A DNA stretch of 64,000 nt, taken from positions 1 to 64,000 of the forward strand of contig NZ_JAPZVR010000006.1 in the NCBI RefSeq assembly GCF_027622855.1. The letters run 5' to 3'. The position numbers and the translations under genes are program-made. The notes below the pieces were generated by a model. That model ran no database searches. It was not told where the DNA came from and saw only the letters and a program-made list of their open reading frames with translations. This DNA comes from Glycomyces algeriensis (GTDB taxonomy: Bacteria; Actinomycetota; Actinomycetes; Mycobacteriales; Micromonosporaceae). Below, in pieces: positions 1 to 64,000 of the stretch. Positions within the stretch are counted from its first letter, which is position 1; each line of letters starts with the position of its first letter.

Positions 1-28
1 TACCGAGACGTCGTACCCGTCTGGGAGG

Positions 29-1042
29 GTGTCCTTTTCACTGGTAGTGGTGAAGGTGGGATCGGGAGGGTACCCGGGACCGCCCGTACGGCCTCGCGCC
101 GCGCCGCGGCGCGGCGCCGGGGCGGGGCGGGGGGGGGGGCGCCGCCCCCCCCCCCCCCCCCCCCCCGGCGGGCGGGCCCCCGCCGGGCCCCCGGTCTCCC
201 CCCCCCCGGGGGCCCCGCACGGCCGCGTGTCCATCGAGGTCGACCCGCGCCTCGCCCACGAGACGCAGGCGACCATCGCCGAGGCGAAGGCCCTGTGGTG
301 GGCCGTCGACCGGCCGAACACCATGATCAAGATCCCCGCCACCCGGGAAGGGCTCCCCGCCATCACGGCCGCGATCGCGGCGGGCATCAGCGTCAACGTG
401 ACGCTGATCTTCTCGCTGCAGCGCTACCGCGAGGTCATGGACGCGTACATGGCGGGCCTGGAGTCCGCCAAGGCCGCCGGGCACGACCTGTCGCAGATCC
501 GCTCCGTCGCCTCCTTCTTCGTGTCCCGCGTGGACTCGGAGATCGACAAGCGGCTCGACGGCATCGGCACCGACGCGGCCCTCGCCCTCAAGGGCAAGGC
601 CGCGATCGCCAACGCGCGCCTGGCGTACCAGGAGTTCGAGAACGCCTTCGCGTCCGCGCGCTGGGAGTCGCTCGCCGCCGCCGGGGCCGTCCCGCAGCGC
701 CCGCTGTGGGCGTCCACTTCGGTCAAGAGCCCGGACTACCGCGACGTCATGTACGTCGAGGACCTCATCGCCCCCGGCACCGTCAACACGATGCCCGAGG
801 GCACCATGCAGGACTTCGCCGACCACGGCGAGGTCGAACAGGACACCATCCGCCCGTCCTATGCGGACGCGGCCACCGTCATGCTCGAGCTCGAGCGCGC
901 CGGCGTCGAGTACGACGACGTCGTACAGGTGCTCGAGGACGAGGGCGTCGAGAAGTTCATCGTCAGCTGGAAGCAGCTCCTGGGGCAGATCGAATCGAAG
1001 CTCGGCGAGAGCACGGTTGTAGAAAGCGGAGCACAGAAGTGA
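29..1042 (+). CDS. tal: Transaldolase, N-terminal part lost or corrupted
   Basis: Transaldolase moves a dihydroxyacetone unit between sedoheptulose-7-phosphate and glyceraldehyde-3-phosphate in the non-oxidative pentose phosphate pathway. From about nt 221 the translation matches actinobacterial transaldolases: [11 protein letters not shown], then NTMIKIPAT carrying the Schiff-base lysine (codon 329-331), [11 protein letters not shown], and a C-terminus of normal form. The usual ~115 N-terminal residues, including the NPTIF strand, are absent and replaced by a Pro/Gly-rich translation of the low-complexity block. The frame is open to the window edge, so the GTG at 29 is only a formal start. 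It is first in a pentose-phosphate operon and overlaps pgi by 4 bp (GTGA). Confidence 0.9.
100..217. other. G/C homopolymer low-complexity block (probable assembly artefact)
   Basis: This stretch is almost only G and C, with runs of about 11 G and about 22 C followed by further G and C blocks. It sits inside what should be the coding sequence for the N-terminal third of transaldolase, and its translation is a Pro/Gly/Arg string with no family similarity. Normal transaldolase sequence resumes abruptly at about position 221. I infer a contig-end or mis-resolved GC-rich sequence rather than biology. Confidence 0.75.
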
Positions 1043-2655
1043 GCGATGTGATGGGCAAGATGGAAGCCGCCGGAGGCCTGGCCGTAACGACCGGCGTCGA
1101 CGTGAACGCGGCCGTCGAGCGGCTCCGGACCGAGGGCGTCCCCGCCAAGGTCGCCGCCAAGGACGCCACCCTGTGGGGCCCCGAGGCCGCTGAAGAGGCC
1201 GCGATCCGGCTCGGCTGGGTCGACACCTTCGTCAAGTCGAAAGAGCTCCTCGCGCCGCTCGCGAAGCTGCGCGCCGAACTGAACGAGCAGGGCATCGACC
1301 ACATCGCCCTCGCGGGCATGGGCGGCTCCTCGCTCGCCCCCGAGGTCATCTCCCGCACCCTGGACCTGGGGATCAGCATCCTCGACACCACCGACCCCGG
1401 CCAGATCCTGGCCGAGCTCGGCGAGGCCTCGCTGCGGCGCACCGCCGTCGTCGTCTCCTCCAAGTCCGGGTCCACCGTGGAGACCGACTCCCAGCGCCGC
1501 GCCTTCGAGAAGGCCTTCGAGGCCATCGGGATCACCGACCACGCGGGCCGCTTCGTGTTCGTCACCGACCCCGGCTCCGCCCTCGAGGAGCTCGCGACGA
1601 AGCAGGGCTCGCACCTGTTCCTCGCCGACGCCACCGTGGGCGGGCGCTACTCGGCGCTCACCGCGTTCGGGCTCGTCCCGACCGCGCTCGCGGGCGCCGA
1701 CGCCGCCGAGCTCATCGAGCAGGCCGAGACCTTCGCCGCCACCATCGGCAGCGAGGACGACGACCCGGCGGTCGTGCTCGGCGCGGTCATCGCGGCCAAG
1801 CCGACGATCACCATCGCCGACGACGGCACCGGCGTCGTGGGCCTGGGCGACTGGGCCGAGCAGCTCATCGCCGAGTCCCTCGGCAAGGACGGCAAGGGCA
1901 CGCTCCCGGTCGTCCTCGAAGGACCCGCCGCGGCGGGCGCGCGCGGCTCCGACCGCGTGTACGCCACCGTCGGGGGCTCCTCGACGGGCCTGCCGTCCTC
2001 CGGTTCCTCGCTGGCGATGCCCGACGTGGTCGTCAACGGCCCCCTGGGCGCGCAGTTCCTCGCGTGGGAGCTCGCGACCGCCTACGCCGGCTACCTGATC
2101 GGCATCGACCCGTTCAACCAGCCGAACGTCACCGAGTCGAAGAACAACACCAACCGCATCCTCGCCGACGGCCTCCCGGACGAGCGTCCGCACGCCGTCG
2201 ACGGCGCGGTGGAGATCTACGGCTCGCACTCGACCACGGTCGCGGGCGCGCTCGGCGAGCTCCTCACCGACGCCGACAGCGAGACCGCCTACATCGCCGT
2301 CCTGGCCTACCTGGACCGGATCGACGACGCCGACGTGGCGAAGCTCCGGGCCGAGCTGGCCGACCGCACCGGCGCGCCCGTCACGTGGGGCTGGGGACCG
2401 CGGTTCCTGCACTCCACGGGCCAGTTCCACAAGGGCGGCCGCCAGACCGGGGTGTTCCTGCAGCTCACCGGCGAGGTCGAGCAGGACCTCGAGATCCCGG
2501 GCCGCGACTACACGTTCGCCGGGCTCCAGGCCGCGCAGGCCGCCGGCGACCGCCAGGCCCTCGAGTCGCGCGAGCGCCCGCTCGTGCGCCTCCACCTGAC
2601 CGACCGCAAGCGCGGCATCAACCAGATCCTTCACGCCGTGCGGGAGCTGAGCTAG
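1039..2655 (+). CDS. pgi: Glucose-6-phosphate isomerase, actinobacterial two-SIS type
   Basis: Interconverts glucose-6-phosphate and fructose-6-phosphate in the cytoplasm, feeding or draining the pentose phosphate pathway encoded around it. The 538-residue protein has the SIS signatures [12 protein letters not shown] and [11 protein letters not shown] and the C-terminal [16 protein letters not shown] block typical of Streptomyces-type Pgi. I chose the GTG at 1039 because a GGAG sits 7 nt upstream and it overlaps the tal stop as GTGA; ATG 1051 is the alternative. The next gene, zwf, begins on the base after its TAG. Translational coupling through the operon is likely. Confidence 0.93.
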
Positions 2656-4194
2656 ATGGGCGAGACCCTGCACACCACCAACCCGCTCCGCGACCCGGCC
2701 GACCGGCGGCTCCCGCGGATCCCCGAGCCCTGCGCCCTGGTGATCTTCGGCGTCACCGGCGACCTCGCGAAGAAGAAGCTGATCCCCGCGGTCTACGACC
2801 TCGCCAACCGGGGCCTGCTCCCGGCGTCGTTCGTGATCGTCGGGTTCGCCCGCCGCGACTGGGGCGACGAGACGTTCGAGGAGATGGCCCGCGAGGCCGC
2901 CAAGTCGCACGCCCGCACCCCGTGGCGCGAAGAGGTCTGGGCCCGCCTGGCCGGCAGCTTCAAGTTCGTGCCCGGCACGTTCGACGACGACGAGGCCTTC
3001 GACCGCCTCGACGCCACCGTCGACGAGCTGCGCGAGACCCACGGCATCGTCGGCAACGCGGCGTTCTACTTCTCGATCCCGCCGCTGGCGTTCCCCACGG
3101 TGCTCAAGCAGCTCAAGCGCACCGGCATGTCGGACAACCGCCAGGACGGCGGCGGCTGGCGCCGCGTCGTGGTCGAGAAGCCGTTCGGCGAGGACCGCGC
3201 CTCCGCGGCCGAGCTGAACCACCTCGTCGACGAGGTGTTCACCGCGAACGACGTGTTCCGCATCGACCACTACCTCGGCAAGGAGACGGTGCAGAACATC
3301 TTCGCGCTGCGCTTCGCGAACGCCATGTTCGAGCCGATCTGGAACTCCAACTACGTCGACCACGTCCAGATCACCATGGCCGAGGACGTCGGCATCGGCT
3401 CCCGGGCCGGGTTCTACGACGACAACGGCGCCGCCCGCGACGTCCTCCAGAACCACGTGCTGCAGCTCCTGGCCATCGCGGCCATGGAGCAGCCCAACGG
3501 GTTCGAGGCCGAGGAGATCCGCACCGAGAAGCTGAAGGTCCTGCGGGCCATCAAGCTCCACGACGACCTCGAGGCCACCGCCATCCGCGGCCAGTACGCG
3601 GACGGCTGGGTCCAGGGCCGGCCCGTCAAGGGCTACCTCGCCGAGGACAACATCCCGCAGACCTCGACCACCGAGACGTACGCGGCGGTCCAGCTCGGCA
3701 TCCAGAACCGGCGCTGGAACGGCGTCCCGTTCTACCTGCGCACGGGCAAGCGGCTCCCCAAGCGGGTCACCGAGATCGCGGTGGTCTTCAAGGAGGCCCC
3801 GCACATGCCCTTCGCCGACTACGACACCAAGACGCTCGGCAACAACCAGCTGGTCATCCGCGTCCAGCCGGACGAGGGCATCACGGTGAAGTTCGGCTCG
3901 AAGGTCCCCGGCACCGGCATGGAGCTGCGGGACATCTCGATGGGCTTCGGCTACGGCGAGACCTTCACCGAGTCCAGCCCCGAGGCGTACGAGCGCCTCA
4001 TCCTGGACGTGCTCCTGGGCGACAAGACCCTGTTCCCCGACGCGCAGGAGGTCGACGCCTCCTGGGCCGTCGTCGACCCGCTCGAGGAGTACTGGGCGGG
4101 CACCAAGCCCGAACCGTACGAGTCCGGGACCTGGGGCCCCCAGGGCGCCGATCTCATGCTGCAATCGTCCGGCCGCCGCTGGCGCCGGGCCTAG
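2656..4194 (+). CDS. zwf: Glucose-6-phosphate 1-dehydrogenase
   Basis: Oxidises glucose-6-phosphate to 6-phosphogluconolactone with reduction of NADP+, the entry step of the oxidative pentose phosphate pathway. The 512-residue protein has the Rossmann motif GVTGDLAKKK at residues 32-41 and the substrate-binding motif RIDHYLGKE at 202-210 (H205, K209). Length is normal for the family. The ATG follows the pgi stop with no gap, so translation is probably coupled. It lies immediately before opcA, whose product is its assembly factor in actinobacteria and cyanobacteria. Confidence 0.96.
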   Translation: MGETLHTTNPLRDPADRRLPRIPEPCALVIFGVTGDLAKKKLIPAVYDLANRGLLPASFVIVGFARRDWGDETFEEMAREAAKSHARTPWREEVWARLAGSFKFVPGTFDDDEAFDRLDATVDELRETHGIVGNAAFYFSIPPLAFPTVLKQLKRTGMSDNRQDGGGWRRVVVEKPFGEDRASAAELNHLVDEVFTANDVFRIDHYLGKETVQNIFALRFANAMFEPIWNSNYVDHVQITMAEDVGIGSRAGFYDDNGAARDVLQNHVLQLLAIAAMEQPNGFEAEEIRTEKLKVLRAIKLHDDLEATAIRGQYADGWVQGRPVKGYLAEDNIPQTSTTETYAAVQLGIQNRRWNGVPFYLRTGKRLPKRVTEIAVVFKEAPHMPFADYDTKTLGNNQLVIRVQPDEGITVKFGSKVPGTGMELRDISMGFGYGETFTESSPEAYERLILDVLLGDKTLFPDAQEVDASWAVVDPLEEYWAGTKPEPYESGTWGPQGADLMLQSSGRRWRRA

Positions 4195-4209
4195 AAGGGG
4201 AGTCTGGAA

Positions 4210-5151
4210 GTGCATCTGAAGGACACCACCACCGGCGACATCATGAAGTCGCTGGCGAAGCTGCTGCACGAGGTGGGCGGCGCCTCCGGCCTCGCCCTCA
4301 ACCTGGTCGCGCTGACCACCGAGGACGAGCGCGAGGAGGTCGAGAAGGCCGCCTCGTTCGCCGCGCAGGAGCACCCGTACCGGCTCATCATGGCGATCCC
4401 GCGCGACCTCGAGGCCACCGAGGCGCGCATCGACGCCGAAGTGACCGTAGGGGAACGGCTCGGCTCCGCCGAGGCGATCATCCTGCGCCTCGACGGCCCC
4501 GCCGCCGCGCACCTCAGCTCGATCGTGCTGCCGATGCTGGCCTCGGACGTCCCCGTGGTCACCTGGTGGCTCCTCGACCCAGTCCGCTACGGACTGGAGC
4601 AGGAGCTGCGCAGCTTCGCCGACCGCCGCATCACGTACTCGGCCCGCGCGAACGACCCCGTGCAGTCCCTCCACCGGCGCGCCGAGACCTACGTCTCCGG
4701 CGACACCGACATCTGCTGGACCCGCATCAGCCTGTGGCGCTCGCTCATCGCCAGCGCCTTCGACGGGGTGACCCACGCGGTCGAGAAGATCACCATCAAG
4801 GCCGACGACGACGACCCGTCGGCGCAGCTCATGGCCGCGTGGCTGCACACGCGCCTGGGCGTCGCCCCGGAGATCGTCGACACCACGGTGGTGCGCAACT
4901 CCGAGCACCTGCCCGCGATCGCCTCCGTGGCGTTCACGATGGCCGGCGGCGAGACCATGGAGGTCGAGCGGAAGGCCGACGGCACCACGGTGCTGCGCCA
5001 GGCGGGGCTGCCGAAGCGCCGCCAGACGCTGCAGGGCCGCACGCTCGGCCAGCTGCTGGCCGAGGAGCTGCGGCACATCGACCCCGACACGGCGTACCGG
5101 AGGGTCCTCGAGACCATCCGCGAGAACGCCGGCGAGCGGGCGGGCGTATGA
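4210..5151 (+). CDS. opcA: Glucose-6-phosphate dehydrogenase assembly protein OpcA
   Basis: OpcA is needed for assembly or full activity of the neighbouring Zwf; it has no known catalytic activity of its own. The 313-residue protein starts with GTG at 4210 behind a GGGGAG ribosome-binding site. Recognisable stretches include LALNLVAL near the N-terminus, VPVVTWWLLDPVRYG in the middle, and a C-terminal LLAEELRHIDPDTAYR segment. It follows zwf by 15 bp and overlaps pgl as ATGA, the standard actinobacterial order. Confidence 0.93.
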   Translation: MHLKDTTTGDIMKSLAKLLHEVGGASGLALNLVALTTEDEREEVEKAASFAAQEHPYRLIMAIPRDLEATEARIDAEVTVGERLGSAEAIILRLDGPAAAHLSSIVLPMLASDVPVVTWWLLDPVRYGLEQELRSFADRRITYSARANDPVQSLHRRAETYVSGDTDICWTRISLWRSLIASAFDGVTHAVEKITIKADDDDPSAQLMAAWLHTRLGVAPEIVDTTVVRNSEHLPAIASVAFTMAGGETMEVERKADGTTVLRQAGLPKRRQTLQGRTLGQLLAEELRHIDPDTAYRRVLETIRENAGERAGV

Positions 5152-5915
5152 GCCGTACCGGTGCGGTGATCGTCCACAACGACGCCGACGTGCTCGCGGA
5201 GGCGGTGGCGTCGCGGCTGCTGAACCGGCTCGCGGACGCACAGTCGCGCAGCGGCTCAGGGGCGGAGTCGCGTCGCGGTGAGGCGTCGATCGTCCTGACG
5301 GGCGGGCGGATCGCGGCGAAGGTGTACCAGAACATCCTGGGCTCGCCGATCCGCACCGTGGTGGACTGGTCGAAGGTCGACTTCTGGTGGGGCGACGAGC
5401 GGTTCCTGCCGTCCGGTGACTCGGAGCGGAACGAGACACAGGCGCGCGAAGCGTTCCTGGACCACCTGCCGGTGGACCCGGAGCGCGTGCATCCGATGGC
5501 GGCCGCCGACGTGGTGGAGACGCCTGAGGACGCGGCGCACCTGTACCGCGAGGAGCTGGCGAAGGCCGCCGGCGGGGAGGGCGTTCCGGCGTTCGACCTG
5601 TTGCTCTTGGGCATCGGCGAGGACGGCCACGTGGCGTCCCTGTTCCCGGGGAACCCGGCGCTGGAGGCTTCGGGATCGGCAGTGGGGGTACGCAACTCCC
5701 CCAAGCCGCCGTCCGAGCGGGTCTCGCTGACGATGTCGACGATCAACGCCGCCACGGCGGCCTGGATCATCGCCTCGGGCGAGGGCAAGGCCGAAGCGGT
5801 CGACGAGGCCCTGTCGAAGGGCGAGCTGCCGGCGGGCCGCGTGAAGGCGGTGGGCCACACCAGGTGGCTCATCGACAAGGACGCGGCTTCGCACCTGAAG
5901 CACCTGGAGTTCTGA
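5148..5915 (+). CDS. pgl: 6-phosphogluconolactonase
   Basis: Hydrolyses 6-phosphogluconolactone to 6-phosphogluconate, the second step of the oxidative pentose phosphate pathway. The 255-residue protein has VDFWWGDERFLP and LLLGIGEDGHVASLFPG, the two signature blocks of the DevB/Pgl branch of the NagB-like fold. The ATG at 5148 shares four bases with the opcA stop. This is the last gene of the operon; a strong hairpin begins 11 bp past the stop. Confidence 0.94.
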   Translation: MSRTGAVIVHNDADVLAEAVASRLLNRLADAQSRSGSGAESRRGEASIVLTGGRIAAKVYQNILGSPIRTVVDWSKVDFWWGDERFLPSGDSERNETQAREAFLDHLPVDPERVHPMAAADVVETPEDAAHLYREELAKAAGGEGVPAFDLLLLGIGEDGHVASLFPGNPALEASGSAVGVRNSPKPPSERVSLTMSTINAATAAWIIASGEGKAEAVDEALSKGELPAGRVKAVGHTRWLIDKDAASHLKHLEF

Positions 5916-5925
5916 GCAAGCGCGA

Positions 5926-5964
5926 GGGCCCGGCTCCTCCCCGATTCGGGGAGGAGCCGGGCCC
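5926..5964. terminator. Bidirectional hairpin between pgl and rbpA
   Basis: A perfect 17-bp stem (5926-5942 pairing with 5948-5964) with a 5-nt loop GATTC lies between the convergent pgl and rbpA genes. The + strand continues TTCGTCGT, only weakly T-rich. Placement and perfection support transcription termination for both genes. Confidence 0.85.
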
Positions 5965-6010
5965 TTCGTCGTGGCGGCGGCGCGTCGCCCAACCGGGCGC
6001 CGCCGGGCGA

Positions 6011-6364
6011 TCAGAAGAGGGAGCGCTCGCCGCGGGCGGCGGCCCGGGCGGCGAGGGCTTCGGCGAGGAGGTCCTCGGCCTCTTCGTCGCTGCGGCGCTC
6101 GCGCACGTAGGTCAGGTGGGACTTGTACGGCTTGGCGGTGCGGCGTTCCGGGGGGTTGTCCTGGTCGGGGCTGGCGGGCCAGCCGCAGCAGGTGCAGTCC
6201 CATTCCGTCGGGACCTCGACGTAGAGCGCGAATGACAGTGCGGTCTCGTGCCCGTTGCCGCACCAGTACGTGATGTGCTGCCTCGGCACCGGCTCGCCGC
6301 GTTCCGAGTGGAGGCCCGGGGTGGCGCCTATGCGAGTGCCTCGGATGGCCTGTCCGTTGGACAT
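6011..6364 (-). CDS. rbpA: RNA polymerase-binding protein RbpA
   Basis: Actinobacteria-specific RNA polymerase subunit-like factor that stabilises the open complex with the principal and related sigma factors. The 117-residue protein shows the RbpA core: ITYWCGNGHETALSFAL, then PTEWDCTCCGWPAS, giving a zinc-type Cys pattern, followed by the basic linker and an acidic sigma-interacting helix. The ATG at 6364 is preceded by GGAG. It is monocistronic, with a near-consensus promoter about 150 bp upstream and a shared terminator with pgl. Confidence 0.93.
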   Translation of the reverse strand: MSNGQAIRGTRIGATPGLHSERGEPVPRQHITYWCGNGHETALSFALYVEVPTEWDCTCCGWPASPDQDNPPERRTAKPYKSHLTYVRERRSDEEAEDLLAEALAARAAARGERSLF

Positions 6365-6512
6365 ATGTGTGATCGCTCCTCACAGACGGGGGATCTTCTG
6401 TGGATATCGACCGGACACGGCTGAGCGAGGAGCCTGCGGGAAGGGACCGCGACTCCCCTTGCGCGTCGCCGTGGAGTCACCGGTCGGAGCGGCTGGGGCA
6501 CCGCCCTCAGCA

Positions 6513-6541
6513 ATTCTATGACGCAAAGCACACACTGTAAA
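6513..6541 (-). promoter_or_regulatory. Principal-sigma-type promoter of rbpA
   Basis: On the minus strand TTTACA (6541-6536) is followed by a 17-bp spacer and TAGAAT (6518-6513), five of six matches to TTGACA and a good TATAAT match. It points at rbpA and predicts a 5' leader of about 140 nt. Assignment is by sequence match only. Confidence 0.75.
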
Positions 6542-6732
6542 GACTATGGCGAAATGGTTTCACATAAAGACAGGGATCGTGCACTCACGCACGGCCCCTT
6601 GCGGACTGGCGGCGAGGCCGCATTCCCCGACGTCCACCTGATACATCGTGAACCGGCCGCGCCGTGCGGCGCGGCTTCCTATCCAGGCGCAGTCGTGAAG
6701 ATCCATTGGGCAGTTGCACCTATCGGGAGCGC
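6542..6732. other. Intergenic region, no gene seen
   Basis: Between the rbpA promoter and the terminator behind secG I see no convincing reading frame, tRNA or repeat. A short GC-rich inverted repeat (GCCGCGCCGTGCGGCGCGGC, about 6656-6675) is the only notable structure; it could be an extra terminator or a leader element. Confidence 0.4.
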
Positions 6733-6771
6733 GAAGCGGCCCGCCCGAGCAGTGCTCGGGCGGGCCGCTTC
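6733..6771 (-). terminator. Terminator downstream of secG
   Basis: A perfect inverted repeat, 19-bp arms around a single G (effective loop GCAGTGC), lies 45 bp beyond the secG stop. There is no long U-tract, as is common in high-GC actinobacteria. Confidence 0.8.
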
Positions 6772-6816
6772 GAAGTATGGGGCCGTCTCAGACGGCGATG
6801 GTGCTAGCTGGCGGAT

Positions 6817-7065
6817 CTAGACGACAGTGCGGAGCAGGAGGCCGAAGGCCACGATGCACGCGAACCAGATGACACCGACGCCGATCGTGATCCGGGTGAG
6901 GTTCTTCTCCGCCACCGAGGAACCGGAAGCGACCGAGGACATGCCGCCGCCGAACATGCTCGACAGGCCGCCGCCCTTGCCCTTGTGCAGCAGCACCATG
7001 AGGATCAGGACCGCGCTGGAGAGCAGCAGCAGGATCATCAGGGTGTAACTCAGAACCGTCATCAT
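6817..7065 (-). CDS. secG: Preprotein translocase subunit SecG
   Basis: Small non-essential subunit of the SecYEG channel that assists SecA-driven export. The 82-residue protein has two hydrophobic helices (about residues 3-25 and 60-80) joined by the family loop HKGKGGGLSSMFGGG. Length and loop are diagnostic. It lies downstream of tpiA, as in Streptomyces and many Firmicutes, but is separated from it by two hairpins, so it may have its own promoter in the 265-bp gap. Confidence 0.93.
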   Translation of the reverse strand: MMTVLSYTLMILLLLSSAVLILMVLLHKGKGGGLSSMFGGGMSSVASGSSVAEKNLTRITIGVGVIWFACIVAFGLLLRTVV

Positions 7066-7217
7066 CGGTGATCGGGTGTCCTCTCAGCAATTCTGGCCCG
7101 TTATGGGGCGCGGGCCACGGATGAGTCTAGCCCAGCACGCACGCAGGCCTGTCTCGAGGTCGCGACTGCTTCAACGCCCAATAGTCGCACCCTTGCGACT
7201 TTGCTGGTACGCAAGGA

Positions 7218-7243
7218 GCCGCCGCACAACGCTGTGCGGCGGC
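7218..7243 (-). terminator. Second hairpin of a tandem pair behind tpiA
   Basis: Perfect 11-bp stem with the 4-nt loop ACGC (7218-7228 with 7233-7243). It lies 11 bp from another hairpin, both between tpiA and secG, so together they probably end or weaken transcription leaving tpiA. Confidence 0.65.
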
Positions 7244-7253
7244 CCTGTCTGCG

Positions 7254-7284
7254 GCCTGCAGCGCTCAGCTCGGGCGCTGCAGGC
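7254..7284 (-). terminator. First hairpin of a tandem pair behind tpiA
   Basis: Perfect 11-bp stem (7254-7264 with 7274-7284) with a 9-nt loop, 46 bp downstream of the tpiA stop. No T-tract follows. Confidence 0.65.
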
Positions 7285-7330
7285 GATTTGGTACTACGCT
7301 CCGACGTGCTCGGGACTGAGCACACGTTCC

Positions 7331-8116
7331 CTACGCACTGACGTGCTCCGGGAAGCGCACGATCTTGGCGAACTCTTCGGCGTCGAGGCTCGCGCCGCCG
7401 ACGAGGGCGCCGTCGATGTCGGGCTTGCCCATGATCTGGGCGACGTTCGAGGACTTCACCGAACCGCCGTAGAGGATCCGGACCCGCTCCGCGACCGCGC
7501 CGAACTTCTCGGCGAGCGCCTGGCGCAGGGCCCCGATGACCTCCTGGGCGTCTTCAGCGCTAGCCGTGCGGCCGGTGCCGATCGCCCAGACGGGCTCGTA
7601 GGCCACGACGACCTTGGCGAGCTCTTCCTCGTTGAGGCCGTCGACCGCCGCGATGAGCTGGCTGACGGAGTGCGCGATGTGGTTGCCCGCCTCGCGCACG
7701 TCAAGGGCCTCGCCGACGCAGAGGATCGGGCTGATGCCGTTATTGAGGGCCTGGCGGACCTTGGCGGCCACCAGTTCGTCGCCCTCTTCGTGGTACTGGC
7801 GGCGCTCGGAGTGGCCGACGGCCACGTAGGAGCAGCCCAGCTTCGCGAGCATCGAGCCTGCGATCTCGCCGGTGTAGGCACCGGACGGGTGCGCCGACAG
7901 GTCCTGCGCGCCGAAGCCGATGGTGAGCTTGTCGCCGTCGACCAGCGTCTGCACGCTGCGGATGTCGACGAACGGCGGGAGGACGACGGTCTCGACCGCT
8001 TCGAGCTGCTCGCGGGTGAGGCTGAAGGCCAGCTTCTGCACCAGTGCGATCGCTTCGAGGTGGTTGAGGTTCATCTTCCAGTTGCCGGCGATGAGCGGCT
8101 TGCGGGTCTCAGTCAT
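7331..8116 (-). CDS. tpiA: Triosephosphate isomerase
   Basis: Interconverts dihydroxyacetone phosphate and glyceraldehyde-3-phosphate. All catalytic elements are present: K14 in GNWKMN, H102 in VGHSERR, E174 in [11 protein letters not shown], and the phosphate loop YGGSV. A TTG at 8122 overlaps the pgk stop, but its GGAG would be only about 2 nt away; the ATG at 8116 puts the same GGAG at 8 nt, so I prefer it (261 residues). Third gene of gap-pgk-tpiA, coupled to pgk by 2-bp spacing. Confidence 0.95.
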
Positions 8117-8118
8117 CT

Positions 8119-9315
8119 TCAATTCTCCAGTGCGTCAAGGCCGGGCAGGGTCTTGCCCTCGAGGTACTCGAGGCTCGCCCCTCCGCCGGTCGAGATGTGG
8201 CCGAATCCGTCCTCGGGCAGGCCGAGGGTGCGGACCGCGGCTGCGGAGTCGCCGCCGCCGACCACCGAGAACGCCTCGGAGTCCACGAGCGCCTGCGCGA
8301 CGGTCTTGGTGCCGGCGGCGTAGTCGGGGAACTCGAAGACGCCCATGGGGCCGTTCCAGAACACGGTCTTGGCGCCGGCGATCCGGTCCGCGAAGAGCTT
8401 CGCGGACTCGGGGCCGATGTCGAGGCCCATGCGGTCGGCGGGGATCGCGTCCACGCCCACCGTGAGCGGCTCGGCGTCGGCGGCGAACTCGGCCGCGGTG
8501 GTCGTGTCGACCGGCAGCAGCAGTTCGACGCCGAGTTCCTTCGCGCGCTCGAGGTAGTCCTTGCAGACCTTGATCTGGTCCTTCTCGAGCAGCGAGGAGC
8601 CGACCTCGTAGCCCTGGGCGGCGAGGAAGGTGAACATCATGCCGCCGCCGACGATGAGCGTGTCGACCTTGTCGAGCAGGTTGTCGATGACCGCGAGCTT
8701 GTCGGAGACCTTCGCGCCGCCGAGGATGACGACGTACGGCTGCTCGGGCTTGCCGGTGAGCTTCGAGAGGACCTCGACCTCTTTGGCGATGAGCCAGCCC
8801 GCGTAGTGCGGGAGCAGCTGCGCGACGTCGTACACGGAGGCGTGCTTGCGGTGCACGGCGCCGAAGGCGTCGTCCACGTACACGTCGCCGAACGCGGCCA
8901 GCTGGCCGGCGAACTCGGCCCGCTGGGTGTCGTCCTTGCTGGTCTCACCCTTGTTGAAACGCAGGTTCTCCAGCAGCAGGACGCCGCCGTCGCCCTGGGC
9001 GACGGCCTTGTTCTCGGCGTCCGTCCCGACGGTGTCGGTCGCGAAGGCGACCTCGCGGCCGAGGACCTCGCCGAGGCGCTGGGCCACGGGGGCCAGCGAG
9101 AAGGCGGGGTCGGGCTCGCCCTTCGGGCGGCCCAGGTGCGAGCACACCACGACGCGGGCGCCGGCTTCGGCCAGTGCCTTGACGGTGGGCGCGACGGCGC
9201 GGATGCGGCCGTCGTCGGTGATGTTCTTCCCGTCGAGAGGGACGTTGAGGTCGGCGCGTACGAGTACGCGCCGACCGTTGACGCCCTCCTGCAGGAGTTC
9301 GTCGAGCGTCTTCAT
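8119..9315 (-). CDS. pgk: Phosphoglycerate kinase
   Basis: Transfers phosphate between 1,3-bisphosphoglycerate and ADP in glycolysis. The 398-residue protein has the N-domain signature [13 protein letters not shown], the substrate-binding [21 protein letters not shown], and the C-terminal nucleotide-binding WNGPMGVFE and GGGDSAAAV. Length is normal. The ATG lies 7 bp after the gap stop with no clear Shine-Dalgarno sequence, suggesting translational coupling to gap. Confidence 0.96.
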
Positions 9316-9322
9316 CAGGCTG

Positions 9323-10527
<1,205 letters not shown>

Positions 10528-10601
10528 CGCGGTTAAGCGTAGCCGTTGATCGGCTGCCGGGAAGGGTCGCCGCGCCAATCGGCGGGCAGGTCGCGCGCCG
10601 T

Positions 10602-11588
10602 TCAGGCCACGAGCATTTCGTCTTCGGCCACAACGTCGTCGGGGCCGGGAATGCCGTGCTCCTGGGCGCGCTTGGTGGCCATGTTGATGAGGCGGCGGAT
10701 CCGCCCGGCGATGGCGTCCTTCGTCAGCGGCGGGTCCGCGAGGGCGCCGAGCTCCTCGAGGGAGGCCTGGCGGTGGTCGAGGCGCAGGCGCCCGGCCGAG
10801 GCGAGGTGCTCGGGGACGTCGTCGCCGAGGACCTCGAGGGCGCGGGTGACCTTCGCGGCGGCGGCGACGGCGGCGCGGGCGGAGCGGCGCAGGTTGGCGT
10901 CGTCGAAGTTGGCCAGGCGGTTCGCGGTGGCGCGCACTTCGCGGCGGACGCGGCGCTCCTCCCAGGTCAGGACCGAGGAGTGAGCGCCGAGGCGGGTGAG
11001 CAGCTCGCCGATGGCGTCGCCGTCGCGGATGACGACGCGGTCGACCCCGCGCACGTCGCGGGACTTCGCGGCGATGCCGAGGCGGCGGGCGGCGCCGACG
11101 AGCGCGAGCGCCGATTCGGGGCCGGGGCAGGTCACCTCGAGCGAGGAGGAGCGGCCGGGCTCGGTGAGCGAGCCGCGGGCGAGGAACGACCCGCGCCAGG
11201 CGGCCTCGGCGCAGCACGGGTAGGCGCCGACGACGTGGTTGGGCAGGCCGCGGACGGGGTAGCCGCGCTGGTCGGTGAGGCCGATCTGCTTGGAGAACGC
11301 CTGGCCGTCGGCCATGACGCGCAGCAGGTAGTGGTTGTTGCGGCGCAGCCCGGCGGCCACGAGCACGTGGATCTCGGACTCGTAGTGGTAGAGGTGGTCG
11401 ATCATGCGCTTGGCGCGGCGGGCGACGTTGCCGGCGTCCACCTCGGCCTCGACGACCACGTTGCCCTGGCCCACGAGGTGGAGGCCTCCTGCGAAGCGGA
11501 ACAGCGCGCCCAGTTCGGCGCGCTGGCAGCAGGACTTCGTCACCTCGATGCGACTGAGTTCGTCCTTGACCTCCGAGGTCATCGCCAT
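10602..11588 (-). CDS. whiA: Sporulation regulator WhiA
   Basis: Transcription factor that, with WhiB, controls sporulation septation in Streptomyces; it is conserved across Gram-positive bacteria. The 328-residue protein has the N-terminal LAGLIDADG-like fold ([14 protein letters not shown] near the start, GCHKRS-type region absent as usual) and a C-terminal helix-turn-helix ([22 protein letters not shown]). It sits in the classical rapZ-yvcK-whiA order, 3 bp after yvcK. No intein or truncation is seen. Confidence 0.94.
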
Positions 11589-11591
11589 TCG

Positions 11592-12509
11592 TTAACCACC
11601 ATCTTCGACCAGCAGGTTTCCCAATACGGCAGCCAGCGCGGCGACGTCGTGCGTCACGCCGTCGGCGGCGAGGTCCGCCGCGACCAGCTGGGCCTCCAAC
11701 GATTGTGCCGCACTGTTCAACGATCCGGGATCGGCGAAGGTTCGGGTGTCGCCTGAGACGACGTAGTGAAACCGGACACCTTCGGCGTATCGGCGCAGCG
11801 TGTCGACGTGACCGGCGAGTGTCAGACCGTCCGTCTCCTTCTCCTCCGAGAGGTTGAGCACCACGATCCGCCGGGCCTTCGCGGCGCCGATGGCCTCGCG
11901 GAGGTCGGGGAGGAGCAGGTGCGGGATGACGGAGGTGTACCAGGAGCCGGGGCCGAAGACGTGCCAGTCGGCGGCGGCGACGGCTTCGAGGGTCTCGGGG
12001 CAGGCGGTGGCGTCCGCGGGGAGGAGGCGCACGTCCTTGACGCTGCCGTCGGCGACGGCGATGTCGTGCTGGCCGACGATGGTGCGGGTGCCGTCGCCTT
12101 CGAAGAGGTCGGCCTCGATGTCGAGCGGGGTGCAGGACATGGGGAGGACGCGGGCGCGGGAGCCGAGGAGGCGGGCGGCGAAGTCGAGGGCGTCCACGGG
12201 GTTGGCGTGGAGTTCGAGGAGGCCGGTGAGGACGACGTTGCCGACGGGGTGGCCGGTGAGGAAGTCCTGGCCGCCGAAGCGGTGGGAGAAGAGGCGGGCG
12301 GTCTCGGACTTCGCCGGGTCGGCGGTGGCGATGAGGGCTTTGCGCAGGTCGCCGGGGGGCAGGACCGGTCTGGTGGCGCGGATGTCGCCGGTGGAGCCGC
12401 CGTCGTCGGCCACGGTGACCACGGCCGTGAGGTCGAGGTCGAGCCTGGAGAGGGCGCGGAGCGCGGCCGAGAGGCCCCGTCCGCCGCCGAACGCGACGAC
12501 TCTGGTCAT
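11592..12509 (-). CDS. yvcK: Gluconeogenesis factor YvcK/CuvA family, UDP-GlcNAc-binding
   Basis: Cytoplasmic protein of the CofD-like family that binds UDP-sugars and links carbon metabolism to peptidoglycan synthesis; in mycobacteria the homologue is CuvA, a PknB substrate. N-terminal VVAFGGGRGLSAALRAL and VTVADDGGSTG are the family nucleotide-binding motifs. I chose ATG 12509 because AAGGTGA lies 8 nt upstream; a GTG at 12533 lacks this. It gives 305 residues. It lies between rapZ and whiA and is probably cotranscribed. Confidence 0.92.
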   Translation of the reverse strand: MTRVVAFGGGRGLSAALRALSRLDLDLTAVVTVADDGGSTGDIRATRPVLPPGDLRKALIATADPAKSETARLFSHRFGGQDFLTGHPVGNVVLTGLLELHANPVDALDFAARLLGSRARVLPMSCTPLDIEADLFEGDGTRTIVGQHDIAVADGSVKDVRLLPADATACPETLEAVAAADWHVFGPGSWYTSVIPHLLLPDLREAIGAAKARRIVVLNLSEEKETDGLTLAGHVDTLRRYAEGVRFHYVVSGDTRTFADPGSLNSAAQSLEAQLVAADLAADGVTHDVAALAAVLGNLLVEDGG

Positions 12510-12621
12510 GCGGTCACCTTTGCGGTACGGCACTCGGGGGTGCGGCGCTCGGGGCGGGGCGGCGGGGCGTCCGGTGGAACCGCGTGGGCGGCGGCCCGGG
12601 CGGGTCCTCGGGGCGCGTCGG

Positions 12622-13521
12622 TCACTCGTTGCCCCGGTCGCGGTGGTGGGTGCCGGCGGGGAAGCCCGCGGCGTTGAGGCGCTTCGCGAGGGACTCGGCG
12701 ATGGCCACGGAGCGGTGCTTGCCGCCGGTGCAGCCGATCGCGATCGTCATGTAGCGCTTGCCTTCCCGCTCGAACCCCTGGGTGGTGCCGAGCAGCAGGG
12801 AGGCGTAGGCGGCGACGAATTCCTCGGCGCCGTCCTGGCCGAGGACGTAGTCGGAGACGTCCTGGTCGGTCCCGGTGTGCTCGCGCAGGGTGGGAACCCA
12901 GTACGGGTTGGGAAGGAATCTTACGTCGGCCACGTAGTCCGCATCGCGCGGGATGCCGTACTTGAACCCGAAGGACATGCAGGTGAACTGGAGTCCGGGG
13001 GTGGAGGGCGCGAGGAAGGCCTCCTCGACGCGGGAGCGCAGCTGGTTCTCGTTGAGGTGCGTGGTGTCGAACAGGGTGTCGGCGGAGCCGCGGGCGGGTT
13101 CGAGGATGCGGCGCTCGGCGGCGATGCCGTCGGCGAGCATGCCGTCGCCCTGGAGCGGGTGGGCGCGGCGGACCTTCTCGAAGCGGCGGATGATGATGTC
13201 GTCGTCCGCGTCGACGAACACGAGGTGGGGTTTGAAGCCGCCCTTGCGGAGGTCCTCGATGACGCCCACGAGGTCGGTCATGAACGCGCGCGAGCGCACG
13301 TCGAGGACCATCGCGGTGCGCCGCACCTCTTCTCCCCCGGCCGCGGCCAGCTCGGCGGCCTGGCCGACGAGCGATTCGGGGAGGTTGTCGATGACGTAGT
13401 AGCCGACGTTCTCCAATGCGCGCGCCACGGTCGAGCGCCCGCCGCCGGAGATGCCGGTGACGATCACGAGGTCCAATTCGCTGCGGTCGGACTTGCCCGC
13501 CTGCACTGCTGCCACACCCAT
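12622..13521 (-). CDS. rapZ: RNase adapter RapZ / P-loop nucleotide-binding protein
   Basis: P-loop protein that binds nucleotides and, in Enterobacteria, senses GlcN6P and directs RNase E; the role in actinobacteria is less clear. The 299-residue protein has Walker A GISGGGRST at 23-31, NLPESLV, DVRSRAF, and the C-terminal IGCTGGKHRSVAIAE motif of the C-terminal sensor domain. Length is normal. It lies between uvrC and yvcK on the same strand. Confidence 0.93.
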   Translation of the reverse strand: MGVAAVQAGKSDRSELDLVIVTGISGGGRSTVARALENVGYYVIDNLPESLVGQAAELAAAGGEEVRRTAMVLDVRSRAFMTDLVGVIEDLRKGGFKPHLVFVDADDDIIIRRFEKVRRAHPLQGDGMLADGIAAERRILEPARGSADTLFDTTHLNENQLRSRVEEAFLAPSTPGLQFTCMSFGFKYGIPRDADYVADVRFLPNPYWVPTLREHTGTDQDVSDYVLGQDGAEEFVAAYASLLLGTTQGFEREGKRYMTIAIGCTGGKHRSVAIAESLAKRLNAAGFPAGTHHRDRGNE

Positions 13522-13614
13522 AAGTCAAGTATCCCCGAGTTCGTTCCTGCCGCCGCGGTGACACGGCTTCGACGTGATTGCCGAACTGACAAGCGTATTA
13601 CTACCCGCCGCTTC

Positions 13615-15516
13615 TCAAGCCCCGTTGTCGCCGGGATTACGCAGATGTGTCTGCAAGGCCTCCGCCAGTTTCGGGCCGATGCCCGGCACGGCCTCCAGAT
13701 CGGACAGTTCGGCCTCGCGGATGCGCTTGACCGAGCCGAACTGCTTGAGGAGGGCCTTCCGCTTGGAAGCGCCGAGGCCGGGCACGCCGTCGAGGGCGGA
13801 GGTGATGAGGCTCTTGCGCCTCCTGGTGCGGTGCAGGGAGATCGCGAAGCGGTGGGCCTCGTCGCGGACGCGCTGCATGAGGTACAGGGCCTCGGAGGTG
13901 CGCGAGAGGATCACCGGGTAGTCCTCGCCGGGGAGCCAGATCTCCTCGAGGCGCTTGGCGAGGCCGGCGAGGTTGATCGTGTCGATGCCGAGCTCGGCGA
14001 AGACGGCTTCGGCGGCGGCGACCTGCGGCTGGCCGCCGTCGACGACGAGCAGCTGCGGCGGGTAGTGGAAGCCGCGGCGGGGCTCCCCGGCCTCGGCGGG
14101 CTCCTCGCCCTCCTCGACGGGCGAGCCGGTCGGCTGCTCCGAGAGCTTGGAGAGGCGGCGGCGCAGGGTCTCCTGGAGGCTCGCGAGGTCGTCCTTGCGT
14201 TCGCCTTTGATGACGAAGCGGCGGTACTCGCTCTTGCGCGGCAGGCCGTCCTCGAAGACGACCATCGACGCGACGACGTCCTCGCCCTGGGACTGCGAGA
14301 CGTCGTAGCATTCGATCCGCAGCGGGGCCTCGGGCAGGTCGAGGGCGTCCGCGAGCTCTTCGAGGGCCTTGGAGCGGGCGGTGAGGTCCCCGGCGCGCTT
14401 GAGCTTGTGGCGCTGGAGGTTCTCGATCGCGTTCTTCTCGACCGTCTCGGCCAGGGCGCGCTTGTCGCCGCGGCGGGGCACGCGCAGGTCGACCTTCGCG
14501 CCGCGGCGCTCGGAGAGGAGCTCGGCGAGCGCCGGTGCGTCGGCCGGGAGGGCCGGGACCAGCACTTCGCGGGGCACGACCTCGTTCTGCTCCCCGTAGA
14601 ACTGGAGGCAGAAGCTCTCCACGATGCCGGGGAGGTCGATGGGCTCGGGCTTGTCGATGACCCAGCCGCGCTGGCCGCGGATGCGGCCGCCGCGCACGTG
14701 GAAGACCTGGACGGCGGACTGGAGCTCGTCGTCGGCGACGGCCATGACGTCGCAGTCGACGTCCTCGGCGAGCACCACGACCTGCTGCTCGAGGACCTTG
14801 TCGAGGGCCGCGAGGTCGTCGCGGAGGCGGGCGGCGCGCTCGAACTCCAGGGCTTCGGAGGCCTCCTGCATCTCCTTGAGGAGGCGGCGGCGGACGGGGG
14901 CGTGGTCGCCGGACATGAACGCGCAGAAGCCGTTCACGAGTTCGCGGTAGTCCTCGGCGGAGATGCGGCCGACGCACGGCGCGGAGCACTTGCCGATGTC
15001 GGCGAGGAGGTTGGGGCGACCGATCCGGTTGCAGCGCTTGTACTCCGAGTCGGAGCAGGTGCGGATCGGGAAGACGCGGGTGAGGAGGTCGAGCGTCTGG
15101 CGGATGGCCCACGCGGAGCCGAACGGCCCGAAGTAGCGCACGCCCTTGCGGCGGGCGCCGCGCATGACCTGGGCGCGCGGGAACTCCTCCCCCACGGTGA
15201 CGGCGAGCCACGGGTAGGACTTGTCGTCCTTGAACATGACATTGAAGCGCGGGTCGTACTCCTTGATCCAGGTCCACTCCAGCTGGAGGGCCTCGACCTC
15301 GGTGGCGACCACGGTCCACTCGACGCTGCGGGCGGTGTTGACCATGCGGCGGGTGCGCTCGTGCAGCCGCGTCTCGTCGGCGAAGTACGAGTTCAGCCGG
15401 TTCCGGAGGTTCTTGGCCTTGCCCACGTAGATGACCCGCCGGTCGCGGTCCCGGAAGCGGTAGACGCCCGGGGCCGTCGGGATGGTGCCGGGAGCGGGAC
15501 GGTAATCAACTGCCAC
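13615..15516 (-). CDS. uvrC: Excinuclease ABC subunit C
   Basis: Makes both incisions in nucleotide excision repair. Domains in order: GIY-YIG nuclease ([20 protein letters not shown], residues ~14-33), a Cys cluster near 140-160 ([18 protein letters not shown]), UVR helix contacting UvrB (~205-240), RNase H-like nuclease ([19 protein letters not shown]), and C-terminal tandem helix-hairpin-helix ([25 protein letters not shown]). The 633-residue length is normal. The GTG start has no clear ribosome-binding site; a CATATC six bases upstream would allow a leaderless message. Confidence 0.95.
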
Positions 15517-15553
15517 ACCACAAGGATATGACCCGCCCCCGACACGCCCGTGC

Positions 15554-16480
15554 CTACGGCATGGCCGCCAAGGCCTTCAGCTCCGCCTGGAGGTCGTCGA
15601 CCTCGTCGCGGCCGATGCCGCGCGCGGTGAACCACGAGCCGAGGTTCTCCACGTCCCGCTCCAGGAAGCCCATCCCGAGCGGGTTCGCGTAGATGTCCAC
15701 GACCTGCGGGAGGTCGAGGACGACGAGGCGCCCGTCGTGCACCACGGTGTTGTACGGCGAGAGGTCGCCGTGGGCGAAGCCGAGCTCGGTCATGCGCCGC
15801 AGCGACTCGGCGGCCTGCTCCCACAGGCTGTCGAGCTCGTCCGCGTCGGGTTTGGTCTCGGCGAGCCTCGGGGCGGCGGTGCGGCCGTCCCCGATGAACT
15901 CCATGATCACTTCGCGGCCGAGGACCTGGACCGGGTACGGGACCGCGACCCCGGCGTTGTAGAGGCGCTTGAGCGCGTCGAACTCGGCGGCGGCCCAGCG
16001 CCCCGCGGCCTGCTCGAGGCCGAACGTGGTGCGCTTGGCCATGGCGCGGGCGTCGCGCGAGCGCTTCGCGCCGCGACCGGCCATGTAGTCGCCCGCCCGG
16101 TTGAACTGGGTGTGCTCGGCGCTGCGGTACCGCTTCGACGCCAGGATCACGGCCCGGTCGGTGCCCGGGACGACGCGTTCGATGAGGAAGACGTCCGCTT
16201 CCTTGCCGGTCTTGAGGACGCCGAGCTCGTAGTCGACGGCTCCGTGGTCGGTGATGACCCACGCCGGATGGGGCTCGGGGCCGCGCTGGAGCGGCTCGGA
16301 GTCCCACCAGATCGACCAGCGGTCGCCGGCGGGCGGGCCGTCGTCCTGCGGCATGTCGTCGAACTCGGTGCGCATCTCCTCGAACCGGGCCTGGTCTTCC
16401 TCGGAGAAGATCCGGCTGTTCTTGGACTTGCGGCTTTTGATGGTTTGAAAGGATTCGGAAAAGTCAGACTTGCGTGCCAA
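15554..16480 (-). CDS. RIO1-type atypical serine kinase
   Basis: Cytoplasmic atypical kinase/ATPase of the RIO family; eukaryotic and archaeal members act in ribosome maturation, the bacterial role is not established. Motifs: flexible loop TGKEADVF (91-98), ATP-binding lysine in ASKRYR (K116), catalytic HGDLSPYN (D239, N244), and metal-binding VLDLPQ (D256). Residues 1-50 are charged and probably disordered. The start is TTG at 16480 with AGGAG 10 nt upstream. A 20-codon ORF with a strong ribosome-binding site lies 42 nt ahead, possibly controlling it. Confidence 0.88.
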
Positions 16481-16522
16481 GGTGGCGAGCTCCTGGAGGA
16501 AGGTCCGTCGCTCGCTGCGGAA

Positions 16523-16585
16523 TCAGCGCGAGCCGACGGGAGGTGAACTGAGTTTCAAGGCATGAGCGCGGACAACGACAGCCAT
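16523..16585 (-). CDS. Candidate 20-residue leader peptide upstream of RIO kinase
   Basis: An ATG at 16585 is preceded by a full GGAGG at 8-nt spacing and opens a 20-codon frame ending TGA at 16523, 42 nt before the kinase start. The peptide begins MAVVVRAHALKL and ends PPVGSR. Such a strong ribosome-binding site ahead of so short an ORF suggests a leader or attenuator peptide. No family is recognised and translation is unproven. Confidence 0.45.
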   Translation of the reverse strand: MAVVVRAHALKLSSPPVGSR

Positions 16586-16701
16586 CAGTAACACCTCCAA
16601 TCCTCAAGAGTCCCAAGGCGACACGCCTCGGGCAACAGTGAGGACCCTACCGGACGCCGCGCGATGCGCGCAACTGGTTTTTCACCGTGTCCCCTGCCAC
16701 A

Positions 16702-17487
16702 TCAGTGGCCTGCGGATTCGTAGCGGCGCAGGCCCGCCTTGGCCACCAGGACGGCGATCGCGAAGAGGACCGCGGCGACCACCGGAGGGACCGCCAGCCA
16801 CCAGGCGGGGAGTGCGCCGGTGAGGATCTGGACGGGGATGAAGTTGACGAAGGCGAGCGGAACCGCCCACGTCAGCAGGGCGCGGACGGCCCTGGGGTAG
16901 ATGGTCAGGGGGAACCGCGTGGCGGTCTCCTGGGTCTGGGCGGTCAGCCAGGCGAACACCGGGCTCGGGCCCTTGAGCCAGAAGTTGACGCAGTTCATGA
17001 TCGTGATCACGGTCAACTGCACGGCGACCGCGCAGGCGAAGAGCAGGACCCCCGCGGGGATCATCGCGGGCGCGATGCCGGCGCCGCTCCAGCCGATCGC
17101 GATCATCGTCGCGCCGGTGGCCAGGTTCGCCGCCGACTGCATGCCGATGGCGCTGGCGCCGATCTGCATCATCACCGGGGCGGGGCGCACGACCGCGTAG
17201 TCGAGGCCGCCGTCGATGATCTTGCGGCCCACGGTCCACATGCCGTCCCAGCCGACCTCGGTCACCGAGTCGGTCAGGACCATGAAGCCGATGAGCAGGA
17301 GCATCTCCGGGAAGCCCCACCCGTCGATGGCGGTGACCTGCGCGAAGATGACCGCGATGAAGGCCAGCTGCGCGGCCTGCTGGATGAGCGCGACCGAGAC
17401 CATCGTCCAGAAGTCGGCCGGGTACTCGGTGATGGAGCGGAACTGCGCGGCGATCAGGCGCGCGTACACGGATGCGGTGCGGCCCAT
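16702..17487 (-). CDS. ABC-2 type permease, B-type subunit of pair 3
   Basis: Integral membrane subunit of an ABC transporter, about six helices, 261 residues. It starts at ATG 17487 behind GGAGGT, one base after the stop of its A-type partner. It shares with the other two B-type proteins ITEYPADFW near the N-terminus, YAVVRPAPV, MNCVNFWLKG, and the C-terminal LRRYESAGH. The family resembles the ABC-2 membrane group formerly called DUF990. Substrate unknown. Last gene of the array; the only ATPase is at its head. Confidence 0.85.
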   Translation of the reverse strand: MGRTASVYARLIAAQFRSITEYPADFWTMVSVALIQQAAQLAFIAVIFAQVTAIDGWGFPEMLLLIGFMVLTDSVTEVGWDGMWTVGRKIIDGGLDYAVVRPAPVMMQIGASAIGMQSAANLATGATMIAIGWSGAGIAPAMIPAGVLLFACAVAVQLTVITIMNCVNFWLKGPSPVFAWLTAQTQETATRFPLTIYPRAVRALLTWAVPLAFVNFIPVQILTGALPAWWLAVPPVVAAVLFAIAVLVAKAGLRRYESAGH

Positions 17488-17488
17488 C

Positions 17489-18313
17489 TCAACCTCCATG
17501 GATGGTGACGGCCCGGACCGCGCGGCTCCACAGCCAGCGCCCGAGGAACCAGAGCGCGAACACCCACGCAAGCTGGGCCGCGATGAGCCCGAGCGCGCCG
17601 AGGGCGTCGACCCGGCCGAGGTAGATCTGGGACGGGGTGGTCGTGAAGTGCACGAACGGCAGGCACCAGGCGACGACCTGCAGCGGCCCCGGCATGATCG
17701 CCAAGGGCACCATCGCACCCGAGAAGAACGCGACGACGGTCTGCCGGGCCCACATGATGCCGTGGTAGCTGCGGGTCCAGAAGCACAGCATCGTGGACAG
17801 GTAGACGACGCTGAACGCGATCGGCGCGATCAGCGCGATGCTGACGAGCGTGAGCAGCCCGGCGGCGAACGAGGCCGGCGGCAGCGGCGTGAAGAAGATC
17901 AGGGCGATGGTGAGCCCGACGATCATCGTGGGGAGCGACCCGGCGAGGCCGCCGTAGAACTCGGCGGCCCGCGCCCGCTGGAAGTCGAGGGGTTTGAGCA
18001 GGTCGATCGCGACGCTGCCGTCGAGGATGCGCTGGGCGGTGTCGGAGCCGCCGAAGATGAACGTGGCGGTGACGAACCCGATCACGTAGTAGGTGCGCAT
18101 CGCGTCCCAGTCGTATCCGGCGACCGAGCCCTGCTCGGCGAGGATGGTCCCCCACAGGGTGAGCGAGACGAGCAGTTCGCCGCCGCCGAGCACGACGCCG
18201 AAGATCCAGTTCATGCGGTAGGCCAGGCGCCGCTTCAGCGCGACCACGGCCAGCGCGAGCTCGACGGAGAGCGCACCGGGGCGCGCGCGGACGGGTATCG
18301 CGGTCAAGGGCAT
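17489..18313 (-). CDS. ABC-2 type permease, A-type subunit of pair 3
   Basis: Integral membrane transporter subunit, 274 residues, about six helices. Hallmarks shared with the other A-type subunits: KRRLAYRMNW, SVAGYDWDAMRTYYVIGF, ILDGSVAIDLLKPLDFQRARAAEF, HFTTTPSQIYLGRVD, and the C-terminus VTIHGG. It is more divergent than the A1 and A2 copies and is separated from pair 2 by the VapBC genes, which interrupt the array. No ATPase of its own is present; it may share the one at 22335-23333. Confidence 0.85.
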   Translation of the reverse strand: MPLTAIPVRARPGALSVELALAVVALKRRLAYRMNWIFGVVLGGGELLVSLTLWGTILAEQGSVAGYDWDAMRTYYVIGFVTATFIFGGSDTAQRILDGSVAIDLLKPLDFQRARAAEFYGGLAGSLPTMIVGLTIALIFFTPLPPASFAAGLLTLVSIALIAPIAFSVVYLSTMLCFWTRSYHGIMWARQTVVAFFSGAMVPLAIMPGPLQVVAWCLPFVHFTTTPSQIYLGRVDALGALGLIAAQLAWVFALWFLGRWLWSRAVRAVTIHGG

Positions 18314-18436
18314 CAGCGTCCAGGGTCGAGGGGAGGCGGGAGACCAGCTTGCCTTGCAACGGGTCCGGCGTCAAAGCCAATTTCACCGCGCGGTCTACTC
18401 CCCCTGCCCGCGCCTACCCCGCACGGGCGATCCGCT

Positions 18437-18847
18437 TCAGACCGAGCAGTCGATGTGGAGGCAGGCGATCTGGGCGCGAATCGCGGTGTCCGCCAAGCCC
18501 TTGTCGCCGGTCAGGAGTGTCGCGTCGAACTCTTTGGCAAGTGCCGCATAGCAGGCGTCGTATGCCGAGAGGTTGTGGAACCAGCGTACGGTCCCCTGCA
18601 GCAGCTGCGGGCTTTCCAGCGGTACTCGCCGGATCGGTGCGGCCGCGAGCCGGGCGGCCGCGGTTCGCAGGTCGCCCATGGTCAGGTGCTTGCCGAGCAT
18701 CCGGCCGCGAAGGGCTGAGAGCACCTCCACGTCAAGGTGCGCGGGGGCGATCGCATCGACATCGCGGTTCATCTGCTCGGCGATGGCGCTCGTGGCCGCA
18801 TGGCCGGTCAGGAGCGCTACGACGATGCTGGCGTCGACGACGATCAC
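18437..18847 (-). CDS. vapC: VapC-type PIN-domain toxin
   Basis: Predicted RNase toxin of a type II toxin-antitoxin pair. The 136-residue PIN domain carries the acidic active site: D5 (VVDAS), E41 (LDVEVLSAL), D97 (SAYDACYAAL) and D115 (LLTGDKGLA), all in the expected order for Mg-dependent cleavage. It overlaps the antitoxin gene by 4 bp. It is inserted between permease pairs 2 and 3 of an otherwise continuous ABC array on the same strand. The catalytic residues are intact, so it is probably functional. Confidence 0.88.
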   Translation of the reverse strand: MIVVDASIVVALLTGHAATSAIAEQMNRDVDAIAPAHLDVEVLSALRGRMLGKHLTMGDLRTAAARLAAAPIRRVPLESPQLLQGTVRWFHNLSAYDACYAALAKEFDATLLTGDKGLADTAIRAQIACLHIDCSV

Positions 18848-19104
18848 CCCGCGTCCCCCAGATTTCGCCGGATCTCCTCGTCGCGTTCAGCACGCGCCTC
18901 TCGGATCGACTCGGCCGCGTCGAACGGCCGTCCGATCGGATCGGCCTGCGCCTCCGCGAGCCAGGAGGCCATGCTCGGCCTGTTGACGTCGCGGCGAATC
19001 AGGTTTCTGACGTAGGTCGAGAGGTCGACCCCGAGCTCTGCGGCACGCTGCTTCGCGGCTTCACGGAGCTCTTCTTCCACGTTTCTGACCTGGATGAATA
19101 CCAT
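18844..19104 (-). CDS. vapB: VapB-type antitoxin, ribbon-helix-helix
   Basis: Antitoxin and autorepressor for the following VapC. The 86-residue protein has an N-terminal ribbon-helix-helix DNA-binding fold of FitA/Arc type (FIQVRNVEEELREAAKQRA, then DLSTYVRNLI) and a charged C-terminal tail likely to wrap the toxin. The ATG overlaps nothing upstream; a 7-bp inverted repeat 12-30 bp ahead is a plausible operator. The gene begins only 37 bp after the preceding permease stop. Confidence 0.85.
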   Translation of the reverse strand: MVFIQVRNVEEELREAAKQRAAELGVDLSTYVRNLIRRDVNRPSMASWLAEAQADPIGRPFDAAESIREARAERDEEIRRNLGDAG

Positions 19105-19115
19105 GAATCCAGGCT

Positions 19116-19134
19116 AGCATGCGCATCGCATGCT
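19116..19134 (-). promoter_or_regulatory. Candidate VapBC operator
   Basis: AGCATGC-GCATC-GCATGCT: perfect 7-bp inverted arms with a 5-bp centre, lying between the permease stop and the vapB start. Size and place fit an autoregulatory site for a ribbon-helix-helix antitoxin. Binding is inferred. Confidence 0.55.
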
Positions 19135-19140
19135 CGAGGG

Positions 19141-19947
19141 TCAGTGGCCGGCGGAGTCGTAGGCTCTCAGGCCCGCGCGGTAGGCGAGGACGGCGAGGAG
19201 GGCGGTGGCTGCCGCGGCGGCGGGCGGGGCCGCGAGCCACCACGGGTCGAGCTTGCCGGTGAGGATCTGGACCGGGATGAAGCTCGCGAACGCCAGGGGC
19301 AGGCCGAAGGTGAAGACGATGCGGACCGCCGCCGGGAAGATCGTGAGCGGGAACCGCATCGCCTCGTTCTGGAGCTCGGCGAGCATGAACGCGATGATCG
19401 GGGTGCGGCCCTTCATCCAGAAGTTCGCGGCGTTCGCGATCGTGAGCAGGGAGGCCTGGATGACCGCCGCGCACACCAGCAGGAAGAGCGCCAAGGGGAT
19501 CGCGGCGGCGCTGATGCCCGCGCCGATCCAGCCGACGGCCATCATCACCAGCCCGAGGGTCACCTCCCCGAAGACCTGCATGCCGACGTGCTTCGACGCC
19601 ACCTGGATCAGCACGGGCGCGGGCCGGGTGATCCGGTAGTCCATGTCCCCTTCGATGATGAGCTTCCCGGTGTCCCAGATGCCGTCCCAGAACAGCGCGG
19701 TCGAGCCCCAGGAGACGGCGAGGAACCCGGCGAGCAGGAGCATCTGGTGGTAGTCCCACCCGGCGATGGCCTTCACGTTGTCGAACAGGATGCTCAGGAA
19801 CGCGAACAGCATGATCTGCCAGAACGTCCCGGAGAGCGCCATGACCCAGAAGTCGGCCGGGTACTCCGCGATGGAGCGGAGGTAGGCGCCGATCGAGCGG
19901 CGGTACACGCCCGCGGCGTGGAGGGTGCGATGCGCGTTAGCCGCCAT
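19141..19947 (-). CDS. ABC-2 type permease, B-type subunit of pair 2
   Basis: Integral membrane subunit, 268 residues, about six helices. Shares IAEYPADFWVMAL, the GDMDYRITRPAPVLIQ block, NAANFWMKG, PLAFASFIPVQILTG and the C-terminus LRAYDSAGH with the other B-type copies. It overlaps its A-type partner by 11 bp (the ATG lies inside the partner's last codons), implying tight coupling and a heteromeric complex. VapBC follows 37 bp downstream. Confidence 0.87.
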   Translation of the reverse strand: MAANAHRTLHAAGVYRRSIGAYLRSIAEYPADFWVMALSGTFWQIMLFAFLSILFDNVKAIAGWDYHQMLLLAGFLAVSWGSTALFWDGIWDTGKLIIEGDMDYRITRPAPVLIQVASKHVGMQVFGEVTLGLVMMAVGWIGAGISAAAIPLALFLLVCAAVIQASLLTIANAANFWMKGRTPIIAFMLAELQNEAMRFPLTIFPAAVRIVFTFGLPLAFASFIPVQILTGKLDPWWLAAPPAAAAATALLAVLAYRAGLRAYDSAGH

Positions 19948-20725
19948 GGACGGTCACCTTCTTGACGAGCTGGCGCCAGATGAGCCGGCCGAGCACCAGG
20001 AGCCCGACGGCCCAGGCCGCTTCGGCCGCGATGAGGCCGAGCGCGCCTGCGGTGTCGACGCGGCCGAGGTAGATCGAGGCGGGCGTGGTGGTGAAGTGGA
20101 CGAACGGCATGGCCCAGGCGACGCCTTGGAGCCAGCCGGGCATGAGCGCGATCGGGATCATCATCCCCGAGAAGAACGCGACCATGCTGTCCTTGGCCCA
20201 CTGGATGCCGAGGAACCGCTGGGTCACGAAGCAGCAGAGGATCGCCAGGTAGCTGATCCCGAACGCGAGCGGGAAGATGAACAGCAGGCTGAACACGGTC
20301 AGCGCGGCCGCGAGCGGCGACACCGGACCGGCGGGCCGGAAGACCAGGACCGCGATCACGGTGCCGAGGACCGCCGCCGGGACGGAGGCCATCATCCCGC
20401 CGATGTACTCGCCGGCCCTCGCCCGCTGGAAGTCCACCGGTTTGGTCAGGTCGATCGCGACGAGGCCGTCGAGGATGCGGTTGGCCATGTCCCACTCCGC
20501 GCCCGCCCACGCGAGCGTCGTGGTGAGGAAGCCGATGACCAGGTACGCCTTCATCGACTGCCAGTCGTAGCCGCCGATCTCGCCGTCGCCGATGAGGTGG
20601 TTCCACACGGCGAGCCCGGCCAGGAGCGCCCAGCCGCCGAAGAGGACCGAGAACAGCCAGGTGGTCTTGTACGCGATCTTGCGCTTGAACGCGATCGTCG
20701 CGAACGCCACGTCGATGCTCGCCAC
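19937..20725 (-). CDS. ABC-2 type permease, A-type subunit of pair 2
   Basis: Integral membrane transporter subunit, 262 residues. A-type hallmarks: KRKIAYKTTW, IGGYDWQSMKAYLVIGF, ILDGLVAIDLTKPVDFQRARAGEY, HFTTTPASIYLGRVDTAG, and the C-terminus VTVHGG. It begins one base after the stop of the pair-1 B subunit. Similarity to A1 is high through the central block, indicating tandem duplication. Confidence 0.87.
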   Translation of the reverse strand: MASIDVAFATIAFKRKIAYKTTWLFSVLFGGWALLAGLAVWNHLIGDGEIGGYDWQSMKAYLVIGFLTTTLAWAGAEWDMANRILDGLVAIDLTKPVDFQRARAGEYIGGMMASVPAAVLGTVIAVLVFRPAGPVSPLAAALTVFSLLFIFPLAFGISYLAILCCFVTQRFLGIQWAKDSMVAFFSGMMIPIALMPGWLQGVAWAMPFVHFTTTPASIYLGRVDTAGALGLIAAEAAWAVGLLVLGRLIWRQLVKKVTVHGG

Positions 20726-20726
20726 G

Positions 20727-21548
20727 TCAGTGCCCCGCCGAGTCGTAGGCGCGCAGGCCGAGCCGGTAGACGCCCGCGGCCAGCAGCACCGAACCGACCA
20801 CGGCCGCGGGGATCCCGGCCAGCCACCACGCGGACATGTGCCCGGTCACGACCGCCACCGGCACGAAGTTGATGAACGCCACCGGCACGATGAACATCGC
20901 CACGAGCCGCACGGCGATCGGGAAGATCCCCAGCGGCATCTTCATCGCGTTGCCCTGCAGTTCGATCATCAGGAACGCGAAGATCGACGCCTGGCCCTTG
21001 ATCCAGAAGTTCACCGCGCACAGCGCCGTCACGAGCGCCGACTGGATGACCGCGGCGCACGCGATCGCCAGGACGCCGATCGGTATCGCGGCGAACCCGA
21101 TCCCGGCGCCGATCCAGCCGTAGACCATCATCGCGACCCCGAAGACCACCTCGCCGATGGACTGCATGCCGATGTGGGAGCTGCCGACCTGGATGATGAC
21201 GGGCGCGGGCCGGGTGATCCGGTAGTCGATGTCGCCCTTGATGACCATCGCGCCGGTGCTCCACGCGCCGTCCCAGAACAGCGCGTTGCAGCCCCCCGCG
21301 ACGCTGAGCAGCCCGGAGAGCAGCAGCATCTCGTGGTAGCCCCACCCGGCCACGTCGGGCACGTTGGCAAAGAGGACGGCCAGGAACGCGAACTGGAGGA
21401 TGTTCCAGACCGCCCCGGCGGAGGCCATGACCCACAGGTCGGCCGGGTACTCCACGATGGAGCGGATCTGCGCGAACCAGGTGCGCCAGTAGATCGCGAA
21501 CACGTGCCGCACGGGCACGGCGATAGCGGGAGTCTGCGTGTCAGCCAC
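20727..21548 (-). CDS. ABC-2 type permease, B-type subunit of pair 1
   Basis: Integral membrane subunit, 273 residues. B-type hallmarks: IVEYPADLWVMAS, GDIDYRITRPAPVIIQ, CAVNFWIKGQ, PVAFINFVPVAVVTG, and the C-terminus LRAYDSAGH. The GTG start at 21548 overlaps the A1 stop by 8 bp. It is closest to B2, supporting duplication of an A-B unit rather than of single genes. Confidence 0.87.
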   Translation of the reverse strand: MADTQTPAIAVPVRHVFAIYWRTWFAQIRSIVEYPADLWVMASAGAVWNILQFAFLAVLFANVPDVAGWGYHEMLLLSGLLSVAGGCNALFWDGAWSTGAMVIKGDIDYRITRPAPVIIQVGSSHIGMQSIGEVVFGVAMMVYGWIGAGIGFAAIPIGVLAIACAAVIQSALVTALCAVNFWIKGQASIFAFLMIELQGNAMKMPLGIFPIAVRLVAMFIVPVAFINFVPVAVVTGHMSAWWLAGIPAAVVGSVLLAAGVYRLGLRAYDSAGH

Positions 21549-22338
21549 CGTGCACGGTCACTTTCTTCACTGCGGTCCGGAAGACCAGCCAGCCGAGCAC
21601 CCACAGGCCGACGGCCCAGGCGGCCTCGGCCGCGAGCAGGCCCAGGGCGCCCGCGGTGTCGACGCGCCCCAGGTAGATCGCGGACGGCGTGGTGGTGAAG
21701 TGCGGGAAGGGCAGGGCCCAGGCGACGGCCTGGAGCCAGCCGGGCATGAACGCCAGCGGGATCATGAGCCCCGAGAAGAAGCTCAGCAGGGCCTCGCGCA
21801 GCCACATGATGCCGAGGTAGCGCTTCGTCCAGAAGCACACCAGGGTCGAGAGGTACGTCAGGCCGAACGCCAGCGGGAACATCAGGAGGAAGCTCACGAC
21901 CGTGAGCAGCCCGGCGAGCGGCGTCGCCGGACCGGGCGGCTGGAAGAGGAGCCAGGCGGCGACGACGCCCATCACGGCGGTCGGGAACGTCGAGAGCATC
22001 GACCCGACGTACTCGGCGGCGCGGGCCCGCTGGAAGTCGACGGGCTTGGTCAGGTCGACCGCGATGTGGCCGTCGAGGATGCGGTCGGCCATGATCCAGT
22101 CGGCGGCGCCGAAGACCATGGTGGCGGCCACGAACCCGATGATCGTGTAGGCCCGCATCGAGTCCCAGTCGTACCCCGAGAGCGTGCCGCTGCCGATGAG
22201 GTTCTGCCACATGACCATCGCGATGAGCATGGAGCCGCCGCCGATGGCGAGGCCGAAGAACCAGTGGGACTTGTACGCGAGTCTTCGTTTGAACGAGATG
22301 ACCACGAGCGCGCGGTCGACGGCGATGCTGTGGCTCAC
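21541..22338 (-). CDS. ABC-2 type permease, A-type subunit of pair 1
   Basis: Integral membrane transporter subunit, 265 residues. Start is the GTG at 22338, which overlaps the ATPase stop as GTGA; the longer open frame upstream is out-of-frame read-through of the ATPase gene. Hallmarks: KRRLAYKSHW, LSGYDWDSMRAYTIIGF, ILDGHIAVDLTKPVDFQRARAAEY, HFTTTPSAIYLGRVDTAG, VTVHGG. Directly coupled to the ATPase, so it is the most certain partner. Confidence 0.88.
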   Translation of the reverse strand: MSHSIAVDRALVVISFKRRLAYKSHWFFGLAIGGGSMLIAMVMWQNLIGSGTLSGYDWDSMRAYTIIGFVAATMVFGAADWIMADRILDGHIAVDLTKPVDFQRARAAEYVGSMLSTFPTAVMGVVAAWLLFQPPGPATPLAGLLTVVSFLLMFPLAFGLTYLSTLVCFWTKRYLGIMWLREALLSFFSGLMIPLAFMPGWLQAVAWALPFPHFTTTPSAIYLGRVDTAGALGLLAAEAAWAVGLWVLGWLVFRTAVKKVTVHGG

Positions 22339-23333
22339 TTGGTGAGTTCCCCCGCGTACAGGCGGCGGATGACGTCCTCGATGCTCGGCTCGGAGAGCGA
22401 GAGGTCCCGCGGGGAGAGTTGCGCGGTGAGGGAGCCGAGGACCTCGGCGGTCGTGAAGCGGTTCGACTCGTAGGTCACGACGACCTCCGAGGGCGCCTCG
22501 CCGGCGGTCCACTCGTAGTCGGGGAACTTCTCGGCCAGCTCGGGCACGTTCGCGGCGCCCTCGAGGTAGAGGTTCACGGCCTTGGTGGTGATGTAGTGGG
22601 CCTTGAGCCGCTCGATCGAGCCGTCGTAGGCGACCGCGCCCTTGTCGATCACGACGATCCGCTCGCACACCTCTTCGATGTCGGCGAGGTCGTGGCTGGT
22701 GAGCAGCAGGGTGGTGCCGTCGTTGACGAGTTCGCGCAGGAACGCGCGGAGGCGGTCCTTCACGGAGATGTCGAGGCCGATCGTCGGCTCGTCGAGGTAG
22801 ACCATCTTGGGGTCGTGGATGAGCGCGCACGCCAGGTCGGCCCGCATGCGCTGGCCGAGAGAGAGGGTGCGGGCGAGCGCGGGCATGAACTCGTTGAGGT
22901 CCAGCAGCTCGTCGAACCGCTCGATCCGGCGCTTGTAGTCGGCGTCGGAGACGCCGTACATGTGCTTGAGGAGTTTCAGGGACTCCTCCACGGGCAGGTC
23001 CCACCACAGCTGGGTGCGCTGGCCGAAGAGGACGCCGATGTCGTGGGCGTTGGCGATGCGTTCGACGTGCGGGTCGCGGCCCATCACCCGGACGGTGCCC
23101 TCAGAGGGGCGCAGGATGCCGGTGAGGAGCTTGACGGTGGTGGACTTGCCCGCGCCGTTGGGCCCGACGTAGGCCACCGATTCGCCCGCCTCGATCGAGA
23201 GGTCGATGCCGTCGACCGCGGTGTAGTTCTTGTACTTGCGCTGCATCAGGTGCCTCACGGCGCCCTTGAACCCCGAGTCCTTGTCGGGCCTGCGGAAGGT
23301 CTTGGTGAGGGCTTGGGCTTCGAGAATCGGCAT
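22335..23333 (-). CDS. ABC transporter ATP-binding protein
   Basis: Nucleotide-binding subunit that powers the adjoining permeases. The 332-residue protein has Walker A GPNGAGKST (57-65), signature LSLGQRMRAD (157-166) with LSLGQ in place of LSGGQ, and Walker B MVYLDEPT with catalytic E182. A C-terminal extension of about 90 residues follows the ATPase core. It is the only ATPase for three permease pairs in this locus. Direction of transport and substrate cannot be read from sequence. Confidence 0.92.
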   Translation of the reverse strand: MPILEAQALTKTFRRPDKDSGFKGAVRHLMQRKYKNYTAVDGIDLSIEAGESVAYVGPNGAGKSTTVKLLTGILRPSEGTVRVMGRDPHVERIANAHDIGVLFGQRTQLWWDLPVEESLKLLKHMYGVSDADYKRRIERFDELLDLNEFMPALARTLSLGQRMRADLACALIHDPKMVYLDEPTIGLDISVKDRLRAFLRELVNDGTTLLLTSHDLADIEEVCERIVVIDKGAVAYDGSIERLKAHYITTKAVNLYLEGAANVPELAEKFPDYEWTAGEAPSEVVVTYESNRFTTAEVLGSLTAQLSPRDLSLSEPSIEDVIRRLYAGELTK

Positions 23334-23384
23334 GCTCCCACCGTATGGAGATTCGGTGGGAGCGGGCCACTCGTTTTCCGCGGG

Positions 23385-24338
23385 TCAGGACGCGGGCTCG
23401 GCCTCCGGGACCGCCTCGCCGGACCTTGTTTGCGCTGGTACCGCCTTGCGCGCCTTGAGCTTCCGGCGGATCCGGCCGGGCAGGCCCGGCGCATTGCGAA
23501 TCAGCTCACGCGGATTGATGCGCTCCAGCGGGAGGAAGCAGGCCATGGCGACCATATGGGGCAGGAAGCTGATCTCCACCGCGAGGAACACGGTGAGGTG
23601 GAAGAGGTAGAAGAACGCGACGATGCCGTACCGGAATCGCTTGGCGGCCACGAACATGACCACGGGACTGAGCAGTTCGAACGCGACCATCCCCCATTGG
23701 GAGAGCCGCAGCATCCACGGGTAGTCGAGGAGCCAGGTCGAGTACTCCGTGCCGCGGCGGATGATCGCCCAGGTCATGGTCGCGGAGTTGACCCACTCCC
23801 AGCCGCCGTAGCGGACCTTGGCCCAGGCCGCGAAGAAGTAGGTGCAGACCACGCCGATCTGGACGAGGTTGAAGCCCCAGCCGACGTGCTCGGAGAGGTT
23901 CCGGCGGTCGCCCCAGCGGGCCTTGGGCATGGTGGGCAGGAGGAACAGCAGGATGAGGAAGCCGAACTTGCCGTGGTCGACCTTCCCGTAGGACATCGCG
24001 ATGATCATCCACTCGAAGTAGGCGGCCGCGACGATCCATCCGAACAGGCGCGGGGCCTTGTTGAACATCATGGGGATCGAGGCGGCGAGGAGCACGACGA
24101 GGGTGCCGACGACGAGCCAGTAGCTCGGCGTGGGGAAGACCGGGAGCACGCGGGCGATGAACAGCGGCTGGTACAGCTCGCCGGGGACGTGGCGGTGGCC
24201 GACGATCCACGGCATGTACCACCACCAGTCGACCCAGATGAACGCTCCGGCGAGGAAGCGCATCGCGGCGACGCGGCCGAGCGCGACGGGCTGGAAGAAC
24301 CAGCCGGCCGACTTCTGCGCGAGCGGCAGCGGCGTCAT
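23385..24338 (-). CDS. HTTM-domain membrane protein, copy 1
   Basis: Multi-pass membrane protein of the HTTM family, related to vitamin K-dependent gamma-carboxylase; the bacterial reaction is unknown. 317 residues, with conserved blocks PVALGRVAAMRFLAG, ELYQPLFIARVLP, YGKVDHGKFGF, GWGFNLVQIGVVCTYF, TWAIIRRGTEYS, QWGMVAFELLSP and MACFLPLERINP. The start overlaps the small partner gene by 4 bp (ATGA). It is a paralogue of the gene at 24840-25757; the two gene pairs are a tandem duplication. The C-terminal ~35 residues are charged and cytoplasmic-like. Confidence 0.85.
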   Translation of the reverse strand: MTPLPLAQKSAGWFFQPVALGRVAAMRFLAGAFIWVDWWWYMPWIVGHRHVPGELYQPLFIARVLPVFPTPSYWLVVGTLVVLLAASIPMMFNKAPRLFGWIVAAAYFEWMIIAMSYGKVDHGKFGFLILLFLLPTMPKARWGDRRNLSEHVGWGFNLVQIGVVCTYFFAAWAKVRYGGWEWVNSATMTWAIIRRGTEYSTWLLDYPWMLRLSQWGMVAFELLSPVVMFVAAKRFRYGIVAFFYLFHLTVFLAVEISFLPHMVAMACFLPLERINPRELIRNAPGLPGRIRRKLKARKAVPAQTRSGEAVPEAEPAS

Positions 24339-24796
24339 GCGTCGGCTCCTTCACGGGTGTAGGCGGCCTCGACGACCTCGGTGACCTCGCCGGTCTGGTG
24401 GCCGTCCTCGAGCCGGTAGCGGCGTTCGATGATCTCGACGGTGACGATCTCGGGCTTGTCGGGGTTGGTGTTCTCGTACGCCTGGGCCACGAATTCGAGG
24501 AGCTCGGGGTTCTCGATGAACCGGCTCTTCTGGCCCTCGAGCTCGGCGCGGCGGAAGCCGGTGGCGTCCTCGGTGAGCTTGAAGCGCTCGCCCTCCGCGT
24601 TGACCGCCTCCACGCGGGTCGATCCGGCCCAGCCGTCGAGCTCCATGGAGGACGAGTACATCTTGAAGGGCGCGAACGGGAAGAAGTCGTCGCCGCCCCA
24701 GAAGGTGGTGGCGGTGACGAGGGCGAGCACGACCAGGGTGATCGAGACTCGCACGGCCCGCCCGAGGGGCCGGACCGTCGCGTACTGGGTATCCAC
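24335..24796 (-). CDS. Small anchored partner of HTTM protein, copy 1
   Basis: 153-residue protein with one N-terminal membrane helix (about residues 18-37) directly followed by the motif FFPFAPFKMYS and a soluble, probably extracytoplasmic domain (TGFRRAELEGQKSRF, then a C-terminal beta-rich stretch). I chose GTG 24796 because CATACT lies exactly 6 bp upstream, as in copy 2, and the resulting length matches copy 2 (154). An ATG further upstream (24823) is less likely. It overlaps its HTTM partner as ATGA. Family function unknown. Confidence 0.72.
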   Translation of the reverse strand: MDTQYATVRPLGRAVRVSITLVVLALVTATTFWGGDDFFPFAPFKMYSSSMELDGWAGSTRVEAVNAEGERFKLTEDATGFRRAELEGQKSRFIENPELLEFVAQAYENTNPDKPEIVTVEIIERRYRLEDGHQTGEVTEVVEAAYTREGADA

Positions 24797-24802
24797 GGCA
24801 AG

Positions 24803-24808
24803 AGTATG
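24803..24808 (-). promoter_or_regulatory. -10 element for a leaderless HTTM-module transcript
   Basis: CATACT followed by exactly 6 nt and a GTG start; the flanking bases read GTGNCATACTC, the same as ahead of copy 2. No -35 match is evident. Predicts a transcript starting at the GTG. Confidence 0.5.
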
Positions 24809-24839
24809 GCACGGGTGTGCCACAGGGGACCCGGCCGAG

Positions 24840-25757
24840 TCAGCCGGTGGCGGTGAGCTCCGGGTCGGATTCGCCCCGGTCGCGATGCTCTCGAGCGTCT
24901 TTGCGGCCCTTGCGCTTCGCGCGGACGCGGCGCATGAGGCCCTGCGGGTCGACGCGTTCGAGCGGCAGGAAGCAGGCCATCGCGAACAGGTGCGGGAGGA
25001 AGCTGATGGTGAGCGCGGCGAAGATCGCCACGTGGAAGACGTAGAAGAACGCGATGATCGAGTACTGGATCCGCTTCCACGGGTAGACGAAGAGCACCAG
25101 CGGGGTGAGCAGCTCGAACGCGACCATGCCCCACTGGGCGGCGGTGAGCAGCTGCGGGAAGTCGAGCATCCAGTCCGAGAACACCGTGCCGCGGCGGATG
25201 ATCGCCCAGGTGAAGACCCCGGAATTGGCCCAGTCGAAGCCGCCGTAGCGGAACTTGGACCAGGTGGAGAGGAAGTACGTGCACACCACGGCGATCTGCA
25301 CCAGGTTGAAGCCCCAGCCCACGCGCTCGGAGCGGTGCGTGCGGTCGCCCCAGCGGGCCTCGGGCATCATGCAGAGCACGAGCAGGAGCACCATGAAGCC
25401 GAAGCTCGCGTGGTCCACTTTTCCGTACGAGTTGTAGATGAGCATCCACTCGAAGTACGCGATGAAGAGGATCCACCCGAACAGGCGCGGGCGGTACCCG
25501 AACATCACCGGCACCGCGGCGGCCAGGCACACCGTGAGCGTGCCGGTGACGATCCAGTAGTTCGGGGCGGGGATCGGCAGGATGCGGCCGATGAGCAGCG
25601 GCTGGTAGAGGTCCTCGGGCAGGTAGCGGTGCTGGATGATGAACGGCTTGTAGGCCCACCACTCGATGCAGACGAAGAGCCCGGCGAGGAAGCGCATCGC
25701 GGCGACCCGGCCGAGGGCCACGGGCGTGAAGAAGAAGCCGTTCACATAGCGGGTCAC
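24840..25757 (-). CDS. HTTM-domain membrane protein, copy 2
   Basis: Multi-pass membrane protein, 305 residues, paralogue of copy 1. Shared blocks: PVALGRVAAMRFLAG, DLYQPLLIGRILP, SYGKVDHASFGF, GWGFNLVQIAVVCTYF, TWAIIRRGTVFSD, QWGMVAFELLTP, MACFLPLERVDP. GTG 25757 overlaps the preceding partner stop as GTGA. The adjoining DCC-family gene is a frequent neighbour of HTTM genes, suggesting a shared membrane redox or modification role, which is an inference. Confidence 0.86.
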   Translation of the reverse strand: MTRYVNGFFFTPVALGRVAAMRFLAGLFVCIEWWAYKPFIIQHRYLPEDLYQPLLIGRILPIPAPNYWIVTGTLTVCLAAAVPVMFGYRPRLFGWILFIAYFEWMLIYNSYGKVDHASFGFMVLLLVLCMMPEARWGDRTHRSERVGWGFNLVQIAVVCTYFLSTWSKFRYGGFDWANSGVFTWAIIRRGTVFSDWMLDFPQLLTAAQWGMVAFELLTPLVLFVYPWKRIQYSIIAFFYVFHVAIFAALTISFLPHLFAMACFLPLERVDPQGLMRRVRAKRKGRKDAREHRDRGESDPELTATG

Positions 25758-26218
25758 GCGTCCGCCCCCTCGGTCCAGGCGGCGGCGACCTCGACGGTCT
25801 CGGCGCCGGTGCGTTCGCCGTCCTTGAGCTCGTAGCTGGTGATGACCACTTCGGCGGCCGTGATCTCGGGGCTGTCGGGGTGGGCCCGCTCGTAGGCCTC
25901 GGCGACGAGCGCGAGGAGCTCGGGGTCCTCGCGGAAGCGGCTCAGCTGGCCTTCGAGCTCGGCGCGGCGGAACCCGGTGTCGTTGTCGCCGATCGGGAAG
26001 CTCCGCCCGGTGGCGTCGGTGAGGACGAGGCTGGTGCTGTTGGCCCAGCCGTCCGGGTCGTGCGCGTGCGAGTACATCTTGAACGGCGCGAACGGGAAGA
26101 AGTCGTCGGTGCCCCACAGCGAGGTCGCCATGAGCGCGAAGGTCATCGCGAGGGTCGCCGCGATGCGCACGAGTTTCCCTCGGCGGGTCAGTGGTCGCTC
26201 GGCGGCTGGGTTCGGCAC
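25754..26218 (-). CDS. Small anchored partner of HTTM protein, copy 2
   Basis: 154-residue protein with one N-terminal membrane helix (about 18-36), the motif FFPFAPFKMYS, and a soluble domain containing TGFRRAELEGQLSRF. It is clearly homologous to the product at 24335-24796. GTG start at 26218 has no Shine-Dalgarno sequence, but CATACT lies 6 nt upstream, so translation is probably leaderless. It overlaps its HTTM partner by 4 bp. Confidence 0.75.
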   Translation of the reverse strand: MPNPAAERPLTRRGKLVRIAATLAMTFALMATSLWGTDDFFPFAPFKMYSHAHDPDGWANSTSLVLTDATGRSFPIGDNDTGFRRAELEGQLSRFREDPELLALVAEAYERAHPDSPEITAAEVVITSYELKDGERTGAETVEVAAAWTEGADA

Positions 26219-26224
26219 CGGGCG

Positions 26225-26230
26225 AGTATG
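26225..26230 (-). promoter_or_regulatory. -10 element for the second leaderless HTTM module
   Basis: CATACT with 6 nt to the GTG at 26218. Together with the matching site at 24803-24808 it suggests each HTTM module has its own promoter, conserved through the duplication. Confidence 0.5.
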
Positions 26231-26263
26231 TCACATTCGCCCGAATCCGCCTGCGACGGAAGG

Positions 26264-26653
26264 TCAGGGGCCGGCGAGGCGGTCCCGTTCGGCCTGCGGC
26301 AGCGAGCACGCGGCCGTGCCGCCGGGGAGCTTGTGGCGGTTGCGGGAGATGAGCCGGTAGACCGGCCAGGCGAGCCACGAGACGGGCTTGAGCGAGAGGA
26401 CCCCGCCGATCGGCTTCCAGTACCACTGGGCGCGGCGCAGCAGCACGGCGATCGCGTCCGGCCCGGCCCGGGTGAGGCCCGGCTCGATCCAGATCACGGC
26501 CGCCTCCGCCTCGTCCTGGGTGACGCCGAGCGCGTCGAGGTCGGCCCACTGCCACGGCGTGACCTTGGCGGTGGTGCGGACGTGCTTCTCCAGGAACTGG
26601 GCGGACTGGGTGCAGAACGCGCAGTCCCCGTCGTAGAGGAAGGTGTGGTCCAT
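26264..26653 (-). CDS. DCC-family thiol-disulfide oxidoreductase-like protein (DUF393)
   Basis: 129-residue thioredoxin-like protein. The N-terminal LYDGDCAFC supplies the family's D-C-x-x-C signature (C11 and C14), and the middle contains W-rich and hydrophobic segments. DCC proteins are often adjacent or fused to HTTM proteins, so it probably works with the two HTTM modules immediately downstream. Redox activity is inferred from the CxxC only. Confidence 0.85.
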   Translation of the reverse strand: MDHTFLYDGDCAFCTQSAQFLEKHVRTTAKVTPWQWADLDALGVTQDEAEAAVIWIEPGLTRAGPDAIAVLLRRAQWYWKPIGGVLSLKPVSWLAWPVYRLISRNRHKLPGGTAACSLPQAERDRLAGP

Positions 26654-26691
26654 GCCGGTCTCGATTCAGCGTTCGGAGCGGGAAGGGCGGG

Positions 26692-27513
26692 TCATGCCGT
26701 CTGCCTCGACGGTACCGCTCCGTAGAGGGCCGCGCGCATCGCCGTGACCGGGGCCTCGTCGAGGCCGGTGAACTGGGTCCACTGCCGCACCGCCTGCGCG
26801 AGCAGGAGCGCGAGCCCGTCGAGGACCTGCACGCCCTGGCGCTCGGCCTCGGCGGCGAGCGGGGTCGGCCACGGGTCGTAGAGGATGTCGAACAGGACCG
26901 CGCCGGGCTTCCACTGCAAGCGCAGGTCGTCGGTGACGCCCTTGGGGACGGTGGCGATCACGAGGTCCGCGTCGCCCACGCGCACCGCCTCCTCCCAACT
27001 GCGGGCGTCCAGCCGGAGGCCGAGCGCCGCGGCGACCGGCTCGAGCTCGATGATCGCTTCGCGGCGGCGGGCGTAGACCTGGACGGCGCTCGCGCCGAGG
27101 GTCTGGGCCGCGGCCAGGGCGGCGCGGGCCGAACCGCCCGCGCCGAGGACGGCGACCTCATCGGCCTTGCGCAGCCCGACCTCGGCCAGCGCGTCCACGA
27201 TCCCGGGCGCGTCGGTGTTGTCGGCGACGCGCCGTCCGCCGCGCAGGACGAGCGTGTTGGCCGCGCCGATCGCCGCGGCCACGGGCGTGGCCTCGTCGGC
27301 CACGGTGAGGGCGATCTCCTTAAGCGGCATGGTGAGCGAGAGTCCGGCCCAGGTCTCGTCGAGCGAGTCGACGAAGCGGGCGAGCGCGGGCTCGTCGCAC
27401 TCGTGACGCGTGTACGTCCAGTCGGCGAGCCCGGCGGCCGTGTAGCCGGCGTTGTGGATGACCGGCGAGAGCGAGTGCTCGATGGGCTTCCCGAGGACGG
27501 CGGCGCGCATCAC
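26692..27513 (-). CDS. aroE: Shikimate dehydrogenase
   Basis: NADP-dependent reduction of 3-dehydroshikimate to shikimate in aromatic amino-acid synthesis. The 273-residue protein has the substrate site SLSPVIHNAGY, catalytic lysine in TMPLKEIAL, NTDAPG, and the nucleotide motif VLGAGGSARA. It overlaps the mltG stop by 4 bp (ATGA), in the common actinobacterial order ruvX-mltG-aroE. Confidence 0.94.
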   Translation of the reverse strand: MMRAAVLGKPIEHSLSPVIHNAGYTAAGLADWTYTRHECDEPALARFVDSLDETWAGLSLTMPLKEIALTVADEATPVAAAIGAANTLVLRGGRRVADNTDAPGIVDALAEVGLRKADEVAVLGAGGSARAALAAAQTLGASAVQVYARRREAIIELEPVAAALGLRLDARSWEEAVRVGDADLVIATVPKGVTDDLRLQWKPGAVLFDILYDPWPTPLAAEAERQGVQVLDGLALLLAQAVRQWTQFTGLDEAPVTAMRAALYGAVPSRQTA

Positions 27514-28778
27514 TGGATGCCGTTTTCTTCGGCGACATCGATGTTCTCCTGGTGCTCGGCGTACGTCTCGGCGAACAGGGCCGAGCCGTCATCGAAGGCG
27601 GTCACGAAGAACAGGTAGTCGTTCGCCTCGGGGCTGACGGCGGATTCGAGCGCGGCGGCACCGGGGTTGGAGATGGCGCTCGGCAGGTAGCCGGCGTGCT
27701 CGACGGCGCTGGGCGACCACGGGTTGTCGGGGTCGCGCATGACCGCGCCCCAGTCGATGTTCTCGCCGGAGGTGATGGCGTCTTCCCCGTTGAGGAGGCG
27801 CCCGTAGTTCCAGATCGCCTCGGACTCGAAGCAGTTGCAGTTGGTCTGCTCGTGCGAGTACGGGTTGATGTACATCTTGTTGTACATGACCTGGGCGATC
27901 TTGGGGTCGTCGCTGGCGATGCCGGATTCGGACTGGACGATCGAGGCGATCTGGAGCGCCATCCACGGCTGGATCTTGAACTCGCCGTTGGTGGGCGGGT
28001 AGAAGGTCTGGTTCTCGTTGGCGCTCGGGTCGTAGTCGGGGTCGGGGTCCTCGATTTGGGCGAGCTTGTCGAGGAAGCCGATCTCAGTGATGGTCGCGTT
28101 GAAGCGCTTGACCATCTCGGTGAGCATCTGCTCAGCGGTCATGGTCTCGTCGAACTCGTAGGCGGAGGGGAAGAGGAAGCCCTCCACGGATTTGACCTGC
28201 CGGTCGGAGAAGCCCTCGAACCAGATCGGGTCGACGCCGAGCGCCTCCGGATCCTGCGCGGCGGCCTCGAAGTCCTCGATCGGGACCCCGGTGTACCCGG
28301 AGAGGATCTCGTAGATCTCGAACGAGCGCTTGCCTTCGGGGACCACGACGTGGTCGAGCGTCAGGTTTGCAGGGTCGGTCATGAACTCGAGCGCGGCGGC
28401 GGCGGACATCTCCTCCTCCATCGCGTAGGAGCCCGGCTGGATGGACTGTCCTGCGTTGTTCGCGTCCTCGGAGGCGTTGAGGAAGGCCTTCGCGGAGGCC
28501 ACCACTCCTTGTGCTTCGAGTTCGTCGGCGATGTCGGAGACGAGCCAGCCTTCTTCGATGGTGATGACCACCTGGTTGCCGTTGCCCTCGCCGCTGAAGT
28601 CCTCGGCGACGAAGTAGTCCTTGATGACGTTGTTGTACGCCCACCAGCCGCCGACGCCGATGACGCCGAACAGGGCCACGACCAGGGTCATGGCGATCAG
28701 GGACTTGCCGGAGTCCTTGCGGCGGTGGCTCCGGGGAGCGTCCGCCCGCTCGTCCTCGGTCCTAAAATCGCCGAGCAT
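27510..28778 (-). CDS. mltG: Endolytic murein transglycosylase MltG
   Basis: Membrane-anchored lytic transglycosylase that cuts nascent glycan strands and sets their length. 422 residues: cytoplasmic basic N-terminus, one membrane helix (SLIAMTLVVALFGVIGVGGWW, ~25-46), LysM-like region, and the YceG catalytic domain with ASIVQSES carrying the catalytic glutamate. The start ATG 28778 is preceded by GGAGG overlapping the ruvX stop; the longer frame to 28811 overlaps ruvX further. Neighbours ruvX and aroE are standard. Confidence 0.92.
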   Translation of the reverse strand: MLGDFRTEDERADAPRSHRRKDSGKSLIAMTLVVALFGVIGVGGWWAYNNVIKDYFVAEDFSGEGNGNQVVITIEEGWLVSDIADELEAQGVVASAKAFLNASEDANNAGQSIQPGSYAMEEEMSAAAALEFMTDPANLTLDHVVVPEGKRSFEIYEILSGYTGVPIEDFEAAAQDPEALGVDPIWFEGFSDRQVKSVEGFLFPSAYEFDETMTAEQMLTEMVKRFNATITEIGFLDKLAQIEDPDPDYDPSANENQTFYPPTNGEFKIQPWMALQIASIVQSESGIASDDPKIAQVMYNKMYINPYSHEQTNCNCFESEAIWNYGRLLNGEDAITSGENIDWGAVMRDPDNPWSPSAVEHAGYLPSAISNPGAAALESAVSPEANDYLFFVTAFDDGSALFAETYAEHQENIDVAEENGIQ

Positions 28779-28786
28779 CCTGTTCT

Positions 28787-29266
28787 CTACCTCCGCCGCT
28801 GGTCCAACCATTGCTGGAGGATCTCCACCGCCGCCGCCTGGTCGACGATGGAGCGCTTCCGACTGCCGCGCACGCCGCCTTCATTGAGTCTGCGTGTCGC
28901 GACGGCGGTGGTCATGCGCTCATCGGTCAGGGTCACCGGAACGGGTGAGACGTGGTCGGCGAATCGCGCCACCCAGGCTCGGGTGTGCACGGCTGCCGGC
29001 CCCTCCTCACCCGAAAGAGTAACGGGTAGGCCGACGACGATTTCGACAACCTCGTACTCCCGGGCCGTTTCGGCGATTTCCCGGATATCGCTCGGAATGT
29101 CCTCACCAGCGGTTTTGAGGTCGCGACGAACCGTCGCGACTGGAGTGGCGAGGATGCCGTCCGGATCGCACACGGCGACGCCGATGCGCGCTTTGCCCAA
29201 GTCGACGCCGAGACGGCGGCCCCGCGTCCAAGTCGTGGACGCGGGGCCGTTCGCTGCATCGCTCAT
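28787..29266 (-). CDS. ruvX: Holliday-junction resolvase-like RuvX (YqgF)
   Basis: RNase H-fold nuclease family implicated in 16S/23S rRNA processing or recombination. The 159-residue protein has the N-terminal VDLGKARIGVAV with the first acidic residue and the C-terminal DERMTTAVATR. The ATG abuts the alaS stop with no gap. Confidence 0.92.
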   Translation of the reverse strand: MSDAANGPASTTWTRGRRLGVDLGKARIGVAVCDPDGILATPVATVRRDLKTAGEDIPSDIREIAETAREYEVVEIVVGLPVTLSGEEGPAAVHTRAWVARFADHVSPVPVTLTDERMTTAVATRRLNEGGVRGSRKRSIVDQAAAVEILQQWLDQRRR

Positions 29267-31948
29267 TTAGGCGCTGATCGCGCCGGTGACGGCGGCGAGC
29301 AGCTGCGCGGCCTGGTCGGCCGGGACGCCGCCGCCCTGGGCGACCTCATCGTTGCCGCCGCCCTTGCCGGACAGCGCGGCCTTGACGAGCGCCTGCGCCG
29401 AGACGTGCTGCGCCTGCGCGGCCTTGTTCGCCGCGACGACGATGCTGGCCTTGCCGCCGGCGGTCGCGACGACCGCCGCGACGCCGGGCTGGTCCTCGGG
29501 CAGGTGCCCGCGGATCTGCATGGCGAGGTTGCGGACGTCGCCGCCCTTGGTGCCCTCGGGCGCCTGCACGGCCGCGACCTTGACGGCCCCGACCTGCTTC
29601 GCGGCCGCGGCGAACTCCGCGGCGCGGCCGGAGACGGCCTTCGCCTGGAGGTTCGCCAGCTCGCGCTCGGCGTCCTTGGTGCGCTGCAGGATCGCGCGCA
29701 CCCGCTCGAGGACGTCGCCGCGCTGGGCGCCGATCTCCTCGGCGATCTGCGTGACGAGGTCCCGCTCGCGGGCGAGGTACTTGTACGCCTCCATGCCCGT
29801 GGCGGCCTCGACGCGGCGCTGGCCCGAGCCGACCGAGGACTCGGCCGTCAGGACGAGCGGGCCGATCTGGGCCGAGCGGGACACGTGCGTGCCACCGCAG
29901 AGCTCGCGCGACCAGGGGCCGCCGATCTCGACGACGCGCACGGTCTCGTCGTAGGTCTCGCCGAACAGCGCGACCGCGCCGAAGTCCTTGGCCTCCGGGA
30001 GCGTCATGTACTGCACGGCGACCGGCAGGTCGTCGCGGACGGCGCGGTTGGAGACCTCTTCGATCTCGCTGCGCGTCTCGTCCGAGAGCTTCGAGCGCCA
30101 CGAGAAGTCCAGGCGCAGGTAGCCGGGGCGGTTGAACGAACCGGACTGGAGCGCGGTCGGGCCGAGCACCTCGCGCAAGGCCGCGTGGACCACGTGCGTG
30201 CCCGAGTGCGCCTGGCGCGCACCGAGACGCCACTCCGGGTCGACCGAGGCCTCGACTTTGTCGTCGAGAACGAGCTCGCCTTCGAGGACGCGGACCTTGT
30301 GGACCACGAGCTTCTTGACCGGGCGCTGCACGTCGAGGACCTCGGCGAACAGGCTCGGGCCGACGAGCTTGCCGGCGTCGGCGTGCTGGCCGCCGGACTC
30401 GGCGTAGAACGGGGTCCGGTCGAGCACGACCTCGACGATTTCCCCGGCCTTGGCGAGCGGGACCGACTGGCCGTCCTTGAGGACGCCGATCACGCGCGAC
30501 TCGGTCTCGAGGGTCTCGTAGGCCTTCCACTCGGTGGGGCCCTGCTCCTGGAGGAGCTGCCAGTACGCGGACAGGTCCGCGTGGCCGGTCTTGCGGGCCG
30601 CCGCGTCCGCCTTCGCGCGCTGCCGCTGCTCGGTCATGAGCGTGCGGAAGCCCTCCTGGTCGACCGAGAGGCCCTGCTCCTCGGCCATCTCCAGGGTCAG
30701 GTCGATCGGGAAGCCGTACGTGTCGTGCAGCTCGAACGCCTTGGAGCCCGAGAGGGTCTTGCCGCCCTCGGACTTGGTCTCGGACACGGCCGTGTCAAGG
30801 ATCGTCGTGCCGTGCTTGAGGGTCTTGAGGAACGCCTCTTCTTCGCCGTAGGCGTAGGAGGAGATCCGCTCGAAGTCGGTCTTGAGCTCCGGGTACGCGG
30901 TGGACATGCGCTCCATGGCGACCGGCAGCAGCTCGGGCATCGCCGGCTTGTCGTAGCCGAGGAGGCGCACGGCGCGGATCGCGCGGCGCATGAGGCGGCG
31001 CAACACGTAGCCGCGGCCCTCGTTGGAGGGCACGACGCCGTCGCCGATGAGCATCAGCGAGGAGCGCACGTGGTCGCCGATGACCCGGAAGCGGATGTCG
31101 TCCGGGTGGGACTCGGAGGCGGTGTGCGAGGTCGAGACGCCGTAGCGCTTGCCCGTCAGCTCCGAGGCCTTGTCGATGATCGGCCGGACCTGGTCGGTCT
31201 CGTACATGTTGTCGACGCCCTGCAGGAGCGCCGCCATGCGCTCCATGCCCATGCCGGTGTCGATGTTCTTCTTCGGCAGGTCGCCGGTGACCTCGTAGCC
31301 CTCCTTGGCGGGGCCGCCACCGCGGATGTTCTGCATGAACACGAGGTTCCAGAACTCGAGGTAGCGGTCCTCGTCGACCTCCGGGCCGCCCTCGGGCCCG
31401 TAGTCGGGGCCGCGGTCGTAGTACAGCTCGGAGCACGGGCCGCACGGGCCGGGGATGCCCATCGACCACATGTTGTCGGCCTGGCCGCGGCGCACGATGC
31501 GGTCGAGCGGGAGCCCGATCTGCTTGTGCCAGATGTCGATCGCCTCGTCGTCGTCGAGGTAGACCGTGGCCCAGATCTTGTCGCCGTCGAGGCCGAGGCC
31601 GCCGGACTCGAGCGAGCCGGTGGTGAGGTCCCAGGCGAAGCGGATCGCCTGCTCCTTGAAGTAGTCCCCGAAGGAGAAGTTGCCGTTCATCTGGAAGAAC
31701 GTGCCGTGGCGGGAGGTCTTGCCGACCTCGTCGATGTCGGGCGTGCGGATGCACTTCTGCACCGACGTGGCGCGGTTCCAGTCCGGGGTCGCCTGGCCCA
31801 GGAAGTAGGGCACGAACGGGACCATGCCCGCGGGCACGAACAGCAGGTTCGGGTCCTCGAAGGCGGGCAGCGGTGCGCTGGGGACCACCGTATGGCCGTT
31901 GGACTCGAAGAACTTCAGAAACCGGCGTTGGATTTCAGCGGTCTCCAT
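29267..31948 (-). CDS. alaS: Alanine--tRNA ligase
   Basis: Charges tRNA-Ala and edits mischarged Ser/Gly. The 893-residue protein has the class II catalytic block HGTFFQMNGNFSFGDYFK, editing-domain zinc ligands in HSGTHVVHAAL and ELCGGTHV, and the C-terminal Ala-rich C-Ala domain (~750-893). It heads alaS-ruvX-mltG-aroE and follows two small membrane-protein genes, as in Streptomyces. Confidence 0.96.
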   Translation of the reverse strand: METAEIQRRFLKFFESNGHTVVPSAPLPAFEDPNLLFVPAGMVPFVPYFLGQATPDWNRATSVQKCIRTPDIDEVGKTSRHGTFFQMNGNFSFGDYFKEQAIRFAWDLTTGSLESGGLGLDGDKIWATVYLDDDEAIDIWHKQIGLPLDRIVRRGQADNMWSMGIPGPCGPCSELYYDRGPDYGPEGGPEVDEDRYLEFWNLVFMQNIRGGGPAKEGYEVTGDLPKKNIDTGMGMERMAALLQGVDNMYETDQVRPIIDKASELTGKRYGVSTSHTASESHPDDIRFRVIGDHVRSSLMLIGDGVVPSNEGRGYVLRRLMRRAIRAVRLLGYDKPAMPELLPVAMERMSTAYPELKTDFERISSYAYGEEEAFLKTLKHGTTILDTAVSETKSEGGKTLSGSKAFELHDTYGFPIDLTLEMAEEQGLSVDQEGFRTLMTEQRQRAKADAAARKTGHADLSAYWQLLQEQGPTEWKAYETLETESRVIGVLKDGQSVPLAKAGEIVEVVLDRTPFYAESGGQHADAGKLVGPSLFAEVLDVQRPVKKLVVHKVRVLEGELVLDDKVEASVDPEWRLGARQAHSGTHVVHAALREVLGPTALQSGSFNRPGYLRLDFSWRSKLSDETRSEIEEVSNRAVRDDLPVAVQYMTLPEAKDFGAVALFGETYDETVRVVEIGGPWSRELCGGTHVSRSAQIGPLVLTAESSVGSGQRRVEAATGMEAYKYLARERDLVTQIAEEIGAQRGDVLERVRAILQRTKDAERELANLQAKAVSGRAAEFAAAAKQVGAVKVAAVQAPEGTKGGDVRNLAMQIRGHLPEDQPGVAAVVATAGGKASIVVAANKAAQAQHVSAQALVKAALSGKGGGNDEVAQGGGVPADQAAQLLAAVTGAISA

Positions 31949-31968
31949 GGGGCACCTCCTTCAAGGGT

Positions 31969-32259
31969 CTAGTACAGCCGGCCGTGGACGGCCGGGTCGT
32001 GCTCGTCGTCTTCGTTCAGCAGCGGCTGGATGTCCTCGCCGCGCTCGATCGCGTCGAACAGCTCGGCCTCTTTGGCCTGCTTCGCCTCCGACACGTCCGC
32101 CCAGAAGGCTTTGAACGATGCTTTCATTTCAGCACCGGCGCCGCCCACACGCTCGGCGACCCCGCCGGGAGTGACCGACTCCGCCGCCTTCGTGATCTTG
32201 CGGACCGCGATCACGCCGACCGCGATGCCGATGCCTACCCAGATCATCCGTTTCAACAC
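31969..32259 (-). CDS. Small membrane-anchored protein, DUF6167-like
   Basis: 96-residue protein with an N-terminal membrane helix (MIWVGIGIAVGVIAV) and a helical, charged remainder with an acidic end. Its place between a DUF948 gene and alaS, its size and its AEL-rich middle match the DUF6167 family of Streptomyces, which has no known function. I am moderately sure of the family name. Confidence 0.65.
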   Translation of the reverse strand: MLKRMIWVGIGIAVGVIAVRKITKAAESVTPGGVAERVGGAGAEMKASFKAFWADVSEAKQAKEAELFDAIERGEDIQPLLNEDDEHDPAVHGRLY

Positions 32260-32293
32260 GGGTACTCCTCAACCTGATTTACCGCGGACGGGA

Positions 32294-32839
32294 CTACTCG
32301 CCGGCCTTCTGGCGGGCCTTCGCGGCCCGCTTCGCCTGGCGCTTGCTCTGACGCGAGGCCTCGACCATGCGGCGCACCTGCTGCTCGTCGACGTCCTGGT
32401 TGCGCTTCTTCACGGCGGTGCGGAGGCCGAACCCGAACGCGGCCGCCTTCACCAGCGGCGAGCCGACGGCCGAGACGACCAGGCTCATGATGTTGGCGAC
32501 GTTCGACGAGATGTGCGCGGCGTTCCCGGTGATCGTGCCGACCTTCTCCAGCTCGCCCTCGACCTGTGTGAGGGAGCTGTTGACGTTGTCGAGGGTCGTG
32601 TTCACGTTCCGCAGGATCGGCCCGATCTCGTGGTCGACCTTGTCGAGCGTCTTGTTCACACGGTTGAGGGTCGCGGTTGCCTTGTTGATGAGGCGGAAGG
32701 CGAGCATCACGCACAGGAGGAAGAACCCGAGCCCCGCGAGCAGGACCCCCAGTTCCCAAACGCTCCCGGTCCATCCTGCTGCCACGGTCTCCTCAGGCAC
32801 GGTCTCCCCCTGTCGCCATCCGGTGGGCCCCACCGGCAT
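32294..32839 (-). CDS. DUF948 membrane-anchored coiled-coil protein
   Basis: 181-residue protein: one membrane helix (~residues 28-49) followed by an Asn/Leu/Val heptad-like stretch (LNRVNKTLDKVDHEI, VNTTLDNVNSSLTQVE) and a very basic C-terminus. These repeats are typical of DUF948 proteins next to alaS. Start is uncertain: ATG 32839 lacks a ribosome-binding site, and GTGs at 32800 and 32785 lie very close to purine-rich stretches. Confidence 0.75.
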   Translation of the reverse strand: MPVGPTGWRQGETVPEETVAAGWTGSVWELGVLLAGLGFFLLCVMLAFRLINKATATLNRVNKTLDKVDHEIGPILRNVNTTLDNVNSSLTQVEGELEKVGTITGNAAHISSNVANIMSLVVSAVGSPLVKAAAFGFGLRTAVKKRNQDVDEQQVRRMVEASRQSKRQAKRAAKARQKAGE

Positions 32840-33032
32840 TGCTGTGTGGTTGCGTGGTCCTCTCGGACCTGAACGCGCCAGCCGCGCGGTGCCTTCGGCC
32901 AGGCCGGGCTCTCGCGCAAGAGCGGCGCGCTGTCGACCTTACCTTGCGGTACCGGACATCCGGCGCAATGGGGCGGTCAGTCCACTCTCCAGTTACCGGC
33001 CGCGCCCCGCGCGGACCAGGGCCCGCGGGCGC

Positions 33033-33587
33033 TCACGCCGCGAGCCGCTCCTCCGCCAGGCGCGGCAGCGCCGCCTGCGCCGCGACCACGGCCGTGACCT
33101 CGGCGCCCACGCACAGCTCGTACCGGTCCCCGCAGTCGACCGGGACCACCCACAACTCCAGGTACAGCTCGTCGCGCACGTAGCAGCCCTCCTCGCCGAG
33201 ACCGCCCACGCACTGCTCAGGATCGGCCGGAATCCAGCCCGCGTTGAGGACCGCCTGCCAGTACTCGTTCGCCGTGTCGTCCACTGTGCCTTCGGAAGTC
33301 CAGGTGCGCATGCGGACCCGGCACTCCCCCAGGCACCAGCGGCTGCCGTAGGTCTCGTCGTGCACGGTCACCGCCGCCCACCCGGGCACCGTCAACTCGT
33401 CGGCGGCCCGGCGCGTCGGATCCACCGTGAACGCCCGGCCCAGCCACAGCACCGCCGCGACCAGCAGCACGGCGAGGACCGCGATCACCGCCACGGTCAT
33501 GCGCAGCCGCTCGATGCGCTCGCCCGACTGCTCCAGGTCGGCCGCGATGCGGCTCGACGCGCGCCCGGCCCGGCGGTCAGTCGCCAT
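33033..33587 (-). CDS. Single-span membrane protein with Cys-rich outside domain
   Basis: 184 residues from ATG 33587, which lies 11 bp inside the rarA 3' end; the longer open frame upstream is a rarA shadow. It has one membrane helix ([21 protein letters not shown], ~residues 29-49) and a C-terminal domain with six Cys, including CLGECRV, EQCVG, GCYV and CGDRYELC, likely disulfide-bonded outside. No family recognised. Overlap with rarA suggests cotranscription, not a shared function. Confidence 0.65.
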
Positions 33588-34974
33588 CGGGCGCCCTGCG
33601 CACGATCCGGCGCAGCTTCTCGAGCCGCTCGCCGATCTCGGCCTCGCGCCCGTGGCGGGTCGGCCGGTAGTAGTCGCGCCCGGCCACCACATCCGGCGCG
33701 TACCGCTGCGGGACCACGCCGCGCGGGTCCTTGTGCGGCAGGCGGTAGGCCTTGCCGTGGCCGAGCTCCCCGGCGCCCTTGTAGTGGGCGTCGCGCAGAT
33801 CGGGCGGGACGGGCCCGATCTTGCCCTTGCGCACATCGGAGATGGCCTCGTCGATCGCGGTGATGACCGCGTTCGACTTCGGCGCCGTCGCCAGGTGCGC
33901 GACGGCCTGGGCCAGGTTGATCCGGGCCTCGGGCATGCCGATCCGCTCCACGGCGGTCGCGGCGGCGGTGGCCGTCAGCAACGCCGTCGGGTCGGCCATG
34001 CCCACGTCCTCGGACGCGAAGATGACCAGGCGGCGGGCGATGAACCGCGGGTCCTCCCCCGCCACGACCATCCGCGCGAGGTAGTGCATCGCCGCATCGA
34101 CGTCGGAGCCGCGCAGGCTCTTGATGAACGCGCTGGCCACGTCGTAGTGGCCGTCGCCGTCCCGGTCGTACCGGACCGCGGCGGTGTCGATGGCGGCCTC
34201 GACGATCGCAACGGTGATCTCGGGTTCGTTCTCCGCGCTCGCGGTGAGGGCGGCGGCCTCCAACGCGGTCAAGGCCTTCCGCGCGTCCCCGGCGGCCGTG
34301 CGCACGAGGTGATCGCGGGCCTCCTTCGCCAAGGTGGCCTCGCCGTTGAGACCGCGCTCGTCCTCGACGGCGCGGTCGACGAGCTCCCCGATGTCGGTCG
34401 TGTCCAGCTCCCGGAGGGTGAGGAGCACGCAGCGGCTCACCAAAGGCGCGACCACCGAGAAGTAGGGGTTCTCGGTGGTGGCGGCCAAGAGCGTGATGGT
34501 GCGGTCCTCGACCGCGCCGAGCAGGGAGTCCTGCTGGGTCTTCGTGAAGCGGTGCACCTCGTCGATGAACAGGATCGTCTGCGGGCCGCCGGTGCGGCGG
34601 ATGCGGCGGGCCTCGTCGATCGCGGCGCGCACGTCCTTCACCCCGGAATTCAAGGCGGACATCGCACGGAAGCGCCGGTCCCCGGACTGGGCGACCAGGT
34701 GCGCGATCGTGGTCTTGCCGGAACCGGGCGGGCCCCACAGGATCACCGACAGCGGCTGGCGGCCCTCGACCACCTGGCGCAGCGGCGAACCGGCGCCGAG
34801 GAGGTGGTCCTGGCCCACGAGCTCGTCGAGCGCGCGCGGGCGCATCCGCACCGCCAGCGGCTCGTCGCCGGAGGCCCAACCGGTCCCCAGAATGCCGCTG
34901 CTGTTGGCGGGAGGGCCCTGCGGATCAGGCGGCCCCGTCGAACCGGGGGCGTCGAACAAACCTGGAGCGTCCAT
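33577..34974 (-). CDS. rarA: Replication-associated recombination protein RarA (MgsA)
   Basis: Clamp-loader-like AAA+ ATPase acting at stalled replication forks. 465 residues from ATG 34974 (MDAPGLFD, matching the start of family members): [15 protein letters not shown], Walker [10 protein letters not shown], Walker B FIDEVHRF, sensor TTENPYF, and the C-terminal tetramerisation domain. The open frame to 35082 includes a hydrophobic run and is unlikely. The gene is preceded by the terminator of the upstream lipoprotein gene. Confidence 0.93.
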
Positions 34975-35068
34975 AACGCCAACAGCGTAAGGCATGAGCA
35001 TGAGCGCTCCGCAGATCAGCGGCCGAACCGGGAGGTTCATCGCGTTCCGCCCACCCGGCGGCGCGAAA

Positions 35069-35104
35069 AAGGGCCGCCGCACCGAAACCGGCGCGGCGGC
35101 CCTT
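35069..35104 (-). terminator. Intrinsic terminator of the lipoprotein gene
   Basis: Perfect 12-bp stem (35069-35080 with 35093-35104) with a 12-nt loop; on the minus strand it is followed by TTTTT. It starts 14 bp past the lipoprotein stop and is one of the few U-tract terminators here. Confidence 0.85.
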
Positions 35105-35117
35105 GTCGTTGCGGGAG

Positions 35118-36002
35118 TTACATGCCGCTGAGGCCGCCGCTGAGCTCCTCGAAGTCGTGCAGGTTGGTCGACTCGGGGGCCTTGATGTCGTAGGTCCCGC
35201 CGATCTCGACGATCTCGCTGGTCATCTCCATGGTCATGCCCTCGATCTCGGGCATCGTCATGCTCATGGTCTTGAGCAGGCCGTTGTCGTCCAGGGTCAC
35301 GGTGACCTCGGTGCCGTCGATCGCGGCGGCCGCGTCCGCACCCGTGGAGCCGGACAGGGCCGACATGGCCTCGGAGTCGGCGCTGAGCGTGCCGGTGAAG
35401 GTGTTGGGGCCGGTCTCCTCGACGTTCTCCAGCTCCGAGAGCATGAGCTCGGTCTGCTGGCCGAGGTCCATGCCGCCGTACTGGGCGTAGGCCTGCGCCA
35501 TCTCCTCGTCCGAGGTGAGGTCCATGGTGAACCAGGCGTCCTCGCCGAAGCTCTCGGCCATGGCGTCGAACATGCCGCCGCTCATCTGCATGTACATGAC
35601 CTTGTCGACGACGACGGTCTCGGTGTGCATGTCGCCGAGCAGGCCGCCCATCATGGCCTCCTCCTCGGCGGTCATCGTCTCGCCCGAGGCCTCCATCATG
35701 GCGCCCATGAAGATGTCGGCGCTGGCCTGGGAGTTCTCGCCCTCGTACATGCCGGTCATGGCCATGAAGTCGACGCCGTCGACGGTCATGGCCGACTCCA
35801 TCTTGTACGAGGAGGCGCTCAGGTTCTCGACGGAGGCGAGAACGGCCTCGCCGGGGCTGAGCGCGGCGGCCGCGCCCTCATCGGCAGAGGTCGCGCCTTC
35901 GGAGGAGGCGGGCTCTTCGTCGGCGCCGCAGGCGGAGAGGCCGAGGGCGAGCGCGGGCACGGCGAACGCGCCGAGCAGACGGGTGGCGGTACGGGAAGAC
36001 AT
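35118..36002 (-). CDS. Secreted lipoprotein, LppX/LprG-like
   Basis: 294 residues from ATG 36002 (CAGGAG upstream). Lipobox LGLSAC at about 20-25 gives lipidation at C25, followed by an acidic linker and a ~240-residue beta-rich domain unusually rich in Met and Glu (for example [13 protein letters not shown]). Overall plan resembles LppX_LprAFG lipoproteins, which bind lipids in mycobacteria; this is a weak fold-level guess. Monocistronic with its own terminator. Confidence 0.8.
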
Positions 36003-36068
36003 GGGTGCTCCTGGTGGTTCGGGGAGGTCGAGGTTCGGTGGTCGAGTTCCGATGCCGAGCATAAGGGA

Positions 36069-36097
36069 CGGCCCCCACACGCAGGGTGCGGAGGCCG
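36069..36097 (-). terminator. Imperfect hairpin between GH43 gene and lipoprotein gene
   Basis: CGGCC pairs with GGCCG, extended inward by CC/GG and CAC/GTG with two single mismatches. It lies 17 bp past the GH43-like gene stop. A weak terminator candidate. Confidence 0.4.
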
Positions 36098-36113
36098 CCT
36101 CATGATCGGATCG

Positions 36114-38303
36114 TTACCAGGCCTTTTGCAGCCGTTCGTACTCGGCGGCAGTGATCGGCAGCACGGTGCCGTGGCGGGGACTCGACGGCAGGTCGTACTC
36201 GGCGACCGGGGTCCACTCGCCCGAGGCGAGGTCGGTGGTCTCGAACGGCACGTAGCCGCGGCCGCCGAACTCGTCGATGAAGAGGTACCACTTGTCCGCG
36301 GTGTTCGACTTGAAGACCAGCGGGCCCTCGCCCGCGCCGATGGCGCCCGAGCCGATGCAGTCCGCGAGGAACTGCCATTCGGCATCGGGGGCAAGGGAAG
36401 TGGCGGTCTCGGCGAGGATGAACTTGCCGCACGGGGTCGAGGCGGAGTTCGAGCGCTCGTCCTTGGTGAAGCGGTAGTACACGCCGTCAGACGCGATCAT
36501 GGTCGAGTCGATCGTCGAGTAGCCCTGGTCGACCCAGACCCGCGCCTCGGAGAAGTTGACGAAGTCGCGGGTCGTCGCGTACATCATCCGGTGGTAGAAG
36601 CCCTCGGAGTGGTCGTCGGTGGCGAACAGCGGCGAGGCCCAGTAGACGACGTAGGCCTGCTGCTCGGGGTCCCAGTAGGCCTCGGGTGCCCAAGTGGCGC
36701 CGGCGTTCTCGGGCGAGACCTCGACGAGGCGGCCCTCGGACCAGTTCACCAGGTCGTCGCTCTCCCACACCATGATCGAGAGGCTGCCGTGGCGCTGGGC
36801 CCGGTTCCAGTCGCCGTTGCCGTTGATCTTGAGGTCGGTGGCGATGAGGAAGAACCGGTCGCCTTCGGGCGAGCGGATGAGGAACGGGTCGCGCACGCCC
36901 TGCTCGCCCTGGTCGGAGGTGAGGATCGGCTGGGCCTCGTTCAGTTCCGTGAAGCTCAGGGGGTCGTCGCCGTTGCTCAGCGCGCCGTAGACCTGCTCGC
37001 CGGTGGGCGTGCCCTCGCCGGTGAAGTACGTGAAGAAGTAGCCGGCGTAGTCGGCCTCGGCCGGGAGCGGCGGCACGGTGGCGGTGAAGTGCAGCTTCTC
37101 CTTCTCGCCGCCGCGCTGGACGGTGGCGGTGAGCCTGACCTTGCGGGTCTTGCCGCCGGGCTCGTCGCGATTGACGGTGCCGTCAGTGGCGATCACGTTC
37201 GGGTGGTTGGACTTCCAGGTGATCTGGGAGCCGTTGGCACCGTTGGTGGGCAGGTTGACCGCCGAGCGCACGTCGTCGAGGTTCGGGATCACGATGGCGG
37301 CGGCGTCGAGGGCGACCGCCTCTTCATCGTCGAACTCGGCGAGCACGGTCGCGGTGAAGGCGAGTTGTTCTTGCACGGTGCCGAGGTTAACGGTTGCAGT
37401 GAGGGTGACCGTCGCGTCGTCGGCGTCCATGGCCGGGCGGGTGACCGTGCCGTCGGTGGCGATGACATCGGGTCGGCTTGAGGCCCAAGTGATCTGGGAG
37501 CCGTTCGCGCCCTGGACGGGGAGGTCGAGGTCGCCGGTGACGGCACCCGTGTCGCCGAGGTCGATCGCGGCGGCGTCCTCGGCGGCCTTCTCAGCGCTGA
37601 TGAGGGCGGCCTGCTCGCCGATCTCGGCCGGGGCGAGGGCCCCGTCGTAGATCCGGAAGTCCGCGAACCGGCCGTGGAAGTACCGGTCGCCGCTGTAGAG
37701 CGAGCGGCCCAGGTAGTTGGCGGCGGTCGAGCCGGCGCCGATGTCACCGGGCTTGATGGTGACGGCCTCGTTGCGGTCCACTTCCTGGCCGTTCAGGTAG
37801 AGGACGGCGGTGCCGCCTTCGAGGGTGTAGGCGAGGTGGTTCCAGGTGCCGCGCGCGAGGTTCTGGCCGGTCGAGGTGTTCTGCTCGCAGGTCCAGTGGC
37901 AGGTGGAGATGGAGGTCTTGTAGCCGTTGCCGGTGGTGAACAGGTAGCCGTCGCCCCAGGACCCGCTGGAGTTGCCGAGGCCGTAGATGAAGTACGCGCC
38001 GGACTGGCTCGGCTCGATGTAGACCTCGGCGGTCACGGTGATCGCGTCGAGTCCGGCGAGGAGGTCGTCGGGCAGGTCGACGTAGTCGTCGACGCCGTCG
38101 AGCGCCAGGCCGTCCCCCCAGGTCCCACCGACGAGGGTGCCGTCGTGCCCGTTGCCGGAGGCGTCGGCGACGACGGTGCCGCCCGCCTCGTCGAACTGGT
38201 ACCACAGCAGGGGGCCGTCGGCCGGGGCGGCGACCGCCGCGGCGGCTGGAACTGTCACCGCCGCAATGGCGACGACGGCTCCGATGAATCGCTTAGACGT
38301 CAC
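36114..38303 (-). CDS. Secreted GH43-like glycosidase with LamG and Ig-like domains
   Basis: Predicted extracellular glycoside hydrolase, probably arabinan/xylan side-chain active by family analogy. 729 residues from GTG 38303 with an AGAAGG site: signal peptide (1-27), LamG/concanavalin-like domain (~33-215), two bacterial Ig-like repeats that share GANGSQITW and VIATDGTV (~225-400), then a five-bladed propeller. Candidate catalytic residues: D472 in VRDPFLI, D599 in STIDST, E659 in GEGP. The substrate is not determined. Divergent from a secreted sugar dehydrogenase. Confidence 0.85.
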   Translation of the reverse strand: MTSKRFIGAVVAIAAVTVPAAAAVAAPADGPLLWYQFDEAGGTVVADASGNGHDGTLVGGTWGDGLALDGVDDYVDLPDDLLAGLDAITVTAEVYIEPSQSGAYFIYGLGNSSGSWGDGYLFTTGNGYKTSISTCHWTCEQNTSTGQNLARGTWNHLAYTLEGGTAVLYLNGQEVDRNEAVTIKPGDIGAGSTAANYLGRSLYSGDRYFHGRFADFRIYDGALAPAEIGEQAALISAEKAAEDAAAIDLGDTGAVTGDLDLPVQGANGSQITWASSRPDVIATDGTVTRPAMDADDATVTLTATVNLGTVQEQLAFTATVLAEFDDEEAVALDAAAIVIPNLDDVRSAVNLPTNGANGSQITWKSNHPNVIATDGTVNRDEPGGKTRKVRLTATVQRGGEKEKLHFTATVPPLPAEADYAGYFFTYFTGEGTPTGEQVYGALSNGDDPLSFTELNEAQPILTSDQGEQGVRDPFLIRSPEGDRFFLIATDLKINGNGDWNRAQRHGSLSIMVWESDDLVNWSEGRLVEVSPENAGATWAPEAYWDPEQQAYVVYWASPLFATDDHSEGFYHRMMYATTRDFVNFSEARVWVDQGYSTIDSTMIASDGVYYRFTKDERSNSASTPCGKFILAETATSLAPDAEWQFLADCIGSGAIGAGEGPLVFKSNTADKWYLFIDEFGGRGYVPFETTDLASGEWTPVAEYDLPSSPRHGTVLPITAAEYERLQKAW

Positions 38304-38560
38304 TGTCCAACCTTCTTCACTCAATCGATCAAGCAGGCCGGAGGCCGAGTGATCGGTAACCAGCAGGGGCTGGGGCCAGCTTATTCCAACCATCGACATA
38401 AGTGAACATGCGAATGTCACGATTCTCGATCGATTCCGGTGGGTCGCTCCGCCTGGACATCCGCGCCGAAGCGCGCTTACGATGGCAATTCAATCGATAT
38501 TCGTCTATATCATGATTTCTTCGCTTTCTGACCCGGCATCAGAAGAGACAAGGAGCAGCC
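38304..38560. promoter_or_regulatory. Divergent promoter region of GH43 and sugar dehydrogenase genes
   Basis: 257 bp, markedly more AT-rich than the surroundings, between divergent secreted-enzyme genes. It holds TCAATCGAT at 38321-38329 and again at 38490-38498, and CTCGATCGATT near 38425. The repeated ATCGAT core could be an operator for a shared regulator. No clear -35/-10 pair was assigned. Confidence 0.5.
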
Positions 38561-39631
38561 ATGCGACGCAAGCTGACCGCCGTCGGCGCCATGATCATCG
38601 GCACGGCCCTGGCCCTCGGCACCGCCACCGCATCCGCAGAGGAAGGGCCCGGCGCCGAACCCGCGCAGACCCCGGAGTTCGACTTCCGCACCGGCGACAC
38701 GGTCGCCACCGGCCTCACCATCCCGTGGGGGCTCGGGTTCCTCCCGGACGACTCCGCAATCGTGGCCGAGCGCAACTCGGGCGACGTGCTGCGGATCGGC
38801 ATCGACGCCGACCCGGTCGTCCTGGGGAGTCTGGAGGTCGTCGGCGGCGAGGGCCAGTTCGACGAGCGCGGGCTCCTGGGCCTCGCGATCTCCCCCTCGT
38901 TCGCGACCGACGGGTGGGTGTACGCGTACGTGTCGACCGAGGAGGACAACCGGGTCGTGCGGTTCCACCTCCACTCCTTCGACCCCGAGCCGGTGCTCAC
39001 CGGGATCCCCTCGGCGCTCAACCACAACGGCGGTCGCCTGGCGTTCGGGCCGGACGGCAAGCTGTACATCACCACCGGCGACGCGAACGACACCGCGAAC
39101 GCGCAGGACCTCGAGAGCCTCGGCGGGAAGATCCTGCGCGTCAACGCGGACGGGACCGTTCCCGAGGACAACCCGATCGCGGGCTCGCCGGTCTACACCT
39201 ACGGGCACCGGAACGTGCAGGGCCTCTCGTGGGGTCCTGACGGCGCGATGTACGCGACCGAGTTCGGCCAGAACACCTGGGACGAGCTCAACCGCATCGA
39301 ACCCGGGGCGAACTACGGCTGGCCCGAGGCCGAGGGGACGGGCGGCGCGCCGGAGTTCGTCGACCCGCTCGTCACCTGGAGCACGGCCGAGGCCTCGCCC
39401 TCGGGCGGGGAGGTCGCGGGCGACACCATGTACATCGGAGCGCTGCGCGGCCAGCGCTTGTGGACGGTGCCCGTCGCGGGCGGCGAAGCGGGCGAACCGG
39501 TCGCGGTCCTGGACGGCACGCTCGGCCGTATTCGAACTGTGGAGCTGGGCCCGGACGGCTGGCTGTGGGTGACCACTTCGAACGGCGGCGGCCAGGACAA
39601 GGTGGTGCGGTACCGGCCGATCGGCGGCTAA
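38561..39631 (+). CDS. Secreted PQQ-dependent sugar dehydrogenase-like protein
   Basis: 356 residues with a signal peptide (1-26, ending ASA). The rest is a six-bladed beta-propeller of the soluble glucose/aldose dehydrogenase family: WGLGFLPDDSAIVAER, GQFDERGLLGLAISP, and NHNGGRLAFGPDGKLYITTGD with the catalytic-type H155, then YGHRNVQGLSW. These enzymes oxidise sugars at C1 using PQQ and Ca; the exact substrate is unknown. ATG preceded by AAGGAG. Divergent from the GH43-like gene, so liberated sugars may be its substrate. Confidence 0.88.
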   Translation: MRRKLTAVGAMIIGTALALGTATASAEEGPGAEPAQTPEFDFRTGDTVATGLTIPWGLGFLPDDSAIVAERNSGDVLRIGIDADPVVLGSLEVVGGEGQFDERGLLGLAISPSFATDGWVYAYVSTEEDNRVVRFHLHSFDPEPVLTGIPSALNHNGGRLAFGPDGKLYITTGDANDTANAQDLESLGGKILRVNADGTVPEDNPIAGSPVYTYGHRNVQGLSWGPDGAMYATEFGQNTWDELNRIEPGANYGWPEAEGTGGAPEFVDPLVTWSTAEASPSGGEVAGDTMYIGALRGQRLWTVPVAGGEAGEPVAVLDGTLGRIRTVELGPDGWLWVTTSNGGGQDKVVRYRPIGG

Positions 39632-39634
39632 CCG

Positions 39635-39664
39635 AACCAACTCCGGCGCAAGCCGGGGTTGGTT
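39635..39664. terminator. Hairpin between sugar dehydrogenase and kinase genes
   Basis: 13-bp stem with one G-U wobble and a GCAA tetraloop, 3 bp past the dehydrogenase stop and 24 bp from the convergent kinase stop. Serves both genes. Confidence 0.8.
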
Positions 39665-39687
39665 CTGAAGGTAAGCAAAGCCGCACT

Positions 39688-41061
39688 TCAGAGGTTTTGT
39701 GATGCCTCAGTGGTCGGAGATTCCGTCTCGTCCGACGGCGTGGTTTCGCCGTCCGGTTCCGAAGTCTCCGTGGCCGGCGACGACGTTTCCGAGTCCGGTG
39801 AAGAGGTCTCCGTGTCAGGACTGCTGGCCGTCTCGCTGGGCGTCTCCGAGGTCTCTTCGTCGGTGGACGGGTCCCAGTTGGAGTCGTCGTCATCGTCGGT
39901 CGTCGTCTGGTCCTCAGTGGGCGAAGGTTCGGCCGAGGTCTCGACCGAGGACGAAGTCGGCTCGGGGGTCTCGATCTGGCCGTTCGGGTCATCGTTCAGG
40001 CCGTTGAGCCAGATGAGCAGTCCGATGATGGCCAGCGCCGCGATCACGGCCGCGGTGATGATCCACGGGGTGACACTGCTCTTCTCCTCTTCATGCGCCA
40101 TCGCGCCGGTGGGCTGCTCGGCGGTGTTGCCGCCGCCGACGCCAGCGCCGAGGAGGGCGGTCTGGTCGGTGCCGAAGTACTGGGTCTGCTGGCCGTCGGA
40201 CGGGGTCGCGGGTGAGACGGGGATGCCGCCGGTGACGACGCGGCCTTCGCGGGCGGAGCGGGCCATCTCGGCGGCCGAGGTGTAGCGGGCGCGCGGGTCC
40301 TTCTGGAGGGACTGGAGCACGACTTGGGCGACCCCGGCGGGGATGTCGCGGGAGAGCGGCGGCGGGGCCTGGGTCATGTGGCCGTTCATGACCGCGACGG
40401 GTGTGTCGGAGACGAAGGGCGGGCGGCCCATCAGGGCCTCGTAGGCGACGATGCCGAGCGAGTAGAGGTCGCTGGCGCCGGTCAGCTCGGCGCCGTTGAG
40501 CTGCTCGGGCGAGGCGTAGGCGAGGGTGCCCATGACGGTGCCGGTCTCGGTGAGGCCGGAGGCGCCGCGGGCGGCGGAGATGCCGAAGTCGACGATCTTG
40601 GTCGACCCGGTCGCTTCGTCCACGAGGAGGTTCGCGGGTTTGATGTCGCGGTGGATGATGTCGTTGCGGTGGGCGGTTTCCAAAGCGTCGGCGGCGGTCG
40701 CGACGATCTTCATGACCTCGTCGGGAGGCAGGGTGCCGCGGTCGCGCAGGATCTCGGCGAGCGAGCGCCCGCGCACGAGCTCCATGATCAGATAGGACAC
40801 CAGGCCGTCGTCGTCGGTGGTCTCCTCGCCGTAGTCGTACAGTCCGACGATGCCGGGCGACTGGAGGGCCGCCACGGACCTGGCCTCAAGTTGGAAGCGC
40901 GTGCGGAACTTGTCGTTGCCCGACAGTCCTGCATGGAGTATCTTGATGGCGACTTCCCGTTGCAGGCGGGTGTCGGTGCCTTTCCAGACTTCCCCCATGC
41001 CGCCAGCGGCGATCCGCTCGTCCAATCGATAGCGACCCGCCACCAAGGTCCCGCTCTGCAC
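39688..41061 (-). CDS. Membrane-anchored Ser/Thr protein kinase
   Basis: 457-residue eukaryotic-like kinase. Gly-rich loop IAAGGMGEV (17-25), ATP lysine K40 in VAIKIL, catalytic HRDIKPANLL with D139, DFG at 158-160, SPE in place of APE. A single membrane helix spans ~331-352, and the outside tail (353-457) is almost entirely Ser, Thr, Glu, Asp and Pro, with no PASTA repeats. So the sensor part is not a known ligand domain; the tail may be a wall-spanning stalk. GTG start with AGGAG upstream. Confidence 0.92.
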   Translation of the reverse strand: MQSGTLVAGRYRLDERIAAGGMGEVWKGTDTRLQREVAIKILHAGLSGNDKFRTRFQLEARSVAALQSPGIVGLYDYGEETTDDDGLVSYLIMELVRGRSLAEILRDRGTLPPDEVMKIVATAADALETAHRNDIIHRDIKPANLLVDEATGSTKIVDFGISAARGASGLTETGTVMGTLAYASPEQLNGAELTGASDLYSLGIVAYEALMGRPPFVSDTPVAVMNGHMTQAPPPLSRDIPAGVAQVVLQSLQKDPRARYTSAAEMARSAREGRVVTGGIPVSPATPSDGQQTQYFGTDQTALLGAGVGGGNTAEQPTGAMAHEEEKSSVTPWIITAAVIAALAIIGLLIWLNGLNDDPNGQIETPEPTSSSVETSAEPSPTEDQTTTDDDDDSNWDPSTDEETSETPSETASSPDTETSSPDSETSSPATETSEPDGETTPSDETESPTTEASQNL

Positions 41062-41199
41062 GTCGAACCCGCTCCTCTTACTCCTGCATCGGCCGGATGT
41101 TACATATAGCAGCCGTCAGCGGACCGCGGCCGCCGCCTTCACGGACTCCTGCCAGTCGGAATTGGCTGAGGGGCAACCGGGCACGCATCGAACGAAGAC

Positions 41200-41227
41200 G
41201 GCGGCCCGGGCCGAGGCCCGGGCCGCC
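41200..41227 (-). terminator. Terminator of aspS
   Basis: Perfect 13-bp GC-rich inverted repeat separated by two bases (effective loop of at least 4 nt), 18 bp beyond the aspS stop. Confidence 0.75.
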
Positions 41228-41245
41228 CACTACGACATCGTAGGG

Positions 41246-43033
41246 CTAACCGGCAACCGCTTCGGTACCCGCTTCCGCTTCCGGTACGAAGTCGATGCCG
41301 GCCTCGGCGCGCTGCTCGGGCGTGATGGTGGTGGGTGCCGAGGTCAGCGGGTCCATGCCGCCGCCCGACTTGGGGAACGCGATGACGTCGCGGATCGAGT
41401 CGGACTTGGCGAGGATGCCGCAGACGCGGTCCCAGCCGAGCGCTATGCCGCCGTGCGGCGGGGCGCCGTACTTGAGGCCTTCGAGGAGGAAGCCGAACTG
41501 CTCCTTGGCCTCCTCGTGGGAGAGGCCGAGCACGTCGAAGACGCGGCTCTGGACCTTGGCGTCGTGGATACGGATCGAGCCGCCGCCGAGCTCGTTGCCG
41601 TTGCAGACGATGTCGTAGGCGTAGGTGAGCGCGTTCGCCGGGTCGGACTCGAACTTGTCGATCCACTCCGGGTTGGGCGAGGTGAACGGGTGGTGGATCG
41701 CGGTCCAGCCGCCGTTGTCGGTGGGTTCGAACATGGGGGCGTCGACGACCCAGCAGAACGCCCAGGCGTCGGCGTCGATGAGGCCCACGCGCTTGCCGAC
41801 CTCGAGGCGGGCCGCGCCGAGCAGCTCCTGGGCCTCGCGGCGGTCGGTGGCGGCGGCGAAGAAGACGGCGTCGCCGGCCTTGGCGCCGACGGCGTCGGCG
41901 AGCCCGGCCAGGTGCTCCTCGGAGAGGTTCTTGGCGACGGGGCCCTTCGGCTCGCCGGTCTCGGCGTTGAAGGTGATGTAGGCGAGGCCCTTGGCGCCGC
42001 GCGCCTTGGCCCAGTCCTGCCAGCCGTCGAGCTCCTTGCGGGTCTGCGAGGCGCCGCCGGGCATGACGACCGCGCCGACGTAGCCGCCGGCGTCGATGGC
42101 GCCCGCGAAGACGCGGAACTCGGTGCCGCGCAGGTAGTCGGTGAGTTCGACGAGCTCCTGGCCGAAACGCAGGTCGGGCTTGTCGGAGCCGTAACGGTCC
42201 ATGGCGTCGTGCCAGGTCATGCGCGGAATCGGCAGCTGGATCTGGTGGTCGGCGAGCTCGGACCAGAGGGCCTGGACGACGCGCTCGCCCAGGTCGATGA
42301 TGTCGTCCTGGTCGACGAAGGAGGCCTCGATGTCGAGCTGGGTGAACTCGGGCTGGCGGTCGGCGCGGAAGTCCTCGTCGCGGTAGCAGCGGGCGATCTG
42401 GAAGTACTTCTCGAAGCCGCCGACCATGAGGAGCTGCTTGAACAGCTGCGGGGACTGCGGGAGGGCGTACCAGGTGCCGGGCTGGAGGCGCACGGGGACG
42501 AGGAAGTCGCGGGCGCCCTCGGGGGTGGAGCGGGTCAGCGTCGGGGTCTCGATCTCGACGTAGCCGTCCTCGACCAGAAGGTTGCGGGCGATGTGGTTCG
42601 CCTTGGAGCGCAGGCGGATCGCGTTGTTGGGGCCGGTGCGGCGCAGGTCGAGGTAGCGGTGGCGCAGCCGGATGTCCTCGGAGACGTCCACGTGGTCGTC
42701 GATCTGGAACGGCAGCGGCGCGGCCTCGGAGAGGACCGTGAGGTCGTTCGCGGTGATCTCGATCTGGCCGGTGGGCAGGTCGGGGTTCTCGTTGCCTTCG
42801 GGGCGGCGCGCGACGGTGCCGGTGACGGAGACGCAGTACTCGTTGCGCAGCTTCTGGGCGGCCTCGGCGGCCTCCGAGTCGCGGAAGACGACCTGGACGA
42901 CGCCCGAGGCGTCCCGCAGGTCCACGAACTCCACCCCGCCGTGATCGCGGCGACGCGCCACCCATCCGGCGAGGGTGACTTGCTGGTCGACGTCAGCGGC
43001 ACTCAGCGTGCCGGCGAGGTGTGTCCGATACAC
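41246..43033 (-). CDS. aspS: Aspartate--tRNA ligase
   Basis: Class II synthetase charging tRNA-Asp (possibly also tRNA-Asn, as in many actinobacteria that use the transamidation route). 595 residues: N-terminal OB fold ([23 protein letters not shown]), RHRYLDLRR, motif 2 [20 protein letters not shown], the bacterial GAD insertion, and motif 3 GIALGWDRV followed by the family C-terminal [15 protein letters not shown]. The GTG start has GAGGAG about 11 nt upstream. Confidence 0.95.
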
Positions 43034-43334
43034 GGGTTCAAAACTCCTCGAAGGAAACGGTTGGTCGATTGACCGGCGGAGCCGGTTCGCGGCCCGCAGG
43101 TCTCGCCCGGAATGCCGCGCCGAGGCCCGCTTCGCGGGCCGGGGCCAATGGCATTCTCTCGAGAACCCGGTGCCGGCAGCAATCGTATAACCGCCCGTGC
43201 CGCAGCGAGTCGGCCGTGCCGTCCGCCACGGCGGACGTCACGCAGGTCACCCGCAGCGCTTAGGGTCGCACTGCGGGGCGCAGGGCTGCGCGGGGCGCTG
43301 ATGCGCCCTTCCTTCTGCGCGCGCACCGTTGCGC
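43034..43334. other. Upstream region of aspS, no gene seen
   Basis: About 300 bp of GC-rich sequence with several short inverted repeats and no convincing reading frame with coding bias. It contains the aspS promoter, which I cannot pinpoint, and runs into the GCGCGC repeat cluster. Confidence 0.4.
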
Positions 43335-43463
43335 TTCCTATTCAGCGCGCGAGCGCACTACTGCGCTTCCCCATCAGCGCGCGAGCGCGCTACTGCGTTA
43401 ACTACTTCAGCGCGCGAGCGCGCTACTGCGTTAACTACTTCAGCGCGCAAGCGCGCTGAAGCC
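43335..43463. repeat. Four imperfect copies of a 31-33-bp GC-palindrome repeat
   Basis: Each copy has a core AGCGCGC-GA-GCGCGCT (last copy AA in the centre; first has one change) and the spacers CTACTGCGTTAACTACTTC between later copies. The last unit, CTTCAGCGCGC-AA-GCGCGCTGAAG, is a perfect hairpin and contains the stop codon of the HEPN-domain gene. The cluster resembles a REP-type or terminator-derived array. It has no CRISPR spacers. Confidence 0.85.
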
Positions 43464-43958
43464 GAGGAGCCTCACCACCACGTCGAGGAACCGGCGGGCG
43501 TCGGCGACGATCGCGTCGGCCTCTTCCGGGGTGACGATGTCGGGGATGCCGGCCTGCGCGAGGACCCGTTTGCGGGCGGTGCGGGCGAAATGCGAGGCCC
43601 ACTCCTCCAGCTCCGGCGCAACGCCCCGCAGCAGCTCCCAGGTGCTCGAGGGGCGGCCGGGCCGCCGCCTGCCCGTGGCGTCGCCCGCCCGCACTGCGAG
43701 CACGGCCACGGCCACCCGGAGGGCGGCCAGGTGCGCCTCGGCGTAGCGCTCGCCGGGGCGGGTGCGCTCCGCCGCGTCGTCGAGGTCGACGCGGGCGGTG
43801 GCGAGGAGCTGGAGCGGGGAGCGGTTGGGGAGCTGGTCTGCCGGGATTCGCAGGCGTGAGTTCTGCACGGTGCCCGCTTGCACCAGTCGGGGGCCGCTCG
43901 CGCCGCGGGTTCCCACGGGCGAGGCGGATCGAGTTACGGCGGGTCGAGAAGCTGCCAT
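43440..43958 (-). CDS. SAV_6107-family HEPN-domain protein
   Basis: 172 residues from ATG 43958 with a strong AGGAGG at 8 nt. The C-terminal two-thirds is an all-helical HEPN-type domain: LLATARVDLDDAAERTRPGERYAEAHLAALR, LLRGVAPELEEWASHF, and TPEEADAIVADARRFLDVV. It contains RYAEAH, an R-x4-H as in many HEPN RNases, though its equivalence to their active site is uncertain. A perfect LexA box 24 bp upstream suggests SOS induction. Family members often lie near mutasome genes in Streptomyces (memory, not checked). The last codons are made from the GC-palindrome repeat. Confidence 0.75.
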   Translation of the reverse strand: MAASRPAVTRSASPVGTRGASGPRLVQAGTVQNSRLRIPADQLPNRSPLQLLATARVDLDDAAERTRPGERYAEAHLAALRVAVAVLAVRAGDATGRRRPGRPSSTWELLRGVAPELEEWASHFARTARKRVLAQAGIPDIVTPEEADAIVADARRFLDVVVRLLGFSALAR

Positions 43959-43981
43959 GACGTGGGCCTCCTTAACCTTGT

Positions 43982-43997
43982 TCGAACTTGCGTTCGA
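43982..43997 (-). promoter_or_regulatory. LexA (SOS) box upstream of HEPN gene
   Basis: TCGAAC-TTGC-GTTCGA: a perfect inverted repeat identical to the mycobacterial/actinobacterial SOS consensus TCGAAC-N4-GTTCGA. It lies 24-39 bp upstream of the HEPN start and just downstream of a CATATT that could be the -10, so LexA would block initiation. Confidence 0.8.
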
Positions 43998-44111
43998 GAA
44001 ATATGGAACCACACGGGTCCGACATTTCCAACCCCCATCGTCGCGCGAAATCAGCGAATGGCTACGGAGTGTCGCTCATCCGACAGCACTGTCATTGCAC
44101 GGCAACAGAAA

Positions 44112-44143
44112 AGGGGCCGCGAACCGTTCGGTTCACGACCCCT
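44112..44143 (-). terminator. Terminator downstream of the TPR gene
   Basis: Read on the minus strand, AGGGG pairs with CCCCT, CG with CG and GAACCG with CGGTTC, with single-base mismatches, followed by TTT. A U-tract terminator about 70 bp past the TPR stop. Confidence 0.65.
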
Positions 44144-44215
44144 GACGTACACCTGAGGCACACCGGGTGTTCGAAGAACGCGGGCGCCTGCGCTTCGCGG
44201 CCCGCGCTCGACGGG

Positions 44216-44596
44216 CTACTCGGCGATCTCGTTGACCATGCGGAGGTGGCCGCGGGCCTCTTCGGCGCGGCCCATCCGCTGGAGGGTGCGGCCGAGGAGC
44301 AGGCGGGCGTAGAAGTCCGCCGGGTTGGCCTCGACCATCTTCTCAGTCAGCTCGAGCGCCCTGTTCAGCTGCGCCGACTTGAAGTAGGCGCGCGCGGCGA
44401 CGAGCATGACGTCCGGGTGGTCCGGGTGGTCGCGCAGCAGCGGCGCGAGGAACTGCAGGGCCCCGAGCGGGTCCTTGAGGGCGAGCATCTCCTCGGCGTC
44501 GCGCAGCCGCCGAGTCTCCTCGGGGATCTGGCGCGGCCTGGCGTCGGAGTCGATGAAGGCGGCGATCTGGTCGTCGGTGATGTTCTCGTAGCGCAT
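44216..44596 (-). CDS. Tetratricopeptide-repeat protein
   Basis: 126 residues from ATG 44596. After an acidic N-terminal segment it has about three TPR-like helix pairs: AEEMLALKDPLGALQFLAPLL, PDVMLVAARAYFKSAQLNRALEL, and DFYARLLLGRTLQRMGRAEEARGHL. It is a protein-interaction scaffold with no visible enzymatic domain. Cytoplasmic. Small TPR genes near aspS are common in actinobacteria. Confidence 0.8.
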   Translation of the reverse strand: MRYENITDDQIAAFIDSDARPRQIPEETRRLRDAEEMLALKDPLGALQFLAPLLRDHPDHPDVMLVAARAYFKSAQLNRALELTEKMVEANPADFYARLLLGRTLQRMGRAEEARGHLRMVNEIAE

Positions 44597-44837
44597 TTCG
44601 TGGACAACGCAAGTCCGGCTCGGATCATTCCCGGCCCGAGCAAGCCCCCGCATTCCCGGCGCCGCCCTTCAAAACGGGCATCGGAGGACCCCCGATATCA
44701 AGGGTGACACTGGGGTACGACACTCCGGTGACTCGGCGACGACTTCGCAGGCACCGAGTCCGGTCATGGCGGCTGCGCCACCCCGTTCGTTGCGGAGCGC
44801 CGCCGGCCCGATCTGCGCGTGGTGCGCCCGGCGCGCC

Positions 44838-45497
44838 TCAGTCGTTGCGCAGGGCCGTCGACACGACGATGACCAGCTGCAGCAGGCCCAGCGCCGCCAG
44901 CAGCATCCAGGCGGTCACCGCGATCGTGATGGCGCCGCCCATCCACTGCTCATACTGCCCTCCACCGGCGACGGCGATGACGCCCGCCGCGCCGAAGCCG
45001 AGGGCGACCACGAGTTCGCGGACCGACCGCTCCCCCATCGTGGTCATGCCGAGGTCGCGCAGGCCCACCTGCCGCGACCGGTTGCGGGTGAGCACGTACA
45101 TCCAGCACAGCGCGCCGGTGATCGTGACGGCCCACCCGGGCGCGCCGAGGAGCCACAGTGCGATGAGCCAGGCGCCCTCGGAGAGGCGCGCAGCGAGCGG
45201 TTCGAACACCAGGACCCGCCGCGAGAGGCTCGTCGAACGGGCCGCGAGGAGCGCGTACGAGGAGTCGGCCAGCGCGGTGATCGCGATGAGCGGCAGGGAG
45301 ACCAGGATGACCGGTCCGCCGAGGAGGACGCAGAAGGGGATGAGGAGGCTGGCGACGAGTCCGACGCCGACGACGGCGCCGGGCTTGAACCGGGTGGAGA
45401 GGATGACCCGGCCGACTAGGGAGTCAGCGGGCACACGCGTACGCATGGTTGTTGTTGTAGCAGACGGCACCAACCGCGCATTCGCAGCATCGAACAT
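44838..45497 (-). CDS. Membrane protein resembling degenerate CDP-alcohol phosphatidyltransferase (DUF5941-like)
   Basis: About 219 residues with five or six membrane helices. The segment SRRVLVFEPLAARLSEGAW aligns by eye with the region of CDP-alcohol phosphatidyltransferases that normally carries DG..AR...G...D...D, but the catalytic aspartates are missing (E, A and E in their places). It is therefore probably not an active transferase of that type. The start is uncertain: ATG 45497, ATG 45446 or TTG 45533. DUF5941 identity is tentative. Confidence 0.6.
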   Translation of the reverse strand: MFDAANARLVPSATTTTMRTRVPADSLVGRVILSTRFKPGAVVGVGLVASLLIPFCVLLGGPVILVSLPLIAITALADSSYALLAARSTSLSRRVLVFEPLAARLSEGAWLIALWLLGAPGWAVTITGALCWMYVLTRNRSRQVGLRDLGMTTMGERSVRELVVALGFGAAGVIAVAGGGQYEQWMGGAITIAVTAWMLLAALGLLQLVIVVSTALRND

Positions 45498-45567
45498 AGA
45501 AGAGGACTCTACGTGTCCGTGCCGTGACTGCAATCCCTCGATCGGGTAGCCGACACTCGCCGCGCCC

Positions 45568-46473
45568 TTACGGCCGGAGGTTCTGCCAGACGCGGCGGGT
45601 GGAGCGGGAGTGGTTCAGGGTGGTGAAGTGCAGTCCCGGGGCGCCTTCGGCGAGGAGCCGGGAGCCCATGTCGGTGGCGACTTCGACGCCGATGTCGCGG
45701 ATGGCGTCGCGGTCGTCCTCGACGGCGCGCAGGCGTGCGGCGAGGGCTTCGGGGAAGACCATGCCGGTGAGGACTGCGAACCGCTCGATCTGGCGGATGT
45801 TGGTGACGGGCATGATGCCCGGGACGATCGGGATGTCGCAGCCGGCGGCGGCGACGGCGTCGCGCAGGCGCAGGTAGTCGTCGACGTCGTAGAAGATCTG
45901 GGTGATCGCGAAGTCGGCGCCGGCGCGGCACTTCTCGACGAAGTGGCGCACGCCGGTGTCCCAGTCGACGTCGCGCGGGTGGCCTTCGGGGAAGGCGGCG
46001 ACGCCCACGCTGAAGTCGCCGGACTCCTTGATGAGTTCGACGAGTTCGCGGGCGTGGCGGACGCCGTCGGGGTGCTCGACCCACTCGGCGCGGGGGTCGC
46101 CCGGCGGGTCGCCGCGCACGGCGAGGATGTTGCGCACGCCCACGTTGGCGAAGTGGCCGATGAGGTTGCGCAGCTCGGCGATGGAGTGGTTCACGGCCGT
46201 GCAGTGGGCCATGGTGAGGAGGGTGGTCTCGGAGTTGATCCGCTCGGTGGTCTCGACGGTCTTCTGCCGGGTCGAGCCGCCCGCGCCGTAGGTGACGGAG
46301 ACGTAGTCGGCGTTCTGGCCTTCGAGGGCGCGGATGGTGCGCCAGAGGACGGTGTCGGCCGCCTCGTCTCGGGGCGGGAACATCTCGAACGAGAACTTCG
46401 GGAGCCCTGAGCGCAGCAGATCACCGATCTTGGCGGTCTTCTGCGGCATCACGCTGGGCACTCCGAGAGTCAT
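45568..46473 (-). CDS. metF: Methylenetetrahydrofolate reductase
   Basis: Reduces 5,10-methylene-THF to 5-methyl-THF for methionine synthesis, using FAD. 301 residues: KFSFEMFPPRDE, VSVTYGAGGSTR, LAVRGDPPGDP, FAITQIFYD, IVPGIMPVTN and GLHFTTLNHS are the family motifs in order. The ATG at 46473 gives the usual N-terminus. The very long open frame on this strand that contains it (to 49965) is shadow sequence opposite other genes. Divergent from the polyprenyl synthase gene, with 96 bp between. Confidence 0.94.
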   Translation of the reverse strand: MTLGVPSVMPQKTAKIGDLLRSGLPKFSFEMFPPRDEAADTVLWRTIRALEGQNADYVSVTYGAGGSTRQKTVETTERINSETTLLTMAHCTAVNHSIAELRNLIGHFANVGVRNILAVRGDPPGDPRAEWVEHPDGVRHARELVELIKESGDFSVGVAAFPEGHPRDVDWDTGVRHFVEKCRAGADFAITQIFYDVDDYLRLRDAVAAAGCDIPIVPGIMPVTNIRQIERFAVLTGMVFPEALAARLRAVEDDRDAIRDIGVEVATDMGSRLLAEGAPGLHFTTLNHSRSTRRVWQNLRP

Positions 46474-46534
46474 GCCTGCAAATGTAACGGCATGGGCACA
46501 CGTGTGCTGACCTGCACTGGCGACCACCCAATAG

Positions 46535-46562
46535 TTGGGATGGAACGGTATGAGCCTAGGGT
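46535..46562 (+). promoter_or_regulatory. Promoter for leaderless polyprenyl synthase message
   Basis: TTGGGA (46535-46540), 16-bp spacer, TAGGGT (46557-46562), then 7 nt to the GTG at 46570. The spacing predicts transcription starting at or near the start codon. Confidence 0.55.
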
Positions 46563-46569
46563 TCGACCC

Positions 46570-47622
46570 GTGGAGCTCAACGACCGCATCGACGCCGCCC
46601 TGACCGTCTTCCTGGACAGGCAGGCCGCCGTGATCTGCGGGATCGACGAAAGCCTCGCGGCGTATGCGGACGCGGTGCGCGACTTCGTGCTGCGCGGCGG
46701 GAAGCGCCTGCGGCCGGCGTTCGCGTACTGGGGCGCGCGGGGCGCGGGCCTGGAGGACTCGGACGAGCTGGTGGCGTGCGTGGCGTCGCTGGAGCTGCTG
46801 CAGGCGTCGGCGCTGATGCACGACGACCTCATCGACGGTTCGGACACGCGCCGCGGGATGCCCTCGATCCACCGGCGGTTCGCGGCGCTGCACGAGAGCG
46901 AGGGCTGGTCGGGCCGGCCCGGCGGGTTCGGGGCGGCGGCGGCGATCCTGCTCGGGGACCTGTGCCTGGCGTGGTCGGACGAGCTGTTCTGCTCGGCGGG
47001 GCTGCCGTTCGCGATGGTCGCCGCGGCGCGCAGCGACTTCGACCTGATGCGCACCGAGGTGAGCGCCGGGCAGTACCTCGACGTCCTGTCGGAGGTGCGC
47101 CGGGACGTCTCGGAGGCGACGGCGGCGAAGGTGGCGCGGTACAAGTCCGCGAAGTACACGATCGAGCGGCCGATGCTGATCGGCGCGTCGCTGGCGGGGG
47201 CGCCGGAGCGGGTGCGGGAGCACTACTCGGCGATCGGGCTGCCGCTGGGCGAGGCGTTCCAGCTGCGCGACGACGTGCTCGGGGTGTTCGGCGACCCGGC
47301 GCAGACGGGCAAGCCGGCCGGGGACGACCTGCGGGAGGGCAAGCACACGTTCCTCATCGCGCGGGCCTCGGCGGCGGCGGACGCGGCGCAGCGGGCGGCC
47401 CTGGACGCGGGGCTCGGCGACCCGGAGCTCGACGCGGCCGGGGTGCAGCGGCTGCGGGCGGTCCTCATGGACACGGGGGCTCTGGCCGACACGGAGGAGC
47501 GCATCGCGTCGCTCGCGGCGGAAGCTGAAGCGGCGCTGGAGGATTCGCGTGCCGATGTCGACCCGGCGGCGTTGCAGGTCTTCGCCGGCCTGCTGGTCAA
47601 GGCCGTGAAGCGGGACTTCTGA
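46570..47622 (+). CDS. Polyprenyl diphosphate synthase (GGPP-synthase-like)
   Basis: Condenses isopentenyl units onto an allylic diphosphate. 350 residues from GTG 46570: first Asp-rich motif MHDDLID (D85-D86-x-x-D89), GKRLRP, and second motif LRDDVLGVFGD (D234, D235) with the DDxxG form seen in actinobacterial long-chain geranylgeranyl diphosphate synthases. Product chain length cannot be set by eye. No carotenoid genes adjoin, so it likely serves quinone, undecaprenyl or membrane lipid needs. ORF extends upstream to 46492, but no ribosome-binding site is there. Confidence 0.88.
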   Translation: MELNDRIDAALTVFLDRQAAVICGIDESLAAYADAVRDFVLRGGKRLRPAFAYWGARGAGLEDSDELVACVASLELLQASALMHDDLIDGSDTRRGMPSIHRRFAALHESEGWSGRPGGFGAAAAILLGDLCLAWSDELFCSAGLPFAMVAAARSDFDLMRTEVSAGQYLDVLSEVRRDVSEATAAKVARYKSAKYTIERPMLIGASLAGAPERVREHYSAIGLPLGEAFQLRDDVLGVFGDPAQTGKPAGDDLREGKHTFLIARASAAADAAQRAALDAGLGDPELDAAGVQRLRAVLMDTGALADTEERIASLAAEAEAALEDSRADVDPAALQVFAGLLVKAVKRDF

Positions 47623-47769
47623 GCACCTTCCACGTTGGAATTCGGGTTTTCGGTCGGCCCGGGTCATCCGAATGGGCCGATTGACACCCGCACGGGTGAC
47701 GCAACGGTTACCACCCGTCCCCTCGCTCGTTGATACGAGTGAAGGACATGAAACGGACGGTGGGACACA

Positions 47770-48459
47770 GTGGGACTCTTCGGCGCCATCGGGCGCGAGA
47801 CCAGGGGCGCGATCCGTTCCCTCGGTTACGATCTGCGCCGGTCGCGGCGCTTCCGGCGGGCCGGTGCGATCGCGGTGGTGGCGGTCGCGGGCGGCATGAT
47901 CGCGACCGGGGCGCTGCTCCGCGAGCCCGTGCCGGGCCTCCAGGACCTGGCCGACGAGGGCTCGGACATCACCGAGGGCTGGTTCGGCCTGGGTGCGGAC
48001 ACGACCGGGCAGGACGCGGAGTCCTCCTCGGAGGAGGCGTCGCAGTCGCCTTCCGCCGCAGGTGAGGCCGCCGATCCCGAAGCGTCCGAACTCGCGTCGT
48101 CGAGTGAGTCGCGGGGCCGCAGCGCCGCGGAGGCGCCCGGGCTGGTGCCGGTCGGCGGGGAGACCGCCGACCCGGTCGAGGAGGGCGGCGAGTCCGCCAC
48201 GCCCACGCTGGAGCCGACGGAGGAACCGACCGAGGAGCCGACCACGGACGCGCCGACGGAGACGCCCACCGAGGAGCCCACCACGGACGCGCCGACGACG
48301 GTGGAGCCGACGCCGAGCGCTTCGGTGCCGACGACCGACATGCCGACGGCGTCGCCGGCCACCGACCCGACGGATCCGTCCGCACCGGTCGCCGAGAGCG
48401 CCGACCAGGCGCCGCGCGGTTCGAGCGCGCCGATCCCCCGCAAGAACCGCATCGGCTGA
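47770..48459 (+). CDS. Membrane-anchored Thr/Pro/Glu-rich protein
   Basis: 229 residues from GTG 47770. Basic cytoplasmic N-terminus, one helix (~32-50, AIAVVAVAGGMIATGALL), then ~180 residues of low-complexity Ser/Glu/Ala and Thr/Pro repeats, including two copies of TEEPTTDAPT. It probably spans the cell wall. No catalytic domain. Convergent with the PrsW-type protease gene 23 bp away. Confidence 0.75.
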   Translation: MGLFGAIGRETRGAIRSLGYDLRRSRRFRRAGAIAVVAVAGGMIATGALLREPVPGLQDLADEGSDITEGWFGLGADTTGQDAESSSEEASQSPSAAGEAADPEASELASSSESRGRSAAEAPGLVPVGGETADPVEEGGESATPTLEPTEEPTEEPTTDAPTETPTEEPTTDAPTTVEPTPSASVPTTDMPTASPATDPTDPSAPVAESADQAPRGSSAPIPRKNRIG

Positions 48460-48482
48460 GGGAGCCGGTGTTGCTGCGGCCC

Positions 48483-49685
48483 TTAGCCTTCGGTGCTGAG
48501 CACCGGCGTTCGGGCCACGCCTTTCACTTCGGCCAGTTCGGCCCTGATGGCGGCGATGTTGCGCTTCACGGCGGCCACGTCGGGCCCGTCCTCGACCGCT
48601 TCGCCGCGCCGCTGGTCGCGGGCGACGAGCGTCGCCAGGTTCACCAGCTCCCGGTGGAGCTGCCCGAGCAGGTGCGAGGACTCCTTGCCCCACTGCCGGT
48701 GCGCGTGCTTGCGGGCCTTGCGCCTGCTGCGCAGCGACCGCATCTCGGTGAGGTCGTCGGCGGTGATGATGCCTTCGTCCTGATCGGACATCGTGGTCAC
48801 GAACCAGTGCCATTCCGCGCGCGCCGCGAAATGGTAGAGCACGAAGAACAGCGCAAGGATGATCAGGCCTTTGCCGTAGCTCAGCGGAATCCCCAGCGCC
48901 GGCGGCATGCTCGAGGGCAGCGGCATGTTCCACAGGCCGTGCATCCCCAGGGCCAGCGCGTACAGGCCGATCGCGACGCCGAGGCGGGTGCTGAGGCGGC
49001 GCCGGGTCTGGGTCACGAAGAACGCGATGCCGAGCCCGGCCGCGCCGGTGTACAGCGGGTGGGACCACGGCCCGGCGACCAGGACGCGCGTGAACGTCAC
49101 GGTGAGCGCGCCGGTGAGGTCGGAGTTCGGGTTGAGACCCGCGTATTTGATGGCGTACGTGAGGTTCTCGACGACCTGGAAGCCCAGGCCCACGAGCGCG
49201 CCGTAGATGAGGCCGTCGATGGAGCGGTCGAAGTGCTCGCGCACGATGAGGACGAGCATGACCACGCCCATGGCCTTGAGCCACTCCTCGTTGAGCGGCC
49301 CCACGATGGGCGGGCCCCAGGTGCGGGCCCACTGGGCGTCGGTGAGCTCGGCGAGGACCACGAGCGCGGCGTCGTTGGCGAACATGGCGAACGCGACGGC
49401 GGCGAGGCCGCCCCAGCACATGGCGGCGGCCCGCACCGTGGGCGGTTCGCGCTCGAAGAGGTCGAGGCGGGCGAGGATGTCGAGGAAGAAGAACGCGAGC
49501 ACCGCGTTCACGGCGATGGAGGCCCACAGGGCGGTCGCGATGTCGCCGTAGTCTGGCGAGAGGACGCGGCCGAGCTCGATCAGGCCGTAGACGAGGCAGG
49601 CGACGAAGAGCCAGTAGGCGGGGCGCCGGATGCGGACGAAGGCGCCCTGGCTCTCGACGACGACGCGTTCGGTGCGGACGTTCAC
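48483..49685 (-). CDS. PrsW-family intramembrane metalloprotease
   Basis: 400-residue polytopic membrane protease; PrsW in Bacillus cleaves an anti-sigma factor. Family active-site elements: NEEWLK with E133-E134, VVENLTYA with E173, SHPLYTG with H209, and HGLWN with H249, the expected set of Glu/His. A basic cytoplasmic C-terminal extension (~300-400) is present. GTG 49685 overlaps the upstream gene as GTGA; the longer open frame upstream is shadow. Confidence 0.9.
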   Translation of the reverse strand: MNVRTERVVVESQGAFVRIRRPAYWLFVACLVYGLIELGRVLSPDYGDIATALWASIAVNAVLAFFFLDILARLDLFEREPPTVRAAAMCWGGLAAVAFAMFANDAALVVLAELTDAQWARTWGPPIVGPLNEEWLKAMGVVMLVLIVREHFDRSIDGLIYGALVGLGFQVVENLTYAIKYAGLNPNSDLTGALTVTFTRVLVAGPWSHPLYTGAAGLGIAFFVTQTRRRLSTRLGVAIGLYALALGMHGLWNMPLPSSMPPALGIPLSYGKGLIILALFFVLYHFAARAEWHWFVTTMSDQDEGIITADDLTEMRSLRSRRKARKHAHRQWGKESSHLLGQLHRELVNLATLVARDQRRGEAVEDGPDVAAVKRNIAAIRAELAEVKGVARTPVLSTEG

Positions 49686-50299
49686 TCGCCCTCCAGTCGG
49701 AACGCGTCGATGAACGGGCCGGGGTCGACGGTGGCGCTGCCGGGGTCGTCGCCGGGGGCGATGAGGATGAGGATCGCGGCCGCGCCGCCGTCCTCGCCGA
49801 CGACGGTGATCGACCCGGCGGTGTCGAGGCCGACGATGTCGGCGCGGTAGCCCGAGAGCCCCGAGGCGGCGTTCGTGTAGGGCTGCTCGTTGTTGTAGGC
49901 GTAGCCGCGTTCGGAGATGATCGGGTCGGCGCGGCGCACGAGGAGCTTCTCGAGGCTCTCCACATGGGTGTCGACCTCGACGGTGGCGGTGAGGGCGCCG
50001 TGGCGGAAGTTCTGGCGCTGGTCGGCCATGTGGATGCCCGGGGAGGTCCAGCCCTCGCCGGGGAGGGTGAACTCGAGGCTGGCGCCGGTGACGGGGTAGG
50101 ACTGGAGGTAGAGGGTCTCGCCGGACTCGATCTCCAGCACGGAGTCGCCGAGGGCGCGTTCGATGCCGATCCAGAACACCAGCGGCAGGGCGATGGCCAG
50201 TGCCGCGACCACGGCCTGCCACATGCGGCCGCGTTCGACCCCGAACCGGTTCAGATCGATGGTGACGTCGCCCAAAGTCCCCTCCCCGAGCCTTGACAC
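49682..50299 (-). CDS. Single-span membrane protein cotranscribed with PrsW
   Basis: 205 residues with one membrane helix (~28-46) after a basic N-terminus and a C-terminal outside domain of ~150 residues with a TLPGEGW motif and an acidic end. It overlaps the protease gene by 4 bp and is a candidate substrate or partner of it. GTG 50299 has no ribosome-binding site; a TGATAT lies 6 nt upstream and would allow a leaderless message, while a TTG at 50275 has GGAG at 6 nt. Confidence 0.65.
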   Translation of the reverse strand: MSRLGEGTLGDVTIDLNRFGVERGRMWQAVVAALAIALPLVFWIGIERALGDSVLEIESGETLYLQSYPVTGASLEFTLPGEGWTSPGIHMADQRQNFRHGALTATVEVDTHVESLEKLLVRRADPIISERGYAYNNEQPYTNAASGLSGYRADIVGLDTAGSITVVGEDGGAAAILILIAPGDDPGSATVDPGPFIDAFRLEGE

Positions 50300-50393
50300 G
50301 CGTGGATATCAAGGTACGGGAAGGGGACTGGGAATGCTCCCGGTTTCCGGCGACCGGGCCGTGAACGCCCCTGCCGCGGAAGGAGGGTGCCTC

Positions 50394-51491
50394 CTAGGCG
50401 ACCTTGACGGTCCAGCCGTGGGTGTCCTCGGCGCGGCCGTGCTGAAGGTCGAGGATGGTCTGGCGCAGCTGCATGGTGAACTTGCCGGCCTCGCCGCCGT
50501 TGACCTTGAACTCGCCGTTGCGGCCCTTGACGGTGCCGACCGGGGTGATCACGGCGGCGGTGCCGCACGCGAAGGCCTCGGAGAGGGCGCCGCTCTCGGC
50601 GTCGTCGCGCCAGCGGGCGAGCGAGTAGTCGGTCTCGCGGACCTCCCAGCCGGCCTCGGTGGCGAGCGTGAAGATCGCGTCGCGGGTGATGCCGGGGAGG
50701 ATCGTGCCGAGCTTCGGCGTGTACAGGACCCGCTCGTTCTCGTAGGCGAAGAACAGGTTCATGCCGCCGAGTTCGTCCACGTTCTCGTACTTCACCGCGT
50801 CGAGGAAGACCACCTGGTCGCAGCCGTGCTCGATGGCCTCGGCCTGCGGGAGGAGGCTCGCGGCATAGTTGCCGCCGCACTTCGCCGCGCCGGTGCCGCC
50901 GGGCCCGGCCCGGTTGAACTCCTCGGAGACCCACAGGTTGAGCGGCTTGGGGCCGTTCTTGAAGTAGGCGGCCGCCGGGGAGGCGATGACCAGGTACGTG
51001 AACTCCTTGGCGGGGCGCACGCCGAGGAACGCCTCGGACGCGAACATGTACGGGCGCAGGTAGAGGCTGGCCTCCTCCTGGCTCGGCACCCAGTCGCCGT
51101 CGACGGCGAGGAGCTCGCGGATCGAGGCGAGGAACCACTCCTCGGGCAGGTGCGGCATGGCCATGCGCTGCGCCGAGAGGTTGAGGCGGCGGGCGTTGGC
51201 CTCGGCGCGGAACAGGCCGATGCCCCCGTCGGGGTAGCGGTAGGCCTTCAGGCCCTCGAAGATCTCCTGGGCGTAGTGCAGGACCGCCGCGGCCGGGGAG
51301 AGCGTGAGCGGGCCGTACGGCTTGACGGTGGCGCTGTGCCAGCCGCGTCCCTCGGTCCAGGTCATCTGGAACATGTGGTCGGTGAACACGGTGCCGAACA
51401 CGGGGTCGGCGACGAGCGCTCTGCGCTGGTCCGCCGGGGTCGGGTTCGGGTGCGGCTCGTGCCGCAGGTCGGGAAGACCGTCGCTGGTCAT
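50394..51491 (-). CDS. ilvE: Branched-chain amino-acid aminotransferase
   Basis: PLP-dependent class IV aminotransferase for Leu, Ile and Val. 365 residues: FTDHMFQMTW, ALHYAQEIFEGLKAY-type segment (VLHYAQEIFEGLKAYR), the lysine block LNLWVSEEFNRAG..GGAKCGGNYA and FACGTAAVITPVG are typical of the actinobacterial/eukaryotic form. AAGGA precedes ATG 51491. It is on the same strand as leuB but separated from it by a strong terminator. Confidence 0.94.
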   Translation of the reverse strand: MTSDGLPDLRHEPHPNPTPADQRRALVADPVFGTVFTDHMFQMTWTEGRGWHSATVKPYGPLTLSPAAAVLHYAQEIFEGLKAYRYPDGGIGLFRAEANARRLNLSAQRMAMPHLPEEWFLASIRELLAVDGDWVPSQEEASLYLRPYMFASEAFLGVRPAKEFTYLVIASPAAAYFKNGPKPLNLWVSEEFNRAGPGGTGAAKCGGNYAASLLPQAEAIEHGCDQVVFLDAVKYENVDELGGMNLFFAYENERVLYTPKLGTILPGITRDAIFTLATEAGWEVRETDYSLARWRDDAESGALSEAFACGTAAVITPVGTVKGRNGEFKVNGGEAGKFTMQLRQTILDLQHGRAEDTHGWTVKVA

Positions 51492-51610
51492 TGATCTGTC
51501 CTTCAGTGCAAGTGGCTCGGGTGTGGTGCTGTATTTGGTCCTGATGCCTAACTTACCGCTCGTTCAGGTGGTCGGGCGGCGCGCGGCCCGGTCGTCGCCG
51601 ACACGGAAAA

Positions 51611-51655
51611 ACGCCCGGCGAGTCGCTCTTGTCAGAGCGCTGGCCCGCCGGGCGT
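51611..51655 (-). terminator. Intrinsic terminator of leuB
   Basis: ACGCCCGGCG (51611-51620) pairs with CGCCGGGCGT (51646-51655), with an inner CGCTC/GAGCG stem, and on the minus strand is followed by TTTT. It lies 17 bp beyond the leuB stop. Confidence 0.88.
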
Positions 51656-51671
51656 CGAAGCTGCTTGGGTG

Positions 51672-52709
51672 CTAGCTGAGCTGTCCGGCGACGTCGGCGG
51701 CTACTCGGTCGCCTACCTCGCCGGTGCGGATCTTGGTGCCGGACTCGCGTCCGGCCAGTTCGCGCTCGACCGCGGCGTTCACCGCGGCTGCGGCGTCGGG
51801 GCGGCTCAAGTGCTCGAGCAGGAGCGCGGTGGAGGAGATCGCGGCGACCGGGTCGGCGATGCCCTGACCGGCGATGTCGGGCGCCGAGCCGTGCACGGGC
51901 TCGAACGTCGACGGGTGCGTGTGGTCGGGGTTGATCGAACCGGTGGCGGCCAGGCCGATGCCGCCGGTCACCGCGGCCGCGATGTCGGTGAGGATGTCGC
52001 CGAACAGGTTGTCGGTGACGATCACGTCGAACGTGTGCGGCCGGTTCACCAGGAACATGGCGGCGGCGTCGACGTGCTGGTACTCGGTGGTGATGTCCGG
52101 GTACTCGGCCGCGACCTCGTCGAAGGTGCGCTTCCAGAGCCCGCCGGCGTGCACGAGCACGTTGGTCTTGTGGACCAGCGTAAGGTGGCCGCGGCGGCGC
52201 TTGGCGCGCTCGAAGGCGTCGCGGATGACCCGCTCGGTGCCGTAGCGCGTGTTCAGGGACTCCTCGGTGGCGATCTCCGCCGCCGATCCGGTGTGGAGGT
52301 TGCCGCCGGCGCCGGTGTACAGGCCCTCGGTGCCCTCACGCACGACCACGAAGTCGATGTCGCCGGGCTTGACGTCGGCCAGCGGCGTGGGCGCGCCCGG
52401 GTACAGGCGGCTGGGCCGCAGGTTCACGTACTGGTCGAACTCGAAGCGCAGCTTCAGGAGCAGACCGCGCTCGAGGACCCCCGGCGGGACCGACGGGTCG
52501 CCGATGGCGCCCAGGAGGATCGCGTCGTGCTCGTCCAGTTCGGACAGGACGCTCTCGGGGAGGACCTCACCGGTGCGGTTGTACAGGCGGGCGCCCAGGT
52601 CGTACTCGGTCGACTCGTAGCCGGGAAGGGCCACGGCGAGCACCTTCTGCGCCTCGGCGATGACCTCTTGCCCGATCCCGTCGCCCGGGATGACCGCGAT
52701 CCTGCTCAT
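51672..52709 (-). CDS. leuB: 3-isopropylmalate dehydrogenase
   Basis: NAD-dependent oxidative decarboxylation of 3-isopropylmalate in leucine synthesis. 345 residues: [46 protein letters not shown] and [12 protein letters not shown] are the family landmarks. AGAGAGG precedes the ATG. Separate from leuCD, as is usual in Streptomyces; close to ilvE and serA. Confidence 0.94.
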
Positions 52710-52813
52710 GCTGCCTCTCTGATTTCGTCCTCAGTCGCTGAAGCGAACTGGTGCCCCGCTTCCGGTCTGGGACCGGCCGGTTCCCCATCGGTCAGTACTT
52801 CCCGGGGAAACGC

Positions 52814-52860
52814 GGAATGCGGGCGAGTGCGTTCACCTTAACGCACCCGTCCCGCATTCC
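52814..52860 (-). terminator. Two-part hairpin downstream of serA
   Basis: Outer stem GGAATGCGGG/CCCGCATTCC (10 bp) and inner stem GTGCGTT/AACGCAC (7 bp) with loop CACCTT. Lies 68 bp past the serA stop, ahead of leuB. Confidence 0.8.
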
Positions 52861-52927
52861 GACGAACGACTCTCAGCAGGTGGAACCGGTCCGGTGGACG
52901 CCGCGAAAGCGGCGCACCGGACGAGCG

Positions 52928-54526
52928 CTAGTCCTGCAGGGTCACCGACTTGACGCCGCTCGCGCCGACCGACTCCTTGATGCGGCCGAGCAGCTCGGAC
53001 GGCACCGGGGCGTCGAGGGCCATCGCCATGACGGCCTCGCCGCCGGCGGCCTTGCGGGCCACCTGCATCGCGGCGATGTTGATGCCCAGGTCGCCGAGCG
53101 CGCCGCCGATGAGGCCGACGACGCCGGGACGGTCGGTGTAGCGCAGGAACAGCAGCGAGCCGTCCAGGTCGATGTCGAGCTCGAAGCCGTCGATCTCGGT
53201 CAGGCGCAGGCCGCCGTGCGGGCCGGGGCTGATCGTGCCCGAGACCGTGAGGCTCCGGCCGTCGACCAGCGCGCCGCGCAGCGTCAGGAGCGTCTGGTAC
53301 TCCGGCGACTCCTTCGAGGCGAACAGGCCGACCTCGACACCGCGCTGGTCGGCCACGAGCGGCGCGTTCACGTACGTGACCGAGTCGGCCACGTCCACGA
53401 ACAGGCCCTTGGTGGCCGCGAGCTGGAGGACCGTCACGTCGTGGTCGACGACGTCGCCGCGGACCTCGACGGTGAGCGACTGGACCGGGGCGCCCGTGAG
53501 CGCGTTGAACGTGCGGCCCAGGCGCTCGGCGAGCGGCAGCAGCGGGCGCACGTCCTCGTGGACGACACCCCCGGCCTGCACGTTCGCCGCGTCCGGCACG
53601 AACTCGCCGGAGAGGGCGAGGCGCACGCTCTTGGCGACCGCGAGGCCGGCGTTGTCCTGCGCCTCGCGCGTGGACGCGCCCAGGTGCGGGGCGGCGACCA
53701 CGTTGTCGAGCGCGAACAGCGGCGAGTCGGTGCACGGCTCCTTGACGAACACGTCGAGGCCGGCGGCGGCCACGCGTCCGTCCTGCAGCGCGGCGGCGAG
53801 CGCCTCTTCGTCGATGAGGCCGCCGCGCGCGGCGTTAACGATCCGCACGCCCGGCTTGACCTTGTTGAACGCGTCCTCGCCGAGGATGCCCACGGTCTCG
53901 GGCGTCTTCGGCAGGTGGATCGTGATGAAGTCCGCGGCGGCCAGCAGCGTGTCGAGGTCGACGAGCTTCACCCCGAGCTTCGCGGCGATCGCGGGCTGGG
54001 CGTACGGGTCGTACGCGACCACGTCCATGTCGAACGCCTGCATGCGGGTGGTGACGAGCTGCCCGATCTTGCCGAAGCCGATGACGCCGAGGGTCTTGCC
54101 CTGGATCTCGACACCGGTGAACTTCTTGCGGTCCCAGCGCCCGGCGCGCAGCGAGGCGTCGGCACGGGCGATGTGGCGGGCGCTGGCGAGCAGCAGCGTG
54201 ATGGCCTGCTCGGCGGCGGAGACGATGTTGGAGGTCGGCGCGTTGACGACCATGACGCCGCGCTCGGTGGCGGCGGGCAGGTCGACGTTGTCGAGTCCGA
54301 CGCCGGCGCGCGCGATGACCTTGAGCTTCGGCGCGTGCTCGAGCGCCGCCGCGTTGATGGTGGTGGCGGAGCGGACGATCACGGCGTCGGCCTCGACCAG
54401 CGCGGCGTGGAGGGACTCCACGTTCGTACCGTCGATCTCCCGGACGTCGAAGTCCCCGGAGAGGACATCGACCGCGGCGGGCGCTAGCGGGTCGGCAATG
54501 ACCACGACGGGTTTCGGTTCGGTCAT
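52928..54526 (-). CDS. serA: D-3-phosphoglycerate dehydrogenase, long form with ACT domain
   Basis: First committed step of serine synthesis. 532 residues: N-terminal catalytic half, Rossmann motif LGVIGFGKIGQ, catalytic KPGVRIVNAARGGLIDE and LDVF, the family intervening (ASB) domain, and a C-terminal ACT domain (DGSLLFLRYTDRPGVVGLIG) that senses serine in the mycobacterial enzyme. GAGGT lies 5 nt before ATG 54526. Confidence 0.95.
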   Translation of the reverse strand: MTEPKPVVVIADPLAPAAVDVLSGDFDVREIDGTNVESLHAALVEADAVIVRSATTINAAALEHAPKLKVIARAGVGLDNVDLPAATERGVMVVNAPTSNIVSAAEQAITLLLASARHIARADASLRAGRWDRKKFTGVEIQGKTLGVIGFGKIGQLVTTRMQAFDMDVVAYDPYAQPAIAAKLGVKLVDLDTLLAAADFITIHLPKTPETVGILGEDAFNKVKPGVRIVNAARGGLIDEEALAAALQDGRVAAAGLDVFVKEPCTDSPLFALDNVVAAPHLGASTREAQDNAGLAVAKSVRLALSGEFVPDAANVQAGGVVHEDVRPLLPLAERLGRTFNALTGAPVQSLTVEVRGDVVDHDVTVLQLAATKGLFVDVADSVTYVNAPLVADQRGVEVGLFASKESPEYQTLLTLRGALVDGRSLTVSGTISPGPHGGLRLTEIDGFELDIDLDGSLLFLRYTDRPGVVGLIGGALGDLGINIAAMQVARKAAGGEAVMAMALDAPVPSELLGRIKESVGASGVKSVTLQD

Positions 54527-54912
54527 GGGTACCTCGCAAAGGTAAGGGAGACGGAGGACCGGGCGCGGCGCTGCGTCGTCGCGGCCAATGGTATGTCCAA
54601 CGCGTTAACGGCTCCTTACCGACCTGCCGCATTCCGAATCCTGGAACACCCCTCGCATGTCAGGCCCCACAGGTCACGGCCGGGGCGGCGCGCACCTCAC
54701 GAGTCGCGTTCCGCTTCGTGAGACGCGGGCGGGCCCGTCGGCCCGCCGCACCCCCCGGCCGGTCGCGGTCGCGGTCGCGACGCTTGTTCGGCTTCGCAGC
54801 CGCCCCCGTTTCGATGATGCCCTGTGGGGCCGACATGTCATACCTGTGCGCCGTACTGGAATCGGGGGCGATGCGCATGCCCGTTTTGCAGGCTAGCGCC
54901 GGATTTGCACCG
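54527..54912. other. Intergenic region serA-recX, no gene seen
   Basis: 386 bp. It holds GGCGGGCC-CGTC-GGCCCGCC at 54728-54747, a hairpin that may end recX transcription, and a short GCGGTC triplet-like run near 54765. I see no reading frame with coding character and no tRNA. Confidence 0.4.
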
Positions 54913-55423
54913 CTATTCGAAGTGGGCGTCCTCGTCCAGGAGCTCCGCCGCGTCGCTCTCGGCCTCGGCGAGCACCTGCTTGACGACCGGGATCGCCACG
55001 CCGGAGCCGTAGCCTTTGCGGGCGAGCATTCCCACGAGCTTGCGGAGGACGGCGTCGTCGGTCTGGCCCGCTAGCGACCGGTAGCGGCGCCGCGCCAGCT
55101 CGAGCGCGGCCGCCCGCTCGTCGTCGTCGCTGACCTGCTCCACGGCGGCGTCGACGAAGTCGGGGTCGACGCCTTTGCGGCGCAGCTCCCCCGCGAGGCT
55201 CCGCTTCGACAGGCCGCGGCTGCGGTGGCGGGACTCGACCCAGGCGCGCGCGAACACCGCGTCGTCGATGAGGCCGACCTCGGCGTAGCGCTCCAGGATG
55301 TCGGTGACGATCTCCTCTTCGAAGCCCTTGCGGCGCATCGAGTCACCGAGTTCGGAGCGCGTGCGGGGCCGGCCCGACAGCAGCTGGAGACAGTACTGCC
55401 GGGCCGCCTCGGGGTCGTCCGGC

Positions 55424-55449
<26 letters not shown>
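54913..55449 (-). CDS. recX: Regulatory protein RecX
   Basis: Binds RecA filaments and limits recombination. 178 residues of three-helix repeats: [45 protein letters not shown], and [16 protein letters not shown] start at 55449 with GAGG 6 nt upstream, 26 bp inside the recA 3' end. Standard recA-recX operon. Confidence 0.92.
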
Positions 55450-56509
<1,060 letters not shown>

Positions 56510-56516
56510 GGTGAAC

Positions 56517-56539
56517 ACGGTAGTCGCACCCACCGACAA
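56517..56539 (-). promoter_or_regulatory. RecA-NDp (PafBC-dependent type) promoter of recA
   Basis: On the minus strand TTGTCGGTG is followed by 8 bp and TACCGT, matching the LexA-independent RecA-NDp motif TTGTCRGTG-N8-TANNNT known from mycobacteria, now linked to PafBC. It ends 7 bp before the recA ATG. I saw no TCGAAC-N4-GTTCGA box beside it. Regulator is inferred. Confidence 0.7.
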
Positions 56540-56640
56540 CCTAGGTCAACGGCATGTTCGAACAGGGCGCATCTCGCAGAGACGACAGAAGCTCGAGTCG
56601 ACAGAGACGAGGAGACCGCGGATCTCGGCGAACAGCGTCG

Positions 56641-56844
56641 TCAGCGCACCAGGCGGGAGGGGATCCGCTCCGGCCAGGCGCGGCAGACGGCCATCCACAC
56701 GGCCTTGGCGTTCTCGCCCTCGGCGAGGGCCTGGTCGATCGTGCGGCCGCCGAGCTGACCGAGGGTGTGGTCGGCGGCGACCGACCGGGCGTACGCGGTC
56801 CCGAAGGTCTCGTTCATCCGGTCCCAGAAATCGCTCTGCTTCAT
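56641..56844 (-). CDS. DUF3046 protein
   Basis: 67 residues from ATG 56844: SDFWDRMNETFGTAYARSVAADHTLGQLGGRTIDQAL and AKAVWMAVCRAW match the small DUF3046 family conserved next to recA in actinobacteria. No function is known. Upstream of recA by 101 bp, same strand. Confidence 0.88.
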   Translation of the reverse strand: MKQSDFWDRMNETFGTAYARSVAADHTLGQLGGRTIDQALAEGENAKAVWMAVCRAWPERIPSRLVR

Positions 56845-56956
56845 GCGCCGCTCCCCTGCCTCCCGCACCCTCAGGTGCGCCGTTCCCGCCGTTCCGCTGC
56901 GACAACGGTAGGCGACTCCGTGGGCCGGGGCCAACCACGGGTGGCAAGATTGCCGG

Positions 56957-57529
56957 GTGCCTCGCGTCAGCCAAGAACACCTCGACTCCCGCCGTCAGCA
57001 GATCCTCGACGGCGCGCGCTCGTGCTTCGCCAAGTTCGGATACGAGGGCGCGACGGTGCGGCGGCTGGAGGAGGCGACGGGGCTCTCGCGCGGGGCGATC
57101 TTCCACCACTTCCGGGACAAGGACGCGCTGTTCCTGGCCGTGGCCTCCGTCGACGCGGCGGAGATGGCGGCGACGGTGGCCGACCGGGGCCTCGTGGGCG
57201 TGATGCAGGACCTGACCACGGGCGCGGACAAGCCCGAGACCGCCGGCTGGCTCGGCACGCAGCTGGAGGTCGCGCGGCGCCTGCGCACCGACCCGGAGTT
57301 CGCCGAGGCCTGGGGGCGGCGGCGCGAGGCGATCGCGGAGGCGAGCCGGGAGCGGCTCGAGCACCAGCGCGAGATCGGGGTGCTGCGCACCGACATCGAC
57401 ATCGAGGTCCTGGCCGGGTTCCTGCAGCTGATGTACGACGGCCTGGTGCGCTACCTCGCGACCGGCCGCGAGGACCTCGACATCACCCGCATCCTCAGGC
57501 TCGTGGAAGAGGCCGTGCGCCGCCACTGA
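56957..57529 (+). CDS. TetR-family regulator, AcnR-like
   Basis: 190-residue repressor. N-terminal helix-turn-helix: RQQILDGARSCFAKFGYEGATVRRLEEATGLSRGAIFHHFRDKDALF. This and the VADRGLVGVMQDL and RLRTDPEFAEAW segments strongly resemble Corynebacterium AcnR, the repressor of aconitase that senses citrate. The aconitase gene is not adjacent here. GTG start at 56957 with CAAGAT 6 nt upstream, suggesting a leaderless message. Divergent from DUF3046. Confidence 0.82.
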   Translation: MPRVSQEHLDSRRQQILDGARSCFAKFGYEGATVRRLEEATGLSRGAIFHHFRDKDALFLAVASVDAAEMAATVADRGLVGVMQDLTTGADKPETAGWLGTQLEVARRLRTDPEFAEAWGRRREAIAEASRERLEHQREIGVLRTDIDIEVLAGFLQLMYDGLVRYLATGREDLDITRILRLVEEAVRRH

Positions 57530-57544
57530 GCGGGTCGGCATCGA

Positions 57545-57585
57545 CGGCGGGAGGGCGGGCATTGTGCCCGCCCTCCCGCCGTTTG
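57545..57585 (+). terminator. Terminator of the TetR gene
   Basis: Perfect 17-bp stem (57545-57561 with 57565-57581), 3-nt loop, followed by TTTGT. Starts 16 bp past the stop. Confidence 0.88.
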
Positions 57586-57637
57586 TCACTGATGCGCGGC
57601 GACGCAAAACGCGCACAGTATTCCTAGGCAGCAGACA

Positions 57638-57667
57638 TTTACATCCATCATTACATTTTGCTAAACT
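57638..57667 (+). promoter_or_regulatory. Promoter upstream of doxX-like gene
   Basis: TTTACA (57638-57643), 18-bp spacer, TAAACT (57662-57667), inside a conspicuously AT-rich patch (57600-57690). Predicts a leader of about 115 nt. Confidence 0.65.
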
Positions 57668-57692
57668 TCTCTCTTAATTGAAAACTCAACCA

Positions 57693-57791
57693 ATGTCGCT
57701 TCCGGTGCCTCCGCTCGCGGTCGACCGACCGCTCCACAGTGCCTCTCGCAGGCCGGTCGCGACTCCCACCCCCTATGGAGGGCATACATGA
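57693..57791 (+). CDS. Possible 32-codon upstream ORF overlapping doxX
   Basis: ATG 57693 opens a 32-codon frame whose TGA overlaps the DoxX-like ATG as ATGA. It has no ribosome-binding site and a Pro-rich low-information sequence. It may be chance or a coupling ORF in the leader. Confidence 0.25.
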   Translation: MSLPVPPLAVDRPLHSASRRPVATPTPYGGHT

Positions 57792-58246
57792 TCACCCGAC
57801 TCCAACCGATCGGACTCCTCATCGGACGCGTCGTCCTCGGCGTCGTCTTCATTGCACACGGCTGGCAGAAGTTCAGCGAGAACGGCATGGACGCCACGGT
57901 CCAGGGCTTCGAGGGCTTGGGCATCCCGGCACCCACGCTGTCGGCCTACTTCACCGTGGGGGCCGAGATCATCGGCGGCGCCCTGCTTATTTTGGGAGCG
58001 CTCCTACCGCTGGCGGGGCTCTGGCTCGCCAGCGTCATGCTCGGCGCGATGTACTTCGTGCACCCGCTCGACGGCGCGTTCTTCTCCCAGGAGGGCGGCT
58101 ACGAGTACGTGCTCCTGCTGGCCGCCATCGCCATCGCCATCGGTTTCTCCGGCGGCGGCGCGCTCGCCGTCGACTCGCTGTGGCTCAACAACATCGGCGA
58201 GAAGAAGGAGGCTGACGAGCCCGCTCGCGCCGAGAGCCTGGCCTGA
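57788..58246 (+). CDS. DoxX-family membrane protein
   Basis: 152 residues with four membrane helices. Family motif GLLIGRVVLGVVFIAHGWQKF at the N-terminus and GAEIIGGALLILGALLPLAGL. DoxX proteins occur in redox and sulfur-related membrane complexes (MRC in mycobacteria), but the role of this copy is unknown. GGAGG precedes the ATG. Short charged cytoplasmic tail. Confidence 0.88.
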   Translation: MITRLQPIGLLIGRVVLGVVFIAHGWQKFSENGMDATVQGFEGLGIPAPTLSAYFTVGAEIIGGALLILGALLPLAGLWLASVMLGAMYFVHPLDGAFFSQEGGYEYVLLLAAIAIAIGFSGGGALAVDSLWLNNIGEKKEADEPARAESLA

Positions 58247-58257
58247 CCCGCACTGGA

Positions 58258-58296
58258 CCCGGAGCCTCCGAGCGGTGCCCGCTCGGAGGCTCCGGG
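58258..58296. terminator. Bidirectional hairpin between doxX and Hsp70-like genes
   Basis: Perfect 16-bp stem (58258-58273 with 58281-58296), 7-nt loop, between convergent genes. Confidence 0.85.
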
Positions 58297-58313
58297 CGTT
58301 CAGCGGCTCCGGA

Positions 58314-60371
58314 TCAGCACGCGGCGAGTCCTCCGATGGAGTTCAGGTCCGCGGGGTCGACCACGAGCCAGACGAACGGGATGTAGCCGCGACCCTCGGC
58401 GAGCTCCACCTCGACCATGAGGTTCGACGGGCTCTTCCCCGGGTGGTAGTCCCAGAAGCCCTGTTCCTCCTGGCCGCTCGGGTCGATGGTCTCGGCGGCC
58501 GTGTAGCAGGCCAGCTCGAACTCCTCGCCGACGTCGGCGTAGTCGACGGCGGACGCCGCGTCCCCCGGCGTGCCGCGGATGCCGGGCCTGCCGCCCTGGT
58601 TCTGGCAGTACGTGCGCGACTGCGGGCAGTCCCAGTACACGGTCCCGGTGACGATGGACGTGTCCCCGACACCGGTCACCGGCTCGCTGTCCGCCGCGGG
58701 GCTGTGGACGGAGAAGAAGTAGGTGTCCGAGGCGTTGAGGCCCTCCAGGGTGAACTCGGCGCAGGGCAGGTCCTCCACGGAGCCTTGGGAATCGGAGCCG
58801 GTGTAGTCGACGCGGCAGCCGGTGGAGGCCGGGTCGGCGTCGGTGGTGACGGTCAGCGAGGAGACCCCGGGCACGACCTCCACGACCTCGCCCGGCCAGG
58901 CCGGCAGTGCCGCATCGGTCTGCGCCCCTGCGGATTCGGGCTCGATGCCCACGCCCTCGGTGGTGTCGCCGGTCGGGTCCTCACCGCCCGACCCGTCGCC
59001 GTTGCGGCGCAGGACCTCGGCGAGGACCGCGCCGCCGCACATGAGGACGACCAGCAGGACCGCGAGGACCACGGCGCGCGGCCGCGGCCGGCCCCGGTCC
59101 GGTTGCGGCGCAGGCGGGCTGAGCGGTGGCAGGACCCCGGTCATCGGCATGGTCGGCGGGCCCTGGACCGCCGGGGCGGCGGCAGGCGTCAGGACGCTCG
59201 TGGCGGCGGGCGCCGGTGCGACGGGGGTGTACGGGACCGCCGGGGTGACCGGCGGGAGCGGGGCGGCGGGCGTCTGCGGGGCCGGGGCGTGGATCGCCAC
59301 GGCGCCTTCGCTGACGACCAGCTCGGGCTGCTCGATGAGGGTCGGCGCGATGCCGAGTTCCTGGTGGATCATCGTGGCGGCCAATGGCATCCGGCTCGCG
59401 CCGCCGACCATGAAGAGTCCGGCGAGCTGCTCAGGGGCGAGCCCGGCCTCGCGGATCACTGCCCGCGTGATCTCGACGGCTTGGGCCATGAGCGGGCGGG
59501 CCAGCAATTCGAGTTCGGCGCGGGTGAGCATCTCCTCGACGGCGAAGCCCGGCACCGCGATATCAGTGCTCGTGCGGCGCGACAGGCGCTCCTTCGCTTC
59601 GCGCACTTCGTCGTAGAGCGTGAAGCGCCCGCGGAGCGCCTCCGGTCCGGCGTCGGGGTCGAGGAGCCCGGCCCACCGGCTGGCGCGCTCCTCGGATCCG
59701 GCGAAGCGGCCGCCGAGGTACTCGACGAGCGCCTGGTCGAGGTAGTGCCCGCCGATCCGGTCCGATCCGTCCACGGCGAGCACGTCGTAGCCGGTGTCGG
59801 TGCGCGCCACGGCGCTCGCGTCGAAGGTGCCCGCGCCGAGGTCGAAGACGACGAGGGTCTGGCCCGGCGCGAGTTCATGGCCGAGCACCTCCGCGAAGTA
59901 GCGGGCGGCGGCCACGGGCTCGGGCAGCAGCACCGGTGACACGGCCCCGGCGCTGACGGCGGCGTCGCCGACGACGTGGCGGCGGGCCGGACCCCACCCG
60001 GCCGGGACGGTCACGGTGACCGAACGGGGCACGCCGGCGGCGGTGCCGCAGTCGGCGATGACCCGGCGCAGCACGGCCGCGACCGCTTCGCGGACAGGGA
60101 TCTCCTTGTCCCCCAGCAGGATCGTGGAGGCATCGAGGCGCAGCTTCGGGTTGCGCTCGTAGCGCTCGGGACGGCGGCGGCCCTCGCGCGCGGCGTCGCG
60201 TCCGACGAGGATCGATGCCTCGTTATCGAGATATATTCCTGAAGGCAGCAGTGGCGTGCCCTCGAAGAGCAGCTGGTGGCGGCGGCCGTCGTCGCGGAGG
60301 ACGGTGGCGACCGTATGGTGCGTGCCGAAGTCGATGCCGAGCGCGGCAGCCGTACGGGGGGCGGAGTCCAT
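58314..60371 (-). CDS. Hsp70-like ATPase fused to a membrane helix and outside domain
   Basis: 685 residues from ATG 60371. Residues 10-360 form an Hsp70/actin ATPase: LGIDFGTHHT (phosphate 1), VVFDLGAGTFD (phosphate 2, 175-185), and FMVGGASRMPL (adenosine, 320-330). There is no substrate-binding domain or lid. Instead a Pro/Ala-rich linker (~362-432), a membrane helix (~433-453) and a ~230-residue C-terminal outside domain with six or more Cys follow. A longer open frame to 60599 has no coding character. It may be a membrane-tethered sensor or chaperone-like ATPase rather than a foldase. Confidence 0.82.
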   Translation of the reverse strand: MDSAPRTAAALGIDFGTHHTVATVLRDDGRRHQLLFEGTPLLPSGIYLDNEASILVGRDAAREGRRRPERYERNPKLRLDASTILLGDKEIPVREAVAAVLRRVIADCGTAAGVPRSVTVTVPAGWGPARRHVVGDAAVSAGAVSPVLLPEPVAAARYFAEVLGHELAPGQTLVVFDLGAGTFDASAVARTDTGYDVLAVDGSDRIGGHYLDQALVEYLGGRFAGSEERASRWAGLLDPDAGPEALRGRFTLYDEVREAKERLSRRTSTDIAVPGFAVEEMLTRAELELLARPLMAQAVEITRAVIREAGLAPEQLAGLFMVGGASRMPLAATMIHQELGIAPTLIEQPELVVSEGAVAIHAPAPQTPAAPLPPVTPAVPYTPVAPAPAATSVLTPAAAPAVQGPPTMPMTGVLPPLSPPAPQPDRGRPRPRAVVLAVLLVVLMCGGAVLAEVLRRNGDGSGGEDPTGDTTEGVGIEPESAGAQTDAALPAWPGEVVEVVPGVSSLTVTTDADPASTGCRVDYTGSDSQGSVEDLPCAEFTLEGLNASDTYFFSVHSPAADSEPVTGVGDTSIVTGTVYWDCPQSRTYCQNQGGRPGIRGTPGDAASAVDYADVGEEFELACYTAAETIDPSGQEEQGFWDYHPGKSPSNLMVEVELAEGRGYIPFVWLVVDPADLNSIGGLAAC

Positions 60372-60481
60372 GCCGAGCTTTCTGGGGAGGCGGATCGGGA
60401 CCGCATCAGCGTACTCGTGAGGAACGAGGCGCACATCGGTCGTCTTCGGCGGCAAGGCGATCGGCGGGCGGATGGGACCAA

Positions 60482-60540
60482 CCGCCGCATTCCGGGCAAC
60501 CCAAGGCGAATCGTTCGCTCTCGGCGGTACAGCGATCGGG
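60482..60540. repeat. 59-bp direct repeat, copy 1
   Basis: Begins CCGCCGCATTCCGGGCAACC and ends GTACAGCGATCGGG. It matches copy 2 at 57 of 59 positions (differences A/G and T/A). Lies 110 bp upstream of the Hsp70-like gene's start, with degenerate partial copies at about 60431-60474 and 60716-60757. Confidence 0.85.
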
Positions 60541-60619
60541 ATGGGGGGTCGGGGACCCGCCACTGCCGATGCCCTCGGCAGGGCAATCGGGGCGGCCAAG
60601 TCCTGCCGTCACATAGCGG

Positions 60620-60678
60620 CCGCCGCATTCCGGGCAACCCGAGGCGAATCGATCGCTCTCGGCGGTACAGCGATCGGG
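60620..60678. repeat. 59-bp direct repeat, copy 2
   Basis: Second copy of the same unit, 138 bp from the first. The sequence between and around the copies has no accepted gene. Likely upstream regulatory or decayed coding sequence. Confidence 0.85.
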
Positions 60679-60798
60679 GCGGAGGCCGGAGCGCGCCACT
60701 TCGTGTCGGCCGCTGCCTTCCAAGCGCCGATCGTTCGCTCGGCAACAAAGCGACCAACGAATGGGACCAGCTGCCGCATCCACGCCGCAGGAAGCACG

Positions 60799-60835
60799 AA
60801 GCGGCCCTGAGGAAACCAGTTCCTCAGGGCCGCTT
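60799..60835 (-). terminator. Terminator of the DEAD-box gene
   Basis: Perfect 16-bp stem (60799-60814 with 60820-60835), loop ACCAG, 32 bp past the helicase stop. Confidence 0.82.
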
Positions 60836-60867
60836 GCTCAGTCAGTTGTTATCCGACGCGCTGATGA

Positions 60868-63036
60868 CTACCAACGGTCGCGACGCTCGCGGTCGCCGCG
60901 GAAGCCGCCGCCTTCACGGCTGCCCCGGTCGTCGCCGCGGAAACCGCTGCGGGTGCCGCGGTCGTCGCTGCGGAAGCCGCCGCCACCGCGGTTGTCGCGG
61001 TCGCCGTAGCTCCGGCGCTCGCCACCGCCGCTGTAACCACCGCTGCGGTTGTCGCCGCCTCGGAAGCCGCCGCCGCGGTTGTCGCGGTCGCCGTAGCTGC
61101 GACGCTCGCCGCCACCGCTGTAGCCGCCGCCTTCGCGGTTGCCGCGGTAGCCGCCGCCATCGCGGTTGCCCTGGTAGCCCCCGCCTTCGCGGTTGCCCTG
61201 GTAGCCGCCGCCGGAGCCGCCTTCGCGGTTGCCGCGGTAGCCGCCACCGTCACGGTTGCCCTGGTAGCCCCCACCGGAACCGCCCTCGCGGTTCCCGCGG
61301 TAGCCGCCGCCGGAGCCGCCTTCGCGGTTGCCCCGGTAGCCGCCGCCGGAGCCGCCGCCACGGTTGCCCTGGTAGCCGCCGCTGCGGCGCTCGCCGCCAC
61401 CGCGGTCGTCACGATCGCGGCGCGGGCCGCGGTCGTCGCGCTCGCGGCGCTTCGGCGGGTCGAGGATCTCGCGCTCGGCCTGCTCGCGCAGACGGGCCGC
61501 CTGGGCGCGCAGGCCCTCGGCGTCCTCTTTCAGGCGCTGGATCTGCTGCTCGAGGCGGGCGGCCTCGGCGTCGTTCTGCGAGGCCTGGTGGTCCGCCGCC
61601 ACCGCACGGAGGTCCGTGAAGTTGCGGGCGCCCATGAGCGCGGCCAGCTCAGTGTCGAAGTTGTCGCCGACGTGGTGGCGCTGGGCCTCCACGCCCGCAC
61701 GCTCGATCAGGCTGAACATGCTGCGGTTCTGGTGCGGGAGCACCAGGGTCGCGACGTGCCCGGACTGGCCGGCGCGGGCGGTGCGCCCGGCGCGGTGCAG
61801 GTAGTCCTTGTGGGTCTTCGGCGGGTCGACGTGGAGGACCATGTCGACGCCGTCCACGTGGATGCCGCGGGCCGCGACGTCGGTGCAGACGAGGGCGTCG
61901 AGGCGCCCGTTCTTGAAGCGCTCCAGGACCTTGGAGCGGTCGACCTGCGACATGCCGCCGTGCAGGCCCTCGGCCTTGACGCCCTGCTCGCGCAGTTCCT
62001 CGGCGATCCGGTCGACGGCGAGCTGCGTGCGGACGAACACCATCGTCAGGCCCGGGCGGGCGGCGACGGCGGCGGTCATCGTGGCCTTGTCGCGCGGGCC
62101 GATGAGCAGCAGGTGGTGGGTCATGGTGGTGACCGAGCCGGCCGACGGGTCGACCGAGTGGGTGACCGGGTCCTGCAGGTACTTGCGCACCAGGACGTCG
62201 ATCTCCTTCTCCAGGGTGGCGGAGAAGAGCATGCGCTGGCCGCCGACGGGGAGCATGTCGAACAGCTCCTCGACCTCGGGCAGGAAGCCCATGTCGGCCA
62301 TCTGGTCGGCCTCGTCGAGGATCGCGAGCTCGACGGAGTCGAGCGAGCACTCGCCGCGGCGGATCAGGTCGCGCAGGCGGCCCGGGGTGGCGACGAGCAT
62401 GTCGACACCGGAGCGCAGCGCGTCGATCTGGCGGTTGAATGCCGTACCGCCGCAGACGACCTTCATGTCGATGCCCACGGCGTCGCCGAAGGTCTGGAGC
62501 GACTCGGCGACCTGGATGGCCAGTTCGCGGGTCGGGGTCAGGATGATCGCGCGGGGCCGCTTGGCCTTCGTGCGACCGCCCGCGGCGAGGCGGGCCAGGG
62601 TCGGCAGGCCGAAGGCCAGGGTCTTGCCCGAGCCGGTCTGGCCGCGGCCGAGGATGTCGCGCCCGGCGAGGGCGTCGGGGATCGTCGCGGCCTGGATCGG
62701 GAAGGGCGTGATGATGCCCTGCTCGGCCAGTGCGGCGGTGATCTTCTCGGGCAGGCCGAGTTCCTCGAACGACGGGCCGGTGTAGGCCGGGACCTCGTCG
62801 GCCTCGACGGTGAACTCCGCGGCGGGAGCCGTCTCGGCGGCCGCTTCGACCACCGCAGCGGTCTCGAGCTCGACGGCCTCGACGGTCTCGGCGGCGGCTG
62901 CGACCACGGCGGGAGCCTCGGTCACGGCGGCGGCTTCGACGGCCTGGGCGTCGGTGGTTTCGGGGGTTTCAAGGGTTTCGAGCGCCATGTCGGATTCATT
63001 CATGGCAGCATCGGGCACAGTTTGGTCAAGAGTCAT
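60868..63036 (-). CDS. DEAD-box RNA helicase with long RGG-type tail
   Basis: 722 residues. An Ala/Glu/Val-rich N-terminus (1-95) precedes the RecA-like core: Q motif [31 protein letters not shown] in [19 protein letters not shown] and [11 protein letters not shown]. The C-terminal ~190 residues are nearly all Gly, Arg, Asn, Ser, Tyr and Asp with eight GYxGNR units. Such tails bind RNA and promote condensate formation. It probably acts in RNA decay or ribosome assembly. GGAAGG precedes the ATG at 8 nt. Confidence 0.93.
61125..61390 (-). repeat. Tandem coding repeat for GYxGNR units in the helicase tail
   Basis: Eight tandem copies of a unit encoding G-Y-(R/Q)-G-N-R-(E/D/G), with variable Gly/Ser linkers, then two larger [15 protein letters not shown] units nearer the C-terminus. 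DNA identity between units is high, so copy number may vary between strains. Confidence 0.8.
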
Positions 63037-63153
63037 GGTTCGCCTTCCGCGAGAACGACTTCGTAAAGTGACGCACGTTCCGCGGAGTTTTGATTCACCA
63101 TGAGCCGACGGTGATGGGGCGGGACGCGCCTGATCGGGCCACTATGAGGGCCA

Positions 63154-63168
63154 GCTATTGACAATAGC
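63154..63168. promoter_or_regulatory. Palindrome upstream of the helicase gene
   Basis: GCTATTG-A-CAATAGC, perfect 7-bp arms around one base, 118 bp upstream of the DEAD-box start. AT-rich for this genome. Could be an operator or part of the promoter; it contains TTGACA on the + strand and TTGTCA on the other. Confidence 0.4.
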
Positions 63169-63169
63169 G

Positions 63170-63201
63170 GACCGCGGAGGGGGCTCGCCACCTCCGCGGT
63201 C
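63170..63201 (-). terminator. Terminator of the GNAT gene
   Basis: GACCGCGGAGG pairs with CCTCCGCGGTC (11 bp) over a 10-nt loop, 58 bp past the GNAT stop. Confidence 0.7.
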
Positions 63202-63258
63202 GTCTTGTGCCTAGAGACACCATTTCGAGGCCGTATCTCCGGGCGGGTCCTACTCGGT

Positions 63259-64000
63259 TCAGGCCTCGAACTTGCGCGAGAACTCGCCGCCGGCGTCGAC
63301 GATCTCGTACCCGAGGGTCACGTTGATGTCGATCATCGGGGCGTTGACGTCGGCGTTGTCCGTCCAGATGGCACGGATGTGCGGGAAGTTCTCGCGCACG
63401 AGCCGCACGTTGACGATCTTCAGGAGGAGGCCGAGGCGGTGGCCGCGGTGGTCCTTGTCGACGATCGTGATGCCCTGGTAGGCGTCCGGGAACTCGCCGT
63501 CGTCGTGAATGAACACGCACGTGTTGGCGACGACCTCGCCGGTGCCGCGGTGGCGGGCGACGGTCTGGACGATCTTCATGCCCATGGCCTCGTTGCGGTC
63601 GGCCTTGGCGTTCTTCAGTTCCGCGTCGATGGTCTCCGGTTCGAGGCCGAGCTCGCCGAGCGGGACCTCCGCGAGGATCGTGGAGTCGATGCGGGCCATC
63701 GTCTCGACGAGTTCCTCGGGGGTGCGCCCGATCCACGAGATGACCTCGTACTCGTCGCCGGCGGCGGCTTCGGCCTTCTCGAGGAGGGCCTGCTCGGTGG
63801 CGGCGTCGAGGGCGTCGACGGCGCAGCGGCGGTTGATCCAGGTGAGCGCGAGCTTGAAGCCGTGGTGCTCGTTGAACAGCTGGCCGGCCTTGGAGCGCTC
63901 CAGGCCGCCTTCCCAGCTCATATGGGTGTCGAGGGTGAGCTCGGTGCGGCCGCGCCCGCGCGCGTAGGCGACGTACGTGTCGACCAGGGCCGAGCCGATG
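63259..64000 (-). CDS. GNAT-family N-acetyltransferase, 5' end outside the window
   Basis: Acetyl-CoA-dependent acetyltransferase. The frame is open to the right edge, so the ATG at 63921 is not necessarily the start; at least 26 more codons (…ALVDTYVAYARGRG…) precede it. The visible C-terminal GNAT domain has TCVFIHDDGEF, then ITIVDKDHRGHRLGLLLKI as the acetyl-CoA-binding motif, and AIWTDNADVNAPMIDIN. The preceding ~100 residues look like a second, degenerate GNAT lobe. Substrate unknown. Confidence 0.85.
   Translation of the reverse strand, partial: IGSALVDTYVAYARGRGRTELTLDTHMSWEGGLERSKAGQLFNEHHGFKLALTWINRRCAVDALDAATEQALLEKAEAAAGDEYEVISWIGRTPEELVETMARIDSTILAEVPLGELGLEPETIDAELKNAKADRNEAMGMKIVQTVARHRGTGEVVANTCVFIHDDGEFPDAYQGITIVDKDHRGHRLGLLLKIVNVRLVRENFPHIRAIWTDNADVNAPMIDINVTLGYEIVDAGGEFSRKFEA

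Follow-up and report, generated by a model that had tools for sequence, protein, structure and literature searches.

A gene for a HEPN protein in Glycomyces algeriensis lies directly behind a perfect palindromic LexA box. This locus raises the question of whether the gene belongs to the SOS response and, if so, what a HEPN protein would do there. A preliminary description had suggested that the product could cut nucleic acids or be linked to the mutasome. The window is the whole stretch of DNA that was analysed, 64,000 nt in length; the nearest named relatives of its genome are G. niveus, G. luteolus and G. lechevalierae.

The HEPN gene and its promoter

The following features were identified at the 5' end of the gene and in its upstream region.

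43440..43958, minus strand: HEPN_SAV_6107 (PF18726) gene, 172 amino acids, ATG start, stop codon included (profile match; AlphaFold2 model)
43967..43972, minus strand: Shine-Dalgarno sequence AGGAGG, 8 nt before the ATG (sequence; kept with small variation in Glycomyces relatives)
43982..43997, minus strand: LexA (SOS) box, perfect palindrome TCGAAC-N4-GTTCGA (sequence; conserved in relatives)
44000..44005, minus strand: candidate -10 hexamer CATATT, directly 5' of the LexA box (sequence only)
44003..44025, minus strand: promoter element ATGTCGGACCCGTGTGGTTCCAT, a degenerate RecA-NDp/PafBC-like match (differs from the assumed consensus at 4 positions)

The gene is read on the minus strand from an ATG at 43958-43956 to a stop codon at 43442-43440. 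A longer reading frame from a GTG at 44012, which would include the box, was disfavoured; the ATG is preferred because of the Shine-Dalgarno sequence and an N-terminus shared within Glycomyces. The protein scored 102 bits against the PF18726 profile (curated cut-off 27.2), which bears out its earlier assignment to the SAV_6107 type, and no match to it was found in NCBIfam. Upstream, on the same strand, a gene for a TPR protein (44216-44653) has its 3' end facing the box, so that the box would most simply act for the HEPN gene. After the HEPN gene comes a short repeat array and then, at a distance of about 400 nt, the next gene, aspS (41246-43033). The array (43342-43472) contains TCAGCGCGCGAGCGCGCTACTGCGTTAACTACT and variants of it, in all four direct repeats of 33 nt with inverted arms, and extends into the end of the HEPN coding sequence; it could be a terminator or the remnant of a mobile repeat. 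No MNT nucleotidyltransferase gene was detected beside the HEPN gene when the two flanking genes, aspS and that of the TPR protein, were scanned.

The box itself, TCGAACTTGCGTTCGA (TCGAAC-TTGC-GTTCGA), occupies positions 43982-43997. The preliminary description had placed a perfect LexA box 24 bp before the start and beside a candidate -10 hexamer; the box is indeed exact and just upstream, but its distance to the ATG is 23 nt. The hexamer CATATT was found just 5' of the box and is unchanged in 12 of 20 named Glycomyces. In a genome-wide motif search, TCGAACN4GTTCGA had a single exact copy in the 5.59-Mb Glycomyces genome and 61 sites with at most one mismatch. A lone exact box would by itself be modest evidence of LexA control, because one such site can precede some gene by chance. 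It is the conservation of the box across relatives that makes the observation convincing.

Conservation of the LexA box

The exact box was observed in 20/20 named Glycomyces, with the spacer GCAA in 18. For the wider survey, 91 class-level loci were used, about one per genus with Streptomyces represented twice. They were drawn from the best-scoring hits among the matches listed, and genera with weak hits are therefore under-represented. Three PF18726 matches (L243-L245), marginal in score and belonging to other classes, were left out of the 91 as doubtful members; no box and no translesion synthesis (TLS) gene was found near them. A LexA box with at most one mismatch was detected upstream of the HEPN gene in 87/91 loci and was exact in 72, and the exact boxes had 31 distinct spacers. 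Box density in the survey loci was 97 in 145.6 kb upstream versus 10 in 926.6 kb elsewhere, and a scrambled half-site control gave 0 upstream versus 1 elsewhere. The four box-less loci are L266 and L240, which have two-mismatch boxes uncounted in the 87, and the two Streptomyces loci (L233 and L234), where no box within two mismatches was found upstream of the HEPN gene.

Other samples gave a similar picture. The first 30 loci, with that of the window included, had a box (at most one mismatch) upstream in 29 cases, and the named loci in 71 of 80. The nine named loci without a box comprise three that end less than 600 nt upstream (L076, L081, L086) and six from Streptomyces (L082, L093, L097, L105, L113, L116), none of which has a box within one mismatch. 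Streptomyces keeps the HEPN gene, mostly with methyltransferase and DUF3040 genes, but without the LexA box. In nine Corynebacterium-type loci outside the 91, the best box had one mismatch in three and two mismatches in six. Paired one-mismatch LexA boxes, spaced by about 40 nt, were seen ahead of the HEPN gene in seven of nine loci sampled from family f103 (L195, L208, L215, L221, L227, L229, L230); no TLS gene was present within the stretch examined in these seven.

A conserved SOS box at the promoter, the mark of an actinobacterial LexA regulon gene, was thus found for the HEPN gene. The damage control predicted in the preliminary description is backed by the 87 loci, and the survey of boxes before SAV_6107 homologues that it had proposed showed the box in most relatives. 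SOS control of the HEPN gene is very likely.

Other SOS promoters and a possible second damage switch

In the Glycomyces genome, the genes for ImuA' (recognised by eye), ImuB and DnaE2 stand together on another contig (C1; L142, 4723-10623), unlinked from the HEPN gene. The boxes upstream of them are TCAAACACCTGTTTGA (two mismatches) and TGATACACATGTTCGA (three mismatches); the former is an unusual symmetric box. The lexA box, TCGCACGAATGTTTGA, has two mismatches, and the best LexA box of recA, a gene that lies in the window, is poor (three mismatches). The HEPN gene has the best consensus box among the Glycomyces SOS promoters examined, though it is unlinked from the polymerases.

RecA-NDp (PafBC-type) motifs were scored against an assumed consensus. 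An exact motif, TTGTCGGTGGGTGCGACTACCGT, stands just before recA (56539-56517, minus strand), which suggests that control of recA in Glycomyces may be PafBC-dominated. In the survey loci the motif (at most one mismatch to this consensus) was found in 25/91 upstream regions versus 4 times elsewhere; with 30 shuffled versions of it, there was no upstream hit and there were 0 to 2 hits elsewhere. Where a motif with at most two mismatches and a box lay within 60 nt, the box started 31-33 nt after the start of the motif in 21/25 pairs. In the element before the Glycomyces HEPN gene, 4 positions depart from the consensus in the window and between 3 and 5 do so in 20 named Glycomyces; some relatives have better matches than the window ahead of the box. 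Because the Glycomyces element is degenerate, PafBC control of its HEPN gene would be a possibility only. The Streptomyces loci contain weak NDp-like matches (two mismatches in L233, one in L234).

The RecA-NDp name and the link to PafBC are given in the available parts of PMC8223512 and PMC6789036, and the former also states that some genes bear both LexA and NDp elements. According to the part of PMC9380542 at hand, the PafBC motif of M. smegmatis is not kept in S. venezuelae, which is at odds with the matches in L233 and L234. The same paper reports LexA ChIP-seq in S. venezuelae; HEPN is unmentioned in its main text as available.

Linkage to translesion polymerase genes

Downstream genes were identified with profiles grown from single seed proteins. 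A gene for DnaE2, ImuB or DinB was found downstream, on the same strand and within 6.5 kb, in 62/91 loci, in line with the mutasome link suggested earlier. The next profiled gene within 800 nt was that of DnaE2 in 38 loci, a methyltransferase in 13, ImuA' in 8, DUF3040 in 4 and DinB in 2. Where DnaE2 is next, 15 of the 38 loci have a candidate start codon for it that shares a 4-nt overlap with the end of the HEPN gene. The gene orders observed include box-HEPN-ImuA'-ImuB-DnaE2 (Dactylosporangium, Planosporangium, Micromonospora), box-DUF6504-HEPN-DnaE2 (Modestobacter, Geodermatophilus, Kineosporia, Yinghuangia) and box-HEPN-methyltransferase-DinB. DUF6504 lies between the box and HEPN in 45 loci, and the box precedes DUF6504 in every one of them. 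Representative DUF6504, DnaE2, DinB, ImuB (as Y-family), methyltransferase and DUF3040 proteins were confirmed by Pfam. ImuA' had no Pfam match and was named from its appearance and its position before ImuB. No TLS gene was detected in the downstream stretch examined in 29/91 loci, including that of the window; four of these end early at contig ends, and the box is kept in 26 of the 29.

In the 13 loci where a class I methyltransferase is the next gene, DinB and DUF3040 often follow. The methyltransferase gene was seen between HEPN and DinB in L191, L194, L202, L205, L224, L255, L270-L273 and L275, and it may be another overlooked damage-response gene.

An identity of DUF6504 with a stand-alone C-terminal domain of ImuB, the ImuB-C of the modules in PMC12926913, was suggested by shared Trp and Arg patterns and by the available part of that paper. 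A profile comparison did not bear it out (hhalign probability 1.3%), and the identity is put forward only tentatively. An apparent overlap in L259 was considered as a natural HEPN-DUF6504 fusion and rejected, the two genes not being in one frame.

Distribution and the Corynebacterium orthologue

The HEPN gene was found in 331/397 genomes of the order (68/74 genera) and in 238/393 genomes of the class (90/123 genera). A search of the phylum matched 44/396 genomes, and the 14 of these 44 that lie outside the class are all weak matches. Among the matches listed, nearly all genomes have one copy. The 20 HEPN-less genomes among those listed (135 more are unlisted) all belong to one genus (g11), taken to be Mycobacterium, and all 20 have DnaE2 over the cut-off. 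Obligate co-occurrence of HEPN and DnaE2 is ruled out by such genomes. Since DnaE2 is present in them without HEPN, the HEPN protein is not an obligatory subunit and is not indispensable for DnaE2.

In C. glutamicum, cg2381 is described in the available part of PMC5055667 as a LexA-regulon gene for a "conserved hypothetical protein", induced by ciprofloxacin with an M-value of 3.86. In genus g293, taken to be Corynebacterium, the order HEPN-DUF3040-mraZ-mraW was observed in 4/4 Corynebacterium-type loci (read by eye; in L292 the four genes are all confirmed by Pfam). Because of this order and because mraZ is cg2378, cg2381 is by synteny very probably the Corynebacterium orthologue of the HEPN gene. 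It resembles the Glycomyces gene as a probable orthologue under LexA; however, the part of PMC5055667 at hand gives it no link to HEPN or to the mutasome. The earlier statement that no characterised member is known was nearly right, except that LexA regulation and ciprofloxacin induction of this probable orthologue have been reported there.

Protein fold and the nuclease question

The AlphaFold2 model, built with 108 sequences, is a HEPN bundle (mean pLDDT 86.5, pTM 0.72) of four helices at residues 48-64, 68-91, 106-113/115-135 and 144-165. Foldseek gave no structural match under an E-value of 0.001. In VIA-align 2, HEPN structures ranked first, with 2hsb at a Z-score of 15.0 over 117 residues and 20% identity; only 2hsb lies above the value of about 13 up to which VIA-align advises caution with helical bundles. 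This structure is AF0298, a UPF0332-type HEPN protein and the closest solved fold. As in the Glycomyces protein, the motif Arg of AF0298 is kept and the motif His is lost. AF0298 differs in being archaeal and in having an alternative His, which aligns (weakly) with R81 of the Glycomyces protein. Two sites bear on the nuclease question.

43731..43748, minus strand: codons of R71-x4-H76, at the start of helix 2 and not at the HEPN active-site position (conservation and model)
43566..43568, minus strand: R131 codon; the residue aligns with the Arg at the motif position in AF0298, and the following His is absent (weak alignment, E 0.45 to 1.9)

R71 is Arg in 106/108 sequences, and H76 is His in 86/108 and Tyr in 18/108; both residues occur together in 84/108. 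R131, whose placement comes from the weak alignment, is Arg in 106/108, and a His follows 5-7 residues on in only 1 of those 106. No Rx4-6H motif was found before the last helix. This agrees with the available part of PMC3710099, where the group, named "HEPN-M (SAV_6107)", is listed as lacking the motif. The PF18726 family of that paper has in common with the proteins studied here the sequence family, the fold, the occurrence in actinobacteria and the absence of the Rx4-6H motif, and the table row on the group, as available, gives no function, operon partner or regulator. The R-x4-H of the preliminary description exists, as R71 and H76, but it does not stand at the catalytic position of HEPN proteins, and the proposed cutting of nucleic acids is not borne out by the sites in helix 2 and around R131. 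W107, P115, W120, F157 and R81 are invariant or almost so in the family, and they suggest that a surface is conserved for structure or for binding. At R145, D149 and R152, Glycomyces does not follow the majority of the family, a possible trace of the separation of its gene from the operon.

Alternative roles

The HEPN fold and the good joint conservation of R71 and H76 would fit an SOS-induced RNase or toxin that cuts RNA after damage and slows translation or growth. In the available part of PMC3710099, an upstream His together with the motif Arg is proposed as an alternative site for the AF0298 group. A screen described there found toxicity even among HEPN proteins that lack the motif, so the protein may still be toxic. 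However, the position of that alternative His falls on R81 in the weak alignment, a His almost never follows R131, and H76 is replaced by Tyr in a sizeable group. The same source gives the motif as not present in SAV_6107, and the two flanking genes tested, those of aspS and the TPR protein, are no antitoxin. We consider RNase activity unlikely. Another alternative is a regulator of the damage response that binds RNA or DNA without catalysis and is no partner of the polymerases. Motif-less HEPN domains are proposed to be non-catalytic RNA binders in the part of PMC3710099 at hand, and the conserved family Arg residues R71, R81 and R131 are consistent with such binding. The 4-nt overlaps with DnaE2 suggest instead that production of the protein is coupled with that of the polymerase, and a regulator acting apart from it is unlikely.

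The gene order in Corynebacterium raises the further possibility of an SOS checkpoint of cell division or growth, in which HEPN would restrain the divisome until repair is complete, like DivS of Corynebacterium. Beside the adjacency to mraZ and mraW, it is in favour of such a checkpoint that ciprofloxacin induces cg2381 and divS and lowers mraZ (PMC5055667, available part). The adjacency, however, can have been inherited from an older HEPN-methyltransferase-DinB-DUF3040 block, and the prevailing linkage in the survey loci is to TLS polymerases. A checkpoint role is quite unlikely.

Proposed role in damage-induced mutagenesis

The HEPN gene thus proves to belong, with good conservation, to the SOS/translesion gene set of Actinomycetes; its SOS control and its linkage have good support in the sequences. 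A role of its protein in the TLS response is likely, and the most likely function, which we hold to be probable, is that of an SOS-induced, non-catalytic accessory or adaptor of error-prone polymerases. Direct membership of the polymerase complex is plausible and is put forward tentatively. According to this proposal, LexA would occupy the box next to the promoter and block transcription of the HEPN gene. After damage, RecA-triggered cleavage of LexA would release the gene. The product, a small HEPN protein of four helices that lacks the RNase histidine, would then serve the induced polymerases, namely DnaE2 with ImuA'/ImuB or DUF6504, or DinB, presumably by contact with them, and would thereby influence mutagenesis. 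As the Glycomyces HEPN gene keeps a LexA box of its own, it is still predicted to be induced alongside ImuA'-ImuB-DnaE2. Shared regulation is no proof of a shared complex.

Possibly, the error-prone polymerase complexes of Actinomycetes have in PF18726 a small subunit that has gone unrecognised: a dead HEPN bundle that stands in for ImuA' as adaptor or works beside it, with its gene under LexA control and, in some lineages, under PafBC control as well. This reading would apply especially to DUF6504-HEPN-DnaE2(-DinB) operons without an ImuA' gene. Such a subunit would have been missed because the presumed Mycobacterium lacks HEPN and Streptomyces has lost the LexA box. The HEPN gene sits in operons of the kinds already known as the ImuA-ImuB-DnaE2 mutasome and as the actinobacterial DnaE2-[ImuB-C](-PolY-RecA) modules (PMC12926913, available part); those bearing it are HEPN-ImuA'-ImuB-DnaE2 and DUF6504-HEPN-DnaE2(-DinB). 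The modules are, however, described there without a HEPN subunit, and the word HEPN occurs 0 times in the main text as available. In the literature covered, which is that outside subscription and where the families may go by other names, no paper joining ImuB and HEPN and none on DUF6504 was found. Nor did that literature show a paper tying the PF18726 family to the mutasome; LexA control of the probable orthologue cg2381 had already been published.

In actinobacteria, which include industrial producers and pathogens, the driver of induced mutation is SOS mutagenesis by DnaE2 and ImuB. An SOS-controlled HEPN gene inside such operons would add a testable component that is missing from the published mutasome models, as far as these are available, and would give a concrete role to a HEPN family so far annotated by name alone. 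It also points to the reuse of a toxin fold, stripped of its active site, in the tolerance of DNA damage.
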